This document shows, piece by piece, positions 1-64,000 of a DNA stretch of 64,000 nucleotides (within the stretch, counting starts at the first letter, position 1; every line of letters starts with the position of its first letter). The stretch lies in NCBI RefSeq assembly GCF_013409645.1, contig NZ_JACCBG010000001.1, positions 2,850,001 through 2,914,000 on the forward strand, written 5' to 3'. Source of the DNA: Nocardioides panaciterrulae (lineage in GTDB: Bacteria; Actinomycetota; Actinomycetes; Propionibacteriales; Nocardioidaceae). The notes below the pieces were generated by a model. The model did no database searches and was not told where the DNA came from. It saw nothing but the letters and a program-made list of their open reading frames with translations. The translations under genes were made by a program, and so were the position numbers.

Positions 1-565
1 GGTCGCCCGCCGAACCACGGACCTGTGGGCCAGAGCCGGCCTCCCACACCAGCTCTGGCGTTGCGTCGCCCTGGCACTCCAAGCGCACCCCGGCCAGGCG
101 CCGGCGAGCTCGGAAGGGCCAACCCATGGCCCAGATCCGCTGGAGGCTGAGGACCGCAGCAGCGTCCGGCACAGGTCTGGGCAGGGCGAGCGGTACGGCG
201 ATGTCCTGGCCGTGCACAACGAGGTCGAGCAGGATGTTCTGGCTGACCACGAACACCGGCTTGGTCCTCAGCTCGGCGCTCGCCCGCAGCGATGACACCA
301 GCTCCCCCGGGCTCCGTCGCGCGTAGGTGACAGCGACGTCTCGACCAGCGGTCCACAGGCGGCCACGCGCTCGCAAGAGCGCCTTCGTCATGGTCCAAGG
401 GCGGGGCTCGCCGGCCGGCGTCATGACCAAGTGGGCGAGCACGTCGCGCACGGACCACTCCTCGCACAACGATCGGGTGGCCCATCGCTCCTCGGGCAGG
501 CCCTCGAGCATCTGAGCCAGGCTCAGGCGCTCGTCACGGATCAGGTGCCATACCGGCTCATCCAT
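1..565 (-). CDS. Maleylpyruvate isomerase family mycothiol-dependent enzyme (DinB-like), C-terminus off the left edge
   Basis: The reverse strand reads openly from ATG at 565 to the window edge (188 residues). It begins MDEPVWHLIRDERLSLAQML and has the DinB/MDMPI layout: an N-terminal helix, 'WSVRDVLAHL' near residue 45 with the first metal-ligand His, and 'LLDLVVHGQDIAVPL' near residue 120 with the second conserved His. Family knowledge: these four-helix, metal-binding proteins often use mycothiol in detoxification or transfer reactions, but most have no known substrate. The gene is divergent from the MarR gene at 639 across 73 bp holding a perfect inverted repeat, so it is a likely target of that regulator. 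Specific chemistry cannot be assigned. Confidence 0.85.
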   Translation of the reverse strand, partial: MDEPVWHLIRDERLSLAQMLEGLPEERWATRSLCEEWSVRDVLAHLVMTPAGEPRPWTMTKALLRARGRLWTAGRDVAVTYARRSPGELVSSLRASAELRTKPVFVVSQNILLDLVVHGQDIAVPLALPRPVPDAAAVLSLQRIWAMGWPFRARRRLAGVRLECQGDATPELVWEAGSGPQVRGSAGD

Positions 566-577
566 GATTACCACCAC

Positions 578-602
578 CAGTAGTCAAGTTCTTTGACTAC
601 TG
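578..602. promoter_or_regulatory. Perfect 10-bp inverted repeat, probable MarR operator
   Basis: CAGTAGTCAA (578-587), spacer GTTCT, then TTGACTACTG (593-602). The arms are perfectly complementary. The site is AT-rich for this genome and lies midway between the divergent starts at 565 and 639. Size and symmetry fit a MarR dimer site (seen in sequence). Binding by the adjacent MarR protein, with autoregulation and control of the divergent gene, is inference. Confidence 0.75.
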
Positions 603-638
603 TGCAACTGAGACGACCGATCCGGCAAGGGGGTTCTC

Positions 639-1094
639 GTGACGATCATCGAACCCGAGGAGACGCCGATCAGTGTGGGGGTGCTGCTGTTCATCCCCTA
701 CCGGCACATGGAGCAGCGAATCCTGGTCGCGGTGACGACTGGGGGCTACGACATCTCACTGGCCCAGGCCCGGCTCTTCCAGCGTCTGGACCGCAACGGC
801 TCGCGCCTCACCGATCTTGCGCGGGCCGCTCAGGTAAGCAAGCAGGCGGCCGGTTTCCTCATCGACGACCTCGAGGCCGGTGGTTACGTCGAACGCGTCC
901 CGGACCCCACGGACCGGCGAGCCCGCCTGATCCGGATCACTCCTCGCGGCCGTGACGTGGTGGCGGTCGCGCTGGTCGAGCAGCGGCGCGTCGAGGCGGA
1001 GTGGGAGGCCCGACTCGGCTCGCAACGGATGACGGACCTGCGGCACATGCTCGAGGAGCTCAAGGAGATCACCGACGTGCAGTCCGGAGAGTGA
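639..1094 (+). CDS. MarR-family transcriptional regulator
   Basis: 151 residues from a GTG start with a purine-rich ribosome site (AAGGGGG) just upstream. The winged helix-turn-helix is clear: 'YDISLAQARLFQRLD' leads into 'LTDLARAAQVSKQAAGFLID' (recognition helix, about residues 67-86), then the wing 'RVPDPTDRRARLIRIT' with the DxR motif typical of MarR. Flanking helices form the dimer interface. It lies divergent from a mycothiol-type enzyme gene with a perfect palindrome between them, so it probably represses that gene and itself and is relieved by a small ligand. The ligand is unknown. Confidence 0.9.
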   Translation: MTIIEPEETPISVGVLLFIPYRHMEQRILVAVTTGGYDISLAQARLFQRLDRNGSRLTDLARAAQVSKQAAGFLIDDLEAGGYVERVPDPTDRRARLIRITPRGRDVVAVALVEQRRVEAEWEARLGSQRMTDLRHMLEELKEITDVQSGE

Positions 1095-1346
1095 CTCTGT
1101 GCCCGCTCGAGATCGAGTCGTCACGCGTGGTGCGCAGTGTCATAAGGGCATCGACCACGCCCAGCCGCGACAAGAAACACGAGACGCTTCGGCGGTCGCG
1201 CAGATCGGTCTTAGGCAAGTCGTTGACCCCTTCCGAGCAAGTGCGTCACGCCGCCGCCAGGGTGCCACCGGGGCTGTCGTATGACATGCCTGGTCGGGCT
1301 GCGCCGGAGGGCAGGATGAGGAATCCGCACGGACGGCCGTGCGCTC

Positions 1347-1823
1347 GTGAGCTCGCGGACCTATGGTGACCCCGTGCTCGTGAACCGCTCGGCGCCGCGC
1401 GCCCGGGTGACCCCGGTGCTGACCGTGGCGGACGTCCGAGCTGCCGTCGCGTGGTACAGCGAGGTCTTCGGCTTCGTCGAACACGTCCGCGTCGGCGACG
1501 GGCACCGCTCACAGCTCGGGTTGCCGAACGGCCCTCCGGCCGAGCTCGTGCTCAGCGAGGTCCGGCCAGGTCGGCGCACACCAGAGCGCGGACGTTCTCA
1601 CCAGATCATGTTCAAGGTCGACGATGTTGCGCGCGTGGTCGACACTGCGGTCAGTCGCGGCGCGACCCTGGTCGATCCACCGCACGACTGGCAGTACGGC
1701 GAGCGACAGGCCACACTCGACGACCCGTTCGGCCACCAATGGGTCATCAACCAGACGCTGGCCGACGTGGCACCCGAGGAGTGGGGCGGGAGCACGATGA
1801 CGCCGCGGCCGCCGGACCGGTAG
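1347..1823 (+). CDS. VOC family protein (glyoxalase/bleomycin resistance fold)
   Basis: About 158 residues from GTG 1347. In-frame GTGs at 1374 and 1380 are equally possible, and no start has a convincing ribosome site. One VOC module is visible: 'VTPVLTVADVRAAVAWYSEVFGF' (first beta-alpha-beta unit), 'QIMFKVDDVARVVDTAVSRGA', then 'ATLDDPFGHQWVINQ', the usual C-terminal signature where Gly-His precedes the last strand. Such proteins are dimeric metalloenzymes, or metal-free binding proteins that sequester antibiotics. Nothing here fixes the substrate. It stands alone, separated by about 250 bp of non-coding DNA from the MarR gene. Confidence 0.8.
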   Translation: MSSRTYGDPVLVNRSAPRARVTPVLTVADVRAAVAWYSEVFGFVEHVRVGDGHRSQLGLPNGPPAELVLSEVRPGRRTPERGRSHQIMFKVDDVARVVDTAVSRGATLVDPPHDWQYGERQATLDDPFGHQWVINQTLADVAPEEWGGSTMTPRPPDR

Positions 1824-1936
1824 TCCCTCATCACCGAGACGGCCGGCTCCGGGAAGCGACGGTTGCCGGACCGGGTACTGCGTCCTACCCCCGCCAGTCG
1901 GCGCACCGTGCGGACTGGATCCGCTGGATTGGGCGG

Positions 1937-2863
1937 TCACTCCGAGCGGCGGAGTTCGGCCTGCAGACGGGCGGCGAGATTCACGGAAGACTCGATCTCG
2001 GTACGCCGGATCGAGACGCTCTCGACGTTGAGCCCGAATGGCACGCCGAGACGTCGGCAGTATGCAATCAGCTCGAGAGCCGTCGCCAGTGCTTGCTCGA
2101 AGGACGCGTCGAGGGTGTCGTCGGCGTGCCGAAGGTCGTTCTGGATCCAGCGTGGGACGTCTACGCCGAGCCACCGGAGGAACTCCAGTGTCTTCATCGA
2201 GCCGCACACCGAGAACGTGAACACCATCGGGACCGGATCTTGGCCCCGTGCGGCGCACTCGTAGCGGTAGTCCGAGACAAGGTTCTTTGCTGCGTTGAGG
2301 TCGTAGACCACTTGGGTCACGAAGAAGGCGCAGCCGGCCGCCTGTTTGGCGAGCAGTCGCAGATGCTCATCGCCATTGCGTGTATGGCGCTCCGGGATCG
2401 CGACCCCGCCGAGCAACAGGTCAGGCTTGATCTTGGTCCCCAGCGCCTGGGCTCGCGTCAACGTGGTCGCCACCGGCTTGTCGCGGGAGGAGGGCCCGAC
2501 GAAGACCGACAGCACCCGATCGGGTTCTTGCGCCTCGAGCCATGATCCGAGTTGGGCCTCGTCGTACTTCCCGACCGCGCGGTAGACAACAACCGGGGTG
2601 TTCCAGTGATTGAGATGCCTGGACAGATACTCCGCGGGGTCCAGGGTCGGCAGAAACGGGAACGGGCGCTCCTCAGAGTTTCGGTCGCTCTCGTCATCGA
2701 TGTCGTAAAGCACCAGGCCGTCCAGGTCCAACTCCTGAAGGCGCTCGAGTGTCACGTCGGCGATCTCTTGACTCTTCTCCGGGGAGGTCGCTCGACGTGG
2801 TGGTGTCAGCGCGAAGAGCAGGAACTCGCCCCGACGTTCGCGGATGCGCCTCTGGAGATCCAC
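1937..2863 (-). CDS. Methylenetetrahydrofolate reductase-like (MetF superfamily) protein
   Basis: 308 residues. The sequence follows a MetF-type TIM barrel: 'LFALTPPRRATSPEK' at the N-terminus, 'LDGLVLYDIDDE' strand 2, 'VVVYRAVGK' strand 3, 'SVFVGPSS' strand 4, 'LLLGGVAIPERH' strand 5 and 'AAGCAFFVTQVVYD' strand 6, the position where MetF binds FAD and folate. It differs from canonical MetF in the N-terminal Glu region, so it is better called MetF-like than assigned to methionine synthesis. Single-gene unit on the minus strand; it ends 114 bp from the convergent VOC gene. Confidence 0.75.
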   Translation of the reverse strand: MDLQRRIRERRGEFLLFALTPPRRATSPEKSQEIADVTLERLQELDLDGLVLYDIDDESDRNSEERPFPFLPTLDPAEYLSRHLNHWNTPVVVYRAVGKYDEAQLGSWLEAQEPDRVLSVFVGPSSRDKPVATTLTRAQALGTKIKPDLLLGGVAIPERHTRNGDEHLRLLAKQAAGCAFFVTQVVYDLNAAKNLVSDYRYECAARGQDPVPMVFTFSVCGSMKTLEFLRWLGVDVPRWIQNDLRHADDTLDASFEQALATALELIAYCRRLGVPFGLNVESVSIRRTEIESSVNLAARLQAELRRSE

Positions 2864-2972
2864 GCCGCGACCGTAACGGACTGATCGGCGCCGCCGCCCC
2901 GATACCGCCCGGACACACCTGCGATCCGCACGACGACGGACTTGCGACTTACTGAAGGGCCCCGGGTTTCGT

Positions 2973-4458
2973 GGCTCTTCTTACCTGCGGTGGGGGCAGT
3001 GAGCGACACGACCTGAGCGCCTGACCCAGACAGGGGTCGAGGCCTTCCAGGATCGGTAGCGACCAAGCTGACCGACCGAAAGGCCTCGACGATGCTCGAG
3101 CCTACGGCGTGCGACCGCGCGCGCCCACGTTCTCAACGCTCCTGCTACTGCGACCGGTGTGACCTCCTCGTCGGCCTCGATGGGTTCCACGTCATCGGCG
3201 TCGGCGAACACGCCGGCGCGGTCCGTGTCGTTGTCGAGACACCGCCTGAGCCGACGGGCTGTCGTAGGTGTGGGGTGATCGCACACAGCCACGGTCGACG
3301 CGACGTGCGCCTGATCGACGTGCCCTGCTTCGGGCGCCCGGTCCGGCTGGTCTGGCGCAAACGAACGTGGCGCTGCGGCGAGGAGAAGTGCACGGCCAGG
3401 TCGTTCACCGAACAGCGCGAGGATCTGGCGGGCCCGCGGGCGTTGCTGACGGTGCGTGCGTGCTGGTGGGCGATCAACCAGCTCCGCCGCGAGCACGCCT
3501 CGGTCGCCGGCCTCGCGCGGCAGCTCGGCACGACCTGGCGCACGCTATGGCGCTCGATCGAGCCGCTGCTCGAGGCCATGGCCGTCGACCCGGCACGCTT
3601 CGAGAACGTCACCAGCCTGGGCGTGGACGAACACATCTGGCACCACGTCTCGACCAGACCGATCAAGGACGGCGGCCGCGGCCCGAAAGAGCTCACCGGG
3701 ATGGTCGACCTGAGTCGTGACCAGGAAGGACGCGTGCGTGCGCGGCTGCTCGACCTGGTCCCGGGCCGATCCGGCAAGGCCTACGCCGACTGGCTCGAAG
3801 AACGCGGCAACGCCTTCCGCGACGGCGTGAAGGTCGCCGCCCTGGACCCTTTCCAGGGCTACAAGACCGCGATCGACGACAAGCTCGAGGACGCCGTCGC
3901 GGTGGTTGATGCGTTCCATGTCGTGAAGCTCGGCACCGCCGCGGTCGATGAGTGCCGGCGCCGGGTCCAGCAAGAGACCCTGGGTCGCCGCGGCCGCAAG
4001 GGCGACCCGCTCTACGGCATCCAGAAACTGCTGCGCGCGGGCGCGGAGAAGCTCACCGACAAGCAGTGGGCCAGATTCGAGAAAGCCATCGCAGCCAGAC
4101 CCGATGAGCACCTGCAGGTCTGGATCGCCTGGTCGTGCGCCCAACAACTCCGCACCGCCTACCGCCACCCCGATCCGGCCGAGGGCCGCAAGATCGCGAC
4201 CAAGATCCTCGACTCGTTCCCGACCTGCCCGGTCCCCGAGATGGCCCGACTCGGTCGCACACTGAAGCGCTGGAAAGAGGCGTTCCTGGCCTACTTCGAG
4301 ACCGGCCGATCCAACAACGGCGGCACAGAGGCCATCAACGGCCTGATCGAGCTCCATCGACGCGTGGCCAGAGGATTCCGCAACCGCGAGAACTACCGCC
4401 TACGCATGCTGCTCATCGGCGGCGGGCTCAGCCACCCCCACCTGAAGTAAGAAGAGCC
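2973..4458 (+). mobile_element. ISL3-family insertion sequence, complete, 1486 bp
   Basis: Terminal inverted repeats begin GGCTCTTCTTAC at both ends (2973 inward; 4458 inward on the other strand) and agree at 21 of the first 24 positions. The right repeat overlaps the transposase stop codon. The 8-bp direct duplication GGTTTCGT flanks it exactly at 2965-2972 and 4459-4466, as expected for ISL3. The intact transposase, intact ends and perfect duplication suggest a fairly recent insertion. It landed in the terminal repeat of the IS3 element. Confidence 0.95.
3092..4450 (+). CDS. ISL3-family transposase
   Basis: 452 residues, full length for the family. A zinc-binding region ('CRRCG', then 'CGEEKC') precedes a helix-turn-helix ('SVAGLARQLGTTWRTLWRSI') and the DDE core: 'VTSLGVDEHIW' with the first Asp, 'VAALDPFQGYKTAID' with the second, and 'GGTEAINGLIELHRRVARGF' with the catalytic Glu, followed by the usual 'RNRENYRLRML' tail. 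It fills a complete element with matching ends. Expression is probably low; no strong ribosome site precedes ATG 3092. Confidence 0.95.
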   Translation: MLEPTACDRARPRSQRSCYCDRCDLLVGLDGFHVIGVGEHAGAVRVVVETPPEPTGCRRCGVIAHSHGRRDVRLIDVPCFGRPVRLVWRKRTWRCGEEKCTARSFTEQREDLAGPRALLTVRACWWAINQLRREHASVAGLARQLGTTWRTLWRSIEPLLEAMAVDPARFENVTSLGVDEHIWHHVSTRPIKDGGRGPKELTGMVDLSRDQEGRVRARLLDLVPGRSGKAYADWLEERGNAFRDGVKVAALDPFQGYKTAIDDKLEDAVAVVDAFHVVKLGTAAVDECRRRVQQETLGRRGRKGDPLYGIQKLLRAGAEKLTDKQWARFEKAIAARPDEHLQVWIAWSCAQQLRTAYRHPDPAEGRKIATKILDSFPTCPVPEMARLGRTLKRWKEAFLAYFETGRSNNGGTEAINGLIELHRRVARGFRNRENYRLRMLLIGGGLSHPHLK

Positions 4459-4476
4459 GGTTTCGTGGAGGCTCGT

Positions 4477-4737
4477 TTAGTTGGAACCGACCTCGATCGG
4501 GACCGGGATTGCAGGGTAGTTCTCGTTCTTGACCGATGCCCAGTGGGTGGCCTCGAACTCTGCTGGTGGGACCTGGCCGATCTCGCCGTGCAGGCGTCGG
4601 TGGTTGAACCAGTCGACGTATTCGGCGACCGCGATCTCGACGTCGCTCACGTTGTTCCAGCCGCCCTTGGGCCGCATGACCGGGTTGCGGATGCACTCGG
4701 CCTTGAAGAGCGAGTTGAGCGCCTCGGCCATCGCGTT
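4477..4737 (-). pseudogene. IS3 orfB transposase, C-terminal fragment
   Basis: 86 codons, NAMAEALNSLFKAEC through 'EYVDWFNHRRLHGEIGQVPPAEFE' to a TAA at the lower end. This is the tail of an IS3-group integrase-core transposase, including the catalytic Glu in NAMAE. It is cut from its N-terminal part by the IS110 element: the preceding codons (GDSYD) resume exactly on the far side at 6153. Non-functional. Confidence 0.9.
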
Positions 4738-4763
4738 GATGCTCCTATAGATCGTCAAGTCGT

Positions 4764-5933
4764 TCAGGCCGCGATTTCGAGCTCTCTGCCGACTGGACTG
4801 GCGACGGCGTCCGGTGCTGGCAGAAGCCGGAAGAGCTCGCGAGCCAGGTAGCGCTTCAGGCACCGGATGATCTCTCGCTTCGACATGCCCTCGGCTGTGC
4901 GGCGGGCTACGTAGTCGATCGTCGGCTGGTGCCATCTCATGCGAACGATGACAACGCGATACAGCGCTGCGTTGGCCTGGCGGTTCCCACCGCGGTACAG
5001 GCGGTGTCGGTTGTTGGTCTTGCCTGATCCGGCTGGGATCGGGCACGCACCGCACATCTTGGCGAATGCCGCCTCGGACTTGATCCGGTTGGCGTTGTCG
5101 CCGGCGGTGATCAGCATCTGCGCGGCGGTGTCGTAGCCGACGCCGACGGCCTCGACGAGCTGGGGCGCCGCGGCTGCCGTGAGGGCCTTCAGCGATGCGG
5201 CGTGTGCCTTGGCCTCCTCGTGCAACGCGAGCCAACGCTTCGCCATCGATGAGAGCACGTGCCGCATCGCAGCGTCGGGGTCGCCAGGCACGACCACAGC
5301 GGGCGCTCCACGCCGGACGGGCGGCAGAGGAGCCGGGCCTTCCAGTGCCGCGCACGCGGTGATCAGCTTGTGGTCGGTGAGCTTCTCCAGCTCGGCACGA
5401 AGTGCTTCGCTCCCGGTCGCGAGGGTCGCCTTGAGCGTGATCATCGCGGTGGTGCGCGCCTGAACGGCACCGTCGTAGGCGATCTTGACCAGCCTGATCA
5501 TCTCGACCGCGCCGTCGGCGGTCTTGGGTGTCGACAGCCCGTGTCCAGCGAGGAGTTGGCGTGCGGCGTGCTCGGCGTCGATGGTGTCGTTCTTGCCTGC
5601 GAGTCGGCGTTCCACCGCGCGTGCGGGCCGGGCGATCTCGTGGACGTCGTGGCCGTGGTTGCGCAGGTAGCGAGCCAGACCGACTCCGTAGGAGCCGGTG
5701 CCCTCGATGCCGAACCCGATCAGGCGACCGGCGGGCCCGACGAATGCCAGGCAGAAGGCGAGGAGCTCCTCGAAGCCGGCGATGGTGGTGGGCACGATGA
5801 TGTCGCCGAGTCGACCGCCAAGGCCGTCGATCGCGACGGCGACGTGGTTGTCCTTGTGGGTGTCGACGCCGACGATGACATCGTCGCGGCGAAGCTGCAT
5901 GCTGGGCATCGGGCTGTGGATCCTCTCTCGCAT
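4764..5933 (-). CDS. IS110-family transposase (DEDD recombinase)
   Basis: 389 residues. The N-terminal RuvC-like DEDD domain shows 'VIVGVDTHKDNHVAVAI' (first Asp), 'GFGIEGTGSYGVGLARYL' (Glu) and 'KNDTIDAEHAARQLLAG' (Asp pair). The C-terminal Tnp_20 domain has 'CGACPIPAGSGKTNNRHRLY' followed by 'RGGNRQANAALYRVV', where the catalytic Ser is expected. An in-frame ATG at 5909 behind GAGAGGA may be the true start. Known family chemistry: recombination guided by a bridge RNA made from the element's non-coding end. The gene is intact and its own 5' region carries a plausible bridge RNA, so the element may be active. Confidence 0.95.
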   Translation of the reverse strand: MRERIHSPMPSMQLRRDDVIVGVDTHKDNHVAVAIDGLGGRLGDIIVPTTIAGFEELLAFCLAFVGPAGRLIGFGIEGTGSYGVGLARYLRNHGHDVHEIARPARAVERRLAGKNDTIDAEHAARQLLAGHGLSTPKTADGAVEMIRLVKIAYDGAVQARTTAMITLKATLATGSEALRAELEKLTDHKLITACAALEGPAPLPPVRRGAPAVVVPGDPDAAMRHVLSSMAKRWLALHEEAKAHAASLKALTAAAAPQLVEAVGVGYDTAAQMLITAGDNANRIKSEAAFAKMCGACPIPAGSGKTNNRHRLYRGGNRQANAALYRVVIVRMRWHQPTIDYVARRTAEGMSKREIIRCLKRYLARELFRLLPAPDAVASPVGRELEIAA

Positions 5934-5974
5934 TTTCCGGGCGGGCTGTCCATGGCTCAGCTGGCCGGAGTGGG

Positions 5975-6135
5975 CGGACAGGACTGCGATGAGACCCTGG
6001 TCGAGTCAGGCTCCTATCAGGTCACTGCCCACCCGGCCAGCAGCCTGGTGAACGCCACCACCCGAGGCCGACACGTCAACGCGAGGGCACCCGCAGGGCC
6101 GGTCATAAGCAAGGGTCAGACCCCAGGGGGTGGCG
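5975..6135 (-). ncRNA. Predicted IS110 bridge RNA with readable target and donor guides
   Basis: It lies in the 219-bp non-coding head of the element. In 5'-to-3' RNA order it has a small GC hairpin (6120-6131, ACCCC-CT-GGGGT), TATGAC (6107-6102) matching the left half of the target, and TCGCGTTG (6084-6077), the complement of the right half CAACGCGA. Next come ATAGGAGC (6017-6010), identical to the element's right end at 4748-4741, and TCGCAGTC (5989-5982), the complement of the left-end junction GACTGCGA at 6155-6148. The order target loop then donor loop is that known for the IS621 bridge RNA. Exact RNA ends are not determinable by eye. Guide identity is seen; function is inferred. Confidence 0.7.
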
Positions 6136-6152
6136 CAGACAGGATGCTCGCA

Positions 6153-6299
6153 GTCATACGAATCGCCCTTCGACCCAACCGGAGCGACGGCCTCAGCTTC
6201 GGCCAATCTCTCGGTGTAGCGGATCGCTCGATACTGGACTCCTCAGTCGCTGTGGTGCGTCAGTCCGGTGAGGTCTTGGCCGGCTAGTCGCAGCCGGTG
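6153..6299 (-). pseudogene. IS3 orfB transposase, internal fragment with a nonsense codon
   Basis: About 49 codons read 'AGQDLTGLTHHSD', then a TGA (6243-6245) where IS3 transposases usually have Arg (HHSDRG), then 'GVQYRAIRYTERLAEAEAV' and 'GSKGDSYD'. They abut the IS110 left end; the next codons (NAMAE) are at 4737. Everything upstream in the transposase gene is gone or unrecognisable, so the IS3 was already decayed, or has decayed since the IS110 landed. Confidence 0.85.
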
Positions 6300-6574
6300 A
6301 AGTCAACCTTGTCGCCATGACGGGCTGCACGGTCCGTCGAGAAGGCCCTTACCTGGGAAGTAATGGCCACCGGTGATCACTCCGGCGTCCGGGTTGAGAC
6401 CGGGGCAACGATGGGTCCCTCCGCGAAACCCGGAGTCTCGCCCGCCGCCCGCTGCCCGTCGGAGCCGGGTCGCACCGCGGCCTACCCGGGTCTTTTGCCT
6501 CTGTGGCACCCCCGAGGGCCGCGGCCAGCCTCCTAGTGAGCGCTCAGACCGGAGCCGAGAGACGGGGTCGGACC

Positions 6575-9478
6575 ATGTCCAGTACGCAGATGCTCATCGT
6601 GGCGGGTTACCCCGATGTCGAGGTCGCCACCGCCGAGTTCCGCGCGCTGGCGGGTCAGGTCGGGGCCAGGAAGCTGTCGAGCCAGGGCATGATCCTCGTC
6701 GGCAAGGACACCGACGGGACACCTCGACTGCTGGACACAGGGAACCACCTCGGTCGTCGTGGCGCGGATTGGGGCGGGGGCGCGGGCCTGCTCGTGGGGG
6801 TATTCGCGCCGCCCATGCTCGGTGCGGTGGCGGTGGGCGCGGCGGCCGGTGGGGTCGTCGGCCACTTCGCCGGCCACAAGCTCACCGCGACCGTCCAGGC
6901 GCAGGTGGGTGCCGCCCTGAAGGCGGGCACCGCGGTGATCATCGGCGTGTTCCCGGCCGAGTCCCGCCTCGACGTCGAGCGGGCCCTTCCGGGCGCACCC
7001 CTCAAGTCCGTGGTGGAGAGCGACGAGCGCGGGATCGACGAGCTCAAGGCGAAGCTGTCCGAGGCGATGGGCAAGTTCAAGCCCGATCGCAGCGTCCTCC
7101 CGATGCCGGACCGAAGCTTCAGCGGGGTCGGCGGTCGGACGATCGACGAGTCCGAGGGCGACTGGAGCATCGTGGCGCCGGCGAAGGCACCCGACGGTGC
7201 GCCCAACGTCCTCATCATCCTCATCGACGACGCCGGCTTCGGCGGCCCCGACACCTTCGGCGGTGGCATCCGGACGCCGAACCTCACCCGCGTGCAGCAG
7301 CAGGGCATCACCTACAACAGGTTCCACGTGACCGCGGTGTGCTCCCCGACCCGCGCCGCGATGCTGACCGGTCGCAACCACCACCGCGTGGGAATGGGCG
7401 GGATCGCCGAGTTCCCCGCCCCGTTCCCCGGCTACACCGGTATCCGCCCGCGGTCCTGCACCGCACTGCCTCGCATCCTGAAGGAGAACGGGTATGTCAC
7501 CGGCGGGTTCGGCAAGTGGCACATGACTCCTGGGCATGACATGGGCGCGGCGGGCTCGTTCGACCACTGGCCCACGGGGTGGGGTTTCGACCATTGGTGG
7601 GGCTTCCTGACCGGGGCCGCGGGTCAGTACGACCCGATCATCACCCAGGACAACTCGACCCTCGGCGTTCCCGAGGGGGCGGACGGGAAGCTGTACTACT
7701 TCCCGGACGACATCACCGACAAGGCGGTCGAGTGGCTGCACGCGGTCCGTGCCCAGGACGCCGAGAAGCCGTGGTTCGTCTACTACTCCACCGGTGCGAC
7801 CCATGCCCCGCATCACGTGGCCAAGGAGTGGGCGGACAAGTACAAGGGCCAGTTCGACGACGGCTGGGACGTGTACCGCGAGAAGACTCTCGAACGGCAG
7901 AAGAAGCTCGGCATCGTTCCGGCCGACACCGAGCTCACCGAGCGACCCGCGGCGTACCCCGCCTGGGACGGCCTTAGTGACGCGGAGCGCAAGCTGTACG
8001 CCCGTCAGATGGAGGTGTTCGCCGGGTACTCGGAGAACGCCGACTGGAACGTCGGCCGGATGCTCGACGCGGTCGAGGAGATGGGCGAGCTCGACGACAC
8101 GCTGGTGATCTACGTCTGGGGCGACAACGGGGCCTCGATGGAGGGCACGGTGACGGGCTCGTTCAACGAGACCACGTTCTTCAACGGCGTGGTGCTCGAC
8201 GCCGAGGAGCAGTTCGAGATGATCGACAAGTACGGCGGCCTCGCGGAGCTCGGCGGCTTCCACACCGCCCCGCACTTCGCGGCAGCCTGGGCGCACGCGA
8301 ACAACGCGCCGTTCCAGTGGGGCAAGCAGATGGCCAGCCACCTCGGTGGGACGCGCGACCCGATGGTCATCTCGTGGCCCAAGAGGATCACCGGCGGCGG
8401 CGACCTGCGGACGCAGTTCACCCACTGCATCGACATCGTCCCCACGGTCCTGGACGTCATCGGACTCCCGGAGCCGACCGTCGTGGACGGTGTCGAGCAG
8501 GAGCCGATGGACGGCACCAGCTTCGCCTACACCTTCGACGCCCCCGAGGCCGCCGAGCAGCACACGGTCCAGTACTTCGAGATGTACGGCAGTCGCGCGA
8601 TCTACAAGGACGGCTGGTGGGCCTGCACCAAGCTCGACAAGCTGCCCTGGGACTTCTCACCGGCCACCCTCGCCCGGTTCGGGCCCGGCAGCGACTGGGA
8701 TCCCGGGAAGGATCACTGGGAGCTCTACTACCTGCCCGACGACTTCTCCCAGGCCCACGATCTCTCGGCCGAGCACCCCGACAAGGTCGCGGAGCTGGTC
8801 GAGCTCTTCTGGGCCGAGGCCGAGCGCAACCGGGTGCTGCCACTCCTGGGCGGGTTCGCGGTGTTCTTCGGGATGCTGCCGCCGGTGCCCACCCAGACCC
8901 GGTTCCCGTTCGCCGGCGACGTGCAGAACATCCAGACCACGCAGATCCCACGGATCATCGGACGCTCCTACGCCATCGAGGCCGATGTCCACGTGCCCAA
9001 GAGTGGGGCAGAGGGAGTCCTGGTGGCCTTCGCGGACTTCATCGGTGGGTTCGCGCTGTGGGTCGACGAGAATGGGCTGCTGAACCACACCTATCAGTAT
9101 CTCGGCATCGACACCTACCGGCAGACCTCGACCGAGCCGATCCCCAGCGGCGACGTCACCCTCAAGATGCTGTTCGACGCCGACCAGGCGACCCCAGGCA
9201 CCGGTGGCCACGTCACCCTGTGGGCCGATGGCAAGCAGATCGGGGAGGGAGACATCCCGCGCACCGTCTCGCTGATCTTCACCACCTACGCAGGCATGGA
9301 CATCTCCCGGGACAACGGCGGCGTCGTCGACCTCGACTACGAGGACCGGGCGCCATACCCGTTCACCGGCACCGTCCGCAACGTCGTCTTCGACCTCGCG
9401 CCCCATGCCCACGACGACGACCTCTCCCTCCACGAGTCCACCGCCCAGGCCGCACTCGCCCACGGGGCAGCCGGCTGA
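6575..9478 (+). CDS. DUF1269-sulfatase fusion (arylsulfatase)
   Basis: 967 residues from ATG 6575 (GAGACGGGG upstream). Residues 1-170 look like DUF1269: 'MLIVAGYPDVEVATAEF', then a Gly/Ala-rich hydrophobic hairpin (about residues 66-110). From residue 205 it is a type I sulfatase: 'NVLIILIDDAGFG' (metal Asp pair), then 'VCSPTRAAMLTGRN' with Cys256 in the CxPxRxxxxTG motif that becomes formylglycine, 'GFGKWHM' and 'HLGGTRDPMVISWP'. The C-terminal 200 residues ('ADFIGGFALWVDENG') form a beta-rich extra domain. It hydrolyses sulfate esters; the substrate is unknown. There is no Sec signal peptide, so it may stay cytoplasmic or membrane-linked through the DUF1269 hairpin. A maturase lies in the same operon. 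Confidence 0.9.
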   Translation: MSSTQMLIVAGYPDVEVATAEFRALAGQVGARKLSSQGMILVGKDTDGTPRLLDTGNHLGRRGADWGGGAGLLVGVFAPPMLGAVAVGAAAGGVVGHFAGHKLTATVQAQVGAALKAGTAVIIGVFPAESRLDVERALPGAPLKSVVESDERGIDELKAKLSEAMGKFKPDRSVLPMPDRSFSGVGGRTIDESEGDWSIVAPAKAPDGAPNVLIILIDDAGFGGPDTFGGGIRTPNLTRVQQQGITYNRFHVTAVCSPTRAAMLTGRNHHRVGMGGIAEFPAPFPGYTGIRPRSCTALPRILKENGYVTGGFGKWHMTPGHDMGAAGSFDHWPTGWGFDHWWGFLTGAAGQYDPIITQDNSTLGVPEGADGKLYYFPDDITDKAVEWLHAVRAQDAEKPWFVYYSTGATHAPHHVAKEWADKYKGQFDDGWDVYREKTLERQKKLGIVPADTELTERPAAYPAWDGLSDAERKLYARQMEVFAGYSENADWNVGRMLDAVEEMGELDDTLVIYVWGDNGASMEGTVTGSFNETTFFNGVVLDAEEQFEMIDKYGGLAELGGFHTAPHFAAAWAHANNAPFQWGKQMASHLGGTRDPMVISWPKRITGGGDLRTQFTHCIDIVPTVLDVIGLPEPTVVDGVEQEPMDGTSFAYTFDAPEAAEQHTVQYFEMYGSRAIYKDGWWACTKLDKLPWDFSPATLARFGPGSDWDPGKDHWELYYLPDDFSQAHDLSAEHPDKVAELVELFWAEAERNRVLPLLGGFAVFFGMLPPVPTQTRFPFAGDVQNIQTTQIPRIIGRSYAIEADVHVPKSGAEGVLVAFADFIGGFALWVDENGLLNHTYQYLGIDTYRQTSTEPIPSGDVTLKMLFDADQATPGTGGHVTLWADGKQIGEGDIPRTVSLIFTTYAGMDISRDNGGVVDLDYEDRAPYPFTGTVRNVVFDLAPHAHDDDLSLHESTAQAALAHGAAG

Positions 9479-9534
9479 GCGTCCGCGCCGGGACCGATCG
9501 GTCCGGCGCACCCGCAGCACGAGAGGAGTCACGC

Positions 9535-9993
9535 ATGAGCATCAACGTCGACGAGCTCGGCCCGGTCGACTGGATCGTGGTCGAGTTCCCTGAACCGAAG
9601 TTCACCGGGGAGGTTGCCCCGATCCTGAAGGACCTGGTCGACCGCGAGCTGATCCGCGTCCTGGACCTGATCTTCCTGAGCAAGGACGAGAACGGCGGTT
9701 ACGAGGTCTTCGAGGCCACCGACATGGAGGACAGCGACATCGGTGCGCTGCGCACTTACGAGACGGAGCTGGCGATGCTGCTGAGCGAGCAGGATGTCAC
9801 CGACCTGGTCGAGACCATCCAACCGGGGAGCTCTGCCGCCGTGCTCGTGTGGGAGAACCTGTGGGCCGCCCCGTTCGGTTCCGCCGTCCGCCGTGCCGGC
9901 GGGCAGCTGGCCGCCAGTGGCCGCATCCCAGTACAGGCGGTGGTCGCGGCTGTCGAGGCCGACGCCGCAGAGGCGGACGAGGAAGGAGACTGA
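9535..9993 (+). CDS. DUF6325 family protein
   Basis: 152 residues; ATG 9535 follows GAGAGGAG at ideal spacing. Acidic and soluble, with a core 'VDWIVVEFPEPKFTGEVAPI' and 'IRVLDLIFLSKDENGGYEVFE', and a C-terminal 'SSAAVLVWENLWAAPF' followed by an Ala/Arg-rich helix. This resembles the DUF1269/DUF6325 group of uncharacterised proteins thought to be membrane- or stress-associated. It sits 56 bp after the sulfatase and 1 bp before the next small gene, so it is co-transcribed. No biochemical function is known. Confidence 0.8.
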   Translation: MSINVDELGPVDWIVVEFPEPKFTGEVAPILKDLVDRELIRVLDLIFLSKDENGGYEVFEATDMEDSDIGALRTYETELAMLLSEQDVTDLVETIQPGSSAAVLVWENLWAAPFGSAVRRAGGQLAASGRIPVQAVVAAVEADAAEADEEGD

Positions 9994-9994
9994 C

Positions 9995-10147
9995 ATGCCC
10001 ATGGCAGCAAGGCGCAGGCGCAGGACCGTGGCCGCGGTCGGAGGAGCCGTCGTGGTGGCGCACGGCATCAACCGTCGAAGCGATCGGCGCGAGGACCGGC
10101 GTGAGGACCGGCGCGACCGCCGCGACGACCGGCGCGACCGTCGCTGA
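9995..10147 (+). CDS. Small Arg/Asp-repeat protein, 50 residues
   Basis: ATG 9995 lies one base after the stop of the DUF6325 gene, with AAGGAGA as ribosome site inside it. The protein has a basic start (MPMAARRRRR), a short hydrophobic stretch (TVAAVGGAVVVAHGI) and a tail of DRRE/DRRD repeats (six or more units). This fits a membrane-anchored charged-tail microprotein, often found beside DUF6325 or SHOCT-type genes. The repeat is also visible in the DNA (GAGGACCGGCGT-like units). Translational coupling supports its being real; the role is unknown. Confidence 0.7.
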   Translation: MPMAARRRRRTVAAVGGAVVVAHGINRRSDRREDRREDRRDRRDDRRDRR

Positions 10148-10182
10148 CCCGGCCCCGTCCGACTGATATCGGAGCGCCCGCC

Positions 10183-11430
10183 ATGGACGTCACGGCCGTC
10201 GCGGTCGCGACCGCGGCGCTGTTCGCCTGGGGGCTGGTCTCGAATCGCCTGGAGCGGGCGGACGTCACGGCGCCGATCGCGTTCATCACCGTCGGCGTCG
10301 CTCTGGCCGGGTGTGACCTGGTCGACGGCCCGGCGGGGCCCGAGTCTCTGACCCCGCTGGTCGAGCTCACGCTCGTGTGGGTGCTGTTCTCCGACGCGGC
10401 GCGGTTGCCCGTGCAGGAGCTGCGCAGTGACGTCGGCCGCTACCTGCGACTGCTGGCGGTCGGCTTGCCGCTGACCATTCTTCTCGGTTGGGGTCTGGCG
10501 GCCTGGATGTTCCCAGGCCTCGGGCTGTGGTTGGCGCTGTTCGTCGGAGCGGCGCTGGCCCCTACCGACGCCGCCCTCGGTGTGCCGGTGGTGACCAACC
10601 CGGTCGTTCCCTCGCGGATCCGCCAGCTCATCACCGTCGAAAGCGGCCTCAACGACGGCATCGCCACCCCGGTGGTGATGTTGGCCATCGCGGGGGCCGC
10701 CGCTGCTGCGGGTCTGGAGCACGCCGAGAGCCCCGGGCGGGCCGCCCTCGAGCTGCTCATCGGGGGGGCGGTGGGCGCCGGGGTCGGCGGGGCGGGCGGT
10801 GTGGCGCTGCGCGAGGCCCGCCGACACGGGACGGCCGCCGAGGAGTTCGCCGGCATCGCCGTCCTGGCCCTCGCGCTGGCGGCGTATGCCTTGGCGCTGA
10901 CGCTGAACGGAAACGGGTTCGTGGCGGCGTTCTGCGGCGGCGTGGCGTTCGGGGCCTGCGCGGGTCGCCGGGCGCCGGCCGAGCTGGAGTTCCTCGAGCA
11001 GATGGGAACCCTGCTGGCCTCGCTGGTGTGGATGGCGTTCGGAGCCGTCGCCGTCCCGATCATGATCGACCGCATCGGCACCAGCGATGTCGTCTACGCC
11101 GCCCTCAGCCTCACCGTGGTGCGCATGCTGCCGGTCGCGGTGGCCTCGATCGGTGCGGGGCTGGGCCGCACCACCGTCCTGTTCGTCGGCTGGTTCGGCC
11201 CGCGCGGCCTGGCCTCGCTGGTCTTCGCGCTCCTGGCCCTGGAGGCGCTGGGGACGCACGCCGACGACGCCGTGACCGTGCTGGCAACGACCATCCTGAT
11301 CAGTGTGGTCGCCCACGGGCTCACCGCGGCACCGCTCGCACGTCGCTACGGCCGGGTCGCGGCTGCGTCGGGGCCAGAGCCCGGCGAGCCCGTCACGGTC
11401 ACCCCTCTGCGCAGGGGGCTGGGGCGATGA
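10183..11430 (+). CDS. Cation/proton antiporter (CPA1, NhaP-like)
   Basis: 415 residues with about 11-12 membrane segments. Diagnostic CPA1 stretches: 'GAALAPTDAALGVPVV' (unwound helix with the ion-binding Asp), 'ITVESGLNDGIATPVVM' (conserved ESGLNDG) and 'GWFGPRGLASLVFALL' near the C-terminus (GPRG motif). Substrate is probably Na+ or K+ exchanged for H+. The C-terminal soluble tail is short. The gene overlaps the maturase start by four bases (ATGA), so both are translated from one message with the sulfatase cluster. Why an antiporter is coupled to sulfatase maturation is unclear. Confidence 0.9.
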   Translation: MDVTAVAVATAALFAWGLVSNRLERADVTAPIAFITVGVALAGCDLVDGPAGPESLTPLVELTLVWVLFSDAARLPVQELRSDVGRYLRLLAVGLPLTILLGWGLAAWMFPGLGLWLALFVGAALAPTDAALGVPVVTNPVVPSRIRQLITVESGLNDGIATPVVMLAIAGAAAAAGLEHAESPGRAALELLIGGAVGAGVGGAGGVALREARRHGTAAEEFAGIAVLALALAAYALALTLNGNGFVAAFCGGVAFGACAGRRAPAELEFLEQMGTLLASLVWMAFGAVAVPIMIDRIGTSDVVYAALSLTVVRMLPVAVASIGAGLGRTTVLFVGWFGPRGLASLVFALLALEALGTHADDAVTVLATTILISVVAHGLTAAPLARRYGRVAAASGPEPGEPVTVTPLRRGLGR

Positions 11431-12815
11431 CGCAGAGGCCGGTCACGACGGGCCCCACCCCCACCGGGGTAGGGCCCGGACGCCTGTTCCACGTGATGGT
11501 GAAGCCGACGGGTGCCGTGTGCAACCTGGACTGCCAGTACTGCTTCTTCCTGTCCAAGGAGATGCTCTACCCCGGCAGCAGGTTCCGGATGGCCGAGGAC
11601 CTGCAGGAGGCGTACATCCGTCAATTGCTGGAGGCCCACCCGAGCTCGTCCGAGGTCGTGATGGCCTGGCAGGGCGGCGAGCCGACCATGATGGGGCTGG
11701 ACTTCTTCCGGCGGGCGATGGAGCTCCAGGCGCGGTACAAACGTCCGGACCAGCAGGTCCTGAACACCCTGCAGACCAACGGAACCCTGCTCGACGACGA
11801 GTGGGGTGCCTTCTTGCGGGAGAACAATTTTCTGGTCGGGATCTCGATCGACGGTCCGCCGGCGATGCACGACGCCTACCGGGTCGACAAGGGTGGCAAG
11901 CCCACGTCGCACCGGGTACTGAAAGGTCTCGACGTGCTGAGAAGGCACGGCGTCGAATGGAACGTGCTGACCACGATCCACTCCGCGAACGCCCACCACG
12001 GTGGCGAGGTCTACCGCTACCTGCGTGACGAGCTGGGCGCGTCGTTCATCCAGTTCATCCCGATCATCGAGCGGGCGACCCCGGAGACCCTACCGATCGC
12101 GGACGAGGGCTGGGGCAGCGAGGTGCGCAGCCGACCCCTGTACGTCCAGGCCGGCTCGCTGGTGACGCGACGCTCGGTCGCCCCTGAACAGTACGGCCGG
12201 TTCATGATCGAGGTGTTCGAAGAATGGGTCCGCCACGACATCGGGGCGGTGTACGTCCTGGCGTTCGACACGGCACTGGCCTCTTGGTACGGCGAGGGCG
12301 GAGGCCTGTGTGTCCACGCGGAGACCTGTGGATCCCAGCTGGCACTGGAACACAACGGCGACCTGTACTCCTGCGCCCATTTCGTCGAGCCGAACTACCT
12401 ACTCGGCAACATCGGCGATCGGACCATGCTCGAGCTGATCGACCTGCCGCAGCAGCGGAAGTTCGGGCAGGACAAGCGCGACACGCTGACCCAGTTCTGC
12501 CGCGACTGCGACGTACGTTTCGCCTGTAACGGGGGCTGCCCCAAGGATCGATTCACGACCGCTCCGAACGGGGAATCCGGTCAGCACTACCTGTGCCCGG
12601 GTTACCTGGAGTTCTTCCACCACGTCCGCGAGCCGATGCAGGCGATGGTCCTGCTGCTGCGGGAGGGCCGTGCCCCGTCAGAGCTGATGCCCGTCTACGC
12701 CCGCGACGACGCGGCCCGCGGCCGCAACGAGCCTTGCACCTGTGGTTCGGGCAAGAAGTGGAAGAAGTGCCACGGATCGGTGCGCGGCGGCAGCCCTCGG
12801 CCAGGACGTCGTTGA
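11427..12815 (+). CDS. Anaerobic sulfatase maturase (radical SAM, SPASM) with C-terminal SEC-C motif
   Basis: 462 residues. The radical SAM motif 'CNLDCQYC' has Cys at 32, 36 and 39, followed by 'WQGGEPTMMGLDFF' for SAM binding and 'TLQTNGTLLDDEW'. The SPASM part has 'LEHNGDLYSCAHFV' and 'FCRDCDVRFACNGGCPKDR' for two auxiliary Fe4S4 clusters, as in AtsB/anSME. The C-terminus adds 'RNEPCTCGSGKKWKKCHG', a SEC-C zinc-finger-like motif also seen in SecA. Established role: oxidation of the sulfatase Cys or Ser to formylglycine without oxygen. The partner is almost certainly the sulfatase at 6575. Start ATG overlaps the antiporter stop. Confidence 0.93.
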   Translation: MTQRPVTTGPTPTGVGPGRLFHVMVKPTGAVCNLDCQYCFFLSKEMLYPGSRFRMAEDLQEAYIRQLLEAHPSSSEVVMAWQGGEPTMMGLDFFRRAMELQARYKRPDQQVLNTLQTNGTLLDDEWGAFLRENNFLVGISIDGPPAMHDAYRVDKGGKPTSHRVLKGLDVLRRHGVEWNVLTTIHSANAHHGGEVYRYLRDELGASFIQFIPIIERATPETLPIADEGWGSEVRSRPLYVQAGSLVTRRSVAPEQYGRFMIEVFEEWVRHDIGAVYVLAFDTALASWYGEGGGLCVHAETCGSQLALEHNGDLYSCAHFVEPNYLLGNIGDRTMLELIDLPQQRKFGQDKRDTLTQFCRDCDVRFACNGGCPKDRFTTAPNGESGQHYLCPGYLEFFHHVREPMQAMVLLLREGRAPSELMPVYARDDAARGRNEPCTCGSGKKWKKCHGSVRGGSPRPGRR

Positions 12816-13108
12816 ATCGCCCGGGGTCTGATGGAGGCGCCCAATCGGGGTCCTCGCGCGCGTACGGGACGTCACGGCGACGGTCCAGCCGGGCGACTTC
12901 TAACTCGTCGACCTGTACCACGATCTCGGCAACGCCGATCCCATTCGGCGGCCTGACGGCGGCGCCGAACGTGCTACGGCGGTCGCGTTCCCCGGAGGAA
13001 GGTTTCCGCTGAAGCAACGACGCGCTACGCCCCGGCATGGCGGCTCCGACGCGCGGCGACGCACACACCGCCGCCGGAGCTGCACACGACCGCCGGGGAC
13101 GCCTGCCG

Positions 13109-13209
13109 CATGCGGCATACTGGCGGCCGGGTAGGCATCTGACGCGCAGAACTACAAAGCTGGATTTCCCAAGTCTTGCTCGACTGGATCTCCTACCCCC
13201 CGCCCCTGT
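13109..13209 (+). repeat. Direct repeat copy A, resembling the 5' flank of tRNA-Arg(UCU)
   Basis: It matches 34273-34374: a perfect block starting CATGCGGCATACTGG (28 bp), a perfect block ACTACAAAGCTGGATTTCC, and a perfect end CCTACCCCCCGCCCCTGT, with diverged spacers between. In the other copy the last eight bases (GCCCCTGT) are the start of tRNA-Arg. Here the tRNA body is absent and replaced by GGGGGGTAG. It marks the left border of a 21-kb accessory stretch. Confidence 0.8.
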
Positions 13210-13218
13210 GGGGGGTAG
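13193..13218. other. Perfect 9-bp hairpin at the end of repeat A
   Basis: CTACCCCCC, loop GCCCCTGT, GGGGGGTAG. An outer, weaker arm pairs CTGGATTT (13160-13167) with AAATCCAG (13220-13227). The structure replaces the tRNA that follows the same sequence in copy B. It could be a terminator-like hairpin, a recombination scar or an attachment-type site. Confidence 0.5.
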
Positions 13219-13480
13219 AAAATCCAGTTCTGACCTGCGCCGAGGTCGCATCTCCGCACGGTCGCTCTCGCTGATCCGGAACGGCACAACCGCATCTTCG
13301 GAACGCCAGCAGCGGACGGTGCCGCGACCGCGCAGCTGCCCGTGGCCAGGTTCCCGATCTTTGTCCTTCCCGTCGTTGCGGCACCGCCTCAGTCCCCAGA
13401 GAACCAGGCCTACTCCGAGCCCTGGCGCGGGCACCCGCGGTCAGCTTCTCCGGGCACCAGAGCCCAAGTGCCTTTGGCCG

Positions 13481-14305
13481 TCAGGCGTCGCGACGTCGGA
13501 GCATCACTGCCGCTGCAGTGAGGGCAACCGCCACCCAGATGCAGAGCACCAGCAGGCCGGTCGCCGGGGAGAGCGCGGTGGGGTCGGGGCGAGCGCTGAA
13601 GATCGCCGAGCCGGCGTTGCTGGGAAGGTACGGCAGGGTGTGAGACTGCCAGCTGGTCGGCAGCAGCTGGCCGACGCCGGGCAGCACGAGAAGCAGACCG
13701 AACAGGGTTGCGATACCGCCGGCTGTGCTGCGGATCAGGCACCCGAAGGCGATGGCCAGCACACCTACCAGGGTCAGGTAGGCAGCAACACCCACGATGG
13801 CGCGCCAGGCGTGCGGTGCGCCGAGGGTGGTCCCGTGGGAGGCGAGGAAGTGTTGCCCGATGAGGAAGGCGAGGAACGCCGAGACGAGCATCAACACGAA
13901 CGTGACCACGGCGTAGAGGGCCGCCTTGGCCCAGAGAACCGGTAGGCGGCGTGGGGCCGCCGCGAAGGTCGCCCGGATCATCCCGGTGGCGTACTCCCCC
14001 GTGATCAGCAGCACGCCGAGAACGCCGATGGCCAGCTGAGCCAGGTTGACCCCCGCGAGGCTGCGGTCGATCGGGTTGAAGCTCGCCCGCTCGTCGGGGT
14101 GCATGGAGGACCAGTGGGCGTTGGTGGCCCAGCCCACCAGCCAAGCCAGGGCCAGCATCGCGATCACGGCGGCCAGCAGCGTCAGCATCGTGGAGCGCAG
14201 CGAGCGCATCTTGATCCACTCCGAGGCCAGCACCCGGCCCTGGGTCACCGGCGCGACCCGGACCGCTGACCGGACGCCGCCGGGACGGGCATCGGTCGTG
14301 CTCAT
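13481..14305 (-). CDS. ABC-2 type transporter permease
   Basis: 274 residues with six predicted membrane segments (for example 'TMLTLLAAVIAMLALAWLVG', 'IGVLGVLLITGEYATGMIRA' and 'GLLVLCIWVAVALTAAAVML'). The short motif GEYATGMIRATFAAAPRR is the usual ABC-2 coupling segment after the second helix. It overlaps the ATPase gene by four bases and forms one exporter with it. BcrB/NatB-like partners export peptides, antibiotics or lipids. Substrate unknown. Confidence 0.9.
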   Translation of the reverse strand: MSTTDARPGGVRSAVRVAPVTQGRVLASEWIKMRSLRSTMLTLLAAVIAMLALAWLVGWATNAHWSSMHPDERASFNPIDRSLAGVNLAQLAIGVLGVLLITGEYATGMIRATFAAAPRRLPVLWAKAALYAVVTFVLMLVSAFLAFLIGQHFLASHGTTLGAPHAWRAIVGVAAYLTLVGVLAIAFGCLIRSTAGGIATLFGLLLVLPGVGQLLPTSWQSHTLPYLPSNAGSAIFSARPDPTALSPATGLLVLCIWVAVALTAAAVMLRRRDA

Positions 14306-15255
14306 GCGATGCTCCCGGAGTTGTCGCCGGCATCGGCGTGGTCCCTGCCGGTGGCGTGGGCGTGATAGTCGATCTGGTCGCGGGTCATCTCCATGAATGC
14401 CTCTTCCAGCGATGCCTGCTGGGGTGTGAGCTCATGCAGCGCGATGTCGAGGGCGCGGGCGTGCTCGCCGATCTGCGCTGCGGTCAGACCGCTCACCTCG
14501 AGCAGGTCCGAGGCGCTGCTGGTGACGGTGACGTCCGGCCCGGCCAGTGCGGCGGCGAGCGCCGCGGCTTGCGGGGCGCGCACGGTGACCACGTTGCTGG
14601 AGGCCTGGGCGATGAGATCAGCCATCGGCATGTCCGCCATCAGCCGGCCCCGGCCGATCACGATCACGTGTTCGGCGGTCAGCGCCATCTCGCTCATCAA
14701 GTGGCTCGAGACGAACACCGCGCGTCCCTGCGCCGCGAACTGTCGAAGCAGGTCTCGGATCCAGCGAATGCCCTCCGGATCGAGGCCGTTGACCGGCTCG
14801 TCCAGAATCAGCGTGGTGGGATCGGCGAGCAGGGCCGAGGCGATTCCCAGGCGCTGCCCCATGCCCAGGGAGAAGCCGCCGGCGCGCTTGCGAGCCACGT
14901 CCTGTAGCCCGACCATGTCGATGACGTCGTCGACCCGGGTGCGGGAGATGCCGTGGGTGGCGGCGAGCGCCCGCAAGTGGTTGTAGGCCGACCGCGAGGT
15001 GTGTACGGCGCGTGCCTCCAACAACGCTCCGACGGCCTGCATCGGCTTGGCCAGACGGGAGTAGGGCTGACCGTCCACGGTCACCGAGCCCGAGGTGGGT
15101 GTGTCCAAGCCGAGGATCATCCGCATGGTCGTGGACTTCCCTGCCCCGTTCGGACCCAGGAAGCCGGTGACCATCCCGGGCTTGACGTCGAAGGTGAGGT
15201 CGTCGACGGCCACCTTCTCCCCGTACCGCTTGGTCAGCCCTCGTGCCTCGATCAT
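14302..15255 (-). CDS. ABC transporter ATP-binding protein (DrrA/BcrA-like)
   Basis: 317 residues from ATG 15255, chosen because AGGAAGGG lies just upstream. Walker A 'GPNGAGKST', Q-loop, signature 'FSLGMGQRLGIA' (LSLGM variant typical of drug exporters), Walker B 'TLILDEPVNGLD' and H-loop 'FVSSHLMSE' are all present. The C-terminal 90 residues ('VVTVRAPQAAALAAAL', 'LEEAFMEMTRD') are the regulatory domain usual for this group. Translationally coupled to the permease at 14305. Confidence 0.93.
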   Translation of the reverse strand: MIEARGLTKRYGEKVAVDDLTFDVKPGMVTGFLGPNGAGKSTTMRMILGLDTPTSGSVTVDGQPYSRLAKPMQAVGALLEARAVHTSRSAYNHLRALAATHGISRTRVDDVIDMVGLQDVARKRAGGFSLGMGQRLGIASALLADPTTLILDEPVNGLDPEGIRWIRDLLRQFAAQGRAVFVSSHLMSEMALTAEHVIVIGRGRLMADMPMADLIAQASSNVVTVRAPQAAALAAALAGPDVTVTSSASDLLEVSGLTAAQIGEHARALDIALHELTPQQASLEEAFMEMTRDQIDYHAHATGRDHADAGDNSGSIA

Positions 15256-15355
15256 CGGTGTCCCTTCCTCAAGCTCTAGCCAGCATAGGCAGGGGTCCCC
15301 GCCGACCCCCTGGTCGTCAGGCCTGCTGCCGCTCGCCTGCGGGCCGGGGCCGGGG

Positions 15356-15793
15356 TCAGTCGGTCGGGGCGGCGCCGACGACGGTGACCGGGAGGTCGAA
15401 GTGCCGCAGCCGGTGCGGCAGGTCCTGGTGGAGCCAGGTCGAGACGTGATGGGCGGGGATGGCCAGCATGATCTCGTCGACCGGTTCGCTGTAGATGGTC
15501 TCCTCGATGGCATCCATCGGGTCGTGCCGCACCGAGACCGAACCGATCACCGGCGCCCCGGCCGCCTGCTCGAGCTGCGGCAGCGCCGCCCGCAGGGTCT
15601 GCTCCGCCTCTGTGGCCTTGTCGTGCCGCTCGGGATGGAGCAGGTGCAGCTCGGCACGAGCGGGGTTGAGCACGATCAGCCGGAACTGGACGCCTCCGGC
15701 CGCCGCACGGTGCCGGATGGCCTCCCGCAGCTCGGGAGTCGGTTCGGCGTGGTCGGAGACGACCAGGATGCGCAGGGTTCGCTCTTCGAGCAT
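15356..15793 (-). CDS. UspA-like nucleotide-binding fold protein
   Basis: 145 residues from ATG 15793 behind AAGGAG. It has one alpha/beta domain: 'TLRILVVSDHAEPTPELREA' (strand 1), 'VQFRLIVLNPA' (strand 2), 'PVDEIMLAIPAHH' (strand 4) and 'HFDLPVTVVGA' at the end, where UspA proteins have 'PVLVV'. The GxxGxxxxG(S/T) ATP motif of typical UspA is not evident. It probably shares the promoter of the upstream membrane gene (29-bp gap). A stress role is only inferred. Confidence 0.6.
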   Translation of the reverse strand: MLEERTLRILVVSDHAEPTPELREAIRHRAAAGGVQFRLIVLNPARAELHLLHPERHDKATEAEQTLRAALPQLEQAAGAPVIGSVSVRHDPMDAIEETIYSEPVDEIMLAIPAHHVSTWLHQDLPHRLRHFDLPVTVVGAAPTD

Positions 15794-15822
15794 GACGGGC
15801 TCCTTGTGTGACGCGAGCAAGA

Positions 15823-16614
15823 TCAGTCGTGGTCCGAGTGGATGGCTTCGGAGCGGTCCTTATCGGTGACCGTCAGGTAGACCACGACGGCGAGGATCGT
15901 GCCGAGGAACAAGATGCTGGTCCCGAACGTGCCCAACCCCAGGCCGCCCTCGCTCTTGTCGGAGCCGAGGTAGTCACCGATGTTGGCGCCGAGTGGGCGG
16001 GTGAGGATGTAGGCCAGCCAGAAGCACAGCACCGGGCCGGCGCCGAGCTTCCAGGCCACCAGCACCGCAAGGATCAGGCCCAGCGGCAGCAGGACCGACA
16101 CTCCCGGCGACCAGCCGGTCAGCTCGAGTGTCCAGTCGCCCACCGCGGTACCGAGGGCGAACGTGACGAGGACGGTCAGCCAGTAGAAGCTTTCACGGGG
16201 GGTGGTGACGATCGTGTGGATGGACAGGGTCCGCTCGCGGGAGTACCAGATACCGAAGACCGCGGCGAGCAGGACCGCGAACACCGTCGAGCTGATCCAC
16301 AACGGCACGCCCTGGCCGTCGGTGAGGTTGTCGGTGAGCAACGTGCCGACCACGCTGATGAGGACGACCGCGAGCCAGTAGATCCCAGGCACGTAGCGGT
16401 TCACCTTGAACTGCGCGACCAGCACGAGGACCAGGGCGATGGAGAAGACGAGCGTGGTGTTCGTCAGACCGAAGCCGAGGGTCTCGTTGATGTAGTCCGC
16501 AAAGCTCTCACCCACCGTCGTGCACAAGATCTTGATGACCCAGAAGTACACGGTGACCTCGGGGACCTTGTTGAGCATCCGGCGGCTCGTCGATGTGACA
16601 TTCGCAGTCGTCAT
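15823..16614 (-). CDS. COG4705-type integral membrane protein
   Basis: 263 residues, seven to eight membrane helices. The opening 'LNKVPEVTVYFWVIKILCTT' with 'VGESFADYINETLGFGL' and the later repeat 'GTAVGDWTLELTGWSPG' and 'TRPLGANIGDYLG' are hallmark stretches of this conserved but uncharacterised family, a tandem duplication with a Gly-Asp pair in each half. ATG 16614 is preferred; an ATG three codons upstream is possible. The gene follows a histidine kinase by 47 bp on the same strand, and kinase linkage is common for this family. No transport activity is established. Confidence 0.8.
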   Translation of the reverse strand: MTTANVTSTSRRMLNKVPEVTVYFWVIKILCTTVGESFADYINETLGFGLTNTTLVFSIALVLVLVAQFKVNRYVPGIYWLAVVLISVVGTLLTDNLTDGQGVPLWISSTVFAVLLAAVFGIWYSRERTLSIHTIVTTPRESFYWLTVLVTFALGTAVGDWTLELTGWSPGVSVLLPLGLILAVLVAWKLGAGPVLCFWLAYILTRPLGANIGDYLGSDKSEGGLGLGTFGTSILFLGTILAVVVYLTVTDKDRSEAIHSDHD

Positions 16615-16661
16615 ACACCCCATGCTGTGCCCACAACCCTGCCAAAGACCTGACCGAGCCG

Positions 16662-17978
16662 TCAGCTCGGTCCAGCCACGTGCGGCGGGCTCTTGCTCGC
16701 CGCACCTTCTGCGTCTCCTGGACCACCAGCGGGGAGCAGGAGCGTGAACCTGGTGCCGGACGGTTCGTGTGCCAGGAGGAGTCGACCGTTCTGTGAGGCG
16801 GCCAGGGCCCGGGCCATCGTCAAGCCAAGCCGGCCCGGTGAGGTCTCCTGGGTCGGCCAGGTGAAGGGCTGGGTGCCTCGGTCGGCCACGTCGATCGCGA
16901 CGGCGTCGCCGCTCTCGCGGCCGGTCAGAGTGACCGCGCCCTGGCCGTGACGGTAGGCGTTGTCGATCAGCACCTGGAGCACCTGGCGCACCGCGACCTG
17001 GGACGCCGAGGCCACCGGCGGGTCGTCGATGATCAGGCGCAGTGGGCGGTCGGCGGTCGCGAAGATCCCCTGCCACTGGGCCACGCATTCTGTGAGGAGG
17101 TGGTCGACGTCGAAGGTCGAGGACACCTCGGGTCGCTCCCGGGCCAGCGCGAGCACGTCATCGATCGTCTGGGACAGGTGGTCGGCGGTGACGAGCGCTT
17201 CGCGGACGGCGGGTACGAGTGCGGTGACATCCCCTTCGAGCCCGGCCTCGAGCTCGAGGCGCAGCCGGGTCAGTGGTGTCCGCAACTGGTGGGAGGCCCG
17301 GGTCGCGAAGGCGCGCTCCCGAGCGATCTGCTCGGAGAGGCGTCGAGCCGTGGCAGCGAGAGCGTCTGCGGTCTGGTCGATCTCGCTCACGCCGCTCACG
17401 GGGGGGCGGGCGGAGAAGTCGCCGGCACCCAGATCCCTGGCTGCCATCGCGAGTGCCCGCATCGGTCTGGTGAGTCGCCGCGACTGCCCGAAGGCGAGCG
17501 ACCCGGCACCGAGCAGTGCCAGCAGGGCCAGGCCTGCGAGCGCGAGCAGGTCCCTGAGGATGGTGGCGCGTACTGCGGAGCGGGGGGAAGCGGCCCGGAC
17601 GATGCCGATCACGTGCTCGTCCACGCTGACCGGGACCGCCTCGACCAGGTCGTGCTCGGTGGCAGCGTCAACCACGGCGCCTCCCACCACCCTGCCGACC
17701 GGAGGCTCGAGCCGGGACGGGCCGGTCCCCGCGACCCGTGTCCCGTCTGCGGAGTAGAGCCCCACCTGGCTGCCGGCCGGTGCCGGGGGGAGCTCGACGG
17801 GATCCCCGGTGCGGTAGCTGGGCGAGACCATCACGGCGGCCTGCAGCGCCGCGCGCTCGAGCTCGCTGCGCTCTGCGGCAACCGCGTTCCGCTGGATCGC
17901 GATGGCCAGCGGCAGACCGAGAAGTGCGACCGCGAGGACGACCGCCGACAGGGCTACGGTCAGGATCCGGCGGCGCAC
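16662..17978 (-). CDS. Sensor histidine kinase
   Basis: 438 residues. Membrane helix 1 (about residues 7-27), an extracytoplasmic segment of about 110 residues, helix 2 (about 143-165), HAMP ('RRLTRPMRALAMAARDLGAG'), H-box 'ATRASHQLRTPLTRLRLELE' with the phospho-His, N-box 'VLIDNAYRHG', a G1-like 'VADRGTQ' and G2-like 'GRLGLTMARALA'. The G1 box is weaker than usual (DRGTQ for DxGxG). No response regulator is adjacent on this strand; the OmpR-type gene at 22767 is the likely partner, with the exporter genes between them. Confidence 0.88.
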   Translation of the reverse strand: MRRRILTVALSAVVLAVALLGLPLAIAIQRNAVAAERSELERAALQAAVMVSPSYRTGDPVELPPAPAGSQVGLYSADGTRVAGTGPSRLEPPVGRVVGGAVVDAATEHDLVEAVPVSVDEHVIGIVRAASPRSAVRATILRDLLALAGLALLALLGAGSLAFGQSRRLTRPMRALAMAARDLGAGDFSARPPVSGVSEIDQTADALAATARRLSEQIARERAFATRASHQLRTPLTRLRLELEAGLEGDVTALVPAVREALVTADHLSQTIDDVLALARERPEVSSTFDVDHLLTECVAQWQGIFATADRPLRLIIDDPPVASASQVAVRQVLQVLIDNAYRHGQGAVTLTGRESGDAVAIDVADRGTQPFTWPTQETSPGRLGLTMARALAASQNGRLLLAHEPSGTRFTLLLPAGGPGDAEGAASKSPPHVAGPS

Positions 17979-18078
17979 GCCGACAGCCTCTCACCGCGAC
18001 GCCCCACGGCCGGCGTTCTTGCCGAACGCTAACCCGGCGTTGGCCAACCCCTGGCCCGCGGATTTCTAGGTTGGTCTC

Positions 18079-18768
18079 ATGCGACCCACCAACGCCCCTC
18101 CCGCTGCCGCGCTCATCGCTCTCGCAGTCCTCACGGCGGGTTGCAGCTCCGGAACCGGCACTTCGCCCAGCGCGGACCCGGCAACCGCGGCCACCTCACA
18201 AGCAGCCACCCCGGGGACCGGTGGCGGGTCCGGCGCGCCGTCGCCATCATCAGGCGGTTCGTCCTCGGCGTCCCCGTCTGCGCCGCACGCCACGGAGTTC
18301 AACCCACCGGGCGACATCCCCGACAACGCGGTCTTCGTCGACCACACCGCACCGGGATCCGCCGTGCACTTCTCGGTCCCGGAGGGCTGGGCACGATCCA
18401 CCTCTGGTCCCGTCACGACGTTCACCGACAAGTACAACAGCATCAGCATCAAGGTGCGGAAGCGAGCAACGGCGCCAACGGTGGCCAGCGCGAAGCGGGA
18501 GGATATCCCGGAGCTGCGACGGTCCGTCCCCAACTTCGCGCCGGGCGAGGTCAGCATGGTCACCCGCGCCCACGGCCCCGCCGTCCACATCACCTACCTA
18601 CTCGACTCCGCGCCCAACCCGGTCACGGACAAGGTGGTGCGCGACGTGGCCGAGCGCTTCGAGTTCTGGCACCAGGGGCAGGAGGCCATCCTCACCCTCA
18701 CCGGCCCCCAGCACGCCGACAACGTCGACCCCTGGCGGATCGTCTCCGACTCCCTGCAGTGGAAGTGA
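18079..18768 (+). CDS. Secreted lipoprotein associated with an FtsX-type exporter
   Basis: 229 residues. Signal peptide with lipobox 'LTAGC' (Cys about residue 21), then a low-complexity Ser/Thr/Pro/Gly linker (residues 24-75) and a compact domain ('DNAVFVDHTAPGSAVHFSVP', 'WARSTSGPVTTFTDKYNSI', 'KVVRDVAERFEFW') like other small actinobacterial lipoproteins of unknown function. It lies 7 bp upstream of the first ATPase gene and opens the operon. It could be a periplasmic adaptor for the exporter. Confidence 0.85.
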   Translation: MRPTNAPPAAALIALAVLTAGCSSGTGTSPSADPATAATSQAATPGTGGGSGAPSPSSGGSSSASPSAPHATEFNPPGDIPDNAVFVDHTAPGSAVHFSVPEGWARSTSGPVTTFTDKYNSISIKVRKRATAPTVASAKREDIPELRRSVPNFAPGEVSMVTRAHGPAVHITYLLDSAPNPVTDKVVRDVAERFEFWHQGQEAILTLTGPQHADNVDPWRIVSDSLQWK

Positions 18769-18775
18769 GCAGCCG

Positions 18776-19426
18776 ATGAGCTTGCGTGCGGAGAACCTCT
18801 ACCGCTTCTACCGAGCAGGTGACGAGGAGACCCTCGCCGTCCAGGGGGTCTCCCTGGAGATCCTGCCCGGCGAGGTCGTGGCACTTTCTGGACCCTCGGG
18901 CTCAGGCAAGTCGACCCTGCTGGCCTGCCTGGCGGGCACCGACGAACCGTCGGGCGGGACAGTCTGGGTGGAAGGACACCGGATGAGTGGCCGCTCCGAG
19001 GCCACCCGCGCCGCGTTGCGGGGACGCCACATCGGCACCATGGCACAGTCGGGCAACCTGGTGGCGCACCTGTCCCTGGCCGACAACTTGCGCCTCGCCC
19101 GCTACATCCGCGGTGGGAGGGCGAGCATCCAGGAGCTCCTGAGCGACCTGGGAATCGACCACCGGGCCAAGGCCTGGCCCCACCAGCTGTCCGGCGGCGA
19201 GCTGGCCCGTGCGTCGCTGGGCGTCGCGCTCGTCAACGCACCGGCAGTGCTGCTCGCCGACGAGCCGACCGGCGAGCTGGACGAGGCGACCGAAGCCCGC
19301 CTCCTGACGCTGGTGCGCCACCGCGCCGACGCCGGATGCGCGGTCCTGGTCGCCAGCCACAGTCCTGCGGTCCGTCGCACCGCTGACCGCGTGCTCATCC
19401 TCGACGACGGGAGCCTCGTCGCATGA
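18776..19426 (+). CDS. ABC transporter ATP-binding protein (MacB/LolD type), first copy
   Basis: 216 residues. Walker A 'GPSGSGKST', Q-loop 'IGTMAQSGNLV', signature 'LSGGELARASLG', Walker B 'VLLADEPTGELD' and 'VASHSPAVR' H-loop. All catalytic residues are present. Overlaps the second ATPase by four bases. LolD-type ATPases power mechanotransmission by FtsX-fold permeases rather than classical transport. Two different ATPases beside one large permease suggests a heterodimer. Confidence 0.92.
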   Translation: MSLRAENLYRFYRAGDEETLAVQGVSLEILPGEVVALSGPSGSGKSTLLACLAGTDEPSGGTVWVEGHRMSGRSEATRAALRGRHIGTMAQSGNLVAHLSLADNLRLARYIRGGRASIQELLSDLGIDHRAKAWPHQLSGGELARASLGVALVNAPAVLLADEPTGELDEATEARLLTLVRHRADAGCAVLVASHSPAVRRTADRVLILDDGSLVA

Positions 19427-20136
19427 CCGGCTCAACTCCCTCATCGGTGCGGTCGAGCACAAGCCGCCAGACACCGGTCGAGACCCTGGTCGTCTGCGAG
19501 GCCGCCGGTCGCACGTTCGGCAAGGGCAACGTGGCGGTCGTGGCGGTGCACGAAGTCTCGTGCACGATCACCTCGACGAGCCGGATCGCACTGCTCGGAC
19601 CCTCGGGATCAGGCAAGTCGACACTTCTGCAGCTGATGGCCGGGCTCGACCAGCCCACCTCCGGCACGATCGCCTGGCCCGCTTGGCCGGGGGGACCGTT
19701 CCAGGACCCGTCACGTGCCGGGGTGATCTTCCAGGGCCTCAGCCTGATCCCGGGACTGACCGCTGCGGAGAATGTGGCCTTCCCCCTGTTGCTGCAAGGG
19801 GTCGAGGACCGCGAGGCGATGTCTCGGGCCCGAGGATCACTGGCGCTGCTCGACATCGGCGCGCTCGGCGACAAGCTCCCCGACGAGCTGTCCGGCGGCC
19901 AGGCCCAACGGGTCGCGACCGCCCGGGTCGTGACCAGCGGCCCCCGGCTGATCTTCGCCGACGAACCCACCGGCCAGCTCGACCACGTCTCGGGCGAACG
20001 GGTGATCGATGTGCTCCTCGAGGCGGCCGCCCACCTCGGTGCCGGCCTCGTCGTCTCGACCCATGACTCCACCGTCGCGGCACGACTGGACGAGCAGTGG
20101 CGAATGCGCGACGGCCAGCTGGTGGTGACGACATGA
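19423..20136 (+). CDS. ABC transporter ATP-binding protein (MacB/LolD type), second copy
   Basis: 237 residues with a short extra N-terminus. Walker A 'GPSGSGKST', signature 'LSGGQAQRVATA', Walker B 'RLIFADEPTGQLD', H-loop 'VVSTHDSTVAARLD'. It overlaps both neighbours by four bases, so stoichiometric translation with the first ATPase and the permease is likely. The tail of a close paralogue survives as a fragment at 33676-33814. Confidence 0.92.
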   Translation: MTGSTPSSVRSSTSRQTPVETLVVCEAAGRTFGKGNVAVVAVHEVSCTITSTSRIALLGPSGSGKSTLLQLMAGLDQPTSGTIAWPAWPGGPFQDPSRAGVIFQGLSLIPGLTAAENVAFPLLLQGVEDREAMSRARGSLALLDIGALGDKLPDELSGGQAQRVATARVVTSGPRLIFADEPTGQLDHVSGERVIDVLLEAAAHLGAGLVVSTHDSTVAARLDEQWRMRDGQLVVTT

Positions 20137-22757
20137 TCCACCTCTGGCTCGCGGGTCTCCTCCGCAGAAGTCCGGCACGGCTGCTTGCCGCCGCGGCCGG
20201 CATCGCCATCGCCGTCGCGCTCGTGGCGGGCCTGGGCAGCTTCCTGGTCACCTCCCAAGCCACCATGACCACCCGGGCGGCCGCGCAGGTGGCCGTCGAC
20301 TGGCAGGTCAAGGTGGCGGCGCATCGTGATCCCGCAGCGGTCCTCAAAGCCGTCACCGCCGCACCGGGCACGTTGAAGGCGCTCCCGGTGGGGTTCGCCG
20401 ACTCACCGGGCCTACGTGCCACCACCGACGGCACCACCCAGGAGACCGGCGCCGCGAAGGTGCTCGGGCTCCCGGCGGGCTACGTCGACACCTTTCCGCT
20501 CTCGATCAGGCTGCTCACCGGTAGCCTCGACGGACCGCTCGTGGCGCAGCAGACCGCTGCAAACCTGCACGTCGCACCTGGTGACCGGATCGAGGTCAAG
20601 CGAGCCGGCAGTGCCCCCTACTCGGTACACGTCGCCGGCATCGTCGAGCTCCCGCAGGCCGACTCCCTCTTCCAGGACGTCGGGGCTCCGAGCCAGTCGC
20701 AGCCGGTCGCCCCGCCCGACAACGTCGTCCTGCTGCCAGCGCCACAGTTCGCGAACCACTACCACGCGCTGTCCCGGACCCGGCCCGACCTGGTCTCCAC
20801 CCAGATCCACGTCAAGCGCGACCACGCCGCCCTGGCCTCGGACCCCTCGTCCGCATTCGTGGCCGAGACCGGCGCGGCGAACAACCTGTCGGTTCGCACC
20901 AGCGGAGCCGCGATCGTGGGCAACAACCTGGGCGCCTCCCTGGACGCGGCACGCGAGGACGCCAGCTACTCACGGATCCTGTTCCTCTTCCTCGGTGCGC
21001 CGGGTGCGCTGCTGGCCGGCGCGCTGACCGCCGCGATCACTCAGGCCGGTGCCGAGCGACGCCGCAAGGAGCAGGCACTCCTGCGGGCGCGAGGAAGCAG
21101 CCCCACCCAGCTGCTCAGGCTCGTCCTCGTCGAGGCCGCCGTTGTCGGTGTGCTCGGCGCCCTGATCGGTCTCGGGGTCGCGGCGGCCATCGGCGCTGCG
21201 ACCTCGTGGCCCTGGGACCTGGCCGCCGCGCTGACCGGTCTGCTGATCGCCGGCCTGGTCGTCGCCATCCCAGCTGCGCGGGACCTCAGGTCCCTCGCCG
21301 CGAACCAGGGCCACCGGCAACAACACCGCACCCGGCCCATCTGGTTGCGCTTCGGCCTCGACCTGGCACTCATCGCGCTGGGCCTAGCCGTCTTCTGGGC
21401 GGCAGGCCGCAACAAGTACACCCTCGTGCTCGCCCCAGAAGGCGTCCCCACGATCTCAGTCAGCTACTGGGCATTCCTCGCCCCGGCCCTGGCCTGGCTC
21501 GGTGGTGCCCTGCTCTGCTGGCGGATCGCGGACACCCTGCTCGTACGGGGTCGCGCGGTGGTCGCCCTCGCGGCCACACCGTTCCTGGGCCCCCTGGCGC
21601 GTGCCGTCAGCGGAATGCTGATGCGACAGCGCCGGCTCGTGGCACGCTCTGCGGTGCTCGTTGCGCTCGCCCTGGCCTTCGCGATCTCCACGGCCACGTT
21701 CAACGTGACCTACCAAGTACAGGCCGAGGTCGACGCCCAGCTCACCAATGGCGCCGACGTCACCGTGACCGAGTCCCCCGGTGCGGACGCACGACCGGCC
21801 GACGCCACGAAGCTCTCCTCCATCCCCGGCGTCACGGCCGTCTCGCCGCTCCAGCACCGGTTCGCCTACGTCGGCAACGACCTGCAGGACCTCTACGGCA
21901 TCGACCCGGCCATGCTCACCCGGGCCACCACCCTCCAAGACGCCTACTTCCAGGGCGCCACCGCTGCGGAGTCCCTGAAACGCCTTGCCTCTCGACCCGA
22001 TGCCGTGCTGGTGAGCGCCGAGACCGTCAACGACTTCCAGCTCAACCTCGGCGACCTCATCAAGCTCCGCCTCCAAGACGCCCACACCCACACCTACCAG
22101 TCGGTGACCTTCCACTACGTGGGCATCGTCAACGAGTTCCCCACCGCCCCGAAGGACAGCTTCCTGGTCGCCAACGCCGACTACGTCGCCCAACAGACTG
22201 GCAGCGCCGCCGTCGGCACCTTCCTGGTCAACACCAACGGACACGACGTGTCCGCGGTCGCAGACCGGGTACGCGCCGTGGTCGGCACGACCGGCAGGGT
22301 CGGCACCATCAGGGACGCGCGAGGACTCGTGGGATCGAGCCTGACCTCCGTCGACCTCGGCCACCTGACACGTCTCGAACTCTCCTTCGCCCTGGTCATC
22401 GCGGCTGCCGCTGGCGGGCTGGTGATCGGCCTCGGACTCGCGGAACGCCGCCGGGCCATCGCGGTCGCCACCTCACTGGGCGCCACCCGTCGACAGGTAC
22501 GTCGGTTCGGATTCGCGGAGCCCGCCTTCGTGCTCGTCATCGGAACGCTCTGCGGGCTCGGCTCCGGATGGGGGCTGTCCTACCTGCTCGTCAAGGTGCT
22601 CACCGGCGTGTTCGACCCACCCCCGACAGCCCTGACGGTTCCGTGGCTGTACCTGTCCACCCTGGTCGTCTGCACGATAGGTGCCGTCAGTGTCGTCTCG
22701 GTCCTGGTGATCGAACGTGCGAGGCGCCAGGCACCCGACCTGCTGCGCGCGATCTAG
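20133..22757 (+). CDS. FtsX-like ABC transporter permease
   Basis: 874 residues; ATG 20133 overlaps the ATPase stop. MacB layout doubled: an N-terminal helix (about residues 15-40), a large extracytoplasmic MacB_PCD-like domain, an FtsX block of helices (about 275-400), a second block after 'RPIWLRFGLDLALIALGLAV', a second outer domain ('VTVTESPGADARPADATKL') and a final FtsX trio ('GGLVIGLGLAERRRAIAVA', 'LGATRRQVRRFGFAEP'). With the two ATPases it forms an exporter or mechanotransmission complex in the cytoplasmic membrane. A damaged inverted paralogue lies at 32151-33675. Confidence 0.92.
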   Translation: MIHLWLAGLLRRSPARLLAAAAGIAIAVALVAGLGSFLVTSQATMTTRAAAQVAVDWQVKVAAHRDPAAVLKAVTAAPGTLKALPVGFADSPGLRATTDGTTQETGAAKVLGLPAGYVDTFPLSIRLLTGSLDGPLVAQQTAANLHVAPGDRIEVKRAGSAPYSVHVAGIVELPQADSLFQDVGAPSQSQPVAPPDNVVLLPAPQFANHYHALSRTRPDLVSTQIHVKRDHAALASDPSSAFVAETGAANNLSVRTSGAAIVGNNLGASLDAAREDASYSRILFLFLGAPGALLAGALTAAITQAGAERRRKEQALLRARGSSPTQLLRLVLVEAAVVGVLGALIGLGVAAAIGAATSWPWDLAAALTGLLIAGLVVAIPAARDLRSLAANQGHRQQHRTRPIWLRFGLDLALIALGLAVFWAAGRNKYTLVLAPEGVPTISVSYWAFLAPALAWLGGALLCWRIADTLLVRGRAVVALAATPFLGPLARAVSGMLMRQRRLVARSAVLVALALAFAISTATFNVTYQVQAEVDAQLTNGADVTVTESPGADARPADATKLSSIPGVTAVSPLQHRFAYVGNDLQDLYGIDPAMLTRATTLQDAYFQGATAAESLKRLASRPDAVLVSAETVNDFQLNLGDLIKLRLQDAHTHTYQSVTFHYVGIVNEFPTAPKDSFLVANADYVAQQTGSAAVGTFLVNTNGHDVSAVADRVRAVVGTTGRVGTIRDARGLVGSSLTSVDLGHLTRLELSFALVIAAAAGGLVIGLGLAERRRAIAVATSLGATRRQVRRFGFAEPAFVLVIGTLCGLGSGWGLSYLLVKVLTGVFDPPPTALTVPWLYLSTLVVCTIGAVSVVSVLVIERARRQAPDLLRAI

Positions 22758-22766
22758 GCTCAGGGA

Positions 22767-23489
22767 ATGGTCGAGCTGCTGGTGGTGGAGGACGAGGAGA
22801 AGATCGGTCAGCTTCTCGTCTCCTCCCTGGGCGCCAACGGGTACCAGGTGACCTGGTTCCGGTCGGGGGCAGAAGCGGTACAAGCGGCACTCGGCGCCTC
22901 GTTCGACCTGGTGCTGCTCGACCTCGGCCTGCCAGATCTGGACGGTATCGAGGTGTGCCGCCTGATCAAGAGACACCAACCCCAGTCCTTGGTAGTGGTG
23001 CTGACGGCCCGTCGTGACGAGATGGACGTCATCGAGGGGCTAGAAGCAGGAGCCGACGACTACCTCACGAAGCCCTTCCGGATGGCCGAGCTCCTGGCGC
23101 GAGTGCGAGCCCACCTGCGCCGGTCATCTGTGGGTGATTTCGGCTCCCAGACGACGTTCTCCGGCGGAGAGCTCGTCCTGGACACCGCGGCCCGACGCTG
23201 CCTGGTCAGGGACCGCGAGGTCGCCTTGCGACCCAAGGAGTTCGACCTGCTCGCACGCCTCGCCGCCGAAGCCGGGCGAGCGGTCACACGCGAGGCGCTC
23301 ATGGATGACGTGTGGGACCGCAACTGGTTCGGCTCCACCAAGACCCTCGACGTGCACATCGCGGCACTGCGCCACCGGCTCTGCGAAGCGGCGGAGTCCT
23401 TCGAGCCGGCCGCAGTCGTGCCCGCCATCACGACCCTGCGCGGTCACGGGTACCGGCTGGAGTCCCCGGAAGCCAACCCATTCCGGTGA
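22767..23489 (+). CDS. OmpR-family response regulator
   Basis: 240 residues starting 9 bp after the permease. Receiver domain: acidic pair 'VVEDEEKIG', phospho-Asp in 'FDLVLLDLGLPDLDG', Thr in 'VVLTARRDEMD', Lys in 'DDYLTKPFRMAEL'. DNA-binding winged helix: 'VALRPKEFDLLARLAAEAG', 'LMDDVWDRNWFGSTKTLDVH' and 'ITTLRGHGYRLE'. Being last in the exporter operon, it probably senses through the kinase at 16662-17978 and controls the operon. A frameshifted paralogue lies at 31422-32140. Confidence 0.92.
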   Translation: MVELLVVEDEEKIGQLLVSSLGANGYQVTWFRSGAEAVQAALGASFDLVLLDLGLPDLDGIEVCRLIKRHQPQSLVVVLTARRDEMDVIEGLEAGADDYLTKPFRMAELLARVRAHLRRSSVGDFGSQTTFSGGELVLDTAARRCLVRDREVALRPKEFDLLARLAAEAGRAVTREALMDDVWDRNWFGSTKTLDVHIAALRHRLCEAAESFEPAAVVPAITTLRGHGYRLESPEANPFR

Positions 23490-23970
23490 CGGTCGCCCCT
23501 TCCACCGCCTGTCGGCGCGGGTCGTGAACCGGAGTGGAGTCCACAAGAGTGGTGTACGACGGACCTGAGTGAGCGCGTGCCTGCGACGTAGGCGCGGCCA
23601 CCGGGGGAAGCCGCTGGAGCAGACGCGGGGCGAACACCTGGCGCCACCAGGCGGACTTGGGCTTCTTCTCGTCGGCGCCGCCCGCATGGGGTGCGTACAG
23701 GGCGGCGGTCTCGCTGATGGCGACCGGCTTGCGATGGCCGGCTGCCGAAGATGTCGTAGAAGTCCGGCAGTCACGCTCATCGGTCCCGGGGCGCTGGAAC
23801 CGGCCCGTCAGGTGCCGGGCCCGGCGTGTGCACGCGCTGTCCAACCCAAATGGACCAGCAGCAAGTCGCATGTCTGCCGCGATCAGAACTTCGGCGAATG
23901 CTGATGACTCGATTCCCTGCGCCTTGGAACGGCGTACCGTCGCAGACATGACCACCGCTGTCCGAGCGAT
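23490..23970. other. 480-bp stretch between the regulator gene and the IS21 end
   Basis: No gene I can defend. A minus-strand frame (about 23428-23979) has a Lys/Trp-bearing stretch ('GGADEKKPKSAWWRQVF') that is less shadow-like than its neighbours, but it runs into the regulator gene and matches no family I know. It may be a relic of DNA disturbed by the IS21 insertion. Confidence 0.4.
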
Positions 23971-24041
23971 TGTCGACAACGCTCGAACTCTGGTCGGTTC
24001 CGACGCTCGAAAAGTGAACGGTGCGGGGGCAGCCTAGTGCT

Positions 24042-25196
24042 TCCGAAGCACGGGTTGGGGTGACAGGTCGACGTCTCTGGCTTGCTTGACCGGATGGTCA
24101 GGCAGCAGTCTGTCGGATGCGGCGCTTGAGTTCCTTCTTGACCTGCAGCGGGGTCCGGCCGGCCATGTAATCACCGTGATTCGGACGCTCGTTGTTGTAG
24201 TCGGTGACCCAGGCCTGCAGTGACCGGTCGAGCAGAGCGACGTCCTCGACGCGGCCGCGGTGGAAGTGCGGGCGGTAGAACTCGTCGAGCACGGTGCCGT
24301 GGAACCGTTCGCACACGGCGTTGTGGTTCGGCGACCTGGGCGGGATCCGGTGATGGTGGAGCCCCAGCTCGCCCACGCGGCTCTGGAAGGCCTTGCCGAC
24401 AAACTCGGGGCCATTGTCGGTCAGGATCCCTTCCAAGGTGATGCCGTGCTTGCGTAGCGCCTTCTTCAAGTGCGTCAGGAGGAGCGCTGTGACCGCGGCG
24501 GTCTTGTCGCCCACCACGAGCTGGACCACCGCGACACGGGTCGCGATGTCGACCGCGGTCAGCTGCCATACCGCGCCGACGCCCTTGAGCTTGCCGACGT
24601 AGAACGCATCGAGGGCTACGACCTGCCCCGGCCGCGAGGCGTACTGGCAGAACCCGAACGGGCCCTCCATCGCGGCCTCAGTGAGCTGACCGGTCTCGGT
24701 CGCGGTCAACGACGCCAACGCGATCACGCGCTGCTTCGCGGTGCCGAGGTTGTGCCGTCGCAGGACCTTCGCGACCCCCGATGCTGACCGGTCGACACCA
24801 CGCTTCCTGAGGTGGCGCAGCAATGACTTCGGACCCAGCGTCGGTCGGGCGATCGCCTCGGACAGGATCACCGCGACCTCCTCGGAGGTCATCTCGTTCG
24901 GCTGGTGCGGCCTACGTCGATCACGCGGTAGCAACGCTGAGAGGCCGTATTGCTCGGCCATGTTGACCCACTCGTAGTAGGTCTTCCTGGAGACGCCGAA
25001 GACCCGGCAGGCCTCGCTGACGTTCCCGATCTTGGCGGCGTGCTCGATGAGCCGGACACGCCTGTCGTACACAATGTCCTCGTGGGCCACGGAATGACTT
25101 CCTGTTCTCTAGATCTCAGCAATCCAGAGACTGTCTTCCGTGGCCCACACCTACGCGCAGGCTCACCGGGTGTCACCCCAACCCGTGATTCCTAAG
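24042..25196 (-). mobile_element. IS481-family insertion sequence, complete, about 1155 bp
   Basis: Inverted repeats share CACGGGTTGGGGTGACA (24049-24065 and the complement ending at 25184), with imperfect outer bases. A 10-bp direct duplication GCCTAGTGCT flanks the element (24032-24041 and 25197-25206). The duplicated target includes the TAG stop codon of istB. The transposase is intact, so this insertion is younger than the IS21 decay or contemporary with it. Confidence 0.85.
24098..25090 (-). CDS. IS481-family transposase
   Basis: 330 residues. N-terminal helix-turn-helix ('IGNVSEACRVFGVSRKTYYE') followed by an rve-type DDE core: 'GQVVALDAFYVGKLKG' (first Asp), 'GILTDNGPEFVGKAFQSR' (second Asp) and 'SPNHNAVCERFHGTVLDEF' (Glu), with 'RPNHGDYMAGRTPLQ' near the end. 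Full length for the family and uninterrupted. It lies inside matching terminal repeats. Confidence 0.95.
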   Translation of the reverse strand: MAHEDIVYDRRVRLIEHAAKIGNVSEACRVFGVSRKTYYEWVNMAEQYGLSALLPRDRRRPHQPNEMTSEEVAVILSEAIARPTLGPKSLLRHLRKRGVDRSASGVAKVLRRHNLGTAKQRVIALASLTATETGQLTEAAMEGPFGFCQYASRPGQVVALDAFYVGKLKGVGAVWQLTAVDIATRVAVVQLVVGDKTAAVTALLLTHLKKALRKHGITLEGILTDNGPEFVGKAFQSRVGELGLHHHRIPPRSPNHNAVCERFHGTVLDEFYRPHFHRGRVEDVALLDRSLQAWVTDYNNERPNHGDYMAGRTPLQVKKELKRRIRQTAA

Positions 25197-25198
25197 GC

Positions 25199-26036
25199 CT
25201 AGTGCTGCTCGTGGTCCACGGTCTCGTGGATGCTGGGCAGGGTGTCGATGCCGCGGTTGCGTAGCCGGTAGCTGGCGCCCTTCAGGGTGAGGACGTCGGA
25301 GAGCTCCCCGAGCTGCTCGCCGAGGAGCTGTGTGGTGGACGACGCGGTCGATCATCGCCGCGGCGACGGCCTGATCGCCGAAGACGCCACCCCAGCCGCT
25401 GAACGGCAGGTTGGTCGTAAGGATCAACGACGCGTGCTCATAGCGGCTGGACACGAGTTGGAAGAAGAGGTTCGCGGCGTCTTGCTCGAACGGGAGGTAG
25501 CCGACTTCGTCGACGATGATCAGCCCGTAGCGCCGCAGCCTGGCCAGCTCTTGGGGCGGCCGGCCACTGTGGTGGGCGTCGGTGAGCCGGGCTACCCACT
25601 CGGTCGCGGTCGCGAACAACACGCGGTGACCGTGGTTGGCGGCGGCGATGCCCAGGCCGGTGGCCAGGTGGGTCTTGCCGGTGCCGGGCGGCCCCAGCAA
25701 GACGACGTTGCGTGCCTCGGTGAGGAACCCACCTGATGCGAGCGCGGCGATCTGCTGGCGCACGGCGGGTTGGGCGTCCCAGTCGAACTCCTCGATCGTC
25801 TTCCTGGCGGCGAACCCGGCGGCCCGGATCCTCAACTGGGCACCGGACGCGTTCCTGGCGGCGACCTCACGATCGAGCACCGCGGCGAGGTACTCCTCGT
25901 GGGTCCAGCCGGCGTCACGGGCGTGGCCGGCCAGTCGTGCTGCGGACTCGGTGATCCGGGGTGCCTTCAACGCGGATGCGAGGTAGGTCAGCTGCTTGAG
26001 CGCCTCCGTCGCGTCGCTCTTGGTCTTGGCTGCCAT
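25199..26036 (-). pseudogene. istB: IS21 istB ATPase, frameshifted near the C-terminus
   Basis: ATG 26036 overlaps the istA stop by one base, as usual. AAA+ motifs are intact: Walker A 'LLGPPGTGKTHLA', Walker B 'LIIVDEVGYLPF', sensor 'LILTTNLPFSGW'. Near 25335 the frame changes: after 'MIDRVVHH' the conserved tail ('QLLGEQLGELSDVLTLKGAS', ending DHEQH and TAG at 25199-25201) continues one frame over, consistent with one extra base. The uncorrected frame would run on to 25173 inside IS481. IstB assists the transposase in target capture. Confidence 0.85.
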
Positions 26037-26955
26037 CAGGCCACCTCACCATCAGCGAGGGTCTCGGCCGGCTGGTCGGCACCGCCGTAGGTGAGGCCGA
26101 ACGCGCGGTCGTAGTCGGCCAGGTCCCGCACCAGGCCGTCGTGCGGATCGCTCGCGGGCCGGGGTTGTTGGAACTGCTCGCGCAACTGCTTCGCGGCGGC
26201 GACGTGGGCGGGGTCGGTGATGGTTTGGCCGCGCGCCCAGACTCGGTGATGGGCCGTGACGAGGCGTCCTTCGTGACGGACTTCGACGCGGGCCAGGTCG
26301 GCACGGATATCGACGAACCGGCCGATCACGGCAGGGTCGACGGAGTAGTCGCTGCTGTCGACGCGGACGTAGTAGTCGCGTCCCAGCCCGACCCGGTTGA
26401 CCCACCCGACAGCCGGCGCGACCGGCGGAAGGGGCAGCATCGCGGCCCGATCAGCGTCGAGTCGGTCAACCGGACGCGCCTTGATGGTCCGCACGATCCG
26501 GGCGTTCGCCTTGGTCAACCAGTCGGTGAACTGGGCGTCAAAGTCGGCCGGCGACGCGAAGTCGCGGCCCGGCATGAAGGAGGTCTCGAAGAATCCGTTG
26601 CGTCGCTCCACGATGCCCTTGGACTCGGGGTCGTAGGGCTTGAGCCGGACCAGCGTGGTGGCCAGGGTGCCGGTGAACGCGCCCACACCTTGCGCATGGC
26701 GTTCACCGCGCCCGATGCCGGACTCGTTGTCCCAAATCAAGCGTCGCGGAACCCGGCCGAGTTCCTGGAGCAACTCCCACATCCCCAACAGCAGATCCTC
26801 GGTGTGCCGGGTCGGGATCATCCGTCCGACCATGAACCGCGAGTGCGCCGCGGTGATGACCATGACCGGCAGGCGCCTTCGTGCCGTCCTCGAGCGGGAT
26901 CTTCTTCGGCGGGAACCACAGATCGCACTGAGCCGCGTCGCCAGGCGCGGGCTCG
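26036..26955 (-). pseudogene. istA: IS21 istA transposase, 5'-truncated and frameshifted
   Basis: The intact-frame part (26863 down) holds 'ITAAHSRFMVGRMIPTRHTE', 'IWDNESGIGRGERH' (catalytic Asp) and 'KGIVERRNGFFETSFMPG' (catalytic Glu), then the C-terminal DNA-binding region. Upstream codons 'AAQCDLWFPPKKIPLEDGTK' are in another frame, with the shift near 26880. All sequence before about 26955, including the helix-turn-helix, is replaced by ABC ATPase sequence. It cannot encode an active transposase. Confidence 0.85.
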
Positions 26956-27339
26956 CTCAGACCCACATCGGCGAGAAGCCTGTCGGCCGCGCCCGCCCTC
27001 GGCGGCGACGCGCCGATGCCCGAAGAGCTCGGCATGGTAGGTCAGCCAGGTCCGGCCAGACTGCCCTTCGGGGTATCCGGCGCTCTCGGCGAGCACGCCG
27101 ACCTTTCGACGCAACTCCGCGGGACGAGAACCCGGCACCCCGGCGACGCTGAACGTGCCGGTGTCCTGCTCGATCAGGGTCGCCAGCATCCGGATGACCG
27201 TGGTCTTGCCCGCCCCGTTGGGACCCAGGAAACCCAGCACCACGCCCTGCGGAACTTCCAGAGTGAATGAGTCGACTGCACGCAGATTTCCATAGGACTT
27301 GCTGAGACCCTCGGCTTCGATGGCGTTGTCGAGGGTCAT
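26956..27339 (-). pseudogene. ABC transporter ATPase, truncated by the IS21 relic
   Basis: ATG 27339 opens MTLDNAIEAEGLSKSYGN and continues through Walker A 'GPNGAGKTT' and 'LIEQDTGTFSVAGVPGSRP'. After 'YHAELFGHRR' a frameshift near 27000 moves the expected 'ADRLLADVGLSE' to another frame, and the gene then joins istA sequence. Signature, Walker B and H-loop are lost. It was a DrrA-type drug exporter ATPase, and no partner permease is visible beside it. Confidence 0.85.
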
Positions 27340-28073
27340 GACCCAAGGTTCGCAAGTTGACGCTGAAGCCACGCTGAACACGCGCGAGATTTCGGTTGAC
27401 CGCCAGGGAGCAATGTTGCACCGTAGCCTCGCGCCGGCGAGGATCCGCCGCGGTTGACAGGGTCGCAGATCCGTCTGCCGGCGCCGGTGACTGGCCCGAC
27501 ACGCGGTCGCGTACCTCGCGCTGCAGCTCCTCTCGGTCCCCGCCGAGAGGTGCTGTTGAGGCGCCGGGCGTGCCGATTGTCATGCGGGTGAGCGGCCGCA
27601 GGTCCGCCGACTCCAAGAGGAGGCCCGCCAACGCCGCCTGACCCCTGCCGTAGCGCTGCGTCTGGCTCAGCTCAGCGTCGACAAGGGCTGGACCTACCTC
27701 CCGCGGCCGAACGGCCCTCGGTCGGCATCGCTAACGCCCGGCGGTGGGCCGTTCGCTACCGCGAGTCGGTGAAGACCCGAATGGTCGATCGGTCCTCCCG
27801 CCCCAGCGCGCCCAGCGGTGGATCGTGAAGCCGCGGGTGACCCGACGCCGGGCCCCGCCGGATCGCCTACCGCCTCGGCTTGAACCCCTCCACAGGGCAC
27901 CAGGTCCCAACCGAGGCACGTGTCGTGACTCCAGTCCGTGCTCACGGCCAACCAGGGATGTTCGCAACGATCAGGGTCCCGTGGAGAGCGGAGGCCAAGT
28001 AAACATCACACAGAGCTGCTGCGATGCGTAGCGGGCGGGTACCCGGGAGCCCGGCGAGGAACCGCTCGCGCGC
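27340..28073. other. 734-bp stretch without a convincing gene
   Basis: Frames on both strands are short, lack ribosome sites and show no family motif. One minus-strand stretch near 27500-27630 ('GLLLESADLRPLTRMTIG') could be the remnant of a gene lost with the neighbouring ABC locus, but I cannot identify it. Confidence 0.4.
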
Positions 28074-28388
28074 TCAGTGACTCTCGGAGTCGCCCTCGAT
28101 GACGACCACGCTGTAGTTCTCGTCGAGTCGAACGTCGACGGTGTCGCCGTCGGGCTTGGTCACCTCCACCTCGTAGGTCGCGCCGTTCTCGCTGTCGGTC
28201 TCGAGGCTGTTGACCCGGCCGCCGCCGGTGGATGCCAGGGCCGCCTTCTTCGCGACGTCGGCCTGCTGCTGGGTGTACTGGTGGCTGATCTGGCCGTCGT
28301 CGCCGTTCGTCGCGGCGGCCACGCCGCCGATGGCGATGGCCACGGTCACGCCGGCGGCGCCGGCGAGGGCAGCTGAGCGCTTCCTCAT
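28074..28388 (-). CDS. Secreted or membrane-anchored PepSY-domain protein
   Basis: 104 residues from ATG 28388, chosen for GAGGAG at good spacing. N-terminal signal or anchor 'MRKRSAALAGAAGVTVAIAI', then one PepSY unit: 'QADVAKKAALASTGGGRVNS', 'NGATYEVEVTKPDGDTVDVR' and 'YSVVVIEGDSESH'. PepSY domains inhibit peptidases or sense conditions outside the membrane. It lies 77 bp downstream of the histidine kinase on the same strand, an arrangement common for PepSY sensors. Confidence 0.85.
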   Translation of the reverse strand: MRKRSAALAGAAGVTVAIAIGGVAAATNGDDGQISHQYTQQQADVAKKAALASTGGGRVNSLETDSENGATYEVEVTKPDGDTVDVRLDENYSVVVIEGDSESH

Positions 28389-28465
28389 GGTTGACACTCC
28401 TCTGGTTGTCGGAGCGTCCATCGTGCCCGGCGGCCGCTGAAGCCTCCCTGAATGAGCGCGCGGCC

Positions 28466-29833
28466 TCAGCGCGCTGGCCGGGGCAGCTCGACGACGAAGC
28501 GGGCGCCGCGCTGGCTGTCCGCGAGGTCGAGGGTGCCGCCATGGCGCTCCGCGACCGTCCGGGCGATGGCCAGCCCGAGGCCCGTGCCGCCGGTGTCGCG
28601 GGCGCGCGAGGGGTCGGCGCGGTGGAAGCGTTCGAACACGCGGTCCCGCTCATCGTCCGGGACGCCGTTGCCGTCGTCGAGCACCTCGACCCGGGCCCGC
28701 CCGTCGACGCAGCCCGCCGTGACCGTCACCCGGTGCTCGGCGTGTCGCACCGCGTTCTCGAGCAGGTTGCGCACCATGCGGCGCAGCTCGTCGCCGCGCC
28801 CGTCGACGGGGGCGGCCGAGACGCCGCCGGTGACGATCGTCACGGCGGCCATCGGGCGCACCCGCGCCACCTCCTCCAGCAGCAAGTCGTCGAGGTCCAG
28901 CGGATGTGCCGCCTCGATCACGCCCAACTCGTCGTGGCGGGCCAGGAAGAGCAGGTCGCGCAGCAGGCGCTCGGTCTGGTCGCAGTCGGCCAGGATGCCG
29001 CGCGCGAGCTCCGGCCAGTCGGTGCCCTCCGGGTGCGCCGACGCGACCTCGACCTGGGCGCGGATGGCGGCGACCGGGCTCTGAAGCTCGTGGGAGGCAT
29101 CGGCCACGAACTCGCGCTGCCGACGCTGGGCCGCCTCGAGCCGGTCGAGCATCTGGTTCATGGTGACCGCCAGCCGGCCGATCTCGTCGTGCGTTCGCGG
29201 CACGGGCACCCGCCGGTCCAGGGCGCTGCCCGAGATGCTCTCGACGCGGGCGCGGATCTCCTCGACCGGTCGCAGCGCGCGGCCGATGACCAGCCAGATC
29301 AGCACGCCCAGCACGAGCACGGTCACTGGCGTACCGACCCAGAGGGCTCGGCGCAGCGCGAGGGACGCCTCGTGCACCGACTCCAGGCTCGAGCCGGCCA
29401 CGATCGTGACCGGCCCGTCGGGCGACGGCGCGGTCTGCACCCAGACCCGGTAGTCCTCGGTCTGGTTGTCGTCCGGCGCACCCCGCAGGGTGTGCACCTC
29501 GGGAGGCGCGCCGAGCGGAGGGCGTAACCCGGTGATCGGGCCCGCGCTCCGGACGTTGGGCGAGGCAGCCAGCACCCGGCCGCCAGCGGTGACGGCCTGC
29601 GCCACACCGTTGCCTCCGACGGCGGCTAGCACGGCCGGCAGGTCGCCGTGCCGGGCCAGCACCGCGAGGTCGCTGACCCGCGAACGCGCCAGGCCGTCAC
29701 CGTTGGTGACCACCGAGCGGTCCAGCGTCGCGACCAGGGCGAGCGAGGCGACCACGAGGGCGACGGCGACCAGCGCCGCCGCCAGCAGCGTGGTGCGGAG
29801 CCGGACGGAGGGCGCGAGACGTCGTTCAGCCAC
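28466..29833 (-). CDS. Sensor histidine kinase of the PepSY operon
   Basis: 455 residues from GTG 29833, which overlaps the regulator stop (GTGGCTGA). Two membrane helices ('TLLAAALVAVALVVASLALV' and 'VGTPVTVLVLGVLIWLVIG') enclose an extracytoplasmic domain of about 130 residues. HAMP follows, then H-box 'FVADASHELQSPVAAIRAQV' (Gln-Ser replaces the usual Arg-Thr), N-box 'VRNLLENAVRHAE', G1 'EVLDDGNGVPDDE', F-box 'FERFHRADPSR' and G2 'GTGLGLAIARTVAERHGG'. Complete and likely active; phosphorylates the upstream-encoded regulator. Confidence 0.93.
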   Translation of the reverse strand: MAERRLAPSVRLRTTLLAAALVAVALVVASLALVATLDRSVVTNGDGLARSRVSDLAVLARHGDLPAVLAAVGGNGVAQAVTAGGRVLAASPNVRSAGPITGLRPPLGAPPEVHTLRGAPDDNQTEDYRVWVQTAPSPDGPVTIVAGSSLESVHEASLALRRALWVGTPVTVLVLGVLIWLVIGRALRPVEEIRARVESISGSALDRRVPVPRTHDEIGRLAVTMNQMLDRLEAAQRRQREFVADASHELQSPVAAIRAQVEVASAHPEGTDWPELARGILADCDQTERLLRDLLFLARHDELGVIEAAHPLDLDDLLLEEVARVRPMAAVTIVTGGVSAAPVDGRGDELRRMVRNLLENAVRHAEHRVTVTAGCVDGRARVEVLDDGNGVPDDERDRVFERFHRADPSRARDTGGTGLGLAIARTVAERHGGTLDLADSQRGARFVVELPRPAR

Positions 29834-30503
29834 CGTCGGGGTCCATCCGGTAGCCGACCAGCCGGACCGTCTGCACGCTGGCCCGCCCGAACGGTTCGTC
29901 GATGCGGGTGCGCAGCTGGCGGACGTAGACCTCCACGATGTTGGGGTCGCCGTCGAAGGTGAAGTCCCACACGTGGGCCAAGATCTCCGACTTCGGCAGC
30001 ACCTCGCCCTTGCGGCGCAACAAGAACTCGAGCAGCGAGAACTGCCGAGGCGTGAGCGCGAGCTCGGCATCGCCCCGCCAGGCCCGGTGGGTGGCCGGGT
30101 CGAGCCGAAGATCGCCCGCGGTCAGGACGGCCGGCCGTTCCTTCCCACCACGGCGCAGCAAAGCCCGCAGCCGCGCCAGCAGCACGACGTAGGAGAACGG
30201 CTTGGCCAGGAAGTCGTCCGCACCCGCGTCCAGCGCCGTCGCCTCCTCCGCCGCGCCCGACCGCGCGGTCAGGATCAGGATCGGCGTCCAGTCGCCCTGC
30301 TCGCGCAGGTCATTGCAGATCTCCTCGCCGCTCATCCCCGGCAGCATCGAGTCGAGCACGATCGCGTCGTAGGCGTTCTCGGTGGCCAGCCAGTGGCCGT
30401 CGGTCCCAGTCAGCGCCACGTCGACGGCGTACCCGTGCTCCTGCAGGCCGCGGCGCACCGCGGAGGCCACGCGCTTGTCGTCCTCGACCACCAGGATCCG
30501 CAT
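29826..30503 (-). CDS. OmpR-family response regulator of the PepSY operon
   Basis: 225 residues from ATG 30503. Receiver: 'ILVVEDDKRVASAVRRGLQE', phospho-Asp in 'DAIVLDSMLPGMSGEE', Thr in 'ILILTARSGAAEE', Lys in 'DDFLAKPFSYVVL'. Effector domain: 'LALTPRQFSLLEFLLRRKGE', 'AHVWDFTFDGDPNIVEVYVR' and 'VRLVGYRMD'. First gene of an RR-HK-PepSY operon, divergent from a secreted protein gene (145 bp away), which is a likely regulon member. Confidence 0.93.
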   Translation of the reverse strand: MRILVVEDDKRVASAVRRGLQEHGYAVDVALTGTDGHWLATENAYDAIVLDSMLPGMSGEEICNDLREQGDWTPILILTARSGAAEEATALDAGADDFLAKPFSYVVLLARLRALLRRGGKERPAVLTAGDLRLDPATHRAWRGDAELALTPRQFSLLEFLLRRKGEVLPKSEILAHVWDFTFDGDPNIVEVYVRQLRTRIDEPFGRASVQTVRLVGYRMDPDGG

Positions 30504-30648
30504 GCTCCGAACGGTGCCACGCCGTTGCTGAATACACACTGAACCCCGGCACCCAGTCGTCTGAGCGCGCTCTTCAGCGTGGCTTCAGGGCTGGTGATGA
30601 AGGCTCGTGCCAGGCAGGAGATCAGCTCACAAGCCAAGGAGCACACCC

Positions 30649-31386
30649 ATGAGGACAAGGATCGCCATCACCGCAGCAGCCGTGCTGGCAGCCGGTGCGG
30701 CCGGAACGGTGGCAACCATCGCCACCTCCGCAGATGCAGCACACAACACTCACGCAGCCCGCGCAGTCGACCCGGCGCACTTCGCCCACCCCAGGCCAAA
30801 CGTCTACTTCCCGATGGCTCCGGGCACGGTGTTCCGCTACCGCGGGACCGACGGGCCGCAGCACTACCGCGAGACGCTGGCAATCACCCACCGCACGAAG
30901 ATGATCGAGGGCGTCCGCACCCGGGTGCTCTCCGACGTGCTCCGCCGCACCGACGGCAGCCTCGCCGAGAAGACGTCCGACTGGTACGCCGCCGACAACA
31001 CCGGCAACGTCTGGTACTTCGGCGAGCGAACCGCGACCTACGACAAGCACGGCCACGTGCAGAGCCGCGAGGGCTCCTGGCAGGCGGGCATGAAGGGCGC
31101 CGTGCCGGGCGTGATCATGCCGCACAACCCGCGGCCCACCGACGCCTACCGGCAGGAGTACCAGCGCGGGTCTGCCGAGGACCAGGCCTGGATCGTGCAG
31201 CGGGGATTCACCGCGAAAGTGGCCTATGGCACCGTGCACCACGTCGTCAGGTCGCTGGAGTGGAGCCGGCTGGAGAAGGGCGTGGTGTCGGTGAAGTTCT
31301 ACGGCCCCCACCTCGGGATCATCCGCGAGGGCGACATGGCCGGCGGCCACGAGTCGTTCCACCTGGTCTCGGTGCACCGGCCCTGA
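30649..31386 (+). CDS. Secreted protein of unknown function
   Basis: 245 residues from ATG 30649 after AAGGAG. Signal peptide (about residues 1-31, ending near TSADAAH). The mature part has 'NVYFPMAPGTVFRYRGTDG' and 'RTKMIEGVRTRVLSDVLRRT', with 'DWYAADNTGNVWYFGE' and 'WQAGMKGAVPGVIMP', a beta-rich layout seen in secreted actinobacterial proteins without assigned activity. No catalytic motif is evident. Divergent from the RR-HK-PepSY operon and probably under its control. Confidence 0.85.
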   Translation: MRTRIAITAAAVLAAGAAGTVATIATSADAAHNTHAARAVDPAHFAHPRPNVYFPMAPGTVFRYRGTDGPQHYRETLAITHRTKMIEGVRTRVLSDVLRRTDGSLAEKTSDWYAADNTGNVWYFGERTATYDKHGHVQSREGSWQAGMKGAVPGVIMPHNPRPTDAYRQEYQRGSAEDQAWIVQRGFTAKVAYGTVHHVVRSLEWSRLEKGVVSVKFYGPHLGIIREGDMAGGHESFHLVSVHRP

Positions 31387-31421
31387 CGCCCGGCACCTGG
31401 GGCCCCGGCGTAGCCGCAAGG

Positions 31422-32140
31422 TCAGTCGGCCGCCGGACCAGGTTCCACGTCCAGCCGGTAGCCGTGGTTGCGCAACGTGATGATGGCAGGGACCCGGGCG
31501 GGCGGCTCGACGAGCTCGGCAGCCTCGGCGAGCCGCCGCCGCAGCGCGGCGACGTGGACACCCAGGGTCTTCGTGGAGCCGAACCAGTTGCGGTCCCAGA
31601 CATCGTCCATCAGCACCTCGCGAGTCACAGCGCGCCCGGCGTCCGAGGCCAGCCGTGCCAGGAGGTCGAACTCCTTCGGCCGCAGAGGCACCTCGCGGCC
31701 GCCGACCAGGCGTCGCCGCGCGGCCGGGTCGAGAGTGAGGTCTCCGCTGGTGAAGACGCCGGTCACGAAGTCACCCACCGAGGCGCGCCGCAGATGGGCC
31801 CGCACCCGCGCCAGCAGTTCGGTCATGCGGAACGGCTTGGTCAGGTAGTCGTCCGCCCCCGACTCAGGCCCTCGATGACGTCCATCTCGTCGCGCCGAGC
31901 GGTGAGCACGACCACCACGCACTGGGGTTGGCGACGCTTCAGCAGCCGGCACACCTCGATGCCGTCGACGTCGGGAAGCCCGAGGTCGAGCAGCGCGAGG
32001 TCGAAGGCGCGGGCGTTCACCGCCGACAGCGCCGCCCGGCCGTCTCGGCACCACGTCACGCCGGAGCCATTGGCCTCCAGGGCCGAGGACAGCAGTGCGC
32101 CGATCTTCGCCTCGTCCTCAACGACCAGCACCTGCGCCAC
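31422..32140 (-). pseudogene. OmpR-family response regulator with a one-base deletion
   Basis: GTG 32140 opens VAQVLVVEDEAKIGALLSSA and reads through 'DLALLDLGLPDVDG' and 'VVLTARRDEMDVIEGL'. There the frame breaks near 31865: restoring one G gives the expected 'ESGADDYLTKPFRMTELL', and the effector domain runs on cleanly to the stop at 31422 ('YRLDVEPGPAAD'). It is a close paralogue of the regulator at 22767. The neighbouring permease is also broken, so I treat it as a pseudogene rather than a read error. Confidence 0.85.
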
Positions 32141-32150
32141 GACAGGCAGC

Positions 32151-33675
32151 CTAGATCGTCCTCAGCAGGTCCCGCGCCTGTCGGCGGGCGCGCTCCACAA
32201 CTGCCGCCGATACGACCCCGACCGCCGCGGCGGTCACGAGGACGAGTGCCGTCAGGTAGCCCCACGGGAACGAGAGCACGGTGGGCGGTAGGTCGAAGAC
32301 GCCGGTGAGGACCTTGACGAGCAGGTAGGAGAGTCCCCAGCCGGCGGTCAGCCCGCACACGGTGCCCACGAGCAGCACGTAGACGGGCTCGGCCGACCCG
32401 AACCGGCGTACCTGCCGTCGGGTGGCGCCCAGGGCGGTGGCCACAGCGACGGTCTGCCGTCGTTCGGCGATGCCGAGTCCGATGACGAGGCCGCCCGCGG
32501 CGGCCGCGATCAGCAGCGCGAAGCCGAGCTCGAGCCGCGTCAGCTTCGACAGATCCACGGAGGTCAGGCTGGACCCGACGAGCCCGCGTGCTTGGTTGAA
32601 CGTGGCGACACTGCCGCTGGTGCCGATCGCGCCCCTGATCCGGCTCGCCACGCCGTTCACATCGCTGCCCCCGGTGTTGACGAGGAAGGTGCCGACAGCG
32701 TTGCTGTGGGTCTGCTGCGCCACGTAGCCCGAGTTGGCCACCAGGAAGCTGTCCTTCGGTGCGGTCGGGAACTCGTTGACGATGCCGACGTAGTGGAACG
32801 GCACGGTCCGGTAGGTGTGGGTCTTCGCGTCCTGCAGCCGGAGCCGGATGAGGTCGCCCTGATTGAGCTGGAAGTCGTTCACGGTCTCGGCGCTGACAAG
32901 GACGCCGTCCGGGCGGGACGCTAGGTTGTTGGCCGCACCGGTCTCCTCGATGAAGGCGGAGGAGGGGTCGGAAGGAAGGCCGGCGTGGTCACGGACCGCA
33001 TGGATCTGGGTGGTGACCAGGTCCGGCCGGGTGTGAGCCATCCGGGTGTACTCCGAGGCGAACCGGGCGGCGGGGAGAAGGACCACGTTGTCCGGAGGCG
33101 CGGCCGGCTGCGACTGGGGCGGGGCCACCACTCGCTGGAACAGGGAGTCGGCCTGAGGGAGCTCTACGATGCCGGCCACCTTGACGGAGTACGCCGGGAG
33201 GCCGGCGCGCCGGACGAGCACTCGGTCGCCCGGGGCCCACGTGCAGGTTCGCGGCGGTCTGCTGGGCGACCAGCGCACCTTGGGCGTGCCCGGTCAGCAG
33301 CCGGATCGCCAGCGGGAACGTGTGCGCAAGGCCCTGGGGAAGGCCGAGCACGCGGGCGGCGCCGGTCTCCTGGGTGGTGCCTCCCGCGGTGGCGCGCAGG
33401 CCCGGGGAGTCGGCGAAGCCGACCGGTAGCGCCGAGACGGTGCCTGGGGTCGCCCGCACGGCGCGCAGCACCGGCGCCGGGTTGTGGTGGGCCGCGACCT
33501 GCACCTGCCAGTCCACTGCCACTTGGGCTGCCGCTCGCTGCGTCATCGTGGACTCGGAGGTGACGAGGAAGCTGCCTAGCCCGGCGACGAGCGCAACGGC
33601 GATTCCGATGCCCCCCCGCCGCCGCGAGCACCCGAGCGGGCCTCCTGCGGAGGAGACCGGCCAGCCAGATCCACG
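32151..33675 (-). pseudogene. FtsX-like permease paralogue, start lost, frameshifted and internally deleted
   Basis: Pairs with the intact permease at 20133. The start codon position reads ATA; a G-run shift near 33620 and another shift near 33238 break the frame. From 33235 down the frame is open to the stop, but 'TGAANNL' joins directly to 'ASRPDGVLVSAETVNDF', skipping roughly 366 residues present in the intact copy (all central membrane helices). The final FtsX helices are preserved ('GGLVIGLGIAERRQTVAVA'). Confidence 0.88.
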
Positions 33676-33814
33676 TTATGAGGTGATCACCAGCTCTCCG
33701 TCGTGCATCTTCCAGATTGCGTCGAGGCGCTCGGCCACCGTCGCGTCGTGGGTGGCCAGGACCAGTCCGGCCCCCAGCTGGTCGGCGGCCTGGAGCAGCA
33801 CGTTCACGACGTGT
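33676..33814 (-). pseudogene. ABC ATPase, C-terminal fragment
   Basis: About 45 codons: 'VNVLLQAADQLGAGLVLATH' followed by 'DATVAERLDAIWKMHDGELV' and a TAA two bases before the permease relic. It matches the end of the intact ATPase encoded at 19423-20136 (H-loop region). Everything upstream has been replaced by unrelated DNA at about 33815. Confidence 0.85.
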
Positions 33815-33821
33815 GCTCCCG

Positions 33822-34111
33822 CTGCCCTGTCGTCAGAGGCGCGCCTTCGGCAGACTCTGTACGCAGAGCACCCGACGTTGCGTCCCTACATCGAGAAGAT
33901 GGAGGGCCAGAAGACGCGCCACAACGCCGCGAGCCTGGCCGCGGTCTGGGGGGTTCCGGAAGCCGAGGCAGCGAGGCTCGCCGAGGAACTCGTGGTCATC
34001 GGCTTCTTCGAGCCGCGCTTCGGTGACTACTGGGTGCCATTCGTGTACCGGCCAGCCCTTGAACTGGTCCAGGGCTCGGCCGAAGGGGTCGCGACGGCGG
34101 ACGAGGAGTAG
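33822..34111 (+). pseudogene. C-terminal fragment of an unidentified protein
   Basis: Opens in frame at the junction with the ATPase fragment and reads 'LRQTLYAEHPTLRPYIEKME', 'NAASLAAVWGVPEAEAARLA' and 'LVVIGFFEPRFGDYWVPFVY', ending TAG at 34111. The middle looks like a winged helix-turn-helix, and the ending resembles tails of some large P-loop ATPase-like proteins, though I cannot name the family with confidence. No start codon or upstream part is present. Confidence 0.5.
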
Positions 34112-34272
34112 GTAGCCGGCCCACTTCCTGCTGAAGCCGGTGGCGTTCGGAGCGACCGCCTGCGTCACCTCGCCGCCTGCGAGCCTCGTCGAAATCCGTC
34201 GGCCCCCTACTAGGGAGCGCGCCCACGATCGCCGGAGGCGCGGTTGCACGGGACCGCCGTGGCCCCGTTCCC

Positions 34273-34374
34273 CATGCGGCATACTGGCGGCCGGGTAGGC
34301 CCCCGGGCGCGCAGAACTACAAAGCTGGATTTCCTATGTTTTGCTCGACTGGAGTTCCTACCCCCCGCCCCTGT
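34273..34374 (+). repeat. Direct repeat copy B, the 5' flank of tRNA-Arg(UCU)
   Basis: The counterpart of 13109-13209. It ends inside the first eight bases of the intact tRNA gene, so it covers what should be the tRNA promoter. The two copies differ in two short spacers. Copy B sits at the border between the accessory region and conserved chromosome. Confidence 0.8.
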
Positions 34375-34443
34375 AGCTCAGCTGGATAGAGCAAGAGCCT
34401 TCTAATCTCTAGGTCGCAGGTTCGAGTCCTGCCGGGGGCGCCA
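34367..34443 (+). tRNA. tRNA-Arg(UCU)
   Basis: Acceptor GCCCCTG (34367) pairs with CGGGGGC, D-stem GCTC/GAGC, anticodon TCT at 34401-34403 with A37, T-arm GCAGG-TTCGAGT-CCTGC, discriminator G and encoded CCA to 34443. The anticodon stem has one C-U mismatch next to the loop (positions 31 and 39). Confidence 0.92.
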
Positions 34444-34512
34444 CCACTCGCGAAGTCGAGCGGAGCCCACGAATCCGCCGGTCAGCGGATCCGGCATCTC
34501 CCCACCACCGGG

Positions 34513-35217
34513 CTACGCATCCAGCTGGTCGAACTCCCACGTGGCGTCGTCGGGGAGGCTCGGCCGTTCCCAGGCGGGATCAGGGCGCCAGTCCGACCAC
34601 GGTTCGTCGAAGGGGAACCGGCCGGCCCGAAACGTGCGCAGGGCGGCGCCGGCGGCGTCCTCGATCTGTTGTCTCTCCGCCGGGGTGAACAGCCCCTGCT
34701 CGACAGCGGCCTCGAGCTCGTCCTCGTCCTTCATCTGGCAGTCGCCGCCCGCGGCGATCCAGACGTCCAGCACGTGGTCGCAGGAGAACAGATCGCGCCC
34801 CTCCCGACGATGGACCGCCTCGAGGTTCACGTACCAGCCCTCGAAGGTCCAGTCCTCGTCCCAGAACAGCCAGACGCTCCACGGCACCCCGGACGGGGCG
34901 ATGCGCAGAATGCCCGGGCCCTGCCAACGACCACGCGCGGAGACCCGGCCGATCGAGAACGCAACGTCCGGCGGCGCAGATCTTGGCGGCCCTCCGTCTG
35001 GCAAGACCGACTTCAGTAGCTCGGTCCCCGGCGCGAGCCAGGCGACCAAGCCACGGTCGTCGTCGCGGACAACCGTCACCGGGTCGACGTACTCGGCGTC
35101 GCCAGGCTCCCAGCGTGGGCGGCGGTAGTGCCAGTAGACGTGCTCACCCGGTTGCCAGAACATGCGCCGACCCAAGCATGCGCCCGCCCCACCTTCGCCG
35201 TCCGGGGTGTCGGACAT
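34513..35217 (-). CDS. DUF402 domain-containing protein
   Basis: 234 residues from ATG 35217; a GTG five codons upstream is also possible and neither has a clear ribosome site. N-terminal 'FWQPGEHVYWHYRRPRWE' and 'GLVAWLAPGTELLKSV' are followed by 'WQGPGILRIAPSGVPWSVWL', 'EGWYVNLEAVHRREGRD' and 'DHVLDVWIAAGG', the DUF402 beta-barrel with its Asp/Glu cluster. Characterised relatives are nucleoside diphosphate or triphosphate phosphatases (Ntdp) and FomD hydrolases using divalent metal. Specific substrate unknown. Confidence 0.85.
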   Translation of the reverse strand: MSDTPDGEGGAGACLGRRMFWQPGEHVYWHYRRPRWEPGDAEYVDPVTVVRDDDRGLVAWLAPGTELLKSVLPDGGPPRSAPPDVAFSIGRVSARGRWQGPGILRIAPSGVPWSVWLFWDEDWTFEGWYVNLEAVHRREGRDLFSCDHVLDVWIAAGGDCQMKDEDELEAAVEQGLFTPAERQQIEDAAGAALRTFRAGRFPFDEPWSDWRPDPAWERPSLPDDATWEFDQLDA

Positions 35218-35375
35218 CAGCGAGTGAGGCACGCGCTCGGCGTCGCGAGCAGATCATCGGTCTCATCCGTTCGCCGCGCCGCTGCGCGCTGTCGGATCGT
35301 GCGGGCCGCCGACGTAGGCTTGCCGTGATGGCCGGGGGCCGTCTCCCCCGTCGGTTCCCGGTCATCCCTCACCGC

Positions 35376-36233
35376 TCAGGAGGCGACCGCCTCCTCCTCC
35401 TCGATCATGCGGCGCAGGTCCCGCAGGATGCGGGCCAGCAGCCGGGAGACCTGCATCTGGGTCACCCCGATCTCCTCGGCGATCTCCTGCTGGGTCCGGT
35501 CGACGAAGAACCGCAAACACACGATCCGGCGGTCCCGATCGGACAGCCTGCGCATCAGCGGCGCGAGCACGACCCTCGCCTCGGCGGCACCGAGACCGTC
35601 GACCACCGAGTCGGTCAGCTCGTCCCCGAGCGTGGCCGTGGCGCCGTCGTGCACGGGCAGGTCCAGCGAGGTCGGGGTGAAGCAGCCCTGGGCGGCGAGC
35701 GCCTCCTCCACGGTCGCGACGTCCTCCCCGAGCTTCTCGGCGATCTCCGCGGCCGTGACCGGCCGCCCGCCGGCGGTGCTCAGGCTGTCGCGGGCCGCGA
35801 CGACCTTCGACTGGGTCTCCTGCACCCGGCGGGGCGGGCGCACGAACCAACCGAGGTCACGGAAGTACTTGCGGATCTCGCCGCGCACCGTCGGCACGGC
35901 GTACGAGAGGAAGTCGTGGTGCATCGAGACGTCGAAGTGGCGGGCCGCCCGGGTCAGGGCCAGGTAGGCCACCTGCTCGAGATCCTCACTCGGCACGCCG
36001 CGTTGGCCGTAGCGGTGCGCGATGGTGCGCGCGACGCCCATGTTCATCAGCACGACACGGTCGAGGATCTCCTCGCGCCGGGCCGCGTCGCGGGTGTCCG
36101 CGGCCTGCTGCAGCAGCTCCGCGGTCAGCCGGATCCTCCTCTCGCGCGGGAGGGAGAGCGTGCCGGAGCGCTCGGGACCGAGGTCTGCGAAGGAGGTGTC
36201 CGGGGCGGGGGATGGCGAAGCTGCGATGGTCAT
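35376..36233 (-). CDS. RNA polymerase sigma factor, SigB/SigF/SigG type
   Basis: 285 residues. Region 2: 'VVLMNMGVARTIAHRYGQRG', 'EDLEQVAYLALTRAARHFD', 'YAVPTVRGEIRKYFRD' and 'WFVRPPRRVQE'. Region 3: 'PVTAAEIAEKLGEDVATVEE'. Region 4: 'DRRIVCLRFFVDRTQQEIAE' and 'GVTQMQVSRLLARILRDLR'. This is the group 3 stress or development sigma layout. No anti-sigma factor is adjacent on either side, so control must be encoded elsewhere. Start at ATG 36233 (GGGAG upstream). Confidence 0.93.
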   Translation of the reverse strand: MTIAASPSPAPDTSFADLGPERSGTLSLPRERRIRLTAELLQQAADTRDAARREEILDRVVLMNMGVARTIAHRYGQRGVPSEDLEQVAYLALTRAARHFDVSMHHDFLSYAVPTVRGEIRKYFRDLGWFVRPPRRVQETQSKVVAARDSLSTAGGRPVTAAEIAEKLGEDVATVEEALAAQGCFTPTSLDLPVHDGATATLGDELTDSVVDGLGAAEARVVLAPLMRRLSDRDRRIVCLRFFVDRTQQEIAEEIGVTQMQVSRLLARILRDLRRMIEEEEAVAS

Positions 36234-36467
36234 GCGGGCTCCCGAGGTCGTGCGATCGCCCACCGGACTGTTTCAGCGGAGCAGATGACGTACTCCCCTG
36301 CCCGTGCCCGTTCTCGCGAGGATCACACATCCTCACCGAGAGTCTTGGGGAATCCTCAGGTCACAGCGGCCCCGGAGACCCCCATCCGTCCCTTGCTCTC
36401 CAGATCTCAAGGCCGACGTCCCGCCGCGACCCGGGATCGAGGCCCCCGCAGCTCCCGGGAGCAGGGC

Positions 36468-37124
36468 TCAGTCGCCGGCGGACTCCACCACGCGCGTCCG
36501 ATCGGGCTCGAAGCCGTGCTGCATGCCCCACACCACCGCCTGCGAGCGGCGCACCACCCCGATCTTGCGATAGGCGGTGCGGATGTAGGTCTTGACGGAG
36601 TTGATGCTGAGGTAGGTCCGCTCGGCGATCTCCTGGTTGCTCAGCCCCTGGGTGATCAGGGCCAGCACCTCGGCCTCCCGCTCGGTGAGGCCGTGCTCGC
36701 GGCCGGGCCACTGACCCGAGTGGTGGTCCAGTCGCCGGTCCGCCGGGATCACGATCTTCCCCTCGGCCACCTGCTCGAGCGCGTCGACCACCTCCTCGGC
36801 GGTCATGCCCTTGGACAGGTAGCCCGCCGCGCCGTGCTCGAGGGCGCGCTGGACCAGGTCGCGTTGCACGTTCCAGCTGAAGACCACCAGCCGCGCGTCG
36901 TTGCCGTGCAGCAGCCTGTCCAGGTCGACACCGTCGCCCTGGACCTGGCCGAACGTGTCGTAGAGGATCAGGTCGACGTCGCTGGCCACCGGCATGCCGG
37001 AGTCGAGCTCGACGATCGCCACGCGGTCGGAGTACGGCGTCAGCATCGCCGCGACCCCCGCCACCACGATCTCGTAGTCGTTGACGATGGCCAGCCTGAT
37101 CGGCGACGTCTGGTCGGTGGACAT
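36468..37124 (-). CDS. LuxR/NarL-family response regulator
   Basis: 218 residues. Receiver domain: 'RLAIVNDYEIVVAGVAAML', where the usual acidic pair is Asn-Asp, phospho-Asp probably in 'VDLILYDTFGQ', Lys in 'GYLSKGMTAEEV'. LuxR helix-turn-helix: 'LTEREAEVLALITQGLSNQE' and 'RTYLSINSVKTYIRTAYRKI'. No kinase lies beside it. The weak acidic pocket and the Ser before Lys suggest the receiver may be only partly phosphorylation-dependent. A -10-like TAGAGT lies close to the start codon. Confidence 0.85.
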   Translation of the reverse strand: MSTDQTSPIRLAIVNDYEIVVAGVAAMLTPYSDRVAIVELDSGMPVASDVDLILYDTFGQVQGDGVDLDRLLHGNDARLVVFSWNVQRDLVQRALEHGAAGYLSKGMTAEEVVDALEQVAEGKIVIPADRRLDHHSGQWPGREHGLTEREAEVLALITQGLSNQEIAERTYLSINSVKTYIRTAYRKIGVVRRSQAVVWGMQHGFEPDRTRVVESAGD

Positions 37125-37243
37125 GGCCCAACTCTATTCACCGTTCACCCGCGAGGAGGAGGCGACCACGTGTCGTGATCTCCTAACCTGACGTGCCACC
37201 CGTCCGGGCGGCCGCACCCCGATCCGAAGGACAAAGGACAGCT

Positions 37244-38305
37244 GTGCCCGACGAGTCCCCCTCGCCCGTCGTGCTTCGCCCCGAACCCGGCCTGGTCACC
37301 GCCTCGCTCGGTTTCGTCGCCGAAGCCGCTCGCGCCGCGGCCGACGACCTGCCGGCGGCGGCCGTCGAGCTGGCCCGCACCTGGGGCAGCCGGCTCCCGC
37401 TTCCCGGCCGCGGAGCCACCACCGAGCTCTGGGAGGCGTTGGCGACCGTGGCGGCCACCGACCTCTCGGTGGCCCGGATCATGGAGCCGCACGTCGACGC
37501 GCTGGCGATCCTCGCCGAGTCCGGGGCCCCGGCGCCGGACGAGGACACCAGCTGGGGCGTGTACGCCGCCGAGGGGCCAGGCGCCCGCCTGGAGGCGCGC
37601 GAGCACGGCGAGGGCTGGCGGCTCGCGGGGCTCAAGCCGTGGTGCTCGCTGGCCGGCGACCTGACCCACGCGCTGGTCACCGCCTGGGTCGACGACAGCC
37701 ATCGTGGCCTCTTCGCGGTCGACCTGCGCCACCCCGGGGTCGAGCCCCTGGAGGGCACCTGGCACGCCCGCGGGCTGCGCGAGGTCCGCTCGGGCCCGGT
37801 CCGCTTCACCGACGTACCGGCCGGGGCCGTGGGCGCGCCCGGATGGTACCTCCAGCGCGACGGTTTCGCCTGGGGTGGCATGGGCGTGGCCGCTATCTGG
37901 TACGGCGGGGCGGTGGGCGTGGCGCGCCGGCTGCTGCAGGCGGCGCGCGAGCGGACCCCGGACCAGGTGGCGCTGATGCACCTCGGCACGGTCGACGCCG
38001 CGCTGGCCGCCGCACGCTCGGCGCTGGTCGAGGCCGCTCTCCGCGTCGACGAGGGGGCGGCCGGCGGACAGACCGGCGCGCTGCTGGCGCTGCGCCTGCG
38101 CCACGTGGTGGCGGACGCGGCCGAGCGGGTCCTCACCGCCGTCGACCACGGCCTGGGGCCCGGGCCGCTCTCGCTGGAGCCGGTGCACGCCGGGCGGGTC
38201 GCCGACCTGCGGCTCTACCTGCGCCAGCACCACGCCGAGCGCGACGCGGCGGCGCTCGGAGCCCGCCTCGTCGAGGACCTGCCCGCGGAGGGGTCGCCCT
38301 GGTGA
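37244..38305 (+). CDS. Acyl-CoA dehydrogenase-like flavoprotein of the glycosyltransferase cluster
   Basis: 353 residues from GTG 37244 (AAAGGAC upstream). Acyl-CoA dehydrogenase fold: N-terminal helical domain ('LWEALATVAATDLSVARIME'), beta domain ('LEAREHGEGWRLAGLKPWCS', 'VRFTDVPAGAVGAPGWYLQ') and C-terminal helices ('GGMGVAAIWYGGAVGVARRL'). The catalytic Glu of true dehydrogenases is not obvious, so it may oxidise or hydroxylate another substrate. It overlaps the deacetylase gene by four bases and opens a three-gene operon. Confidence 0.8.
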   Translation: MPDESPSPVVLRPEPGLVTASLGFVAEAARAAADDLPAAAVELARTWGSRLPLPGRGATTELWEALATVAATDLSVARIMEPHVDALAILAESGAPAPDEDTSWGVYAAEGPGARLEAREHGEGWRLAGLKPWCSLAGDLTHALVTAWVDDSHRGLFAVDLRHPGVEPLEGTWHARGLREVRSGPVRFTDVPAGAVGAPGWYLQRDGFAWGGMGVAAIWYGGAVGVARRLLQAARERTPDQVALMHLGTVDAALAAARSALVEAALRVDEGAAGGQTGALLALRLRHVVADAAERVLTAVDHGLGPGPLSLEPVHAGRVADLRLYLRQHHAERDAAALGARLVEDLPAEGSPW

Positions 38306-39645
38306 CCGCCTCGTTCACCCACGACGGCACGGGGACCGCGGCCGAGGAGTGGCGCCGGCACCCCGCCTGGGGCACGGTGCCGGAGCTCACGCTGGTCAAC
38401 GGCGAGGTCCCGTGCACCCGGCTGGTCGTGGTCGCCGCCCACCCCGACGACGAGAGCCTGGGGGCCGGCGGGCTGATCGCCACCGCCTCCGCCGTCGGCC
38501 TCTCGGTCTACGTCGTGCTGCTCACCGCCGGCGAGGCCTCGCACCCCGAATCCCCCACCCTGACCCGGCACGCGCTGGCCACCCGGCGCCTCGCGGAGGC
38601 CGAGCGCGCCCTGGGCATCCTCGCGCCCGAGGCGCCGCTGGTGTTCCTGGGTGCCTCGGACGGCAAGGTCGCCCAGGTCGAGGCCGAGGTGACCTCGAGC
38701 CTGGTCGACCTGATCGGCGACGGCCGCAGCACGCTGCTGGTCGCCCCGTGGCGCCGTGACGGGCACACCGACCACGAGGCCGCCGGTCGCGCCGCGGCGG
38801 CGGCGGCGCTGCGCACCGGCGCCCGGCTGGCGGAGTACCCCGTGTGGATGTGGCACAAGGACGGTCCCGACGACGCGCCGTGGCCGCGGATGAATCGGGT
38901 CGACCTCTCCCCGCAGGTCAGCCAGCGCAAGTGGCTGGCCATCCACGCCCACGCCAGCCAGGTCCGGCCGCTCTCCTCGCACCCCGAGGACGGGGCGATG
39001 CTGCCCGCGGGGGTGCTCGCCCACTTCCGCACCCCCGTCGAGCACTTCGTCACCGAGGCCGCCGACGACGAGACCCTCGACCGGCTGCACCGCGACCAGC
39101 CCGACCCGTGGGGGGTCGACGTGCGCTGGTACGAGCAGCGCAAGCGCCAGCTCACCCTGGCCGCGCTCCCCCGGCCGACCTTCCGGCGGGGGCTCGAGGT
39201 CGGCTGCTCGCGCGGCGCGCTCGCCGAGGAGCTGGCCGGCCGCTGCACCGAGCTGGTCGCCGTCGACCGCAGCCCGACCGCGGCGGCCCGGGCCGAGGCC
39301 CGGCTCGCGGACCTGCCGCACGCGGTCGTCGAGGTCCGAGACGTGCCGACCCAGTGGCCCGCCGGCCGCTTCGACCTGGTCGTGGTCTCCGAGGTCGGCT
39401 ACTTCCTCAGCCCCGGTGACCTCGACCGGCTCGTGGCCCGGATCGGCGACAGCCTCGAACCGGACGGCACCGTGGTGCTCTGCCACTGGCGCCACCCGGT
39501 CGAGGGCTGGGTCCTGGACGGGCCCGACGTCCACGAGCGGTTCCGGGCCAGCCGGCTGCCGCCGGAGGTCGCGCGCTACGAGGATCGCGACGTCGAGATC
39601 TCGGTGCTGTGCTCGCCCGACCTCTGGCCGGACCCGACCGCGTGA
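38302..39645 (+). CDS. Bifunctional PIG-L deacetylase and class I SAM methyltransferase
   Basis: 447 residues from GTG 38302. Residues 1-240: PIG-L/LmbE domain with 'VVAAHPDDESLGAGGLIA' (zinc motif HPDDE) and 'WRRDGHTDHEAAGRAA' (third zinc His region). Residues 260-447: methyltransferase with 'RRGLEVGCSRGALAEELAGR' (SAM-binding motif I), 'LVAVDRSPTAAARAEARL' and 'DLVVVSEVGYFLSPGDLDR'. This two-domain order recurs in actinobacterial clusters together with an acyl-CoA dehydrogenase-like protein and glycosyltransferases. It would N-deacetylate and methylate a sugar intermediate, which is inference. Confidence 0.9.
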   Translation: MTASFTHDGTGTAAEEWRRHPAWGTVPELTLVNGEVPCTRLVVVAAHPDDESLGAGGLIATASAVGLSVYVVLLTAGEASHPESPTLTRHALATRRLAEAERALGILAPEAPLVFLGASDGKVAQVEAEVTSSLVDLIGDGRSTLLVAPWRRDGHTDHEAAGRAAAAAALRTGARLAEYPVWMWHKDGPDDAPWPRMNRVDLSPQVSQRKWLAIHAHASQVRPLSSHPEDGAMLPAGVLAHFRTPVEHFVTEAADDETLDRLHRDQPDPWGVDVRWYEQRKRQLTLAALPRPTFRRGLEVGCSRGALAEELAGRCTELVAVDRSPTAAARAEARLADLPHAVVEVRDVPTQWPAGRFDLVVVSEVGYFLSPGDLDRLVARIGDSLEPDGTVVLCHWRHPVEGWVLDGPDVHERFRASRLPPEVARYEDRDVEISVLCSPDLWPDPTA

Positions 39646-40439
39646 GCGCACCCGCCCCGCCGTACGCCGTGGTGCACGTGGTCGTGCCCGCCCACGACGA
39701 GCAGGACCTGCTCCCCGCCTGCCTGCGCTCGCTGCGCGCCGCGACCTCGCAGCTGCGCCGGCACCGTCCGGAGGTCCTCACCCGGGTGACCGTGGTCGCT
39801 GACCGGTGCTCCGACGCGACCGCCGCGCTGACCCGCGCCGCGGGCATCGACCTGGTCGAGCTCGACGCCGGCTGCGTGGGCCGGGCCCGCCAGGCGGGGG
39901 TGCGTCGGGCCACCGAGCTGGCCGGCCCCGTCGCGGCGGACCGGGTGTGGGTGGCCAACACCGACGCCGACACCGTGGTGCCCCGCGACTGGCTGCTGCG
40001 GCAGCTCGCGCTCGCCGACACCGGGCACCGGATGGTCGTCGGCACGGTCCGGCCGGACCACCTCGATCTCGACCCGGCCGTGCTGCGCGCGTGGCACCGG
40101 GTGCACTCGCTCGGCGAGGGCCACCCCTACGTCCACGGCGCGAACCTGGGGGTCTCCCTGGCGGCCCTGCACCGGGTGGGGGGCTTCGCCCCGGTCGCCG
40201 TCGGCGAGGACGTCCTGCTGGTCCGGGCGGTGCAGCGGGCGGGCCTGCCGTGGTGCGCGACCGCGACCACCGAGGTGACCACCTCGGCCCGCCGCCGGAG
40301 CCGGGTGAGCGGGGGCTTCGCGGGGTTCCTCCGCGACCTGCACGCGACCGACGTCACCCGCCCGGCCCCCGCGACCGGGCCCGAGGCGGTTTGCGGCGCC
40401 CCGGGCCGGGTAGAAGAGGAACGGCCCCGCGCAGTATGA
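39642..40439 (+). CDS. Family 2 glycosyltransferase
   Basis: 265 residues from GTG 39642, overlapping the previous stop. GT-A fold: 'VVHVVVPAHDEQDLLPACLR', 'VTVVADRCSDATAALTRAAG', the DxD motif in 'VWVANTDADTVVPRDWLLRQ' and the acceptor loop 'GANLGVSLAALHRVGGF' with 'VGEDVLLVRAVQ'. No transmembrane helix. Last gene of the operon; its stop codon lies in the loop of a strong hairpin. Confidence 0.9.
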   Translation: MSAPAPPYAVVHVVVPAHDEQDLLPACLRSLRAATSQLRRHRPEVLTRVTVVADRCSDATAALTRAAGIDLVELDAGCVGRARQAGVRRATELAGPVAADRVWVANTDADTVVPRDWLLRQLALADTGHRMVVGTVRPDHLDLDPAVLRAWHRVHSLGEGHPYVHGANLGVSLAALHRVGGFAPVAVGEDVLLVRAVQRAGLPWCATATTEVTTSARRRSRVSGGFAGFLRDLHATDVTRPAPATGPEAVCGAPGRVEEERPRAV

Positions 40440-40451
40440 GTGCGCGGGGCC
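40423..40451. terminator. Hairpin terminator overlapping the glycosyltransferase stop
   Basis: GGCCCCGCGCA (40423-40433), loop of 7, TGCGCGGGGCC (40441-40451). An 11-bp perfect stem between convergent genes without a T-run, typical of high-GC bidirectional terminators. Confidence 0.75.
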
Positions 40452-40494
40452 GAGTGCGTCCTCGACCGCGCGCCGGGGGCCCCGGCCGATGCGG

Positions 40495-41532
40495 TCAGGC
40501 CCCGGCGTACGAGTCGATCTCGGCGAGCAGCCGCTTCCGCACGTCGTCCTCGGCGTACGACGCGTGCACCGCGGCCCGGGCCAGGTCGGCGACGCCGCCC
40601 TCGTCGAGCTCGAGGAGGTCGGCGGCGATCTCGTACTCCCGGTTCAGGTCGGTGCCGAACATCGGCGGGTCGTCGGAGTTGATCGTGACCGTCACGCCGG
40701 CGTCGCGGAACGCGCGCAGCGGGTGCTCCTCGAGGGTGCTGACCGCCCGCGTCGCGATGTTGGAGGAGGGGCAGACCTCGAGCGGGATGCCGCGCTCGGC
40801 GAGGTGCGCCAGCAGGGCCGGGTCCTGCGCGGAGGAGGTGCCGTGGCCGATCCGCTCCGCGCCCAGCAGCGTCAGGGCGTCCCAGACGGTCTGCGGGCCG
40901 GTGGTCTCCCCGGCGTGGGGCACGCTGCGCAGCCCGGCGGCGCGGGCGGCGTCGAAGTGGGGCTGGAACTGCGGGCGCGGCACGCCGATCTCGGGGCCGC
41001 CGAGGCCGAAGCCGATCAGGCCCTCGGGCCGGTGGTTGAGCGCGTAGTCCAGCGTCGCCTCCGCCGCGGGCAGACCGAACTCGCCGGGGATGTCGTAGAC
41101 CCAGCGCAGCACGAGGCCGAAGTCCCGCTCGGCGGCGACCCGGGCGTCCTCGACGGCCTCGGTGTAGGCCTCGATCGGCATCCCCTTGCCCTCCTCGTGC
41201 GGACGCACGGAGGTGTACGGCGTGCAGGTCAGCTCGGCGTACCTGAGGTTCTGGGCGGTCGCCATCTCGCGCGCGACCTCGTAGGTGAGGTAGCGGATGT
41301 CCTCGGGGGTGCGGATCAGGTCGACCACCGCGAGGTAGACCTCGACGAAGTGCGCGAAGTCGCGGAACTCGTAGAAGCGCTTGAGCTCCTCCAGGTCACT
41401 CGGAACCGTGCCGGGGTGGCGCGCGGCCAGGCCGCTGACGATCCGGGCGGACGCCGAGCCGACGTGGTGGACGTGCAGCTCGGCCTTCGGGAGGCCGGCG
41501 ATGAAGCTGGAGAGAGGGTGCGAGGTAGTCAT
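40495..41532 (-). CDS. add: Adenosine deaminase
   Basis: 345 residues. TIM barrel with zinc ligands in 'KAELHVHHVGSA' (HxH), 'GLRSVPHAGETTGPQ' (HAGE, with the catalytic Glu), 'RIGHGTSS' and 'INSDDPPMFG' (metal Asp). Converts adenosine, and perhaps deoxyadenosine, to inosine in purine salvage. The HHVGS variant of the usual HLDGS after the HxH is a small departure seen in adenosine deaminase-like subgroups, so the substrate could be a modified adenosine. Single-gene unit, convergent to the glycosyltransferase operon. Confidence 0.9.
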   Translation of the reverse strand: MTTSHPLSSFIAGLPKAELHVHHVGSASARIVSGLAARHPGTVPSDLEELKRFYEFRDFAHFVEVYLAVVDLIRTPEDIRYLTYEVAREMATAQNLRYAELTCTPYTSVRPHEEGKGMPIEAYTEAVEDARVAAERDFGLVLRWVYDIPGEFGLPAAEATLDYALNHRPEGLIGFGLGGPEIGVPRPQFQPHFDAARAAGLRSVPHAGETTGPQTVWDALTLLGAERIGHGTSSAQDPALLAHLAERGIPLEVCPSSNIATRAVSTLEEHPLRAFRDAGVTVTINSDDPPMFGTDLNREYEIAADLLELDEGGVADLARAAVHASYAEDDVRKRLLAEIDSYAGA

Positions 41533-41578
41533 CGGGCCGATCATCTCAGCGCGGGGTGCGCGGACCCCAAATCCGGCG

Positions 41579-42304
41579 TCACCCCACGCGGGCGAGCAGG
41601 TTCTGCGCCAGCTGGTCGATCGTCGTGCCGTCGACGAAGACCTTCCCGTCGAGCAGGATCGTCGGGGTGCTGCGTACGCCGGCGTCGGCGGCGGCCTGGG
41701 TGGCCCGGTCCACCCAGGCCTTCTGCGACTCCTGCTCGATGTCGGACCTGACCGCGGACTCCGACGCCCCGGCGGCGACCGCCTTGTCGACCAGCCAGCT
41801 GCTGGACGGGTAGGGGCCCTGCTCCTGGGGCTGGTCGGCGTAGAGCAGGTCGTGGAACTTCTTGGCGACGGCGGGTCCGGAGTCGGCGAGCACCACCTTG
41901 AACGCGGAGGCGGCGGCGACCGAGTAGTCGGTCTGGAGCAGGTTGAACGGGCGGTACTCGACGTACACCTTGCCCTGGTCGGCGAGGGTGGCGAGCTTGT
42001 CGTGGGTGGCGCGCTCGAACTCGCCGCAGTAGGGGCACAGGAAGTCCTCGTAGACGACCACCGAGTGCGGCGCGTTCTTGTCGCCGACGGTCACGCCCCA
42101 GGTGCCGGCCCCGGCCGGTGGGGCGGAGACGTTGGTGCTGGTGTCCAGGGAACGGGTGAGCAGGAAGCCGCCGCCGACGAGCACGATGATCACCGCGACC
42201 ACGATCGCGATCATCCGGGTGGCGCGGCGGCGCTCGGCGCGCTGCTGGTCGCGCAGCGCGGCGGCCGCGCGGTCGCTGCGGCTCTCAGGGGTCTGCTTCG
42301 ACAT
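41579..42304 (-). CDS. DsbA-family thiol-disulfide oxidoreductase, membrane-anchored
   Basis: 241 residues. Cytoplasmic basic N-terminus, one membrane helix ('MIAIVVAVIIVLVGGGFLLT'), then an extracellular DsbA/thioredoxin_4 domain with the CPYC active site in 'VVVYEDFLCPYCGEF' and the cis-Pro in 'GVRSTPTILLDGKVFVDGT'. Introduces or shuffles disulfides in secreted proteins. It lies 3 bp after the MauE-like gene, a common actinobacterial pairing in which the MauE/VKOR-like partner recycles electrons. Confidence 0.92.
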   Translation of the reverse strand: MSKQTPESRSDRAAAALRDQQRAERRRATRMIAIVVAVIIVLVGGGFLLTRSLDTSTNVSAPPAGAGTWGVTVGDKNAPHSVVVYEDFLCPYCGEFERATHDKLATLADQGKVYVEYRPFNLLQTDYSVAAASAFKVVLADSGPAVAKKFHDLLYADQPQEQGPYPSSSWLVDKAVAAGASESAVRSDIEQESQKAWVDRATQAAADAGVRSTPTILLDGKVFVDGTTIDQLAQNLLARVG

Positions 42305-42307
42305 TGC

Positions 42308-42781
42308 TCAGGATCCTTCGGAGGCGGTGGTGGGGTGGAAGAGCAGGCGGTCCACCGCCAGCCTGGTCCGGCCGACCCACACGAGGTAGCCGGAGAGGAG
42401 GAGCAGTCCGACGTCCCGGGCGATCTCCCACGGGTACTTCGACGCGGCGTTCGGGTCGAAGCCGCCACCGCCGAAGCAGCCGCAGTCGATGGTCAGTCCC
42501 CGCGCCCACACCGACCAGATCGCGGCGATGAAGCCGACCAGCAGCAGCGCGGAGGCGACCGCGGCACCCCGGGTGAGCACGCCGACGACGAGGGCCAGCC
42601 CGATCACGATCTCGATCACCGGGAGCAGCTGTCCCACCGTGGGCACCATCGAGGACGGCAGCAGCTGATAGGCCCGCACGGCCTGCACGCTGCTGGCCGG
42701 GTCGGGCAGCTTGATGGCGCCGGCGACGATCCACACCGCACCGACGACCAGCCTGGCCGCCAGCCCGAACCACTCCTTCAC
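42308..42781 (-). CDS. MauE/DoxX-type membrane redox protein
   Basis: 157 residues from GTG 42781. Four membrane helices ('LVVGAVWIVAGAIKLPDP', 'VIEIVIGLALVVGVLTRG', 'SALLLVGFIAAIWSVWA' and 'LLLLSGYLVWVGRT'), with a Cys pair in 'GLTIDCGCFGGGGFDPN', the MauE CxC signature facing outside. Thought to supply electrons or maturation for the DsbA partner encoded immediately downstream. Confidence 0.88.
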   Translation of the reverse strand: MKEWFGLAARLVVGAVWIVAGAIKLPDPASSVQAVRAYQLLPSSMVPTVGQLLPVIEIVIGLALVVGVLTRGAAVASALLLVGFIAAIWSVWARGLTIDCGCFGGGGFDPNAASKYPWEIARDVGLLLLSGYLVWVGRTRLAVDRLLFHPTTASEGS

Positions 42782-42842
42782 ACCCTCGACCCTAGAAGGC
42801 GGGTCTGAATCGCGCCTGAGAACCCCGCAGTATGGTGCCCTC

Positions 42843-43487
42843 GTGAACGAGAGACTCGTCTGGATCGACTGTGAGATGACCGGGCTCGACCTCGAGGCCG
42901 ACGCGCTCATCGAGGTCGCGGCCCTGGTGACCGACTTCGACCTCAACGTGCTCGGGGAGGGTGTCGACCTCATCGTCAAGCCGCCCACCGAGGCGATCGC
43001 GCAGATGAACGACTTCGTGCGCAGCATGCACGAGAAGTCCGGCCTGCTCGAGGAGCTCGACCACGGCATCACGATGGCCGAGGCCGAGGACCGGGTCCTC
43101 GCCTACATCCGCGAGCACTGCCCCGAGGGCAGCCGGCCTCCGCTGGCCGGCAACACGGTCGCCACGGACCGCGCGTTCCTCGCCCGCGACATGCCCGAGC
43201 TCGAGGCCTTCCTGCACTACCGGATCGTCGACGTCTCCTCGATCAAGGAGCTCTCGCGACGCTGGTTCCCCCGGGCCTACTTCCAGGCGCCCGCCAAGCG
43301 GGGCAACCACCGGGCGCTGGCCGACATCCGGGAGAGCATCGAGGAGCTCCGCTACTACCGCGAGGCGGTCTTCGTGCCCTCCCCTGGCCCCGACAGCGAG
43401 GCGGCCCGCCGGATCGCCGCGCGGCACGGCGGCGCGCTGACCGGACTCACCGAGGAGCCCGATTCCGGGAATCCGGCGGGGGCCTAG
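42843..43487 (+). CDS. orn: Oligoribonuclease
   Basis: 214 residues from GTG 42843. DEDDh exonuclease: 'LVWIDCEMTGLD' (D and E), 'PPLAGNTVATDRAFLARDMP' (D) and 'NHRALADIRESIEELRYYR' (H and D). Degrades 2-5-nt RNAs and linear dinucleotides such as pGpG to nucleotides; essential or near-essential in many actinobacteria. The gene order orn then tRNA-His is a conserved actinobacterial landmark. The C-terminal tail ('RRIAARHGGALTGLTEEP') is an extension beyond the core. Confidence 0.96.
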   Translation: MNERLVWIDCEMTGLDLEADALIEVAALVTDFDLNVLGEGVDLIVKPPTEAIAQMNDFVRSMHEKSGLLEELDHGITMAEAEDRVLAYIREHCPEGSRPPLAGNTVATDRAFLARDMPELEAFLHYRIVDVSSIKELSRRWFPRAYFQAPAKRGNHRALADIRESIEELRYYREAVFVPSPGPDSEAARRIAARHGGALTGLTEEPDSGNPAGA

Positions 43488-43526
43488 TACAGTTCTCTCG
43501 ATCCCGGCCGCGCCGGGATCTTGCAT

Positions 43527-43603
43527 GGTGGGTGTAGCTCAGCTGGTAGAGCACCTGGTTGTGGTCCAGGTGGCCGCGGGTTCAAGTCCCGTCACTCACC
43601 CCA
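43527..43603 (+). tRNA. tRNA-His(GUG)
   Basis: G-1 at 43527 pairs with C73; acceptor GTGGGTG/CACTCAC, D-arm GCTC/GAGC, anticodon GTG at 43561-43563, T-arm CGGGTTCAAGTCCCG, encoded CCA to 43603. It follows orn by 39 bp. Confidence 0.97.
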
Positions 43604-43620
43604 GTGCCCAAGCGGCGGCC

Positions 43621-43659
43621 TCGAGCCCCTGACCTGCAGAGATGCGGTCAGGGGCTCGA
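43621..43659. terminator. Hairpin terminator after tRNA-His
   Basis: TCGAGCCCCTGAC (43621-43633) pairs perfectly with GTCAGGGGCTCGA (43647-43659) around a 13-base loop. Confidence 0.8.
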
Positions 43660-43740
43660 TGCTTATGGTCTCCCCGCCTGCCGTGCCGTGGACCGGGGGG
43701 CGGCCACCGCGGGAAGGACCGCGCGTTAGCCTCGGAGTCC

Positions 43741-44523
43741 GTGACCTCCTCTCGCCTCCGCTCGGCGCTGCTGCGCGGCGCGGTCGGCCTGCTGGCCGCC
43801 GTCCAGTTGACGGCGTGCGGCGGCTCCGCCCACAACACTCCCCGATCGGCGCCGCACTACGCCTCCGGCACCGAGGTGGGCCGGCCGTTGCCGGCCGGGC
43901 TGAGGCGGATGCCCCTCACCGACGAGCAGGGCCGCACGGTCCACCTGTCCGACTACGCCGGCAGGACCGTCGTCCTGCAGGACGTGACGACCCTGTGCCA
44001 GGAGCTGTGCCCGATCGACACCGCGACGTTCGTCAGCACCGCCCGGCAGTACCAGGACCGCGCCGACGACCCCTCCGACACCGTCTTCCTCAGCGTCACC
44101 GTGGACCCGGAACGGGACACGCCGGCCCAGCTGCGCGCCTACCGCAGGCAGTACGCCGGCGCCGGGGACCAGCTGCCCCAGTGGCACCTGCTGACCGGCT
44201 CGCCCGCGGACCTGGCCGCGCTGTGGAAGTTCCTCGGCGTCTACGTCGAGAAGGTCCCGCAGGACGGCGCCGTCCGGAACTGGCGTACCGGGCAGCCCCT
44301 CACCTACGACGTGCAGCACTCCGACGAGGTGTTCTTCCTCGACGGCAGCGGCGCGGAGCAGTACCTGCTCGACGGGATGCCCTCGCTCGGCGAGCGCCGG
44401 ATCCCCGGCGACCTCCAGCGCTTCATGAGCGCGCGGGGGCACCGCAACGAGCGGAGGGACTCGGGCTGGACCGCGACCCAGGCCCTGGGCGTGCTGGCCT
44501 GGTTGCACCACCGTCCCACCTGA
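43741..44523 (+). CDS. SCO1/SenC-type copper chaperone lipoprotein
   Basis: 260 residues from GTG 43741. Lipobox 'LLAAVQLTACGG', then a thioredoxin-fold domain: 'PLTDEQGRTVHLSDYAGR', the copper CxxxC in 'DVTTLCQELCPIDTATFVS', 'VFLSVTVDPERDTPAQLRAY' and 'QWHLLTGSPADLAALWKFLG'. The third ligand would be the His in the C-terminal half ('TYDVQHSDEVFFLDGSG'). Delivers copper to the CuA site of cytochrome c oxidase, or buffers thiol redox, outside the membrane. The C-terminus is longer than usual by about 40 residues. Confidence 0.9.
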   Translation: MTSSRLRSALLRGAVGLLAAVQLTACGGSAHNTPRSAPHYASGTEVGRPLPAGLRRMPLTDEQGRTVHLSDYAGRTVVLQDVTTLCQELCPIDTATFVSTARQYQDRADDPSDTVFLSVTVDPERDTPAQLRAYRRQYAGAGDQLPQWHLLTGSPADLAALWKFLGVYVEKVPQDGAVRNWRTGQPLTYDVQHSDEVFFLDGSGAEQYLLDGMPSLGERRIPGDLQRFMSARGHRNERRDSGWTATQALGVLAWLHHRPT

Positions 44524-44558
44524 CCCGGATCCGGGCTCGCCTGGCCTAAGGTCGGCGC

Positions 44559-45909
44559 ATGCCGCTGACCGCGAGCTTCCTGCGTCGTCACCTGGGGCCC
44601 ATCGTGCTGTGGGCGCTGGTCCTCGGCCAGGCGCTGCTGTGGTGGTGGGCCCGCCCCGCCGGCGAGGACACCGGCTCCTACTACGGCCAGCTGCTCGGGG
44701 CGGAGTCGGTCCTGCTCATGTCGATCGGCGTCGTGCTGGTCAGCACGCTGCCCTGGCTCGACACCTACTTCGACGGCATCGACCGGGCGGCGGTCTGGCA
44801 CCGGCGGGTGGCGATCACCGGCCTGGTGCTGCTGCTGCCGCACATCTTGATGTCCCACCACGGCGGCGCCGGGTGGGCGAACCCCGCGGGCGTGATCGCG
44901 ACCGTCGGCCTGGTCGCCCTGGCGGTGTGGGCGATCCTGCCGAGATGGCGGTCGGTGGTGCCCGAGCTGGGGCGCCGGCTGATCCGCGCCGCGCACGACT
45001 GGGCGCCGTCGCGGCTGGTGGCCCGGGTGCTCGGCGACTACGAGATCTGGCGGGCCGTGCACCGCACCACCGGGATCTTCCTAGCGATCGGCTTCGCCCA
45101 CGGCCTCGGCGACGCCTCCCCGTTCGCGCACAGCCCACTGCTGCGCTGGTCCTACCTGGTGGTGGGCGGGATCGGGCTGGCCGTCTACGCCTACCGCGAG
45201 CTGCTCGCCCGGCGCGGCCACGGCCTGCGCGACTACCAGGTCCGGGAGCTCCGCCCGGTGGGCGAGGGCCTGACCGAGATCGTGCTGCGCCCGCTCGGCC
45301 GGCCCCTGGACTACCGGCCCGGCCAGTTCGCGATGCTGCACCTGGAGGCCAAGGACGGCTGGCACCGCCACCCGTTCACGCTCGCCAAGCAGCCCGTCGG
45401 AGCCGGACATCCGGGTCACGATCAAGGCGCTGGGCGACTACACCTCCCGGGTCGACACCCTGGCCCGGCCCGGGATGCCGGCCGTGCTCAGCGGGCCGCA
45501 CGGCCGGTTCGTGCACGGCAAGGGCACCGACCGCCAGGTCTGGATCGCCGGCGGGGTGGGCGTCACCCCGTTCTTGAGCTGGTTGCGCTCCCTGGACGAG
45601 CAGCCGCCGCCGGACCGCGTCGACTTCTTCTACTCCGTCTCCCAGGAGTCCGACGGCGAGGTGCCCTACCTCGCCGAGATGCGCGCGATCCTGGAGCGCC
45701 ACCCCGAGGTCGACCTGCACGTGGTGCGCTCCGCCGTCGACGGCCGGCTCACCGCCCGGCGCGTCCTGGAGCGCTCCGGCGCCGACCCCCGGCACCTGTC
45801 GATCTTCATGTGCGGCCCCGAGCCGATGGTGCGCGACCTGCAGCAGGGGTTCCGCGCGGACGGCGTCTCGGCCCTGCGGATCCACCGCGAGCACTTCGAC
45901 TGGCGCTGA
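44559..45909 (+). pseudogene. Ferric reductase-like transmembrane oxidoreductase, single-base frameshift
   Basis: N-terminal part (to about 45386): six membrane helices with paired His in 'RRVAITGLVLLLPHILMSHH' and 'AVHRTTGIFLAIGFAHGLGD' (heme ligands), then FAD-binding 'YRPGQFAMLHLEAKDGWHRH' and 'PFTLA'. There the frame shifts: removing one A of the pair 45387-45388 restores 'SSPSEPDIRVTIKALGDYTS'. The NAD-binding half then runs to 45909 ('WIAGGVGVTPFLSWLRSLD', 'LSIFMCGPEPMVRDLQQGF'). Would move electrons from NAD(P)H across the membrane. Either recently inactivated or a one-base sequence error. Confidence 0.85.
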
Positions 45910-45928
45910 CGAACGCCGGGCCGGTGGG

Positions 45929-46753
45929 TCAGACCTCGGCGCGCCGCCAGCCGTCGTCGGTCCGCTCGACCAGGCCCAGCCGCGCGAACGCCTCCAGCCA
46001 GCCCGGCATCGGCCACTCCCCCCACCGGTCGTGGAAGGTGCGCGCGTTGCGCAAGATGTCCTCGAGGTGCTGGACCGGAGGGTCCTGCGTCGGGTGGTGC
46101 TGGTGGTAGCTGCGTGCCGAGCCGACCCAGCCGAGCTCCAGCCCGGCGCGCTCGACCCGGAACCCGAAGTCGGTGTCCTCGGCCCCGTAGCCCGTGTAGG
46201 CCTCGTCGAAGCCGCCGCTGCGTCGCCACGCCTCACCGGACAGGGCGAAGGAGAGCGACCAGAACAGCCGCGGGTCGGCGCCGCTCCGCCGCTCGCCCGG
46301 CGCCGGGGCGGGTCGGGCGGGGTGGGGTGCGTCCTGGTCGGCCAGGGCGCCGGGGGCATGGTCCGCGGCGGGCGCGAGGTAGGTGACCGGACCGGACCAG
46401 ACGACCTCCGGCTCCTCGCGGACCGCGTCCTCGTAGGCCTGGACCAGGCCCGCCCCGGCCAGGCAGTCGACGTCGAGGCACACCACGGTGTCCGCCCCCG
46501 CCCCGAGTGCCGCGGCCACCCCGCGGTTGCGCGCGTGCGCGAGCGGCAGGCGCGCCCCGGCCTCCGGCGCCATGTCGACCGCCACGACCTCGCGGCGCAG
46601 CCCGTCGCGCACGACCGGACGGATCAGCGGGTCTCCCATGGCGACCACGACGTACCGGTCGGGGATCCGCTCCTGCGCCGCGAGCGAGCGGTGCTGGGCG
46701 GCCAGGTGGGCGTGGCGGCCGCGGGCGATCGTCACCACCGCGACGCGCCTCAC
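45929..46753 (-). CDS. Family 2 glycosyltransferase
   Basis: 274 residues from GTG 46753, overlapping the upstream stop (GTGA). 'VRRVAVVTIARGRHAHLAAQ' opens a GT-A domain; DxD in 'ADTVVCLDVDCLAGAGLVQA'; galactosyltransferase-like segment 'SGGFDEAYTGYGAEDTDFGF' with the conserved ED, followed by 'GSARSYHQHHPTQDPP', a His-rich stretch. Such enzymes transfer hexoses or hexosamines with retention of a metal cofactor. Last gene of a four-glycosyltransferase minus-strand operon. Confidence 0.9.
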   Translation of the reverse strand: MRRVAVVTIARGRHAHLAAQHRSLAAQERIPDRYVVVAMGDPLIRPVVRDGLRREVVAVDMAPEAGARLPLAHARNRGVAAALGAGADTVVCLDVDCLAGAGLVQAYEDAVREEPEVVWSGPVTYLAPAADHAPGALADQDAPHPARPAPAPGERRSGADPRLFWSLSFALSGEAWRRSGGFDEAYTGYGAEDTDFGFRVERAGLELGWVGSARSYHQHHPTQDPPVQHLEDILRNARTFHDRWGEWPMPGWLEAFARLGLVERTDDGWRRAEV

Positions 46754-47775
46754 GCCGCCGCCGCCAGCACCTCGTCGACGACCGCGGCGAACCGGGCCGC
46801 CGCACCGCCGTCGCACCACTGCTCCCAGCGGCCGCCGTCCAGGCGCGCGGTGGCCGCCAGCACGGCGCCCCACCCGGCGGCCGGGTTCTCCGGCAGCTCG
46901 GGCAGCACGGTGGCCGGCCACGGCCCGTGGGCGAGGAGCACCGCGGTGCAGTGCTGCTCGTCGAAGGGCCGCCGCTGGGGCACGACGACCGCGGGACGCC
47001 GCAGCGCCGCAACCTCGGCGAGCGCGTTCTGCCCGGCGTGGGTGAGCACCACGTCGGCCCCGGCGACCGCCTCGCGGGGATCCTCCACCCAGGCGTGGTC
47101 GCCACCCAGGACCGTCCATGCCCAGCCCGGGGCCTGGGCCTGCATCCGGGCGAGCCGGCTCCGGTCCAGCACGTCTCCCCCGCTCCCGAGCAGCACCGTC
47201 ACCCGGCGCTGCTGGCCCCGAGGGTGTGGGACCGGGGCGGCGCCCTCGGCGACGGGGTACCGCGCCAGCGCGCCCACCGCTCGGACCCGGTCGCGAACCT
47301 CCGCCGGGACCGCGGGCAGCAGCGTGGTCGTCGCCCGACCGTCACCGTCCGGCCAGAACCCCACCAGCGCCTCCGCGATGTCGAACCCCAGCCGGTGCGG
47401 CGCGTCGTCCCGGCAGCCGGGCAGCACCACGGAGATCACGGGGACACCGTGCAGGCGGCACAGCAGCACCATCTCGACCGAGACGTCCACGACGACCGCC
47501 TGCGGGGCGCTCTGCTCGATCCACCGCGAGACCCGCGCCGCTCGCGCCGCCTGGCCCCGGTGTCCGAGGGGGGCCCAGTGCAGGCGACCCGCGGCCGTGA
47601 CCTCGCGGTGGGGAGGGTGGTCGTCGTCCCGGGGCAGCTGGATCCAGGGGCCGCGCCAGCCCGCGGGCCGCTCGAGGCTCGAGAGCCCGGCCACCTCGAC
47701 GTCCAGCGTCGCGGCCAGGGCCCGGGCCCGGTGGAGGTGCCCGCGGCCCTGGTGGTGCACGTAGTAGCCGATCAC
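46750..47775 (-). CDS. GT-B glycosyltransferase (MurG/GT28-like)
   Basis: 341 residues from GTG 47775, stop and start overlapping both neighbours. 'VIGYYVHHQGRGHLHRARAL' is the N-terminal GxGH-type loop of the MurG/GT1 superfamily, and 'GADVVLTHAGQNALAEVAAL' with 'RPAVVVPQRRPFDEQHCTAV' is the donor-binding C-terminal segment. Donor probably UDP- or GDP-sugar. Between a GT4 and a GT2 gene, so it acts in the same saccharide pathway. Confidence 0.88.
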   Translation of the reverse strand: MIGYYVHHQGRGHLHRARALAATLDVEVAGLSSLERPAGWRGPWIQLPRDDDHPPHREVTAAGRLHWAPLGHRGQAARAARVSRWIEQSAPQAVVVDVSVEMVLLCRLHGVPVISVVLPGCRDDAPHRLGFDIAEALVGFWPDGDGRATTTLLPAVPAEVRDRVRAVGALARYPVAEGAAPVPHPRGQQRRVTVLLGSGGDVLDRSRLARMQAQAPGWAWTVLGGDHAWVEDPREAVAGADVVLTHAGQNALAEVAALRRPAVVVPQRRPFDEQHCTAVLLAHGPWPATVLPELPENPAAGWGAVLAATARLDGGRWEQWCDGGAAARFAAVVDEVLAAAA

Positions 47776-48839
47776 GCGACCCGGTCCCCCTCGAGCAGCT
47801 CCGCGTAGCACTCCTCGTACTCGTCGAGCATCCGGTCGAGGGAGCAGTCCAGCTCCGCGTGCCGGCGGGTCGCGGCCCGGTCCCGCGTCGCGGCGACGAG
47901 CACGGCCTCGGCCAGCGACGCGACGTCGCCCGGCTCGGCGAGCGCGCCGACCTCGTCGTCCACCAGCTCCGGGAGCGCCCCGCGCGCGTACGCCGCGAGC
48001 GGGGTCCCGCAGGCCATCGCCTCCGGACCGACCAGGCCGTAGGGCTCGTCCCAGGCCGGCGTGGCCACGGCCACCGACGCCCGGCCCAGCAGGCGGTCCA
48101 GGGCCGCGTGGTCCAGGTGCCCCACGTGCACGGCGTACGGTCCGAGACGGGGCGCCACCTCCGCGGCGTAGTACCCCGGATCCGACACCGGCCCGGCGAG
48201 GACCAGCGGCACGCCCGCCAGCCGGCATGCGTCGATGGCATCGTGCGGCGCCTTCTCCGGGACCATCCGCCCGAACCAGACGGCCGGGCCGCCGCCCTCG
48301 CCGGGGGTCCACGCCCGCACATCGATCCCGTTGAGCACCGGCCTGCTGGTGACGACGTGGGCCCACGCGCGCGCCATGACCCGGCTCACCGCGGTGAACC
48401 GCGATCCGTCCGGGTCGAGCGCGACCGCGGACTCGAGCCAGGGCAGCGGCGGCGTGTGCAGGCTGGTCAGGACCGGCACCGGCACCATGGAGGCCATCGC
48501 CACCGGCAGGTGGTGGAGGCTGTTGTTGTGCACGACGTCGAAGCGGCGCGCGCCGTCCCGCGCGAGCTGCATCATCAGCGACAGGTAGGCGTGGTGGTCC
48601 GCCATCCACGCCCGCGACGGAGCGTTGACGTCGCCGAGGGAGATCTCGCTGGGCGCGAACGGGCGGTGGGCGAGGTGCTCCACCGGCAGGTCCGGGTCGG
48701 AGCCAGGCGCCGCGAACAGCGCGACCTCGTGGCCGCGTGCGGCCAGCCCGCGCGCCAGCGTGTGCGTCATGGCCTCGAGGCCGCCCGCGAACGGCTGGCG
48801 CACCGGGTGGCGGCTCGACGCGATCAGGCAGATCCGCAA
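47772..48839 (-). CDS. Family 4 glycosyltransferase
   Basis: 355 residues. 'RQPFAGGLEAMTHTLARGLA' (acceptor-side glycine loop), 'FDVVHNNSLHHLPVAMASM', 'AVWFGRMVPEKAPHDAIDAC' (conserved GR..xxKG-like turn) and 'WDEPYGLVGPEAMACGTPLA' with the E(x7)E donor motif (EPYGLVGPEA). Retaining GT-B enzyme. Overlaps the GT-B gene downstream by four bases and follows another GT4 by one base. Confidence 0.93.
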   Translation of the reverse strand: MRICLIASSRHPVRQPFAGGLEAMTHTLARGLAARGHEVALFAAPGSDPDLPVEHLAHRPFAPSEISLGDVNAPSRAWMADHHAYLSLMMQLARDGARRFDVVHNNSLHHLPVAMASMVPVPVLTSLHTPPLPWLESAVALDPDGSRFTAVSRVMARAWAHVVTSRPVLNGIDVRAWTPGEGGGPAVWFGRMVPEKAPHDAIDACRLAGVPLVLAGPVSDPGYYAAEVAPRLGPYAVHVGHLDHAALDRLLGRASVAVATPAWDEPYGLVGPEAMACGTPLAAYARGALPELVDDEVGALAEPGDVASLAEAVLVAATRDRAATRRHAELDCSLDRMLDEYEECYAELLEGDRVA

Positions 48840-48840
48840 G

Positions 48841-50004
48841 TCAGGCCCCCAGCAGGGATCGGTAGAGCTGCTGGTGGGCGTCGGCGACGTCCCGGCGCTG
48901 CCGTCGCCGCTCCTCGACGCTCGCGCCGAGGTCCGGCCGGTCCCGGTAGGCGGTGCCGACGGCGTCCATGAGGCTGTCGGGGTCGAAGCCGTCCTCGTCG
49001 TGACGGTAGCTGAGCACCGGACCCTGGTCGGCGAAGTAGCCGCAGGTCGGGGCGACGACGGTCGTGCCGAGGTCGCGGCAGGCCTCGAGCCAGCCGGAGT
49101 GGGTGCCGAACCGGTAGGGCAGCACCGACACGTCGAGCGAGGACAGGTAGGCCCACAGCTCGTCGTCGGGGAGGAAGTCGTGCACCCGCAGATCGAGGTC
49201 GCCGGCCGCCGCCGCGGTGGTGAGGAGCTCGGCGAGCTGCGCGTCTCGGCGCGGCCCGTCGTCGTCCAGGACGTCGTGGTGGGCGTTGACCTGCAGCACC
49301 GCCCCCGGCAGCCGACCCACCGTCCGGATCAGCGTGGGCAGCAGGCGCAGCGGGTCCATGCTCGCCCGCAGGGACTTCACGTGCAGCCCCACGCGGAAGG
49401 TGTCCCGGGGCCGAGCACGGCGCCGTTCCTGGGCCTGGCGCATCGTCGGGAGGTCGACGACGTGGGGGTGTGGCAGGACGATCGCCTCGCGGCCCCAGCG
49501 GCGGGCGATCTCGTCGGCGGCGCCGCGGGTGAGGGTCACCACGGCGTCCGCCGCGGGGATCAGCACGTCGAGCTGGGCGTCGTGCAGCTCCCTGCTGGCG
49601 TGGTGGGGGTTGCGCAGGTCGTGCACCGTGTGCACGTAGGGCTTGCCGCGACTGCGGAGCACCTCGACCAGGTCACGCAGGTCCGCCGGGTCGCGGGAGT
49701 CGAAGCCGAACTGGACGTGGAACACGTCGAACTCCGCCTCGGCCGCCCAGTGCGGGTCCAGCATCGCCGGCGGCCACCACCGCTGCGCGGCGGACCGGCG
49801 CGGGTCGTCGGGGTCGGGGTCGGGCAGCCTCCGCGGTCCCTCGCCGAGCTCGGGGGCGAGGTGGCGGACGTAGACGTGGTTGGCGGGGACCGAGGCCACC
49901 ACCACGGGGGCGTCATCGGCCCCGGCGCCGGTCGAACGGGGGGCGGAGGCGGGGGCCGAACGGCCGGTCCAGCGGGAGGTCGAAGAGGTGGAGAGGGTCG
50001 TCAC
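48841..50004 (-). CDS. Family 4-like glycosyltransferase
   Basis: 387 residues from GTG 50004, with a low-complexity Ser/Thr start. 'VVVASVPANHVYVRHLAPEL', 'EFDVFHVQFGFDSRDPADL', 'PYVHTVHDLRNPHHASRELH', 'LTRGAADEIARRWGREAIVL' and C-terminal 'DVSVLPYRFGTHSGWLEACR' with 'GTTVVAPTCGYFADQG'. This is a divergent GT4; the E(x7)E motif is weak (HSGWLEA), as in other actinobacterial members of this cluster type. First gene of the minus-strand glycosyltransferase operon. Confidence 0.85.
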   Translation of the reverse strand: MTTLSTSSTSRWTGRSAPASAPRSTGAGADDAPVVVASVPANHVYVRHLAPELGEGPRRLPDPDPDDPRRSAAQRWWPPAMLDPHWAAEAEFDVFHVQFGFDSRDPADLRDLVEVLRSRGKPYVHTVHDLRNPHHASRELHDAQLDVLIPAADAVVTLTRGAADEIARRWGREAIVLPHPHVVDLPTMRQAQERRRARPRDTFRVGLHVKSLRASMDPLRLLPTLIRTVGRLPGAVLQVNAHHDVLDDDGPRRDAQLAELLTTAAAAGDLDLRVHDFLPDDELWAYLSSLDVSVLPYRFGTHSGWLEACRDLGTTVVAPTCGYFADQGPVLSYRHDEDGFDPDSLMDAVGTAYRDRPDLGASVEERRRQRRDVADAHQQLYRSLLGA

Positions 50005-50067
50005 CCATGGGCAGTACCCCGGCCGCGCCGGCCGACCCTCACCCGGCGGGGTGAGCGGCCGCCGGAC

Positions 50068-51012
50068 CTAGGCCGGGATGTGCCCGAAGTGGCCGCGCTG
50101 GAAGTCCTCGTAGGCCTGCAGCACCTCGGCCTTGGTGTTCATCACGAACGGGCCGGCCCAGGCGAGGGGCTCGCGGATCGGGCGGCCGCCGGCGACGATC
50201 ACGTCGAGCTTCGGCGACCGGCTCTCCTGGCTGCCGTCGGCGGTGACGGTCAGGTAGTCGCCGGCACCGAGGACCGCCGCCTGGCCGGTGTGCACCGGGG
50301 AGCCGTCCCCGACGGTGCCGTGGCCGTTGAGCACGTAGACCAGCGCGTTGAAGTCGACCTCCCACGGGAGCTCGAGGCGCGCGCCGGGCTCGAGCGTGGC
50401 GTGAACCAGCGTCATCGGGGTGTACGTCGACCCGGGGCCGTCGTGGCCGTCGACCGAGCCCGCGATCACGCGCACCAGCGCGCCGGCGTCCGGGGACGTC
50501 AGCAGCGCGACCTCGCCGGAGCGCAGGTCCTGGTAGCGGGGGTCGTTCATCTTGGCGTCCCGCGGCAGGTTCACCCACAGCTGGATGCCGTGGAACAGAC
50601 CGCCCTGCTGCACCAGCCACTCCGGGGGCGCCTCGATGTGCAGCAGCCCGCTGCCGGCCGTCATCCACTGGGTGTCGCCGTTGGTGATGGTGCCGCCGCC
50701 GCCGTGGCTGTCCTGGTGGTCGAAGACCCCGTCGATGATGTAGGTCACGGTCTCGAAGCCGCGGTGCGGGTGCCAGGGGGTGCCCTTCGGCTCGCCCGGC
50801 GCGTACTCCACCTCCCCCATCTGGTCCATCATCACGAACGGGTCGAGGTGGGCCAGGTCGATGCCGGCGAACGCGCGCCGGACCGGGAAGCCCTCGCCCT
50901 CGTAGCCCTGCGGCGCCGTCGTCACCTGCCACACCGGGCGCGGCTGGTCGCCCAGGCCGGGTGTGCGGAGGCGGTCGAGCACGGTCAGGTCGGGCACGGT
51001 GATCGCAGGCAT
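50068..51012 (-). CDS. Pirin family protein
   Basis: 314 residues. N-terminal cupin with metal-binding 'GTPWHPHRGFETVTYIIDG' (HxH...E) and 'WMTAGSGLLHIEAPPEWLV' (third His), and C-terminal cupin 'LVYVLNGHGTVGDGSPVHT'. Pirins bind iron or nickel; some act as quercetinases, others as redox-dependent regulators. Monocistronic. Confidence 0.93.
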   Translation of the reverse strand: MPAITVPDLTVLDRLRTPGLGDQPRPVWQVTTAPQGYEGEGFPVRRAFAGIDLAHLDPFVMMDQMGEVEYAPGEPKGTPWHPHRGFETVTYIIDGVFDHQDSHGGGGTITNGDTQWMTAGSGLLHIEAPPEWLVQQGGLFHGIQLWVNLPRDAKMNDPRYQDLRSGEVALLTSPDAGALVRVIAGSVDGHDGPGSTYTPMTLVHATLEPGARLELPWEVDFNALVYVLNGHGTVGDGSPVHTGQAAVLGAGDYLTVTADGSQESRSPKLDVIVAGGRPIREPLAWAGPFVMNTKAEVLQAYEDFQRGHFGHIPA

Positions 51013-51094
51013 GGGGGCTCCTTCGCGGCGTCGGGGGTGACACCGAGTCCAACGGTAGTTGAAAGTTGGATATTCCTCCAGGCCGCGGGCCCGG

Positions 51095-53116
51095 TCAGAC
51101 CACGATCGGCAGCCAGACCCGGAACGTCGTCCCGCGTCCCTCGCCCGAGGCGAGCTCGATCCGGCCGCCGTGGCGCTCGACCACGGCTCGGGCGATCGAC
51201 AGCCCCAGGCCGCTGCCGGGGATGGCGTTCCGCTGCGCCGTCGAGGAGCGGAAGAAGCGGCTGAAGATCCGCGCGTGCTCCTCCGCGGGGATCCCGATGC
51301 CGGTGTCGCGGACCTCGACCAGCGCGCTGTCGCCGCGGGTCGCCAGGCAGAGGGCGACCTCGCCGCCCTCGGGGGTGAACTTCACCGCGTTGCCCAGCAG
51401 GTTGACCACGACCCGCTCGATCATGTCGCGATCGCCGAGGAACGGCACCGGTTCGGCCGGCATCTCCAGGCGGACGTCGAGGTCCCGGCCCGCCCACGCC
51501 GGCGCGACCACGTCGTAGCCGGTCCGCAGCAGCACCCGCAGGTCCAGGGCCCGGTCGGAGATCACCAGGCCGTCGTCCTCGATCCGGGAGAGCGTCAGCA
51601 GGTCGTCGATGAGCAGCAGCAGGCGGGAGCTGTTCACGCTGACCCGGCGTACGGCGTCGGCCTGAGCCTCGGTGAGCGTCCCGAAGTCCCCGCTGTCCAG
51701 CATCTCGAGGTAGCCCACGATGCTGGTGATCGGCGTGCGCAGCTCGTGGCTGACGCTGGACACGAACGTCTCCTTCACCCGGTCGACCTCGCGCAGCCGC
51801 TCGACCGCGGTCCGCTCGGTCGCCAGCGCCTCGACGAGGGTGCGCTGGAGCTCGACGCGCTCCGTGACGTCCTCGGAGGTGCTGACGTAGCCGGTGACCC
51901 GCCCCCGGTCGTCGACGATCCGGTCCAGCGTCATCGAGTGGGTGCGCTCGGTGCCGTCCCTGCGGACGAACCGGATGTCGTCGGAGCCCCGCGCCGGCGC
52001 CGCCATCGCGAGCGCCACCGCCCCGAAGTCGTCCCGCACGCCCAGCTCGGCGGCCTTCTCGCGGATCGCCTGCTCGGTGTGGAACATCCGGGTGGACCTG
52101 CCCATCACCTCCTCCGGGGCGTAGCCGAGCAGTCGCTGGGCTCCGGGGTTGAACAGGGTGATCCGCCCCTGGGCGTCGGTGCCGATGATCGCGACACCGG
52201 TCGCACCGTTGACGATGCTCTGCACCTTGTCGCGCTCGGCCGCGGCCTCGCGCGCCAGGACCAGCTGCTCCCCCACGACCTGCACCATCGGGACCACGAC
52301 CGCCGCGCAGTCCACGCCGAAGACGGCGAGCAGCAGCGGCCGGGTGTCCACCGGGAGTCCGTAGGCCTGTGGGATGTCCGAGAACGGCCCGAACCCGTAG
52401 CTCGTGAGCTGGATCGCGATCGCGAACACGACGAACCCCTGCGCCAGCGCCTCGTAGGGGTTGGCGCGCAGCCCGCCCCAGGCCAGCACCGGCAGCACCG
52501 CGAAGACCAGGCTCGGGAAGTCGTGCGGCAGGAAGACCAGCATCGTGACCACCGACAGCAGCACCCACTGCAGGACGCGCTCGCCTGCGGGAGCGACGGA
52601 CTCGCGGCTGCGCAGCCGCAGGAAGAACGGCACCACGGTGAGGTGGGAGGCGGCCTGCGCGGCCATCACGGTGAGCCCCACCAGCAGCGGGTTGCCCCAG
52701 TCGGAGAGCAGCGAGCCGAGCGCGGCGGCGACGCCCACGACCAGCGCCCCGAGGCCGGCACCGCCGAAGAACCGCACCAGGTCCTCGCTGGTCCTCAGCG
52801 CCGGGCGGCCCTCGCGGCCGGCCGTCAGCACGCGCCAGTTCGCCCACACGCCGACGGCGATCCCCACCGCCACGGCCAGCATGAACGCGCCCGGCAGCCC
52901 GCCGGCCAGGAAGGTGAGCAGCGCGACGACACCGACCCCGGCCGCCAGCGCCGGGACCCACCGGCGCGGTGCCAGCAGCAGGGTGGCCGTGGCACCGCCG
53001 ACCGGCCAGATCCCGATGCCGTGGCCGCCCTCGGGGACCGCGGTCACCGCGGCGACCCCGAAGCCCGACACGCCCAGCGCGAGGGCCGCCAGCAGCAGCG
53101 GCCGAGACGTCCTCAC
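51095..53116 (-). CDS. Hybrid-domain sensor histidine kinase: MASE1-like membrane domain, PAS, HisKA, HATPase
   Basis: 673 residues from GTG 53116 (AGGAGGAG upstream). Eight to ten membrane helices with the MASE1 opening 'GIGIWPVGGATATLLLAPRR', then a PAS domain (about residues 315-440: 'GATGVAIIGTDAQGRITLFN', 'GYVSTSEDVTERVELQ'), H-box 'FVSSVSHELRTPITSIVGYL', N-box 'VVNLLGNAVKFTPEGGE', G1 'EVRDTGIGIPAEE' and G2 'GSGLGLSIARAVVERHGG'. Complete. No regulator beside it, so its partner is encoded elsewhere. MASE1 domains sense unknown membrane-associated signals. Confidence 0.92.
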   Translation of the reverse strand: MRTSRPLLLAALALGVSGFGVAAVTAVPEGGHGIGIWPVGGATATLLLAPRRWVPALAAGVGVVALLTFLAGGLPGAFMLAVAVGIAVGVWANWRVLTAGREGRPALRTSEDLVRFFGGAGLGALVVGVAAALGSLLSDWGNPLLVGLTVMAAQAASHLTVVPFFLRLRSRESVAPAGERVLQWVLLSVVTMLVFLPHDFPSLVFAVLPVLAWGGLRANPYEALAQGFVVFAIAIQLTSYGFGPFSDIPQAYGLPVDTRPLLLAVFGVDCAAVVVPMVQVVGEQLVLAREAAAERDKVQSIVNGATGVAIIGTDAQGRITLFNPGAQRLLGYAPEEVMGRSTRMFHTEQAIREKAAELGVRDDFGAVALAMAAPARGSDDIRFVRRDGTERTHSMTLDRIVDDRGRVTGYVSTSEDVTERVELQRTLVEALATERTAVERLREVDRVKETFVSSVSHELRTPITSIVGYLEMLDSGDFGTLTEAQADAVRRVSVNSSRLLLLIDDLLTLSRIEDDGLVISDRALDLRVLLRTGYDVVAPAWAGRDLDVRLEMPAEPVPFLGDRDMIERVVVNLLGNAVKFTPEGGEVALCLATRGDSALVEVRDTGIGIPAEEHARIFSRFFRSSTAQRNAIPGSGLGLSIARAVVERHGGRIELASGEGRGTTFRVWLPIVV

Positions 53117-53230
53117 TCGCTCCTCCTGGTGGCCCGAGCACCCACGGGAAGGATCCAATCACACTCGACTCGCCCCCGGCGCGGATCGGCGGTTTGCCGC
53201 CCGACTCGGCGGGACGGTTAGGTTGACCGG

Positions 53231-54799
53231 GTGACTTCGGCGAAGCAGCGGTACGACGTCGTCGTCGTCGGGGGCGGCCACAACGGGCTGGTCTCCGCGG
53301 CGTACCTCGCCCGAGCGGGCCTCTCGGTCCTCGTCCTGGAGCGGCTCGGCCACACCGGCGGCGCGGCCGTCTCGGCGCAGCCGTTCGCCGGCCGCCCGGC
53401 CCGCCTGTCCCGCTACTCCTACCTGGTCTCGTTGCTCCCCGAGCAGCTCGTGAGCGACCTCGAGCTCGACATCCGGCTGGTCTCGCGTCCGACCGCGTCC
53501 TACACCCCGGTCCGCCGGGACGGCCGCGACCTCGGCCTGCTGGTGGAGCGAACCGAGGGCGAGGCGACCCGGCGCTCGTTCGCCGAGCTCACCGGCAGCG
53601 AGGAGGAGTACGCCGCGTGGCGCGCGTTCTACGCCGACGCCGCCGAGCTGGCGCAGGTGGTGGCCCCCACGCTGCTGTCCCCGCTGCCCACCGAGCGGCA
53701 GGTCCGCGAGCAGGTGGACGCCGGCCTGTGGCGCGACTTCGTCACCTCCCCGCTCGGCGAGACGATCGTGAAGCGGTTCCAGGACGACCTGGTGCGCGGC
53801 GTGGTGGCCACCGACGCGCTGATCGGCACCTTCGCCTCGCTGCACGACCCCTCGCTGGTGCAGAACCGCTGCTTCCTCTACCACCTGATCGGCAACGGCA
53901 CCGGTGAGTGGCGGGTGCCGGTCGGCGGCATGGGCGCGGTGACCGACGCGCTCGCCCGCGCGGCGGACCGGGCGGGTGCCGAGGTGATCACCTCGGCCGG
54001 GGTGAGCGGGATCCGCGAGACCGGCGACGGCGCCGAGGTGACCTGGCACGACGGCGGCCGCTCGCACACGGTGACCGCGCGGCAGGTGCTGGCCAACGTG
54101 GCGCCGTGGGTGCTGAGGATCCTGCTCGGTGACGCCGAGGAGCCGGAGACCAAGCCCGAGGGCTCGCAGCTGAAGATCAACCTTCTGCTCGACCGGCTGC
54201 CGCGGCTGCGCTCGGGCGTCGACCCGGCGGTCGCGTTCGCCGGCACCCTGCACCTCGCCGAGGACTACGGCCGGCTCGAATCGGCGTACGCCGAGGCCGC
54301 CGCTGGCCGACTGCCCGCGACGCTGCCCGGCGAGGTCTACTGCCACTCGCTGACCGACCCCTCGATCCTCGGCGACACCGACGGCACCCACACGCTGACC
54401 TACTTCGGGCTGCACACCCCCGCCTCGCTGTTCGCGCAGGACCCGGAGGCCACCAAGCAGCTCGCGGTCTCCCGCGCGCTGGCCGCGCTCGACGAGCACT
54501 TGGTCGACCCGATCGCGACCTGTCTCGCCCGGGACCGGGACGGCAACCCGTGCCTGGAGGCGAAGATCCCCCAGGACGTCGAGCGCGACCTCGCGATGCC
54601 CGGCGGGCACATCTTCCACGGCGACCTCGAGTGGCCCTGGGCCGCGAACCGCGCCCGGCTCGACACGCCCGCCCAGCAGTGGGGGGTCCAGACCGAGTCC
54701 CCCTCAGTGCTGCTCTGCGGGTCGGGCGCCCGCCGCGGCGGCGCCGTCTCGGGCATCGGCGGCCACAACGCCGCCCAGGCGGTGCTGGCGTCGAGGTGA
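53231..54799 (+). CDS. Phytoene desaturase-like FAD oxidoreductase
   Basis: 522 residues, GTG start close to a purine run. Dinucleotide motif 'DVVVVGGGHNGLVSAAYLAR' with 'VLVLERLGHTGGAAVSAQPF', a central substrate domain, and C-terminal FAD signature 'LLCGSGARRGGAVSGIGGHN'. Family members oxidise carotenoids or other hydrophobic substrates; no carotenoid genes are nearby, so the substrate is open. The stop codon lies inside an 11-bp tandem repeat. Confidence 0.9.
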   Translation: MTSAKQRYDVVVVGGGHNGLVSAAYLARAGLSVLVLERLGHTGGAAVSAQPFAGRPARLSRYSYLVSLLPEQLVSDLELDIRLVSRPTASYTPVRRDGRDLGLLVERTEGEATRRSFAELTGSEEEYAAWRAFYADAAELAQVVAPTLLSPLPTERQVREQVDAGLWRDFVTSPLGETIVKRFQDDLVRGVVATDALIGTFASLHDPSLVQNRCFLYHLIGNGTGEWRVPVGGMGAVTDALARAADRAGAEVITSAGVSGIRETGDGAEVTWHDGGRSHTVTARQVLANVAPWVLRILLGDAEEPETKPEGSQLKINLLLDRLPRLRSGVDPAVAFAGTLHLAEDYGRLESAYAEAAAGRLPATLPGEVYCHSLTDPSILGDTDGTHTLTYFGLHTPASLFAQDPEATKQLAVSRALAALDEHLVDPIATCLARDRDGNPCLEAKIPQDVERDLAMPGGHIFHGDLEWPWAANRARLDTPAQQWGVQTESPSVLLCGSGARRGGAVSGIGGHNAAQAVLASR

Positions 54800-54833
54800 G
54801 GTCGAGGTGAGGTCGGGGTGAGGTCGAGTCGGT
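54790..54833. repeat. 11-bp tandem repeat over a stop codon
   Basis: GTCGAGGTGAG (54790-54800), an identical copy (54801-54811), GTCGGGGTGAG (54812-54822) and a partial fourth. The first copy contains the TGA of the FAD gene. Downstream lies GTGGTCGAGCCTGTCGA, resembling dispersed palindromic repeats of related genomes. Confidence 0.7.
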
Positions 54834-54911
54834 GGTCGAGCCTGTCGATACCCCCGGGCCCGATTTCTCTCCGCCACCCGGGCGCTGCTAGAGTTTCACT
54901 CGCTTCACCGG

Positions 54912-54987
<76 letters not shown>

Positions 54988-54990
54988 CAT

Positions 54991-55025
54991 CGAAGGCCAG
55001 GACGTCACCGACGTCCTGGCCTTCG
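54991..55025. terminator. Strong bidirectional hairpin terminator
   Basis: A 16-bp perfect stem, CGAAGGCCAGGACGTC (54991-55006), loop ACC, GACGTCCTGGCCTTCG (55010-55025), between tRNA-Lys and the convergent DedA-PAP2 gene. Confidence 0.9.
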
Positions 55026-55048
55026 TCGTTGCGGTGACGTTCCTGCGC

Positions 55049-56467
55049 TCACGAGTCTCGGACAGCCGCCACCGCCCGGGCCCCGCCCCGCTCCCCCGGG
55101 TCGGGCGGGGAAACCTCGGGCGCCCGGGACCGGAGCAGCCACCACAGGCTGCAGCCCGCCAGCAGGGCGATACTCATGGTGGCGCCCGCGAGCACGTCCG
55201 TGGGCCAGTGCACGCCCAGGTAGACCCGGCTCACGGTCACCAGGACCGCGACCGTCACCGAGACCAGCCCGGTGGCGATCCGGCCCCGGCGTCCGGCGTG
55301 GACGAGCGCGAGCAGCGCGAGCATGCCCCAGGCCGCCCACGCCTGCGTGGTGTGCCCGGAGGTGTAGGCCCAGCCCGACGCGGGCGCGATCCAGTCGGCC
55401 GCGGGCGGCCGAGCCCGGTGCACCCCCGCCGCGATGCCGGCGTGGAGCGCCACGGCGACCCCGTAGACGATGCCGGTCACCACGACCGGCCGCCAGGACC
55501 GCAGCCGCCACGACACGAGGCCGACGACCGCGACCAGCAACGGCACCACGACGGCGTTCGAACCCAGGTGCGTGGCGAGCCCGAAGAGCACGTCCAAGGA
55601 GTGCACGCGGTGCGCGACCACCCAGTCGTGGATGCCCCGATCGTCGCGGGCCAGCCCGTTGCCCGCCACGACGTCCTCGGTGAGACCGAGGAAGGTCCAG
55701 GTGGAGGCGACGAGCACGGCTGCGGCCAGGGTGGCCGGGAGCCCCCGAGGCAGCCGCGGGTCGAGCCGGCGCCCGATCGTGCCCGCGGCTCGCGGGAAGC
55801 GGGCCTGGGTCCGGCGAGCCAGGGGCAGGTCCTGCAGCCGCTCGGCCAGAGCCGCCCAGGAGACCCCGCGGGCCCGCCGCCACGCCGCACCCCCGAGGAC
55901 GAGCAGCACCAGCGCCGCCAGGGCGACCAGCCCGATCCGGGATGCGACGTGCCCGACGTGGCGCCAGCTGCTGCCGCCCAGGTAGCCGAGGAGGACCGAC
56001 AGCACCACCCACCCCGCCGCGCCCGCGACGTTGAAGACCAAGAACGTCGGGTAGCGCATCCTCGCCATGCCGGCGGCCCCGGGCACCATGACCCGCAACG
56101 CCGCGGTGAACCTGCCGACGAACACCGCGCGGCCGCCCCGGGCGGCCAGGTAGCGCTCCGCGCGATCCAGGTGGTCGAGCTTCACGAACCGCCCGAGCGT
56201 GCCCTCGACGAGCCGCCGCCCGTAGCGACGACCCACGGCGTAGCCCACGCTGTCGCCGACGACAGCGCCGACGAACCCGGCGGCCAGCACCGCGAACAGC
56301 GGCACCCGGCCCTGCTCGGCGAGCACTCCGCCGAGCAGGAGCGCGATCTCACCCGGGAACACGAACCCGACGAACGCGGAGGACTCCAACGCCGGCAGCG
56401 CGAACACCACCACGAGCACCGCCCATCCGGGCAGGCCGAGCACGATCGCCGCGACGCGGTCGGTCAC
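55049..56467 (-). CDS. DedA-PAP2 fusion membrane protein
   Basis: 472 residues. Residues 1-200: DedA/SNARE-associated domain with 'FVFPGEIALLLGGVLAEQGR' and 'VGRFTAALRVMVPGAAGMAR' (the GRF...R core). Residues 240-455: PAP2 phosphatase with 'AAGVHRARPP' (motif 1 RP), 'GWAYTSGHTTQAWAAWG' (motif 2, SGH) and 'VSRVYLGVHWPTDVLAG' (motif 3, SRxxxxxHxxxD). DedA proteins flip or move undecaprenyl phosphate carriers; PAP2 enzymes dephosphorylate undecaprenyl pyrophosphate. Together they would couple dephosphorylation and return of the lipid carrier. Confidence 0.92.
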   Translation of the reverse strand: MTDRVAAIVLGLPGWAVLVVVFALPALESSAFVGFVFPGEIALLLGGVLAEQGRVPLFAVLAAGFVGAVVGDSVGYAVGRRYGRRLVEGTLGRFVKLDHLDRAERYLAARGGRAVFVGRFTAALRVMVPGAAGMARMRYPTFLVFNVAGAAGWVVLSVLLGYLGGSSWRHVGHVASRIGLVALAALVLLVLGGAAWRRARGVSWAALAERLQDLPLARRTQARFPRAAGTIGRRLDPRLPRGLPATLAAAVLVASTWTFLGLTEDVVAGNGLARDDRGIHDWVVAHRVHSLDVLFGLATHLGSNAVVVPLLVAVVGLVSWRLRSWRPVVVTGIVYGVAVALHAGIAAGVHRARPPAADWIAPASGWAYTSGHTTQAWAAWGMLALLALVHAGRRGRIATGLVSVTVAVLVTVSRVYLGVHWPTDVLAGATMSIALLAGCSLWWLLRSRAPEVSPPDPGERGGARAVAAVRDS

Positions 56468-56736
56468 CGGTCTTCACCGCCGGGCGCCGTGGCAGTCGTG
56501 GCACCGTCTCTCACGGCAGGCACGAGTGCCTCGGTCATCGGGGTCCGGCTGGGCGTCACCCCATGAACCTAGGTATCTGCGAATGAGCGCACCATGAAGC
56601 CCGCTCCGCCTCCACACCCCCGACCGGCGCGCCCCGCGTCCCGGCCACCGGGGAACACGGCCCGGCGTACCCTGATCCCCTCGCGCACCCGACGCCTGCC
56701 GGCGCGGGTGAACTCCGAGCTCTGGGAGGCCCGATC

Positions 56737-57132
56737 GTGTCCCGGTCCCTGACCTCGCCGCTGCGGTGGCCGGCCGCGGCCCTGCTCGTGGTGGTCGCCG
56801 CCGTCCACGTGCCGCTGGTGCCGGACCACCTCGAGGAGGCGCCCTACGTGGGGGTGCTCTTCCTCGCGCTGGCGGTGGTCAGCGTCGTCCTCGCTGCACT
56901 CCTGGTGACCAGGGACACCCGGCTGGTGTGGGCGGCCAGCGGGCTCGTGACGCTGCTGGCGCTCCTCGCGTTCGTGGCCTCGCGGACCGCGGGCCTGCCC
57001 GAGCTCGGCGACGACGTCGGCAACTGGACCGAACCACTGGGGTTCCCCGCCGTCGCGGCCGAGGCCGCAGTGTCGATCATCGCGGCCCGGACGCTGCGCC
57101 GCAGCCCCCAGGCGGTCCACCGGCGCGGCTGA
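56737..57132 (+). CDS. Small four-helix membrane protein, unknown function
   Basis: 131 residues from GTG 56737 after GGGAGG. Four hydrophobic segments ('WPAAALLVVVAAVHVPLV', 'GVLFLALAVVSVVLAALLV', 'WAASGLVTLLALLAFVAS' and 'FPAVAAEAAVSIIAA') and conserved-looking charged turns ('VPDHLEEAPYVG'). I do not recognise the family. Monocistronic or first of a weakly linked group; the next gene starts 80 bp on. Confidence 0.75.
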   Translation: MSRSLTSPLRWPAAALLVVVAAVHVPLVPDHLEEAPYVGVLFLALAVVSVVLAALLVTRDTRLVWAASGLVTLLALLAFVASRTAGLPELGDDVGNWTEPLGFPAVAAEAAVSIIAARTLRRSPQAVHRRG

Positions 57133-57212
57133 GCCTGGCGCTGCGCCCCTCCGCCGCGGGGCCGACCCCCGATTCCGGCATGGCGCCGGACCGGGCGGGG
57201 TACGAGGACGAC

Positions 57213-58163
57213 ATGTTGACCCCGAAGCCGCGCGGTCCGCTCAGCGACGCGCTCTTCCCGGCCCTGCGCCATCAGCCGCGAGACCTCGGCGCCGTGCTCG
57301 AGCTCGAGCCGGACGGACCCGAGGACGAGCAGATCTCGTTGTGGACGCTCTACGAGCTCCACCACCGCGGCTTCGACGACGTCGACGACGAGCTGGAGTG
57401 GCATCCCGGCCTGTTGGCGCTGCGCCGACGGCTGGAGGCCTCGCTCGAGGGTCGGTTGCGGGACCGGTGGACCGCGCCGCCGCTGCCGGGGCCCGAGACG
57501 TTCGCCGAGGCGCTGTTCGCGTTCATCGAGGGGCACGACGGCGCCTCCCTGGCCTCCTACGTCCACCGCGAGGCCGACGAGGACCAGGTCCTGGACCTGT
57601 TCCGGATGCGGTCGGTCTACCACCTCAAGGAGGCCGACCCGACCGCGTGGGTGATCCCGCGGCTGGGCACCCGGCCCAAGGCCGCGCTGATGGAGCTGAT
57701 GTACGACGAGTACGGCGCCGGCGACCCGAACCGCCTGCACAGCCACCTGTTCGTCCGTGGCATGGAGGCGATCGGGCTGCGCTCGGAGTACGGCTGGTAC
57801 GTCGACGACGTGCCCCTGGAGGTCCTGGAGCAGAACAACGCGATGGCGCTCTTCGGGCTGCACCGCCGGCTGCGCGGCGCCGCCCTCGGCCACCTCGCGG
57901 CCTTCGAGGCGACCAGCTCGATGCCCTCACGCCGGATGGCCCAGGGGCTGGCCCGACTGGGGATGGCGCAGGAGATGATCGACTACTACGACGAGCACGT
58001 GGCCGCCGACGCCGTGCACGAGCAGCTCGCCGTACGCACCATCTGCGGTGCGCTGGTCGAGGAGGAGCCGGCCCTGATCGACGACGTGTTCCTCGGGGCG
58101 TTCAGCTGCCTGGACCTCGAGGACCGGGTCGCCCGCTCGCTGCTCGCGTCGTGGGCGGCATGA
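57213..58163 (+). CDS. Heme oxygenase-like iron-containing redox enzyme
   Basis: 316 residues from ATG 57213 (GAGGA close upstream; ATG 57180 possible). All-helical HDO-type fold with metal ligands expected in 'LYELHHRGFDDVDDELEWHP', 'FAFIEGHDGASLASYVHREA' (H/E pairs) and 'GMAQEMIDYYDEHVAADAVH' (E-x6-H-type helix). Known relatives of this superfamily are di-iron oxidases or desaturases. Its stop overlaps the next start (ATGA), so it is coupled to a CDGSH Fe-S protein that could supply electrons. Confidence 0.8.
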   Translation: MLTPKPRGPLSDALFPALRHQPRDLGAVLELEPDGPEDEQISLWTLYELHHRGFDDVDDELEWHPGLLALRRRLEASLEGRLRDRWTAPPLPGPETFAEALFAFIEGHDGASLASYVHREADEDQVLDLFRMRSVYHLKEADPTAWVIPRLGTRPKAALMELMYDEYGAGDPNRLHSHLFVRGMEAIGLRSEYGWYVDDVPLEVLEQNNAMALFGLHRRLRGAALGHLAAFEATSSMPSRRMAQGLARLGMAQEMIDYYDEHVAADAVHEQLAVRTICGALVEEEPALIDDVFLGAFSCLDLEDRVARSLLASWAA

Positions 58164-58417
58164 GCACCCCGCGCCCGGCCGGGGGTCGGGGCGAGCCGGC
58201 CGGCGCACCGTCGGCGGAGGAGACCGGCCACCCCGACGTGATCCTCTGCCCCGGCGGGCCGATGCTGCTGCGCGGCGACCACGTCGTCACCGACGAGGAC
58301 GGCCGCCGCCATCGCACGACGCGGCCGGTCAGCGCGGTCTGCCGCTGCGGCAAGTCCGCGATCAAGCCGTGGTGCGACGGCACCCACAAGGTGCTGCCGC
58401 CGCAGGCACGCCCCTGA
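58160..58417 (+). CDS. CDGSH iron-sulfur domain protein
   Basis: 85 residues. Cluster motif 'CRCGKSAIKPWCDGTHK' (C-x-C...P-x-C-D-x2-H), which binds a 2Fe-2S cluster with three Cys and one His. The preceding 'HPDVILCPGGPMLLRGDHVV' is typical of the small actinobacterial form. Overlaps the iron enzyme gene by four bases. Likely electron donor for that oxygenase (inference). Confidence 0.93.
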   Translation: MSTPRPAGGRGEPAGAPSAEETGHPDVILCPGGPMLLRGDHVVTDEDGRRHRTTRPVSAVCRCGKSAIKPWCDGTHKVLPPQARP

Positions 58418-58444
58418 CGCGGGCCGCCTGCCCCGTCCGCGAGG

Positions 58445-59080
58445 TCACGCGGTGAGCGCCACCAGGACGCCCCGGGCGAAGCTGCGGGTCTCCCGCACCC
58501 GCAGCCGGCTGCTCCCCCGCAGCTCGCGGGCCAGCTGGCGCGCCTGCGCGGCGGTGCCGATCTGGAGCAGGGCCGCTCCCCCGGGCTGCAGGTGCCGGTC
58601 GGCGATCAGCCAGCACTGCCGGGCGAGCGCGAGGCCGTCGGAGCCGCCGTCGATGGCGAGCAGCGGGTCCGCGGGGAACCGGCCGGTCTCGGCGCTCGGC
58701 ACCCACGGCGGGTCCGCGATGACCAGCGAGAACCGTTCCTCGGGCGCGAGCACCGCGTCCATCGCGCCCTCCCGGACCTCGACGAGGTCGGCCAGTCCGG
58801 CGCGCTCGGCGTTGGCCCGCGTGTAGTCGCAGGCGATCGGGTTGAGGTCGACACTGACCAGCGGCCGGGGCTCGTGGGAGATGGCCAGCAGCCCGATCTG
58901 GCCGGCGCCCGCGCAGAGCTCCAGCACCGGCGCGTCCGGCGCGTTGCGCAGCAGCTCGGCCGCCCAGCGGGACTGGGCGACGGTCCACGGCCGCGGCTCC
59001 AGCACCCGGTCGTCGAAGTCGATGATGAGGTCGCCGAAGCCGCTGCTGCGAGCCACGACCGAGTTCCCGAGTCCGGTCAT
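58445..59080 (-). CDS. N5-glutamine-methyltransferase-like SAM methyltransferase (HemK/PrmC fold)
   Basis: 211 residues. 'PVLELCAGAGQIGLLAIS' is SAM motif I, 'LVSVDLNPIACDYTRANAE' motif II, and 'FSLVIADPPWVPSAE' carries a DPPW catalytic loop in place of NPPY, as in many N-methyltransferases acting on Asn, Gln or adenine. Monocistronic and convergent to the CDGSH operon. Substrate unknown; rRNA, protein or small molecule are all possible. Confidence 0.82.
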   Translation of the reverse strand: MTGLGNSVVARSSGFGDLIIDFDDRVLEPRPWTVAQSRWAAELLRNAPDAPVLELCAGAGQIGLLAISHEPRPLVSVDLNPIACDYTRANAERAGLADLVEVREGAMDAVLAPEERFSLVIADPPWVPSAETGRFPADPLLAIDGGSDGLALARQCWLIADRHLQPGGAALLQIGTAAQARQLARELRGSSRLRVRETRSFARGVLVALTA

Positions 59081-59168
59081 GCTCAGCAGGTACCCGGTGC
59101 CGGGGTCGGTCACACCTGCGCGCCGGTGTCCGACTGCGCGTCCGGACCGGACCCGGCATGCTGGCGCC

Positions 59169-59588
59169 ATGGACATCGACCAGGCCCTCACCACCGCACG
59201 CCACCACCACCGCTCCACGCTGGTCACCCTGCGTCGGGACGGCCGGCCACAGCTCTCCAACGTCCTGCACGGCGTCGACGACACCGGGCTGATCCGCATC
59301 TCCACCACCGCCGACCGCGCCAAGTACGCCAACCTCCGGCGTACGCCGTGGGCCGCGCTGCACGTCAACGGCGACGACTTCTGGTCCTACGTGGTGCTCG
59401 AGGGCGACGTCGAGCTCTCCGAGGTGGCCGCCGCCCCCGACGACCCGGCGGTCGAGGAGCTGGTCGACCTCTACCGCTCGCTCTCGGGCGAGCACGAGGA
59501 CTGGGAGGACTACCGCGCGGCGATGGTCCGCGAGCAGCGGGTCGTGGTCCGGATCCGCCCGACCTACGCCTACGGGCTGCTCCGCTGA
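59169..59588 (+). CDS. PPOX-class F420-dependent oxidoreductase
   Basis: 139 residues from ATG 59169. Split-barrel flavin/F420 fold: 'HRSTLVTLRRDGRPQLSNVL', 'LIRISTTADRAKYANLRRTP' and 'SYVVLEGDVELSEVAAAPDD', ending 'VVVRIRPTYAYGLLR'. The RPQ and RAKYANL segments match the actinobacterial F420 subfamily rather than FMN pyridoxamine oxidases. Reduces or oxidises small molecules with F420; the substrate is unknown. Confidence 0.88.
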   Translation: MDIDQALTTARHHHRSTLVTLRRDGRPQLSNVLHGVDDTGLIRISTTADRAKYANLRRTPWAALHVNGDDFWSYVVLEGDVELSEVAAAPDDPAVEELVDLYRSLSGEHEDWEDYRAAMVREQRVVVRIRPTYAYGLLR

Positions 59589-59593
59589 CGCCT

Positions 59594-59627
59594 CCCGCCC
59601 CGGGTGTGCCCCGGCACCCGGGGCGGG
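59594..59627. terminator. Bidirectional hairpin terminator
   Basis: CCCGCCCCGGGTG (59594-59606), loop TGCCCCGG, CACCCGGGGCGGG (59615-59627): a 13-bp perfect stem between convergent genes. Confidence 0.85.
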
Positions 59628-59631
59628 GTCG

Positions 59632-61092
59632 TCACATCCGCTGCTCGGCCCGGTCCCCCGCCCAGTCGGTGTGGAACGTGCCCTCGCGGTCGGTGCGCTG
59701 GTAGGTGTGCGCGCCGAAGTCGTCGCGCAGCAGCTGGATCAGCGCGGCGGGCAGCCGGTCGCGCCGCAGCGCGTCGAAGTACGCCAGCGACGAGGAGAAC
59801 GCCGGCACCGGGACACCGGCCCGGACCGCGGTCGCCACGACCCGGCGCCAGGCCTCGAGGCCGTCGCGCACCGCGTCGGCGAAGTACGCCGCGGTCAGCA
59901 GCGTGGTCAGGTCGGGCTCCTCGGCGTACGCCTCGCGGATCCGGTCCAGGAACTGCGCCCGGATGATGCAGCCGCCGCGCCAGATCGTGGCCAACTGCCC
60001 GAGGTCGACGTGCCAGCCGTGCTCGCGGGCGCCGGCGGCGAGCTGGTCGAAGCCCTGCGCGTAGGCCACGACCTTCGAGGCGTAGAGGGCCGCTCGGACG
60101 TCGTCGACGAACGCCTCACCGGCCCCGTCACCCGGCCCGTCACCGGCGGCGGCAGGGGCGTCGGCGAACGCCGCCCGCGCCGCGGCACGCTGCTCGCCGT
60201 GCCCGGAGAGGCTGCGGGCGAAGGTCGCCTCGGCGATGCCGGTCACCGGTACGCCGAGGTCGAGGGCGCTCTGCACGGTCCAGCGGCCGGTGCCCTTCTG
60301 CTCGGCCTCGTCGCGGACCACGTCGACGAACGGCGTGCCGTCGGGGTCGGTGTGGGTCAGCACGTCCGCGGTGGTCTCGATCAGGAACGACTCCAGGTCG
60401 CCGTCGTTCCAGTCGCGGAACACCTCGGCGATCCCGGCCGGCTCCAGCGCGGCGACCTCGCGCAGCAGGTCGTAGGACTCCGCGATCAGCTGCATGTCGG
60501 CGTACTCGATGCCGTTGTGCACCATCTTCACGAAGTGCCCGGCGCCCCCCGCGCCCACGTGGGCGCAGCAGGGCGTCCCGTCGACCTGGGCCGCGATGCG
60601 CTCCAGGATCGGCCCGAGCCGCTCGTAGGCCTCGTCGGAGCCACCGACCATGATCGAGGGGCCGCGCAGCGCGCCCTCCTCGCCGCCGGAGACCCCCATG
60701 CCGACGAAGTGCAGCCGCCGGTCGGCCAGTGCGGCCTCGCGCCGGATCGTGTCGGTGTAGTGGGCGTTGCCGGCGTCGACGACGATGTCGCCCTCGTCGA
60801 GCAGCGGGACCAGCTCGTCGAGGACGGCGTCGGTGGGCTCGCCCGCCTTGACCATCACGACGATCGCCCGGGGACGCTCGATCGAGGCGACGAAGTCCTC
60901 GAGGCTCTCGGAGCCGACGAAGTCGCCGTCGCCGCCGAACTCCTCGAGCAGCGCGGTCGTCCGCGCCGCGGTCCGGTTGTGCACGGCGACCCGCTGCCCG
61001 TCGGGCGCCAGGTTGCGGGCCAGGTTGCGGGCCAGGTTGCGGCCCATCACCGCGAGTCCGGTGACTCCGATGGTGGCCAGCTGTTCAGGCAC
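59632..61092 (-). CDS. gnd: 6-phosphogluconate dehydrogenase (decarboxylating)
   Basis: 486 residues. Rossmann 'IGVTGLAVMGRNLARN' and 'AVHNRT', then 'FVGMGVSGGEEGALRGPSIM' (substrate loop), 'GHFVKMVHNGIEYADMQLIA' (catalytic Lys) and 'QKGTGRWTVQSALDLGVP'. C-terminal 'NLARDYFGAHTY'-type tail reads 'QLLRDDFGAHTYQRTDREG'. Oxidises 6-phosphogluconate to ribulose 5-phosphate with NADP+ in the pentose phosphate pathway. Odd feature: the helix after the glycine motif repeats NLAR three times through a 12-bp tandem duplication. Confidence 0.93.
   Translation of the reverse strand: MPEQLATIGVTGLAVMGRNLARNLARNLAPDGQRVAVHNRTAARTTALLEEFGGDGDFVGSESLEDFVASIERPRAIVVMVKAGEPTDAVLDELVPLLDEGDIVVDAGNAHYTDTIRREAALADRRLHFVGMGVSGGEEGALRGPSIMVGGSDEAYERLGPILERIAAQVDGTPCCAHVGAGGAGHFVKMVHNGIEYADMQLIAESYDLLREVAALEPAGIAEVFRDWNDGDLESFLIETTADVLTHTDPDGTPFVDVVRDEAEQKGTGRWTVQSALDLGVPVTGIAEATFARSLSGHGEQRAAARAAFADAPAAAGDGPGDGAGEAFVDDVRAALYASKVVAYAQGFDQLAAGAREHGWHVDLGQLATIWRGGCIIRAQFLDRIREAYAEEPDLTTLLTAAYFADAVRDGLEAWRRVVATAVRAGVPVPAFSSSLAYFDALRRDRLPAALIQLLRDDFGAHTYQRTDREGTFHTDWAGDRAEQRM
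61009..61044. repeat. 12-bp tandem triplication within gnd
   Basis: CAGGTTGCGGGC, an identical copy, and CAGGTTGCGGCC, encoding (NLAR)x3 just after the nucleotide-binding glycine motif. In-frame, so the protein stays open with one or two extra four-residue units compared with typical relatives (NLARN or NFARN once). Confidence 0.85.
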
Positions 61093-61153
61093 GGTTCTCC
61101 TCTGCTCGACGGTGGATGGGGCGGGTGGTCGGTCGGGGGTCCCGAGCCCGCGG

Positions 61154-62248
61154 TCAGCGTCGCGAGCCGGCGTCCTCGCCCGCGCTCGAGCCGTTGCCGT
61201 TGCCGTTGCCGTTCTCGAGGCGGATCCGGCGGCCCTTCTCGACGTCCTTGCGCTGCTTCTTCTCCGCCTTCTTGATGTTGCGGTCGTCGCGCGGCGGCAG
61301 CTGGATGCGCTCCTCGGCGGCGATGCCCGCCTGCAGCTCGCGGCCGCGCTCGAGCTCGGCGTCCAGCTCGGCCCCGAAGAGCAGCGCGAGGTTGGTCAGC
61401 CACAGCCACAGCAGGAACACGATGACCCCGGCCAGCGAGCCGTAGGTCTTGTCGTAGGAGGAGAAGTGGGAGACGTAGAGCGCGAACAGCGCCGACACGA
61501 CGATCCACCCGACGATCGCCACGCCGGCACCGACGCTGAGCCACCGGAACCGGGGCTGGCGCACGTTCGGCGTGGACCAGTAGAGGATCGCGACGATCAG
61601 GCCGATGATCAGCAGCATCACCGGCCACTTGACGATGTTCCAGGCGTTGACCACGGTCGAGCCGAGGCCGAGCTGGGCGCCGATCGCCCCAGCCACCGGC
61701 CCGGACACCACCAGCCCGACCATCGTCACCGCGGCCAGCACGACCAGGAGCGCGGTGACCAGCAGGACCGTCGGGCGCAGCTTCCAGATCGGTCGCCCCT
61801 CCTGGATCTCGTACATCCGGTTCATCGCGCGGCCGAACGCCCCGACGTAGCCCGAGGCCGACCACAGGGCGCCGAGGAGTCCCAGCACCAGCGCGAGGCC
61901 ACCGCCGGGGGTGTTGCTGAGGTCCGTCAGGATCGGCTTGATCGTGTGAGCCTGCGAACGGGCACCGATCTGCCTGAGGATCGTCACGATGGTGTCGACC
62001 GAGTGCTGGCCCTGACCGACGAGGCTGACCAGCGAGAGCAGCGCGATCGCGGCGGGGAACATCGCCAGCACGGCGTAGTAGGTGAGCGCGGCAGCCAGGT
62101 CGGTGCACTGGTCCTTGGAGAACTCGCGCAGCGTCTTGCGTGCGACGTAGTGCCAGGACCGCTTGGTCAGCGCCAGGGGCGAGTCGGGGTCGGAGTCGTC
62201 CTCCACCCGGTCGGCGGGGACGTCACGCGAGTGGGCTGCATGGCTCAT
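61154..62248 (-). CDS. YihY/BrkB-family membrane protein
   Basis: 364 residues from ATG 62248. Five to six membrane helices with the family core 'AAALTYYAVLAMFPAAIALL', 'GGLALVLGLLGALWSASGYV', 'YGSLAGVIVFLLWLWLTNLA' and the following 'LLFGAELDAELERGR'. The C-terminal cytoplasmic tail is Lys-rich and ends with Asn-Gly repeats (ENGNGNGNGSS, from a 6-bp tandem repeat near 61195). Family role unclear, possibly transport. Separated from gnd by 61 bp on the same strand. Confidence 0.9.
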   Translation of the reverse strand: MSHAAHSRDVPADRVEDDSDPDSPLALTKRSWHYVARKTLREFSKDQCTDLAAALTYYAVLAMFPAAIALLSLVSLVGQGQHSVDTIVTILRQIGARSQAHTIKPILTDLSNTPGGGLALVLGLLGALWSASGYVGAFGRAMNRMYEIQEGRPIWKLRPTVLLVTALLVVLAAVTMVGLVVSGPVAGAIGAQLGLGSTVVNAWNIVKWPVMLLIIGLIVAILYWSTPNVRQPRFRWLSVGAGVAIVGWIVVSALFALYVSHFSSYDKTYGSLAGVIVFLLWLWLTNLALLFGAELDAELERGRELQAGIAAEERIQLPPRDDRNIKKAEKKQRKDVEKGRRIRLENGNGNGNGSSAGEDAGSRR

Positions 62249-62303
62249 ACCGGACTCGTACCCCCCGCCAGCGCTCGCCACACCGATCGGTGCCCGGGGC
62301 GGC

Positions 62304-63929
62304 TCACCCCCGCAGCGTCCACCGTCGGAACCGGGCGTGCGCCAGGGCGGCCCGGGCCGCGTTGCGGCCGGCGGCCCCGTGCACGCCCCCGCCCGGGTGC
62401 GCTGAGGCCGACCCGAGGTAGAGGTTCTTCACGGGGGTCTCGGCCCGCCCGGAGCCCGGCACCGGCCGGAACACCAGCTGCTGGTGGAGCTGGGCGGTGC
62501 CCCCGTCGAGCGCGCCCCCGATCAGGTTGGCGTCGCGGGCCTCGAGCTCACGCGGGCCGAGGATGCGGCGGGCCAACACCCGGTCGCCGAAGCCCGGCGC
62601 CAGCTCCTCGACCCGGGCCTGCATCCGGTCGGCGAAGCGCTCCTTGTCGGCCTCGTCCCACACGCCCCGGACGCCCCCGTCCCCCGCGTCGGAGACCGTC
62701 TGCTGGGGCACGTGGGTGTAGGCCCACGCCGACTCGGTGCCCGCCGGGGAGCGGGTGGCGTCGGTGGTGGTCATCTGGCCGGCCAGCATGAACGGCCGGG
62801 CGGGGATGCGCCGGGAGGCGACCTGGGCGAGCGCCTCGTTCATCTGCTCGACCGAGTCCGCGACGTGGAAGGTGCCCGGCGCGTACGCCGGCTCCGCGGC
62901 CCACGGGATCGGCCCGGAGAGGGCCCAGTCGACCTTGACCGTGCCCGGGCCCATCTCGAAGTCGCGCATCCGGTCCAGGGTGCGCCGGGGCAGGTGCTCG
63001 GCCGCGACCAGGCCGCCGTACAGGTGCGGGGCCGCGACGTCGGCGACGACCGCGTGCCGGGCCGCGAAGGCCTGGCCGTCCCGGGTGCGCACGCCCACGG
63101 CGCGGCCGTCGCGGACCTCGACCGAGGCCACCTCGGCGCCGCACCGGACGTCGCCGCCGCGGTCGGTGAGCCGGCGGGCCAGCGCCCGGGAGAGCTCCCC
63201 CGCGCCGCCCTCGGGCACCGGGAACCCCACGGTCTGGCCGAGCATCGACATCAGCAGCCCCATCAGCCCGGACCCGGGCGCGTCCAGGGGGATGTCGGCG
63301 TGACCGGCGTTGCCGGCCAGCAGGATCCGCGGAGCCTCGCCGCCGAACCGGGCCCGGCCGAGCTCGACCACCGGGGTCAGCAGCGTCTTGACGAAGTCCA
63401 GGCCCCCGACCCGGGGCAGCCGGGCCATCGTGCCCAGCCCGTAGCGCACCGGCGGGAACGGCGAGAGGAAGGCGCCGATCACCTGTTCGCCGATCTTGTC
63501 CCACATTGCGCAGAGGTCCAGCCAGGCCTCGCCGTCGCCGGCGTGCTGCTGGTCCATCAGCGTCGCGGTCACCTCGCGGTCGCGGTGCAGCAGCGCCCAG
63601 CGGGGCTCGCCCTGAGCGTCACCGGGGTCGCGCCCCGGCAGCCGCCCGAGCAGGTGGCCCAGCACGGCGGGCGCGTGCCGCCAGGTGACGCCGTACCGCT
63701 CGAGGTCCAGCGCCAGCAGCGCCGGCGAGGCCGCCGCCAGCGGGTAGAAGGCGCTGAACGTGTCGTGGACGAAGTCCGGGTGCACCTCCCGGTCGCTGCG
63801 CACGGCCCCGCCGACCTCGGGCTGGGCCTCCAGCACCAGCACCGACCAGCCGGCGTCCGCGAGGTGGTTGGCGGCGGCGAGACCGTTGGGGCCGGCGCCG
63901 ATCACGATCGCGTCGTGTTCGCTGCTCAC
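62304..63929 (-). CDS. Phytoene desaturase-like FAD oxidoreductase, second type
   Basis: 541 residues from GTG 63929, starting four bases after the upstream stop. 'DAIVIGAGPNGLAAANHLAD' with 'VLVLEAQPEVGGAVRSDREV' for FAD, substrate region 'FSAFYPLAAASPALLALDLE', and C-terminal 'NLYLGSASAHPGGGVHGAAG'. Related to, but clearly distinct from, the enzyme at 53231. Substrate unknown. Confidence 0.9.
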   Translation of the reverse strand: MSSEHDAIVIGAGPNGLAAANHLADAGWSVLVLEAQPEVGGAVRSDREVHPDFVHDTFSAFYPLAAASPALLALDLERYGVTWRHAPAVLGHLLGRLPGRDPGDAQGEPRWALLHRDREVTATLMDQQHAGDGEAWLDLCAMWDKIGEQVIGAFLSPFPPVRYGLGTMARLPRVGGLDFVKTLLTPVVELGRARFGGEAPRILLAGNAGHADIPLDAPGSGLMGLLMSMLGQTVGFPVPEGGAGELSRALARRLTDRGGDVRCGAEVASVEVRDGRAVGVRTRDGQAFAARHAVVADVAAPHLYGGLVAAEHLPRRTLDRMRDFEMGPGTVKVDWALSGPIPWAAEPAYAPGTFHVADSVEQMNEALAQVASRRIPARPFMLAGQMTTTDATRSPAGTESAWAYTHVPQQTVSDAGDGGVRGVWDEADKERFADRMQARVEELAPGFGDRVLARRILGPRELEARDANLIGGALDGGTAQLHQQLVFRPVPGSGRAETPVKNLYLGSASAHPGGGVHGAAGRNAARAALAHARFRRWTLRG

Positions 63930-63933
63930 CCGC

Positions 63934-64000
63934 TCACCCGTCGCCCCGGCGGGCCGCCCGCCGCTCGGCGAGGAACGCCAGCCGGCGCAGGCTCTCGGTG
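63934..64000 (-). CDS. C-terminus of a gene running off the right edge
   Basis: Twenty-one codons (TESLRRLAFLAERRAARRG, then DG) and TGA at 63934-63936, immediately before the FAD enzyme GTG. The frame is open to the window edge and the close stop-start spacing suggests an operon. Too short to identify. Confidence 0.5.
   Translation of the reverse strand, partial: TESLRRLAFLAERRAARRGDG

What the first reader, a model, noticed from the sequence alone, without database searches (positions are those of the whole stretch)
5975..6152. IS110 bridge RNA whose four guide segments can be read from sequence, including its own target
Rejoining the interrupted IS3 gene gives the element ends and the pre-insertion target (...TCGTATGAC|AACGCGATGG...). 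The 219-bp non-coding head contains, in the order known for the IS621 bridge RNA, TATGAC (target left half), TCGCGTTG (complement of CAACGCGA, target right half), ATAGGAGC (identical to the right end, stopping three bases short of the boundary) and TCGCAGTC (complement of the left-end junction; six bases belong to the shared C plus element). A given 8-mer has well under a 1% chance of turning up in so short a region, and three appear in the correct order and strand. This gives a natural bridge RNA with an inferred target, from a family whose members are mostly uncharacterised.
Basis: partly seen in the sequence, partly recalled or inferred. Interest (0 to 1): 0.88.

Follow-up and report, generated by a model that had tools for sequence, protein, structure and literature searches.

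The report
IS110 bridge RNA targeting IS3 elements
This is a jumping gene that carries its own guide RNA; comparison with dozens of related copies indicates that the RNA spells out where the element inserts, here the active-site codons of another kind of jumping gene, a clear natural example of a mechanism that is already known.

Summary
A 1,415-bp IS110-group element (6152..4738, minus strand) has a 219-nt non-coding head with, in order, LTG UAUGAC, RTG UCGCGUUG, LDG AUAGGAGC, RDG UCGCAG. Thirteen close copies, eleven in other genomes, keep the same donor guides and all sit at GAY|A(A/G)CGC, two of them apparently outside IS3 genes. Over 30 guide groups (69 copies) target guides change with the insertion site; no random re-pairing of guides and sites reached the observed score (0 of 20,000 for LTG, RTG, RDG and LDG). 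Two bases after RDG pair with target positions 7-8, as IS621 handshake guides do. RNA stems show two-sided changes; the IS621 catalytic residues align. Exceptions exist: two copies at poor sites, weak RTG fit in two groups.

So it is very probably a bridge RNA, but of a known kind: IS621, and ISEc21, which already inserts into IS3 catalytic-domain codons. Less expected: target and donor share one base at the crossover, not a CT dinucleotide; and with G.U pairs the guide fits 37 of 40 intact IS3 sites, against 11 by Watson-Crick alone. No transcript or activity was shown.

The parts
4738..6152 (-). whole IS110-group element, 1,415 bp
   Evidence: ends from 13 close copies with different flanks; length
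4764..5933 (-). IS110 recombinase, 389 aa
   Evidence: Pfam PF01548 and PF02371 above cut-off; profile matches IS621 and ISCro4 in the PDB
5934..6152 (-). left end, non-coding head
5954..6138 (-). stretch modelled as bridge RNA (two loops)
   Evidence: 25-sequence alignment and consensus fold; single fold z -3.26; RNA ends not known
6115..6124 (-). target-loop stem, 5' arm
   Evidence: consensus pairs; coordinates converted by hand
6102..6107 (-). left target guide UAUGAC
6077..6084 (-). right target guide UCGCGUUG
6075..6076 (-). target-loop handshake bases AC; A pairs donor T8, C does not pair donor A7
6064..6072 (-). target-loop stem, 3' arm
   Evidence: coordinates converted by hand
6021..6029 (-). 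donor-loop stem, 5' arm
   Evidence: coordinates converted by hand
6010..6017 (-). left donor guide AUAGGAGC
5984..5989 (-). right donor guide UCGCAG
5982..5983 (-). donor-loop handshake bases UC, pair target A8 and G7
5972..5979 (-). donor-loop stem, 3' arm
   Evidence: coordinates converted by hand
4738..4748 (-). left donor ATAGGAGCATC (right end of the element)
6143..6152 (-). right donor TGCGAGCATC (left tip of the element)
4753..4758 (-). TTGACG, candidate -35 box; would face the weak GAGCAT at 6149..6144 (18 apart) when the ends are joined
   Evidence: TTGAC in the right end of 24 of 26 groups; best -10 hexamer matches only 3 of 6
6153..6161 (-). left half of the target, TCGTATGAC
4728..4737 (-). 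right half of the target, AACGCGATGG

Best explanation
The left end of this IS110-group element encodes a bridge RNA. [quoted passage not shown] Its second loop (LDG, RDG) pairs with the joined right and left ends of the element's circular form. The DEDD/serine recombinase exchanges top strands right after the one shared base (position 9), helped by handshake bases that then pair with the incoming strand. Supported by sequence comparison: element ends, empty site, guide-target and guide-donor pairing and their joint variation, two-loop structure, aligned catalytic residues, crossover position. Inferred from IS621 and ISEc21: transcription from the joined ends, RNA-protein complex, order of strand exchange, circular intermediate.
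For: Thirteen close copies with different flanks all at GAY|A(A/G)CGC with unchanged donor guides; LTG and RTG fit own targets better than swapped ones, 0 of 20,000 permutations each, also among the 14 (LTG) and 13 (RTG) groups with non-IS3-type targets; RDG, LDG and donor-loop handshake bases likewise 0 of 20,000; 21 consensus pairs, 11 with two-sided changes; profile match to IS621 and ISCro4; empty sites; shuffles.
Against: No transcript or activity. RTG fits poorly in groups V (3-4 of 7) and Y (3 of 7); L033 and L039 left halves fit at 5 of 7 even with G.U. Of 468 guide-target positions in 78 half-sites, 45 are neither Watson-Crick nor G.U. Copy L198 fits poorly on the right and L007 has an unrelated right flank. 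The window's target-loop handshake pairs at one of two bases. The -10 box is weak. The joint variation is partly shared ancestry, which permutation over groups does not remove.
Confidence: 0.93

Rival explanations
1. The recombinase alone recognises target and ends; the head is a leader or regulator, and its matches to target and ends have another cause.
For: No RNA was observed. Donor guides are so conserved that in LDG they could also be a protein site (own 7.92 vs other 7.47 of 8).
Against: Target-guide stretches change with the site over 30 groups, including changes within 91-97% identical heads (L041/L042 and L195 vs the rest); the loops flank conserved stems with two-sided changes; IS621 and ISEc21 relatives are RNA-guided.
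Confidence: 0.04
2. The copies lie at one kind of site because they were carried along inside IS3 elements, by homologous recombination or duplication of one insertion, not by repeated targeted insertion.
For: The two own copies have the same 14 bases on each side and a 99% identical right flank; L034 and L035 have the same flanks.
Against: Flanking IS3 genes of the other copies differ strongly from each other; L033 and L039 are apparently not in IS3 genes (by eye); related elements with other guides sit at other matching sites.
Confidence: 0.03

Closest known systems
ISEc21 (IS110 type; Siddiquee et al. 2024, PMC11187229; passages and sections 12 and 14 read)
   Same: Non-coding RNA region upstream of tnp; bottom-strand match 5' of top-strand match; target in a conserved region of IS3-family transposase genes coding for catalytic-domain residues; insertion without duplication; natural redirection in a relative (ISMch6).
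   Different: The paper places the ISEc21 target around the second D of DDE, while this target codes Y-D-N-A just before the E; I could not see its figure to tell whether these are one site. Sequence relatedness to ISEc21 itself not tested. ISEc21 is experimentally shown.
IS621 (IS110 group; Durrant 2024 PMC11208160 and Hiraizumi 2024 PMC11208158; passages read)
   Same: Left-end bridge RNA, order LTG, RTG, LDG, RDG in two loops; DEDD plus serine recombinase; handshake bases; top-strand crossover after position 9.
   Different: IS621 shares a CT core (positions 8-9) between target and donor; here only position 9 is shared. LDG here ends three bases before the crossover and RDG pairs without a break; IS621 LDG reaches the core and its RDG is discontinuous.
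ISCro4 (PDB 9t56, sequence match only)
   Same: Homologous recombinase, E 1.2e-15 to the family profile.
   Different: Its RNA and target were not compared.
Unnamed IS110 elements on Enterobacteriaceae plasmids (L133, L134)
   Same: 48% identical recombinase (L133); LTG TGCTGGGAT equals its IS3 target TGCTGGGAT; same end and loop layout.
   Different: Target codes W-D-N-S; hosts are enterobacteria.

Membership tests
IS110 family, IS110 group | DEDD RuvC-like domain plus C-terminal Tnp domain with conserved serine | tested here: met
   Both Pfam domains; D24, E77, D116, D119, S303 conserved in the family and aligned to IS621 D11, E60, D102, D105, S241 after a two-residue offset of the PDB chain
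IS110 family, IS110 group | long non-coding region upstream of tnp | tested here: met
   219 nt upstream, 26 nt between stop codon and right boundary
IS110 family, IS110 group | circular intermediate with promoter at the joined ends | tested here: inconclusive
   TTGAC in 24 of 26 groups but weak -10 hexamers; circle not testable with these tools
bridge RNA (bRNA) | two loops, first matching target, second matching donor, each on both strands | tested here: met
bridge RNA (bRNA) | transcribed and bound by the recombinase | not testable with these tools
   no RNA data
bridge RNA (bRNA) | match to a curated RNA family | tested here: not met
   no Rfam family matched the head at threshold, only mir-197 at E 0.57 in a permissive search; whether Rfam holds a bridge RNA family was not checked
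IS621 subgroup | CT core dinucleotide shared by target and donor | tested here: not met
   position 8 differs between the two junctions in 63 of 63 copies with both ends read
ISEc21-like IS3-targeting IS110 | target within conserved IS3 transposase catalytic-domain codons | tested here: met
   exact identity with the ISEc21 site not checked
ISEc21-like IS3-targeting IS110 | close sequence relation to ISEc21 | not tested
   ISEc21 sequence not identified here; plasmid relatives carry no such name

The most novel reading that the evidence does not exclude
The guide has come to read a protein motif rather than one DNA word: U in LTG and G in RTG sit opposite degenerate third codon positions of TAY-GAY-AAY-GCN, so that G.U pairs let one RNA enter IS3 genes whatever their synonymous codons, across genera. 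In addition, the one-base core makes every natural insertion report strand inheritance: position 8 is target-type on the left and donor-type on the right in every copy read, the outcome of the top-strand exchange only.
Probability: 0.3. Interest if true: 0.6.

Novelty: new member of a known kind. Interest (0 to 1): 0.42.

Why it matters
It is an actinobacterial bridge-RNA element with a readable target, and it comes with 30 natural guide groups in which donor guides stay nearly fixed while target guides are rewritten. That is natural evidence for modular retargeting and for the handshake model in elements remote from IS621. The single shared base at the crossover makes strand inheritance visible in natural copies, which an identical CT core would hide, and the wobble pattern suggests how a short guide can follow a conserved protein motif.

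Tried and rejected
Rejected: chance matches; protein-only targeting; an IS621-type CT core. Rfam gave nothing for the head at threshold and only mir-197 at E 0.57 in a permissive search. A single-sequence PDB search found nothing; the profile search did. Selection for wobble is not established: among IS3-targeting groups LTG position 6 is U in some and C in others; of non-Watson-Crick positions with U or G in the guide, 18 are G.U and 4 other for IS3 targets (p 4e-6) but 13 and 13 for other targets (p 0.06), and 13 and 15 further mismatches have A or C in the guide; synonymous codon drift may explain the excess. A guide with C at position 6 fits more intact IS3 sites by Watson-Crick pairs alone (21 of 40) than the window's U guide (11 of 40), fewer with G.U (24 vs 37), and U at position 9 would fit 40. 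Naming L133/L134 as ISEc21 was dropped: none of the 25 listed plasmid hits (of 53 records) is annotated so.

Weak points: covariance model R1 was built with the window sequence in it, so its 154-bit window hit is by construction. The search for right ends first required T at position 8; a relaxed pattern found T8 C9 in 63 of 63 right ends, the window not among them. L004 and L044 were dropped from the group tests because a contig end cuts their left flank (69 of 71 copies kept). L195, L133-L136, L198, L201 and L204 were read but are not in the permutations. Donor guides were read by hand and checked to occur in the RNA. L008's junction is ambiguous; it was moved by one base and left out in the junction counts. 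Groups are related by descent, so the permutation counts are not exact probabilities. In one search sites were placed by best score near the expected point.

Full report
What is there. The window lies in a 4.27-Mb single-contig genome. On the minus strand an IS110 recombinase ORF of 389 aa (5933..4764) has both IS110 Pfam domains. It is preceded by a 219-nt non-coding head and followed by a short right end...TTGACGATCTATAGGAGCATC. The element, 6152..4738, is 1,415 bp. It interrupts an IS3-type transposase gene: the right piece matches PF13683 and PF13333; the left piece is a remnant with an in-frame stop. A second copy lies 0.5 Mb away; its protein and head are identical, the whole alignment shows no difference within the element, and its left IS3 flank is more diverged than its right one. 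A search with the last 84 aa of the IS3 gene found only these two places in the genome.

Empty site. Of 196 genomes of the genus, 86 (own included) match the right IS3 flank. I fetched 40 sites from 39 of them, chosen among the better matches. All 40 carry the site without insert and read D-(S/A)-Y-D-N-A-x-x-E; five are exactly TCGTATGAC|AACGCGAT.

Close copies. A scan of genome contigs gave 50 loci. Ten encode a 94-96% identical recombinase, in Agromyces, Janibacter, Propionicimonas, Arsenicicoccus and Nocardioides; over the element their DNA is 89-91% identical. With the two own copies and L195 (97% over the head) this makes 13. LDG and RDG are the same in all 13 and the right end is the same in the 12 printed; flanks differ. 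All left flanks end GAC or GAT and all right flanks begin AACGC or AGCGC. Own copies share their 14 flanking bases, and so do L034 and L035. By eye eleven are in IS3 codons; L033 and L039 are not, and L039 lies in another open frame that happens to contain GACAACGCG. This points to the sequence, not the IS3 gene, as what is recognised. In L041, L042 and L195 the LTG reads TTACGAC instead of TTATGAC.

Guides and targets vary together. I assembled 71 insertions; 69 fall in 30 guide groups. Examples: cyanobacterial L052 LTG AGTTGAC with target AGTTGAC and RTG GGTATTG with CAGTACC; L009 TTTGCGC with TTTGCGC; TCGATAC in all seven insertions of the L011 group; GCTCGAC in all three of the L013 group; L047 RTG TGGATTG with CAATCCG. 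Over seven positions, counting exact matches, own targets beat swapped ones in every permutation (LTG 5.92 vs 3.73, 30 groups; RTG 5.37 vs 4.06, 26 groups; 0 of 20,000 each). For groups with other than IS3-type targets the values are 6.30 vs 3.26 (14 groups) and 5.06 vs 3.34 (13 groups), again 0 of 20,000. Against this: RTG fits poorly in groups V (3-4 of 7) and Y (3 of 7), and L033, L039, L041, L047 and L063 left halves fit at 5 of 7. Copy L007 has an IS3 left flank but an unrelated right flank, and L198 has CTTCAAC|TGTGAAC, which RTG does not explain; in both the right end is followed by TGTGA, like the right donor half.

Donor guides and handshake. With G.U allowed, RDG pairs at all six positions in 29 of 30 groups although the left tip itself varies (TGCGA, TGCGG, TGTGA, TGTCA, AGTGA, AGAGA, AGTAA, ATTGA); in group V it pairs at five. 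LDG matches 8 of 8 in 23 of 25 groups, including AGGGGC, AGGACC and AGAAGC variants; groups Q and AA have one mismatch. The two bases 3' of RDG pair with target positions 8 and 7 in 29 of 30 groups and change with them (UG with CG or CA, UA with TA, GU with GC); group S pairs at one. The two bases 3' of RTG pair with donor positions 8 and 7 fully in 17 of 25 groups, at one base in seven (the window among them) and at none in group N. This is the handshake arrangement of Hiraizumi 2024 (PMC11208158, passages read).

Structure and protein. A 25-sequence alignment gives a two-loop consensus with 21 pairs, 11 of them with two-sided changes: a target-loop stem and hairpin, then a donor-loop stem and hairpin, each stem ending in GAC/GUC at the loop. 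The window RNA folds better than shuffles (z -3.26; 1 of 200 as good). A profile of 24 recombinases finds IS621 (8wt6, E 5.4e-16) and ISCro4 (9t56, E 1.2e-15) in the PDB. Allowing for a two-residue offset of the PDB chain, window D24, E77, D116, D119 and S303 align with D11, E60, D102, D105 and S241; all five are invariant or nearly so in the family. The residue numbers of IS621 come from the paper.

Crossover. In 63 of 63 copies with both ends read (L008 left out) position 8 differs between the two junctions: target-type on the left, donor T on the right. In six copies (L041, L057, L059, L012, L124, L125) position 9 is T on the left and C on the right. So the crossover read from the sequence lies right after position 9 and only that base is shared. 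IS621 shares C8-T9 and is cut after T9. If the donor motif AT-C with handshake AU is equivalent in both, the cut here lies one base nearer to it; that is inference. No copy shows the outcome of the other strand; whether this means biased inheritance or a flush cut is open.

Wobble. Over positions 4-14 the window guide fits 11 of 40 intact IS3 sites by Watson-Crick pairs and 37 of 40 with G.U (the three others have GAT); a guide with C at LTG position 6 would fit 21 and 24. Since related elements use either base, this is a suggestive advantage, not proof of selection.

Promoter. TTGAC stands in the right end of 24 of 26 groups, at -35 distance from a conserved but weak GAnnAT-like hexamer in the left tip (window 3 of 6 matches to TATAAT), in line with the junction promoter reported for IS621 and ISEc21 but not proof of one.

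Known or new. Searches of the paper library led to three key papers. Durrant 2024 (passages) already inferred guide-target covariation for thousands of IS110s. Siddiquee 2024 (passages, sections 12 and 14) showed that ISEc21, an IS110 with upstream guide RNA, targets IS3 catalytic-domain codons and inserts without duplication. The window element is a new member of this known kind. ISfinder was not at hand, so an existing name cannot be excluded; a library search for 'IS110', 'bridge RNA' and 'actinobacteria' together returned no paper.

Noticed in passing
L007 (right flank) and L198 (right flank): Two related copies whose right end is followed by TGTGA, the sequence of their own right donor half, instead of a target right half; possibly recombination at donor-like sites or rearrangement.
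   Followed up: partly
window 3092-4450, + strand: A 452-aa ORF beside the IS3 remnant reads like an ISL3-family transposase (by recall, not searched), so the element sits in a cluster of nested or adjoining insertion sequences.
   Followed up: no
L133 and L134 (E. albertii and K. grimontii plasmids): IS110 elements about 45% identical whose LTG equals a W-D-N-S codon target in IS3-type genes; the same strategy in enterobacteria.
   Followed up: partly
L057, L059, L012, L124, L125, L041: Left junction keeps T at position 9 while the right junction has C, so the crossover point can be read directly from sequence.
   Followed up: yes
window 6503-9478, + strand: A 991-aa ORF that reads like an arylsulfatase (by recall, not searched) starts about 350 bp from the element.
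   Followed up: no
window 34367-34440, 43528-43600, 54912-54984: Three tRNA genes (Rfam RF00005).
   Followed up: no
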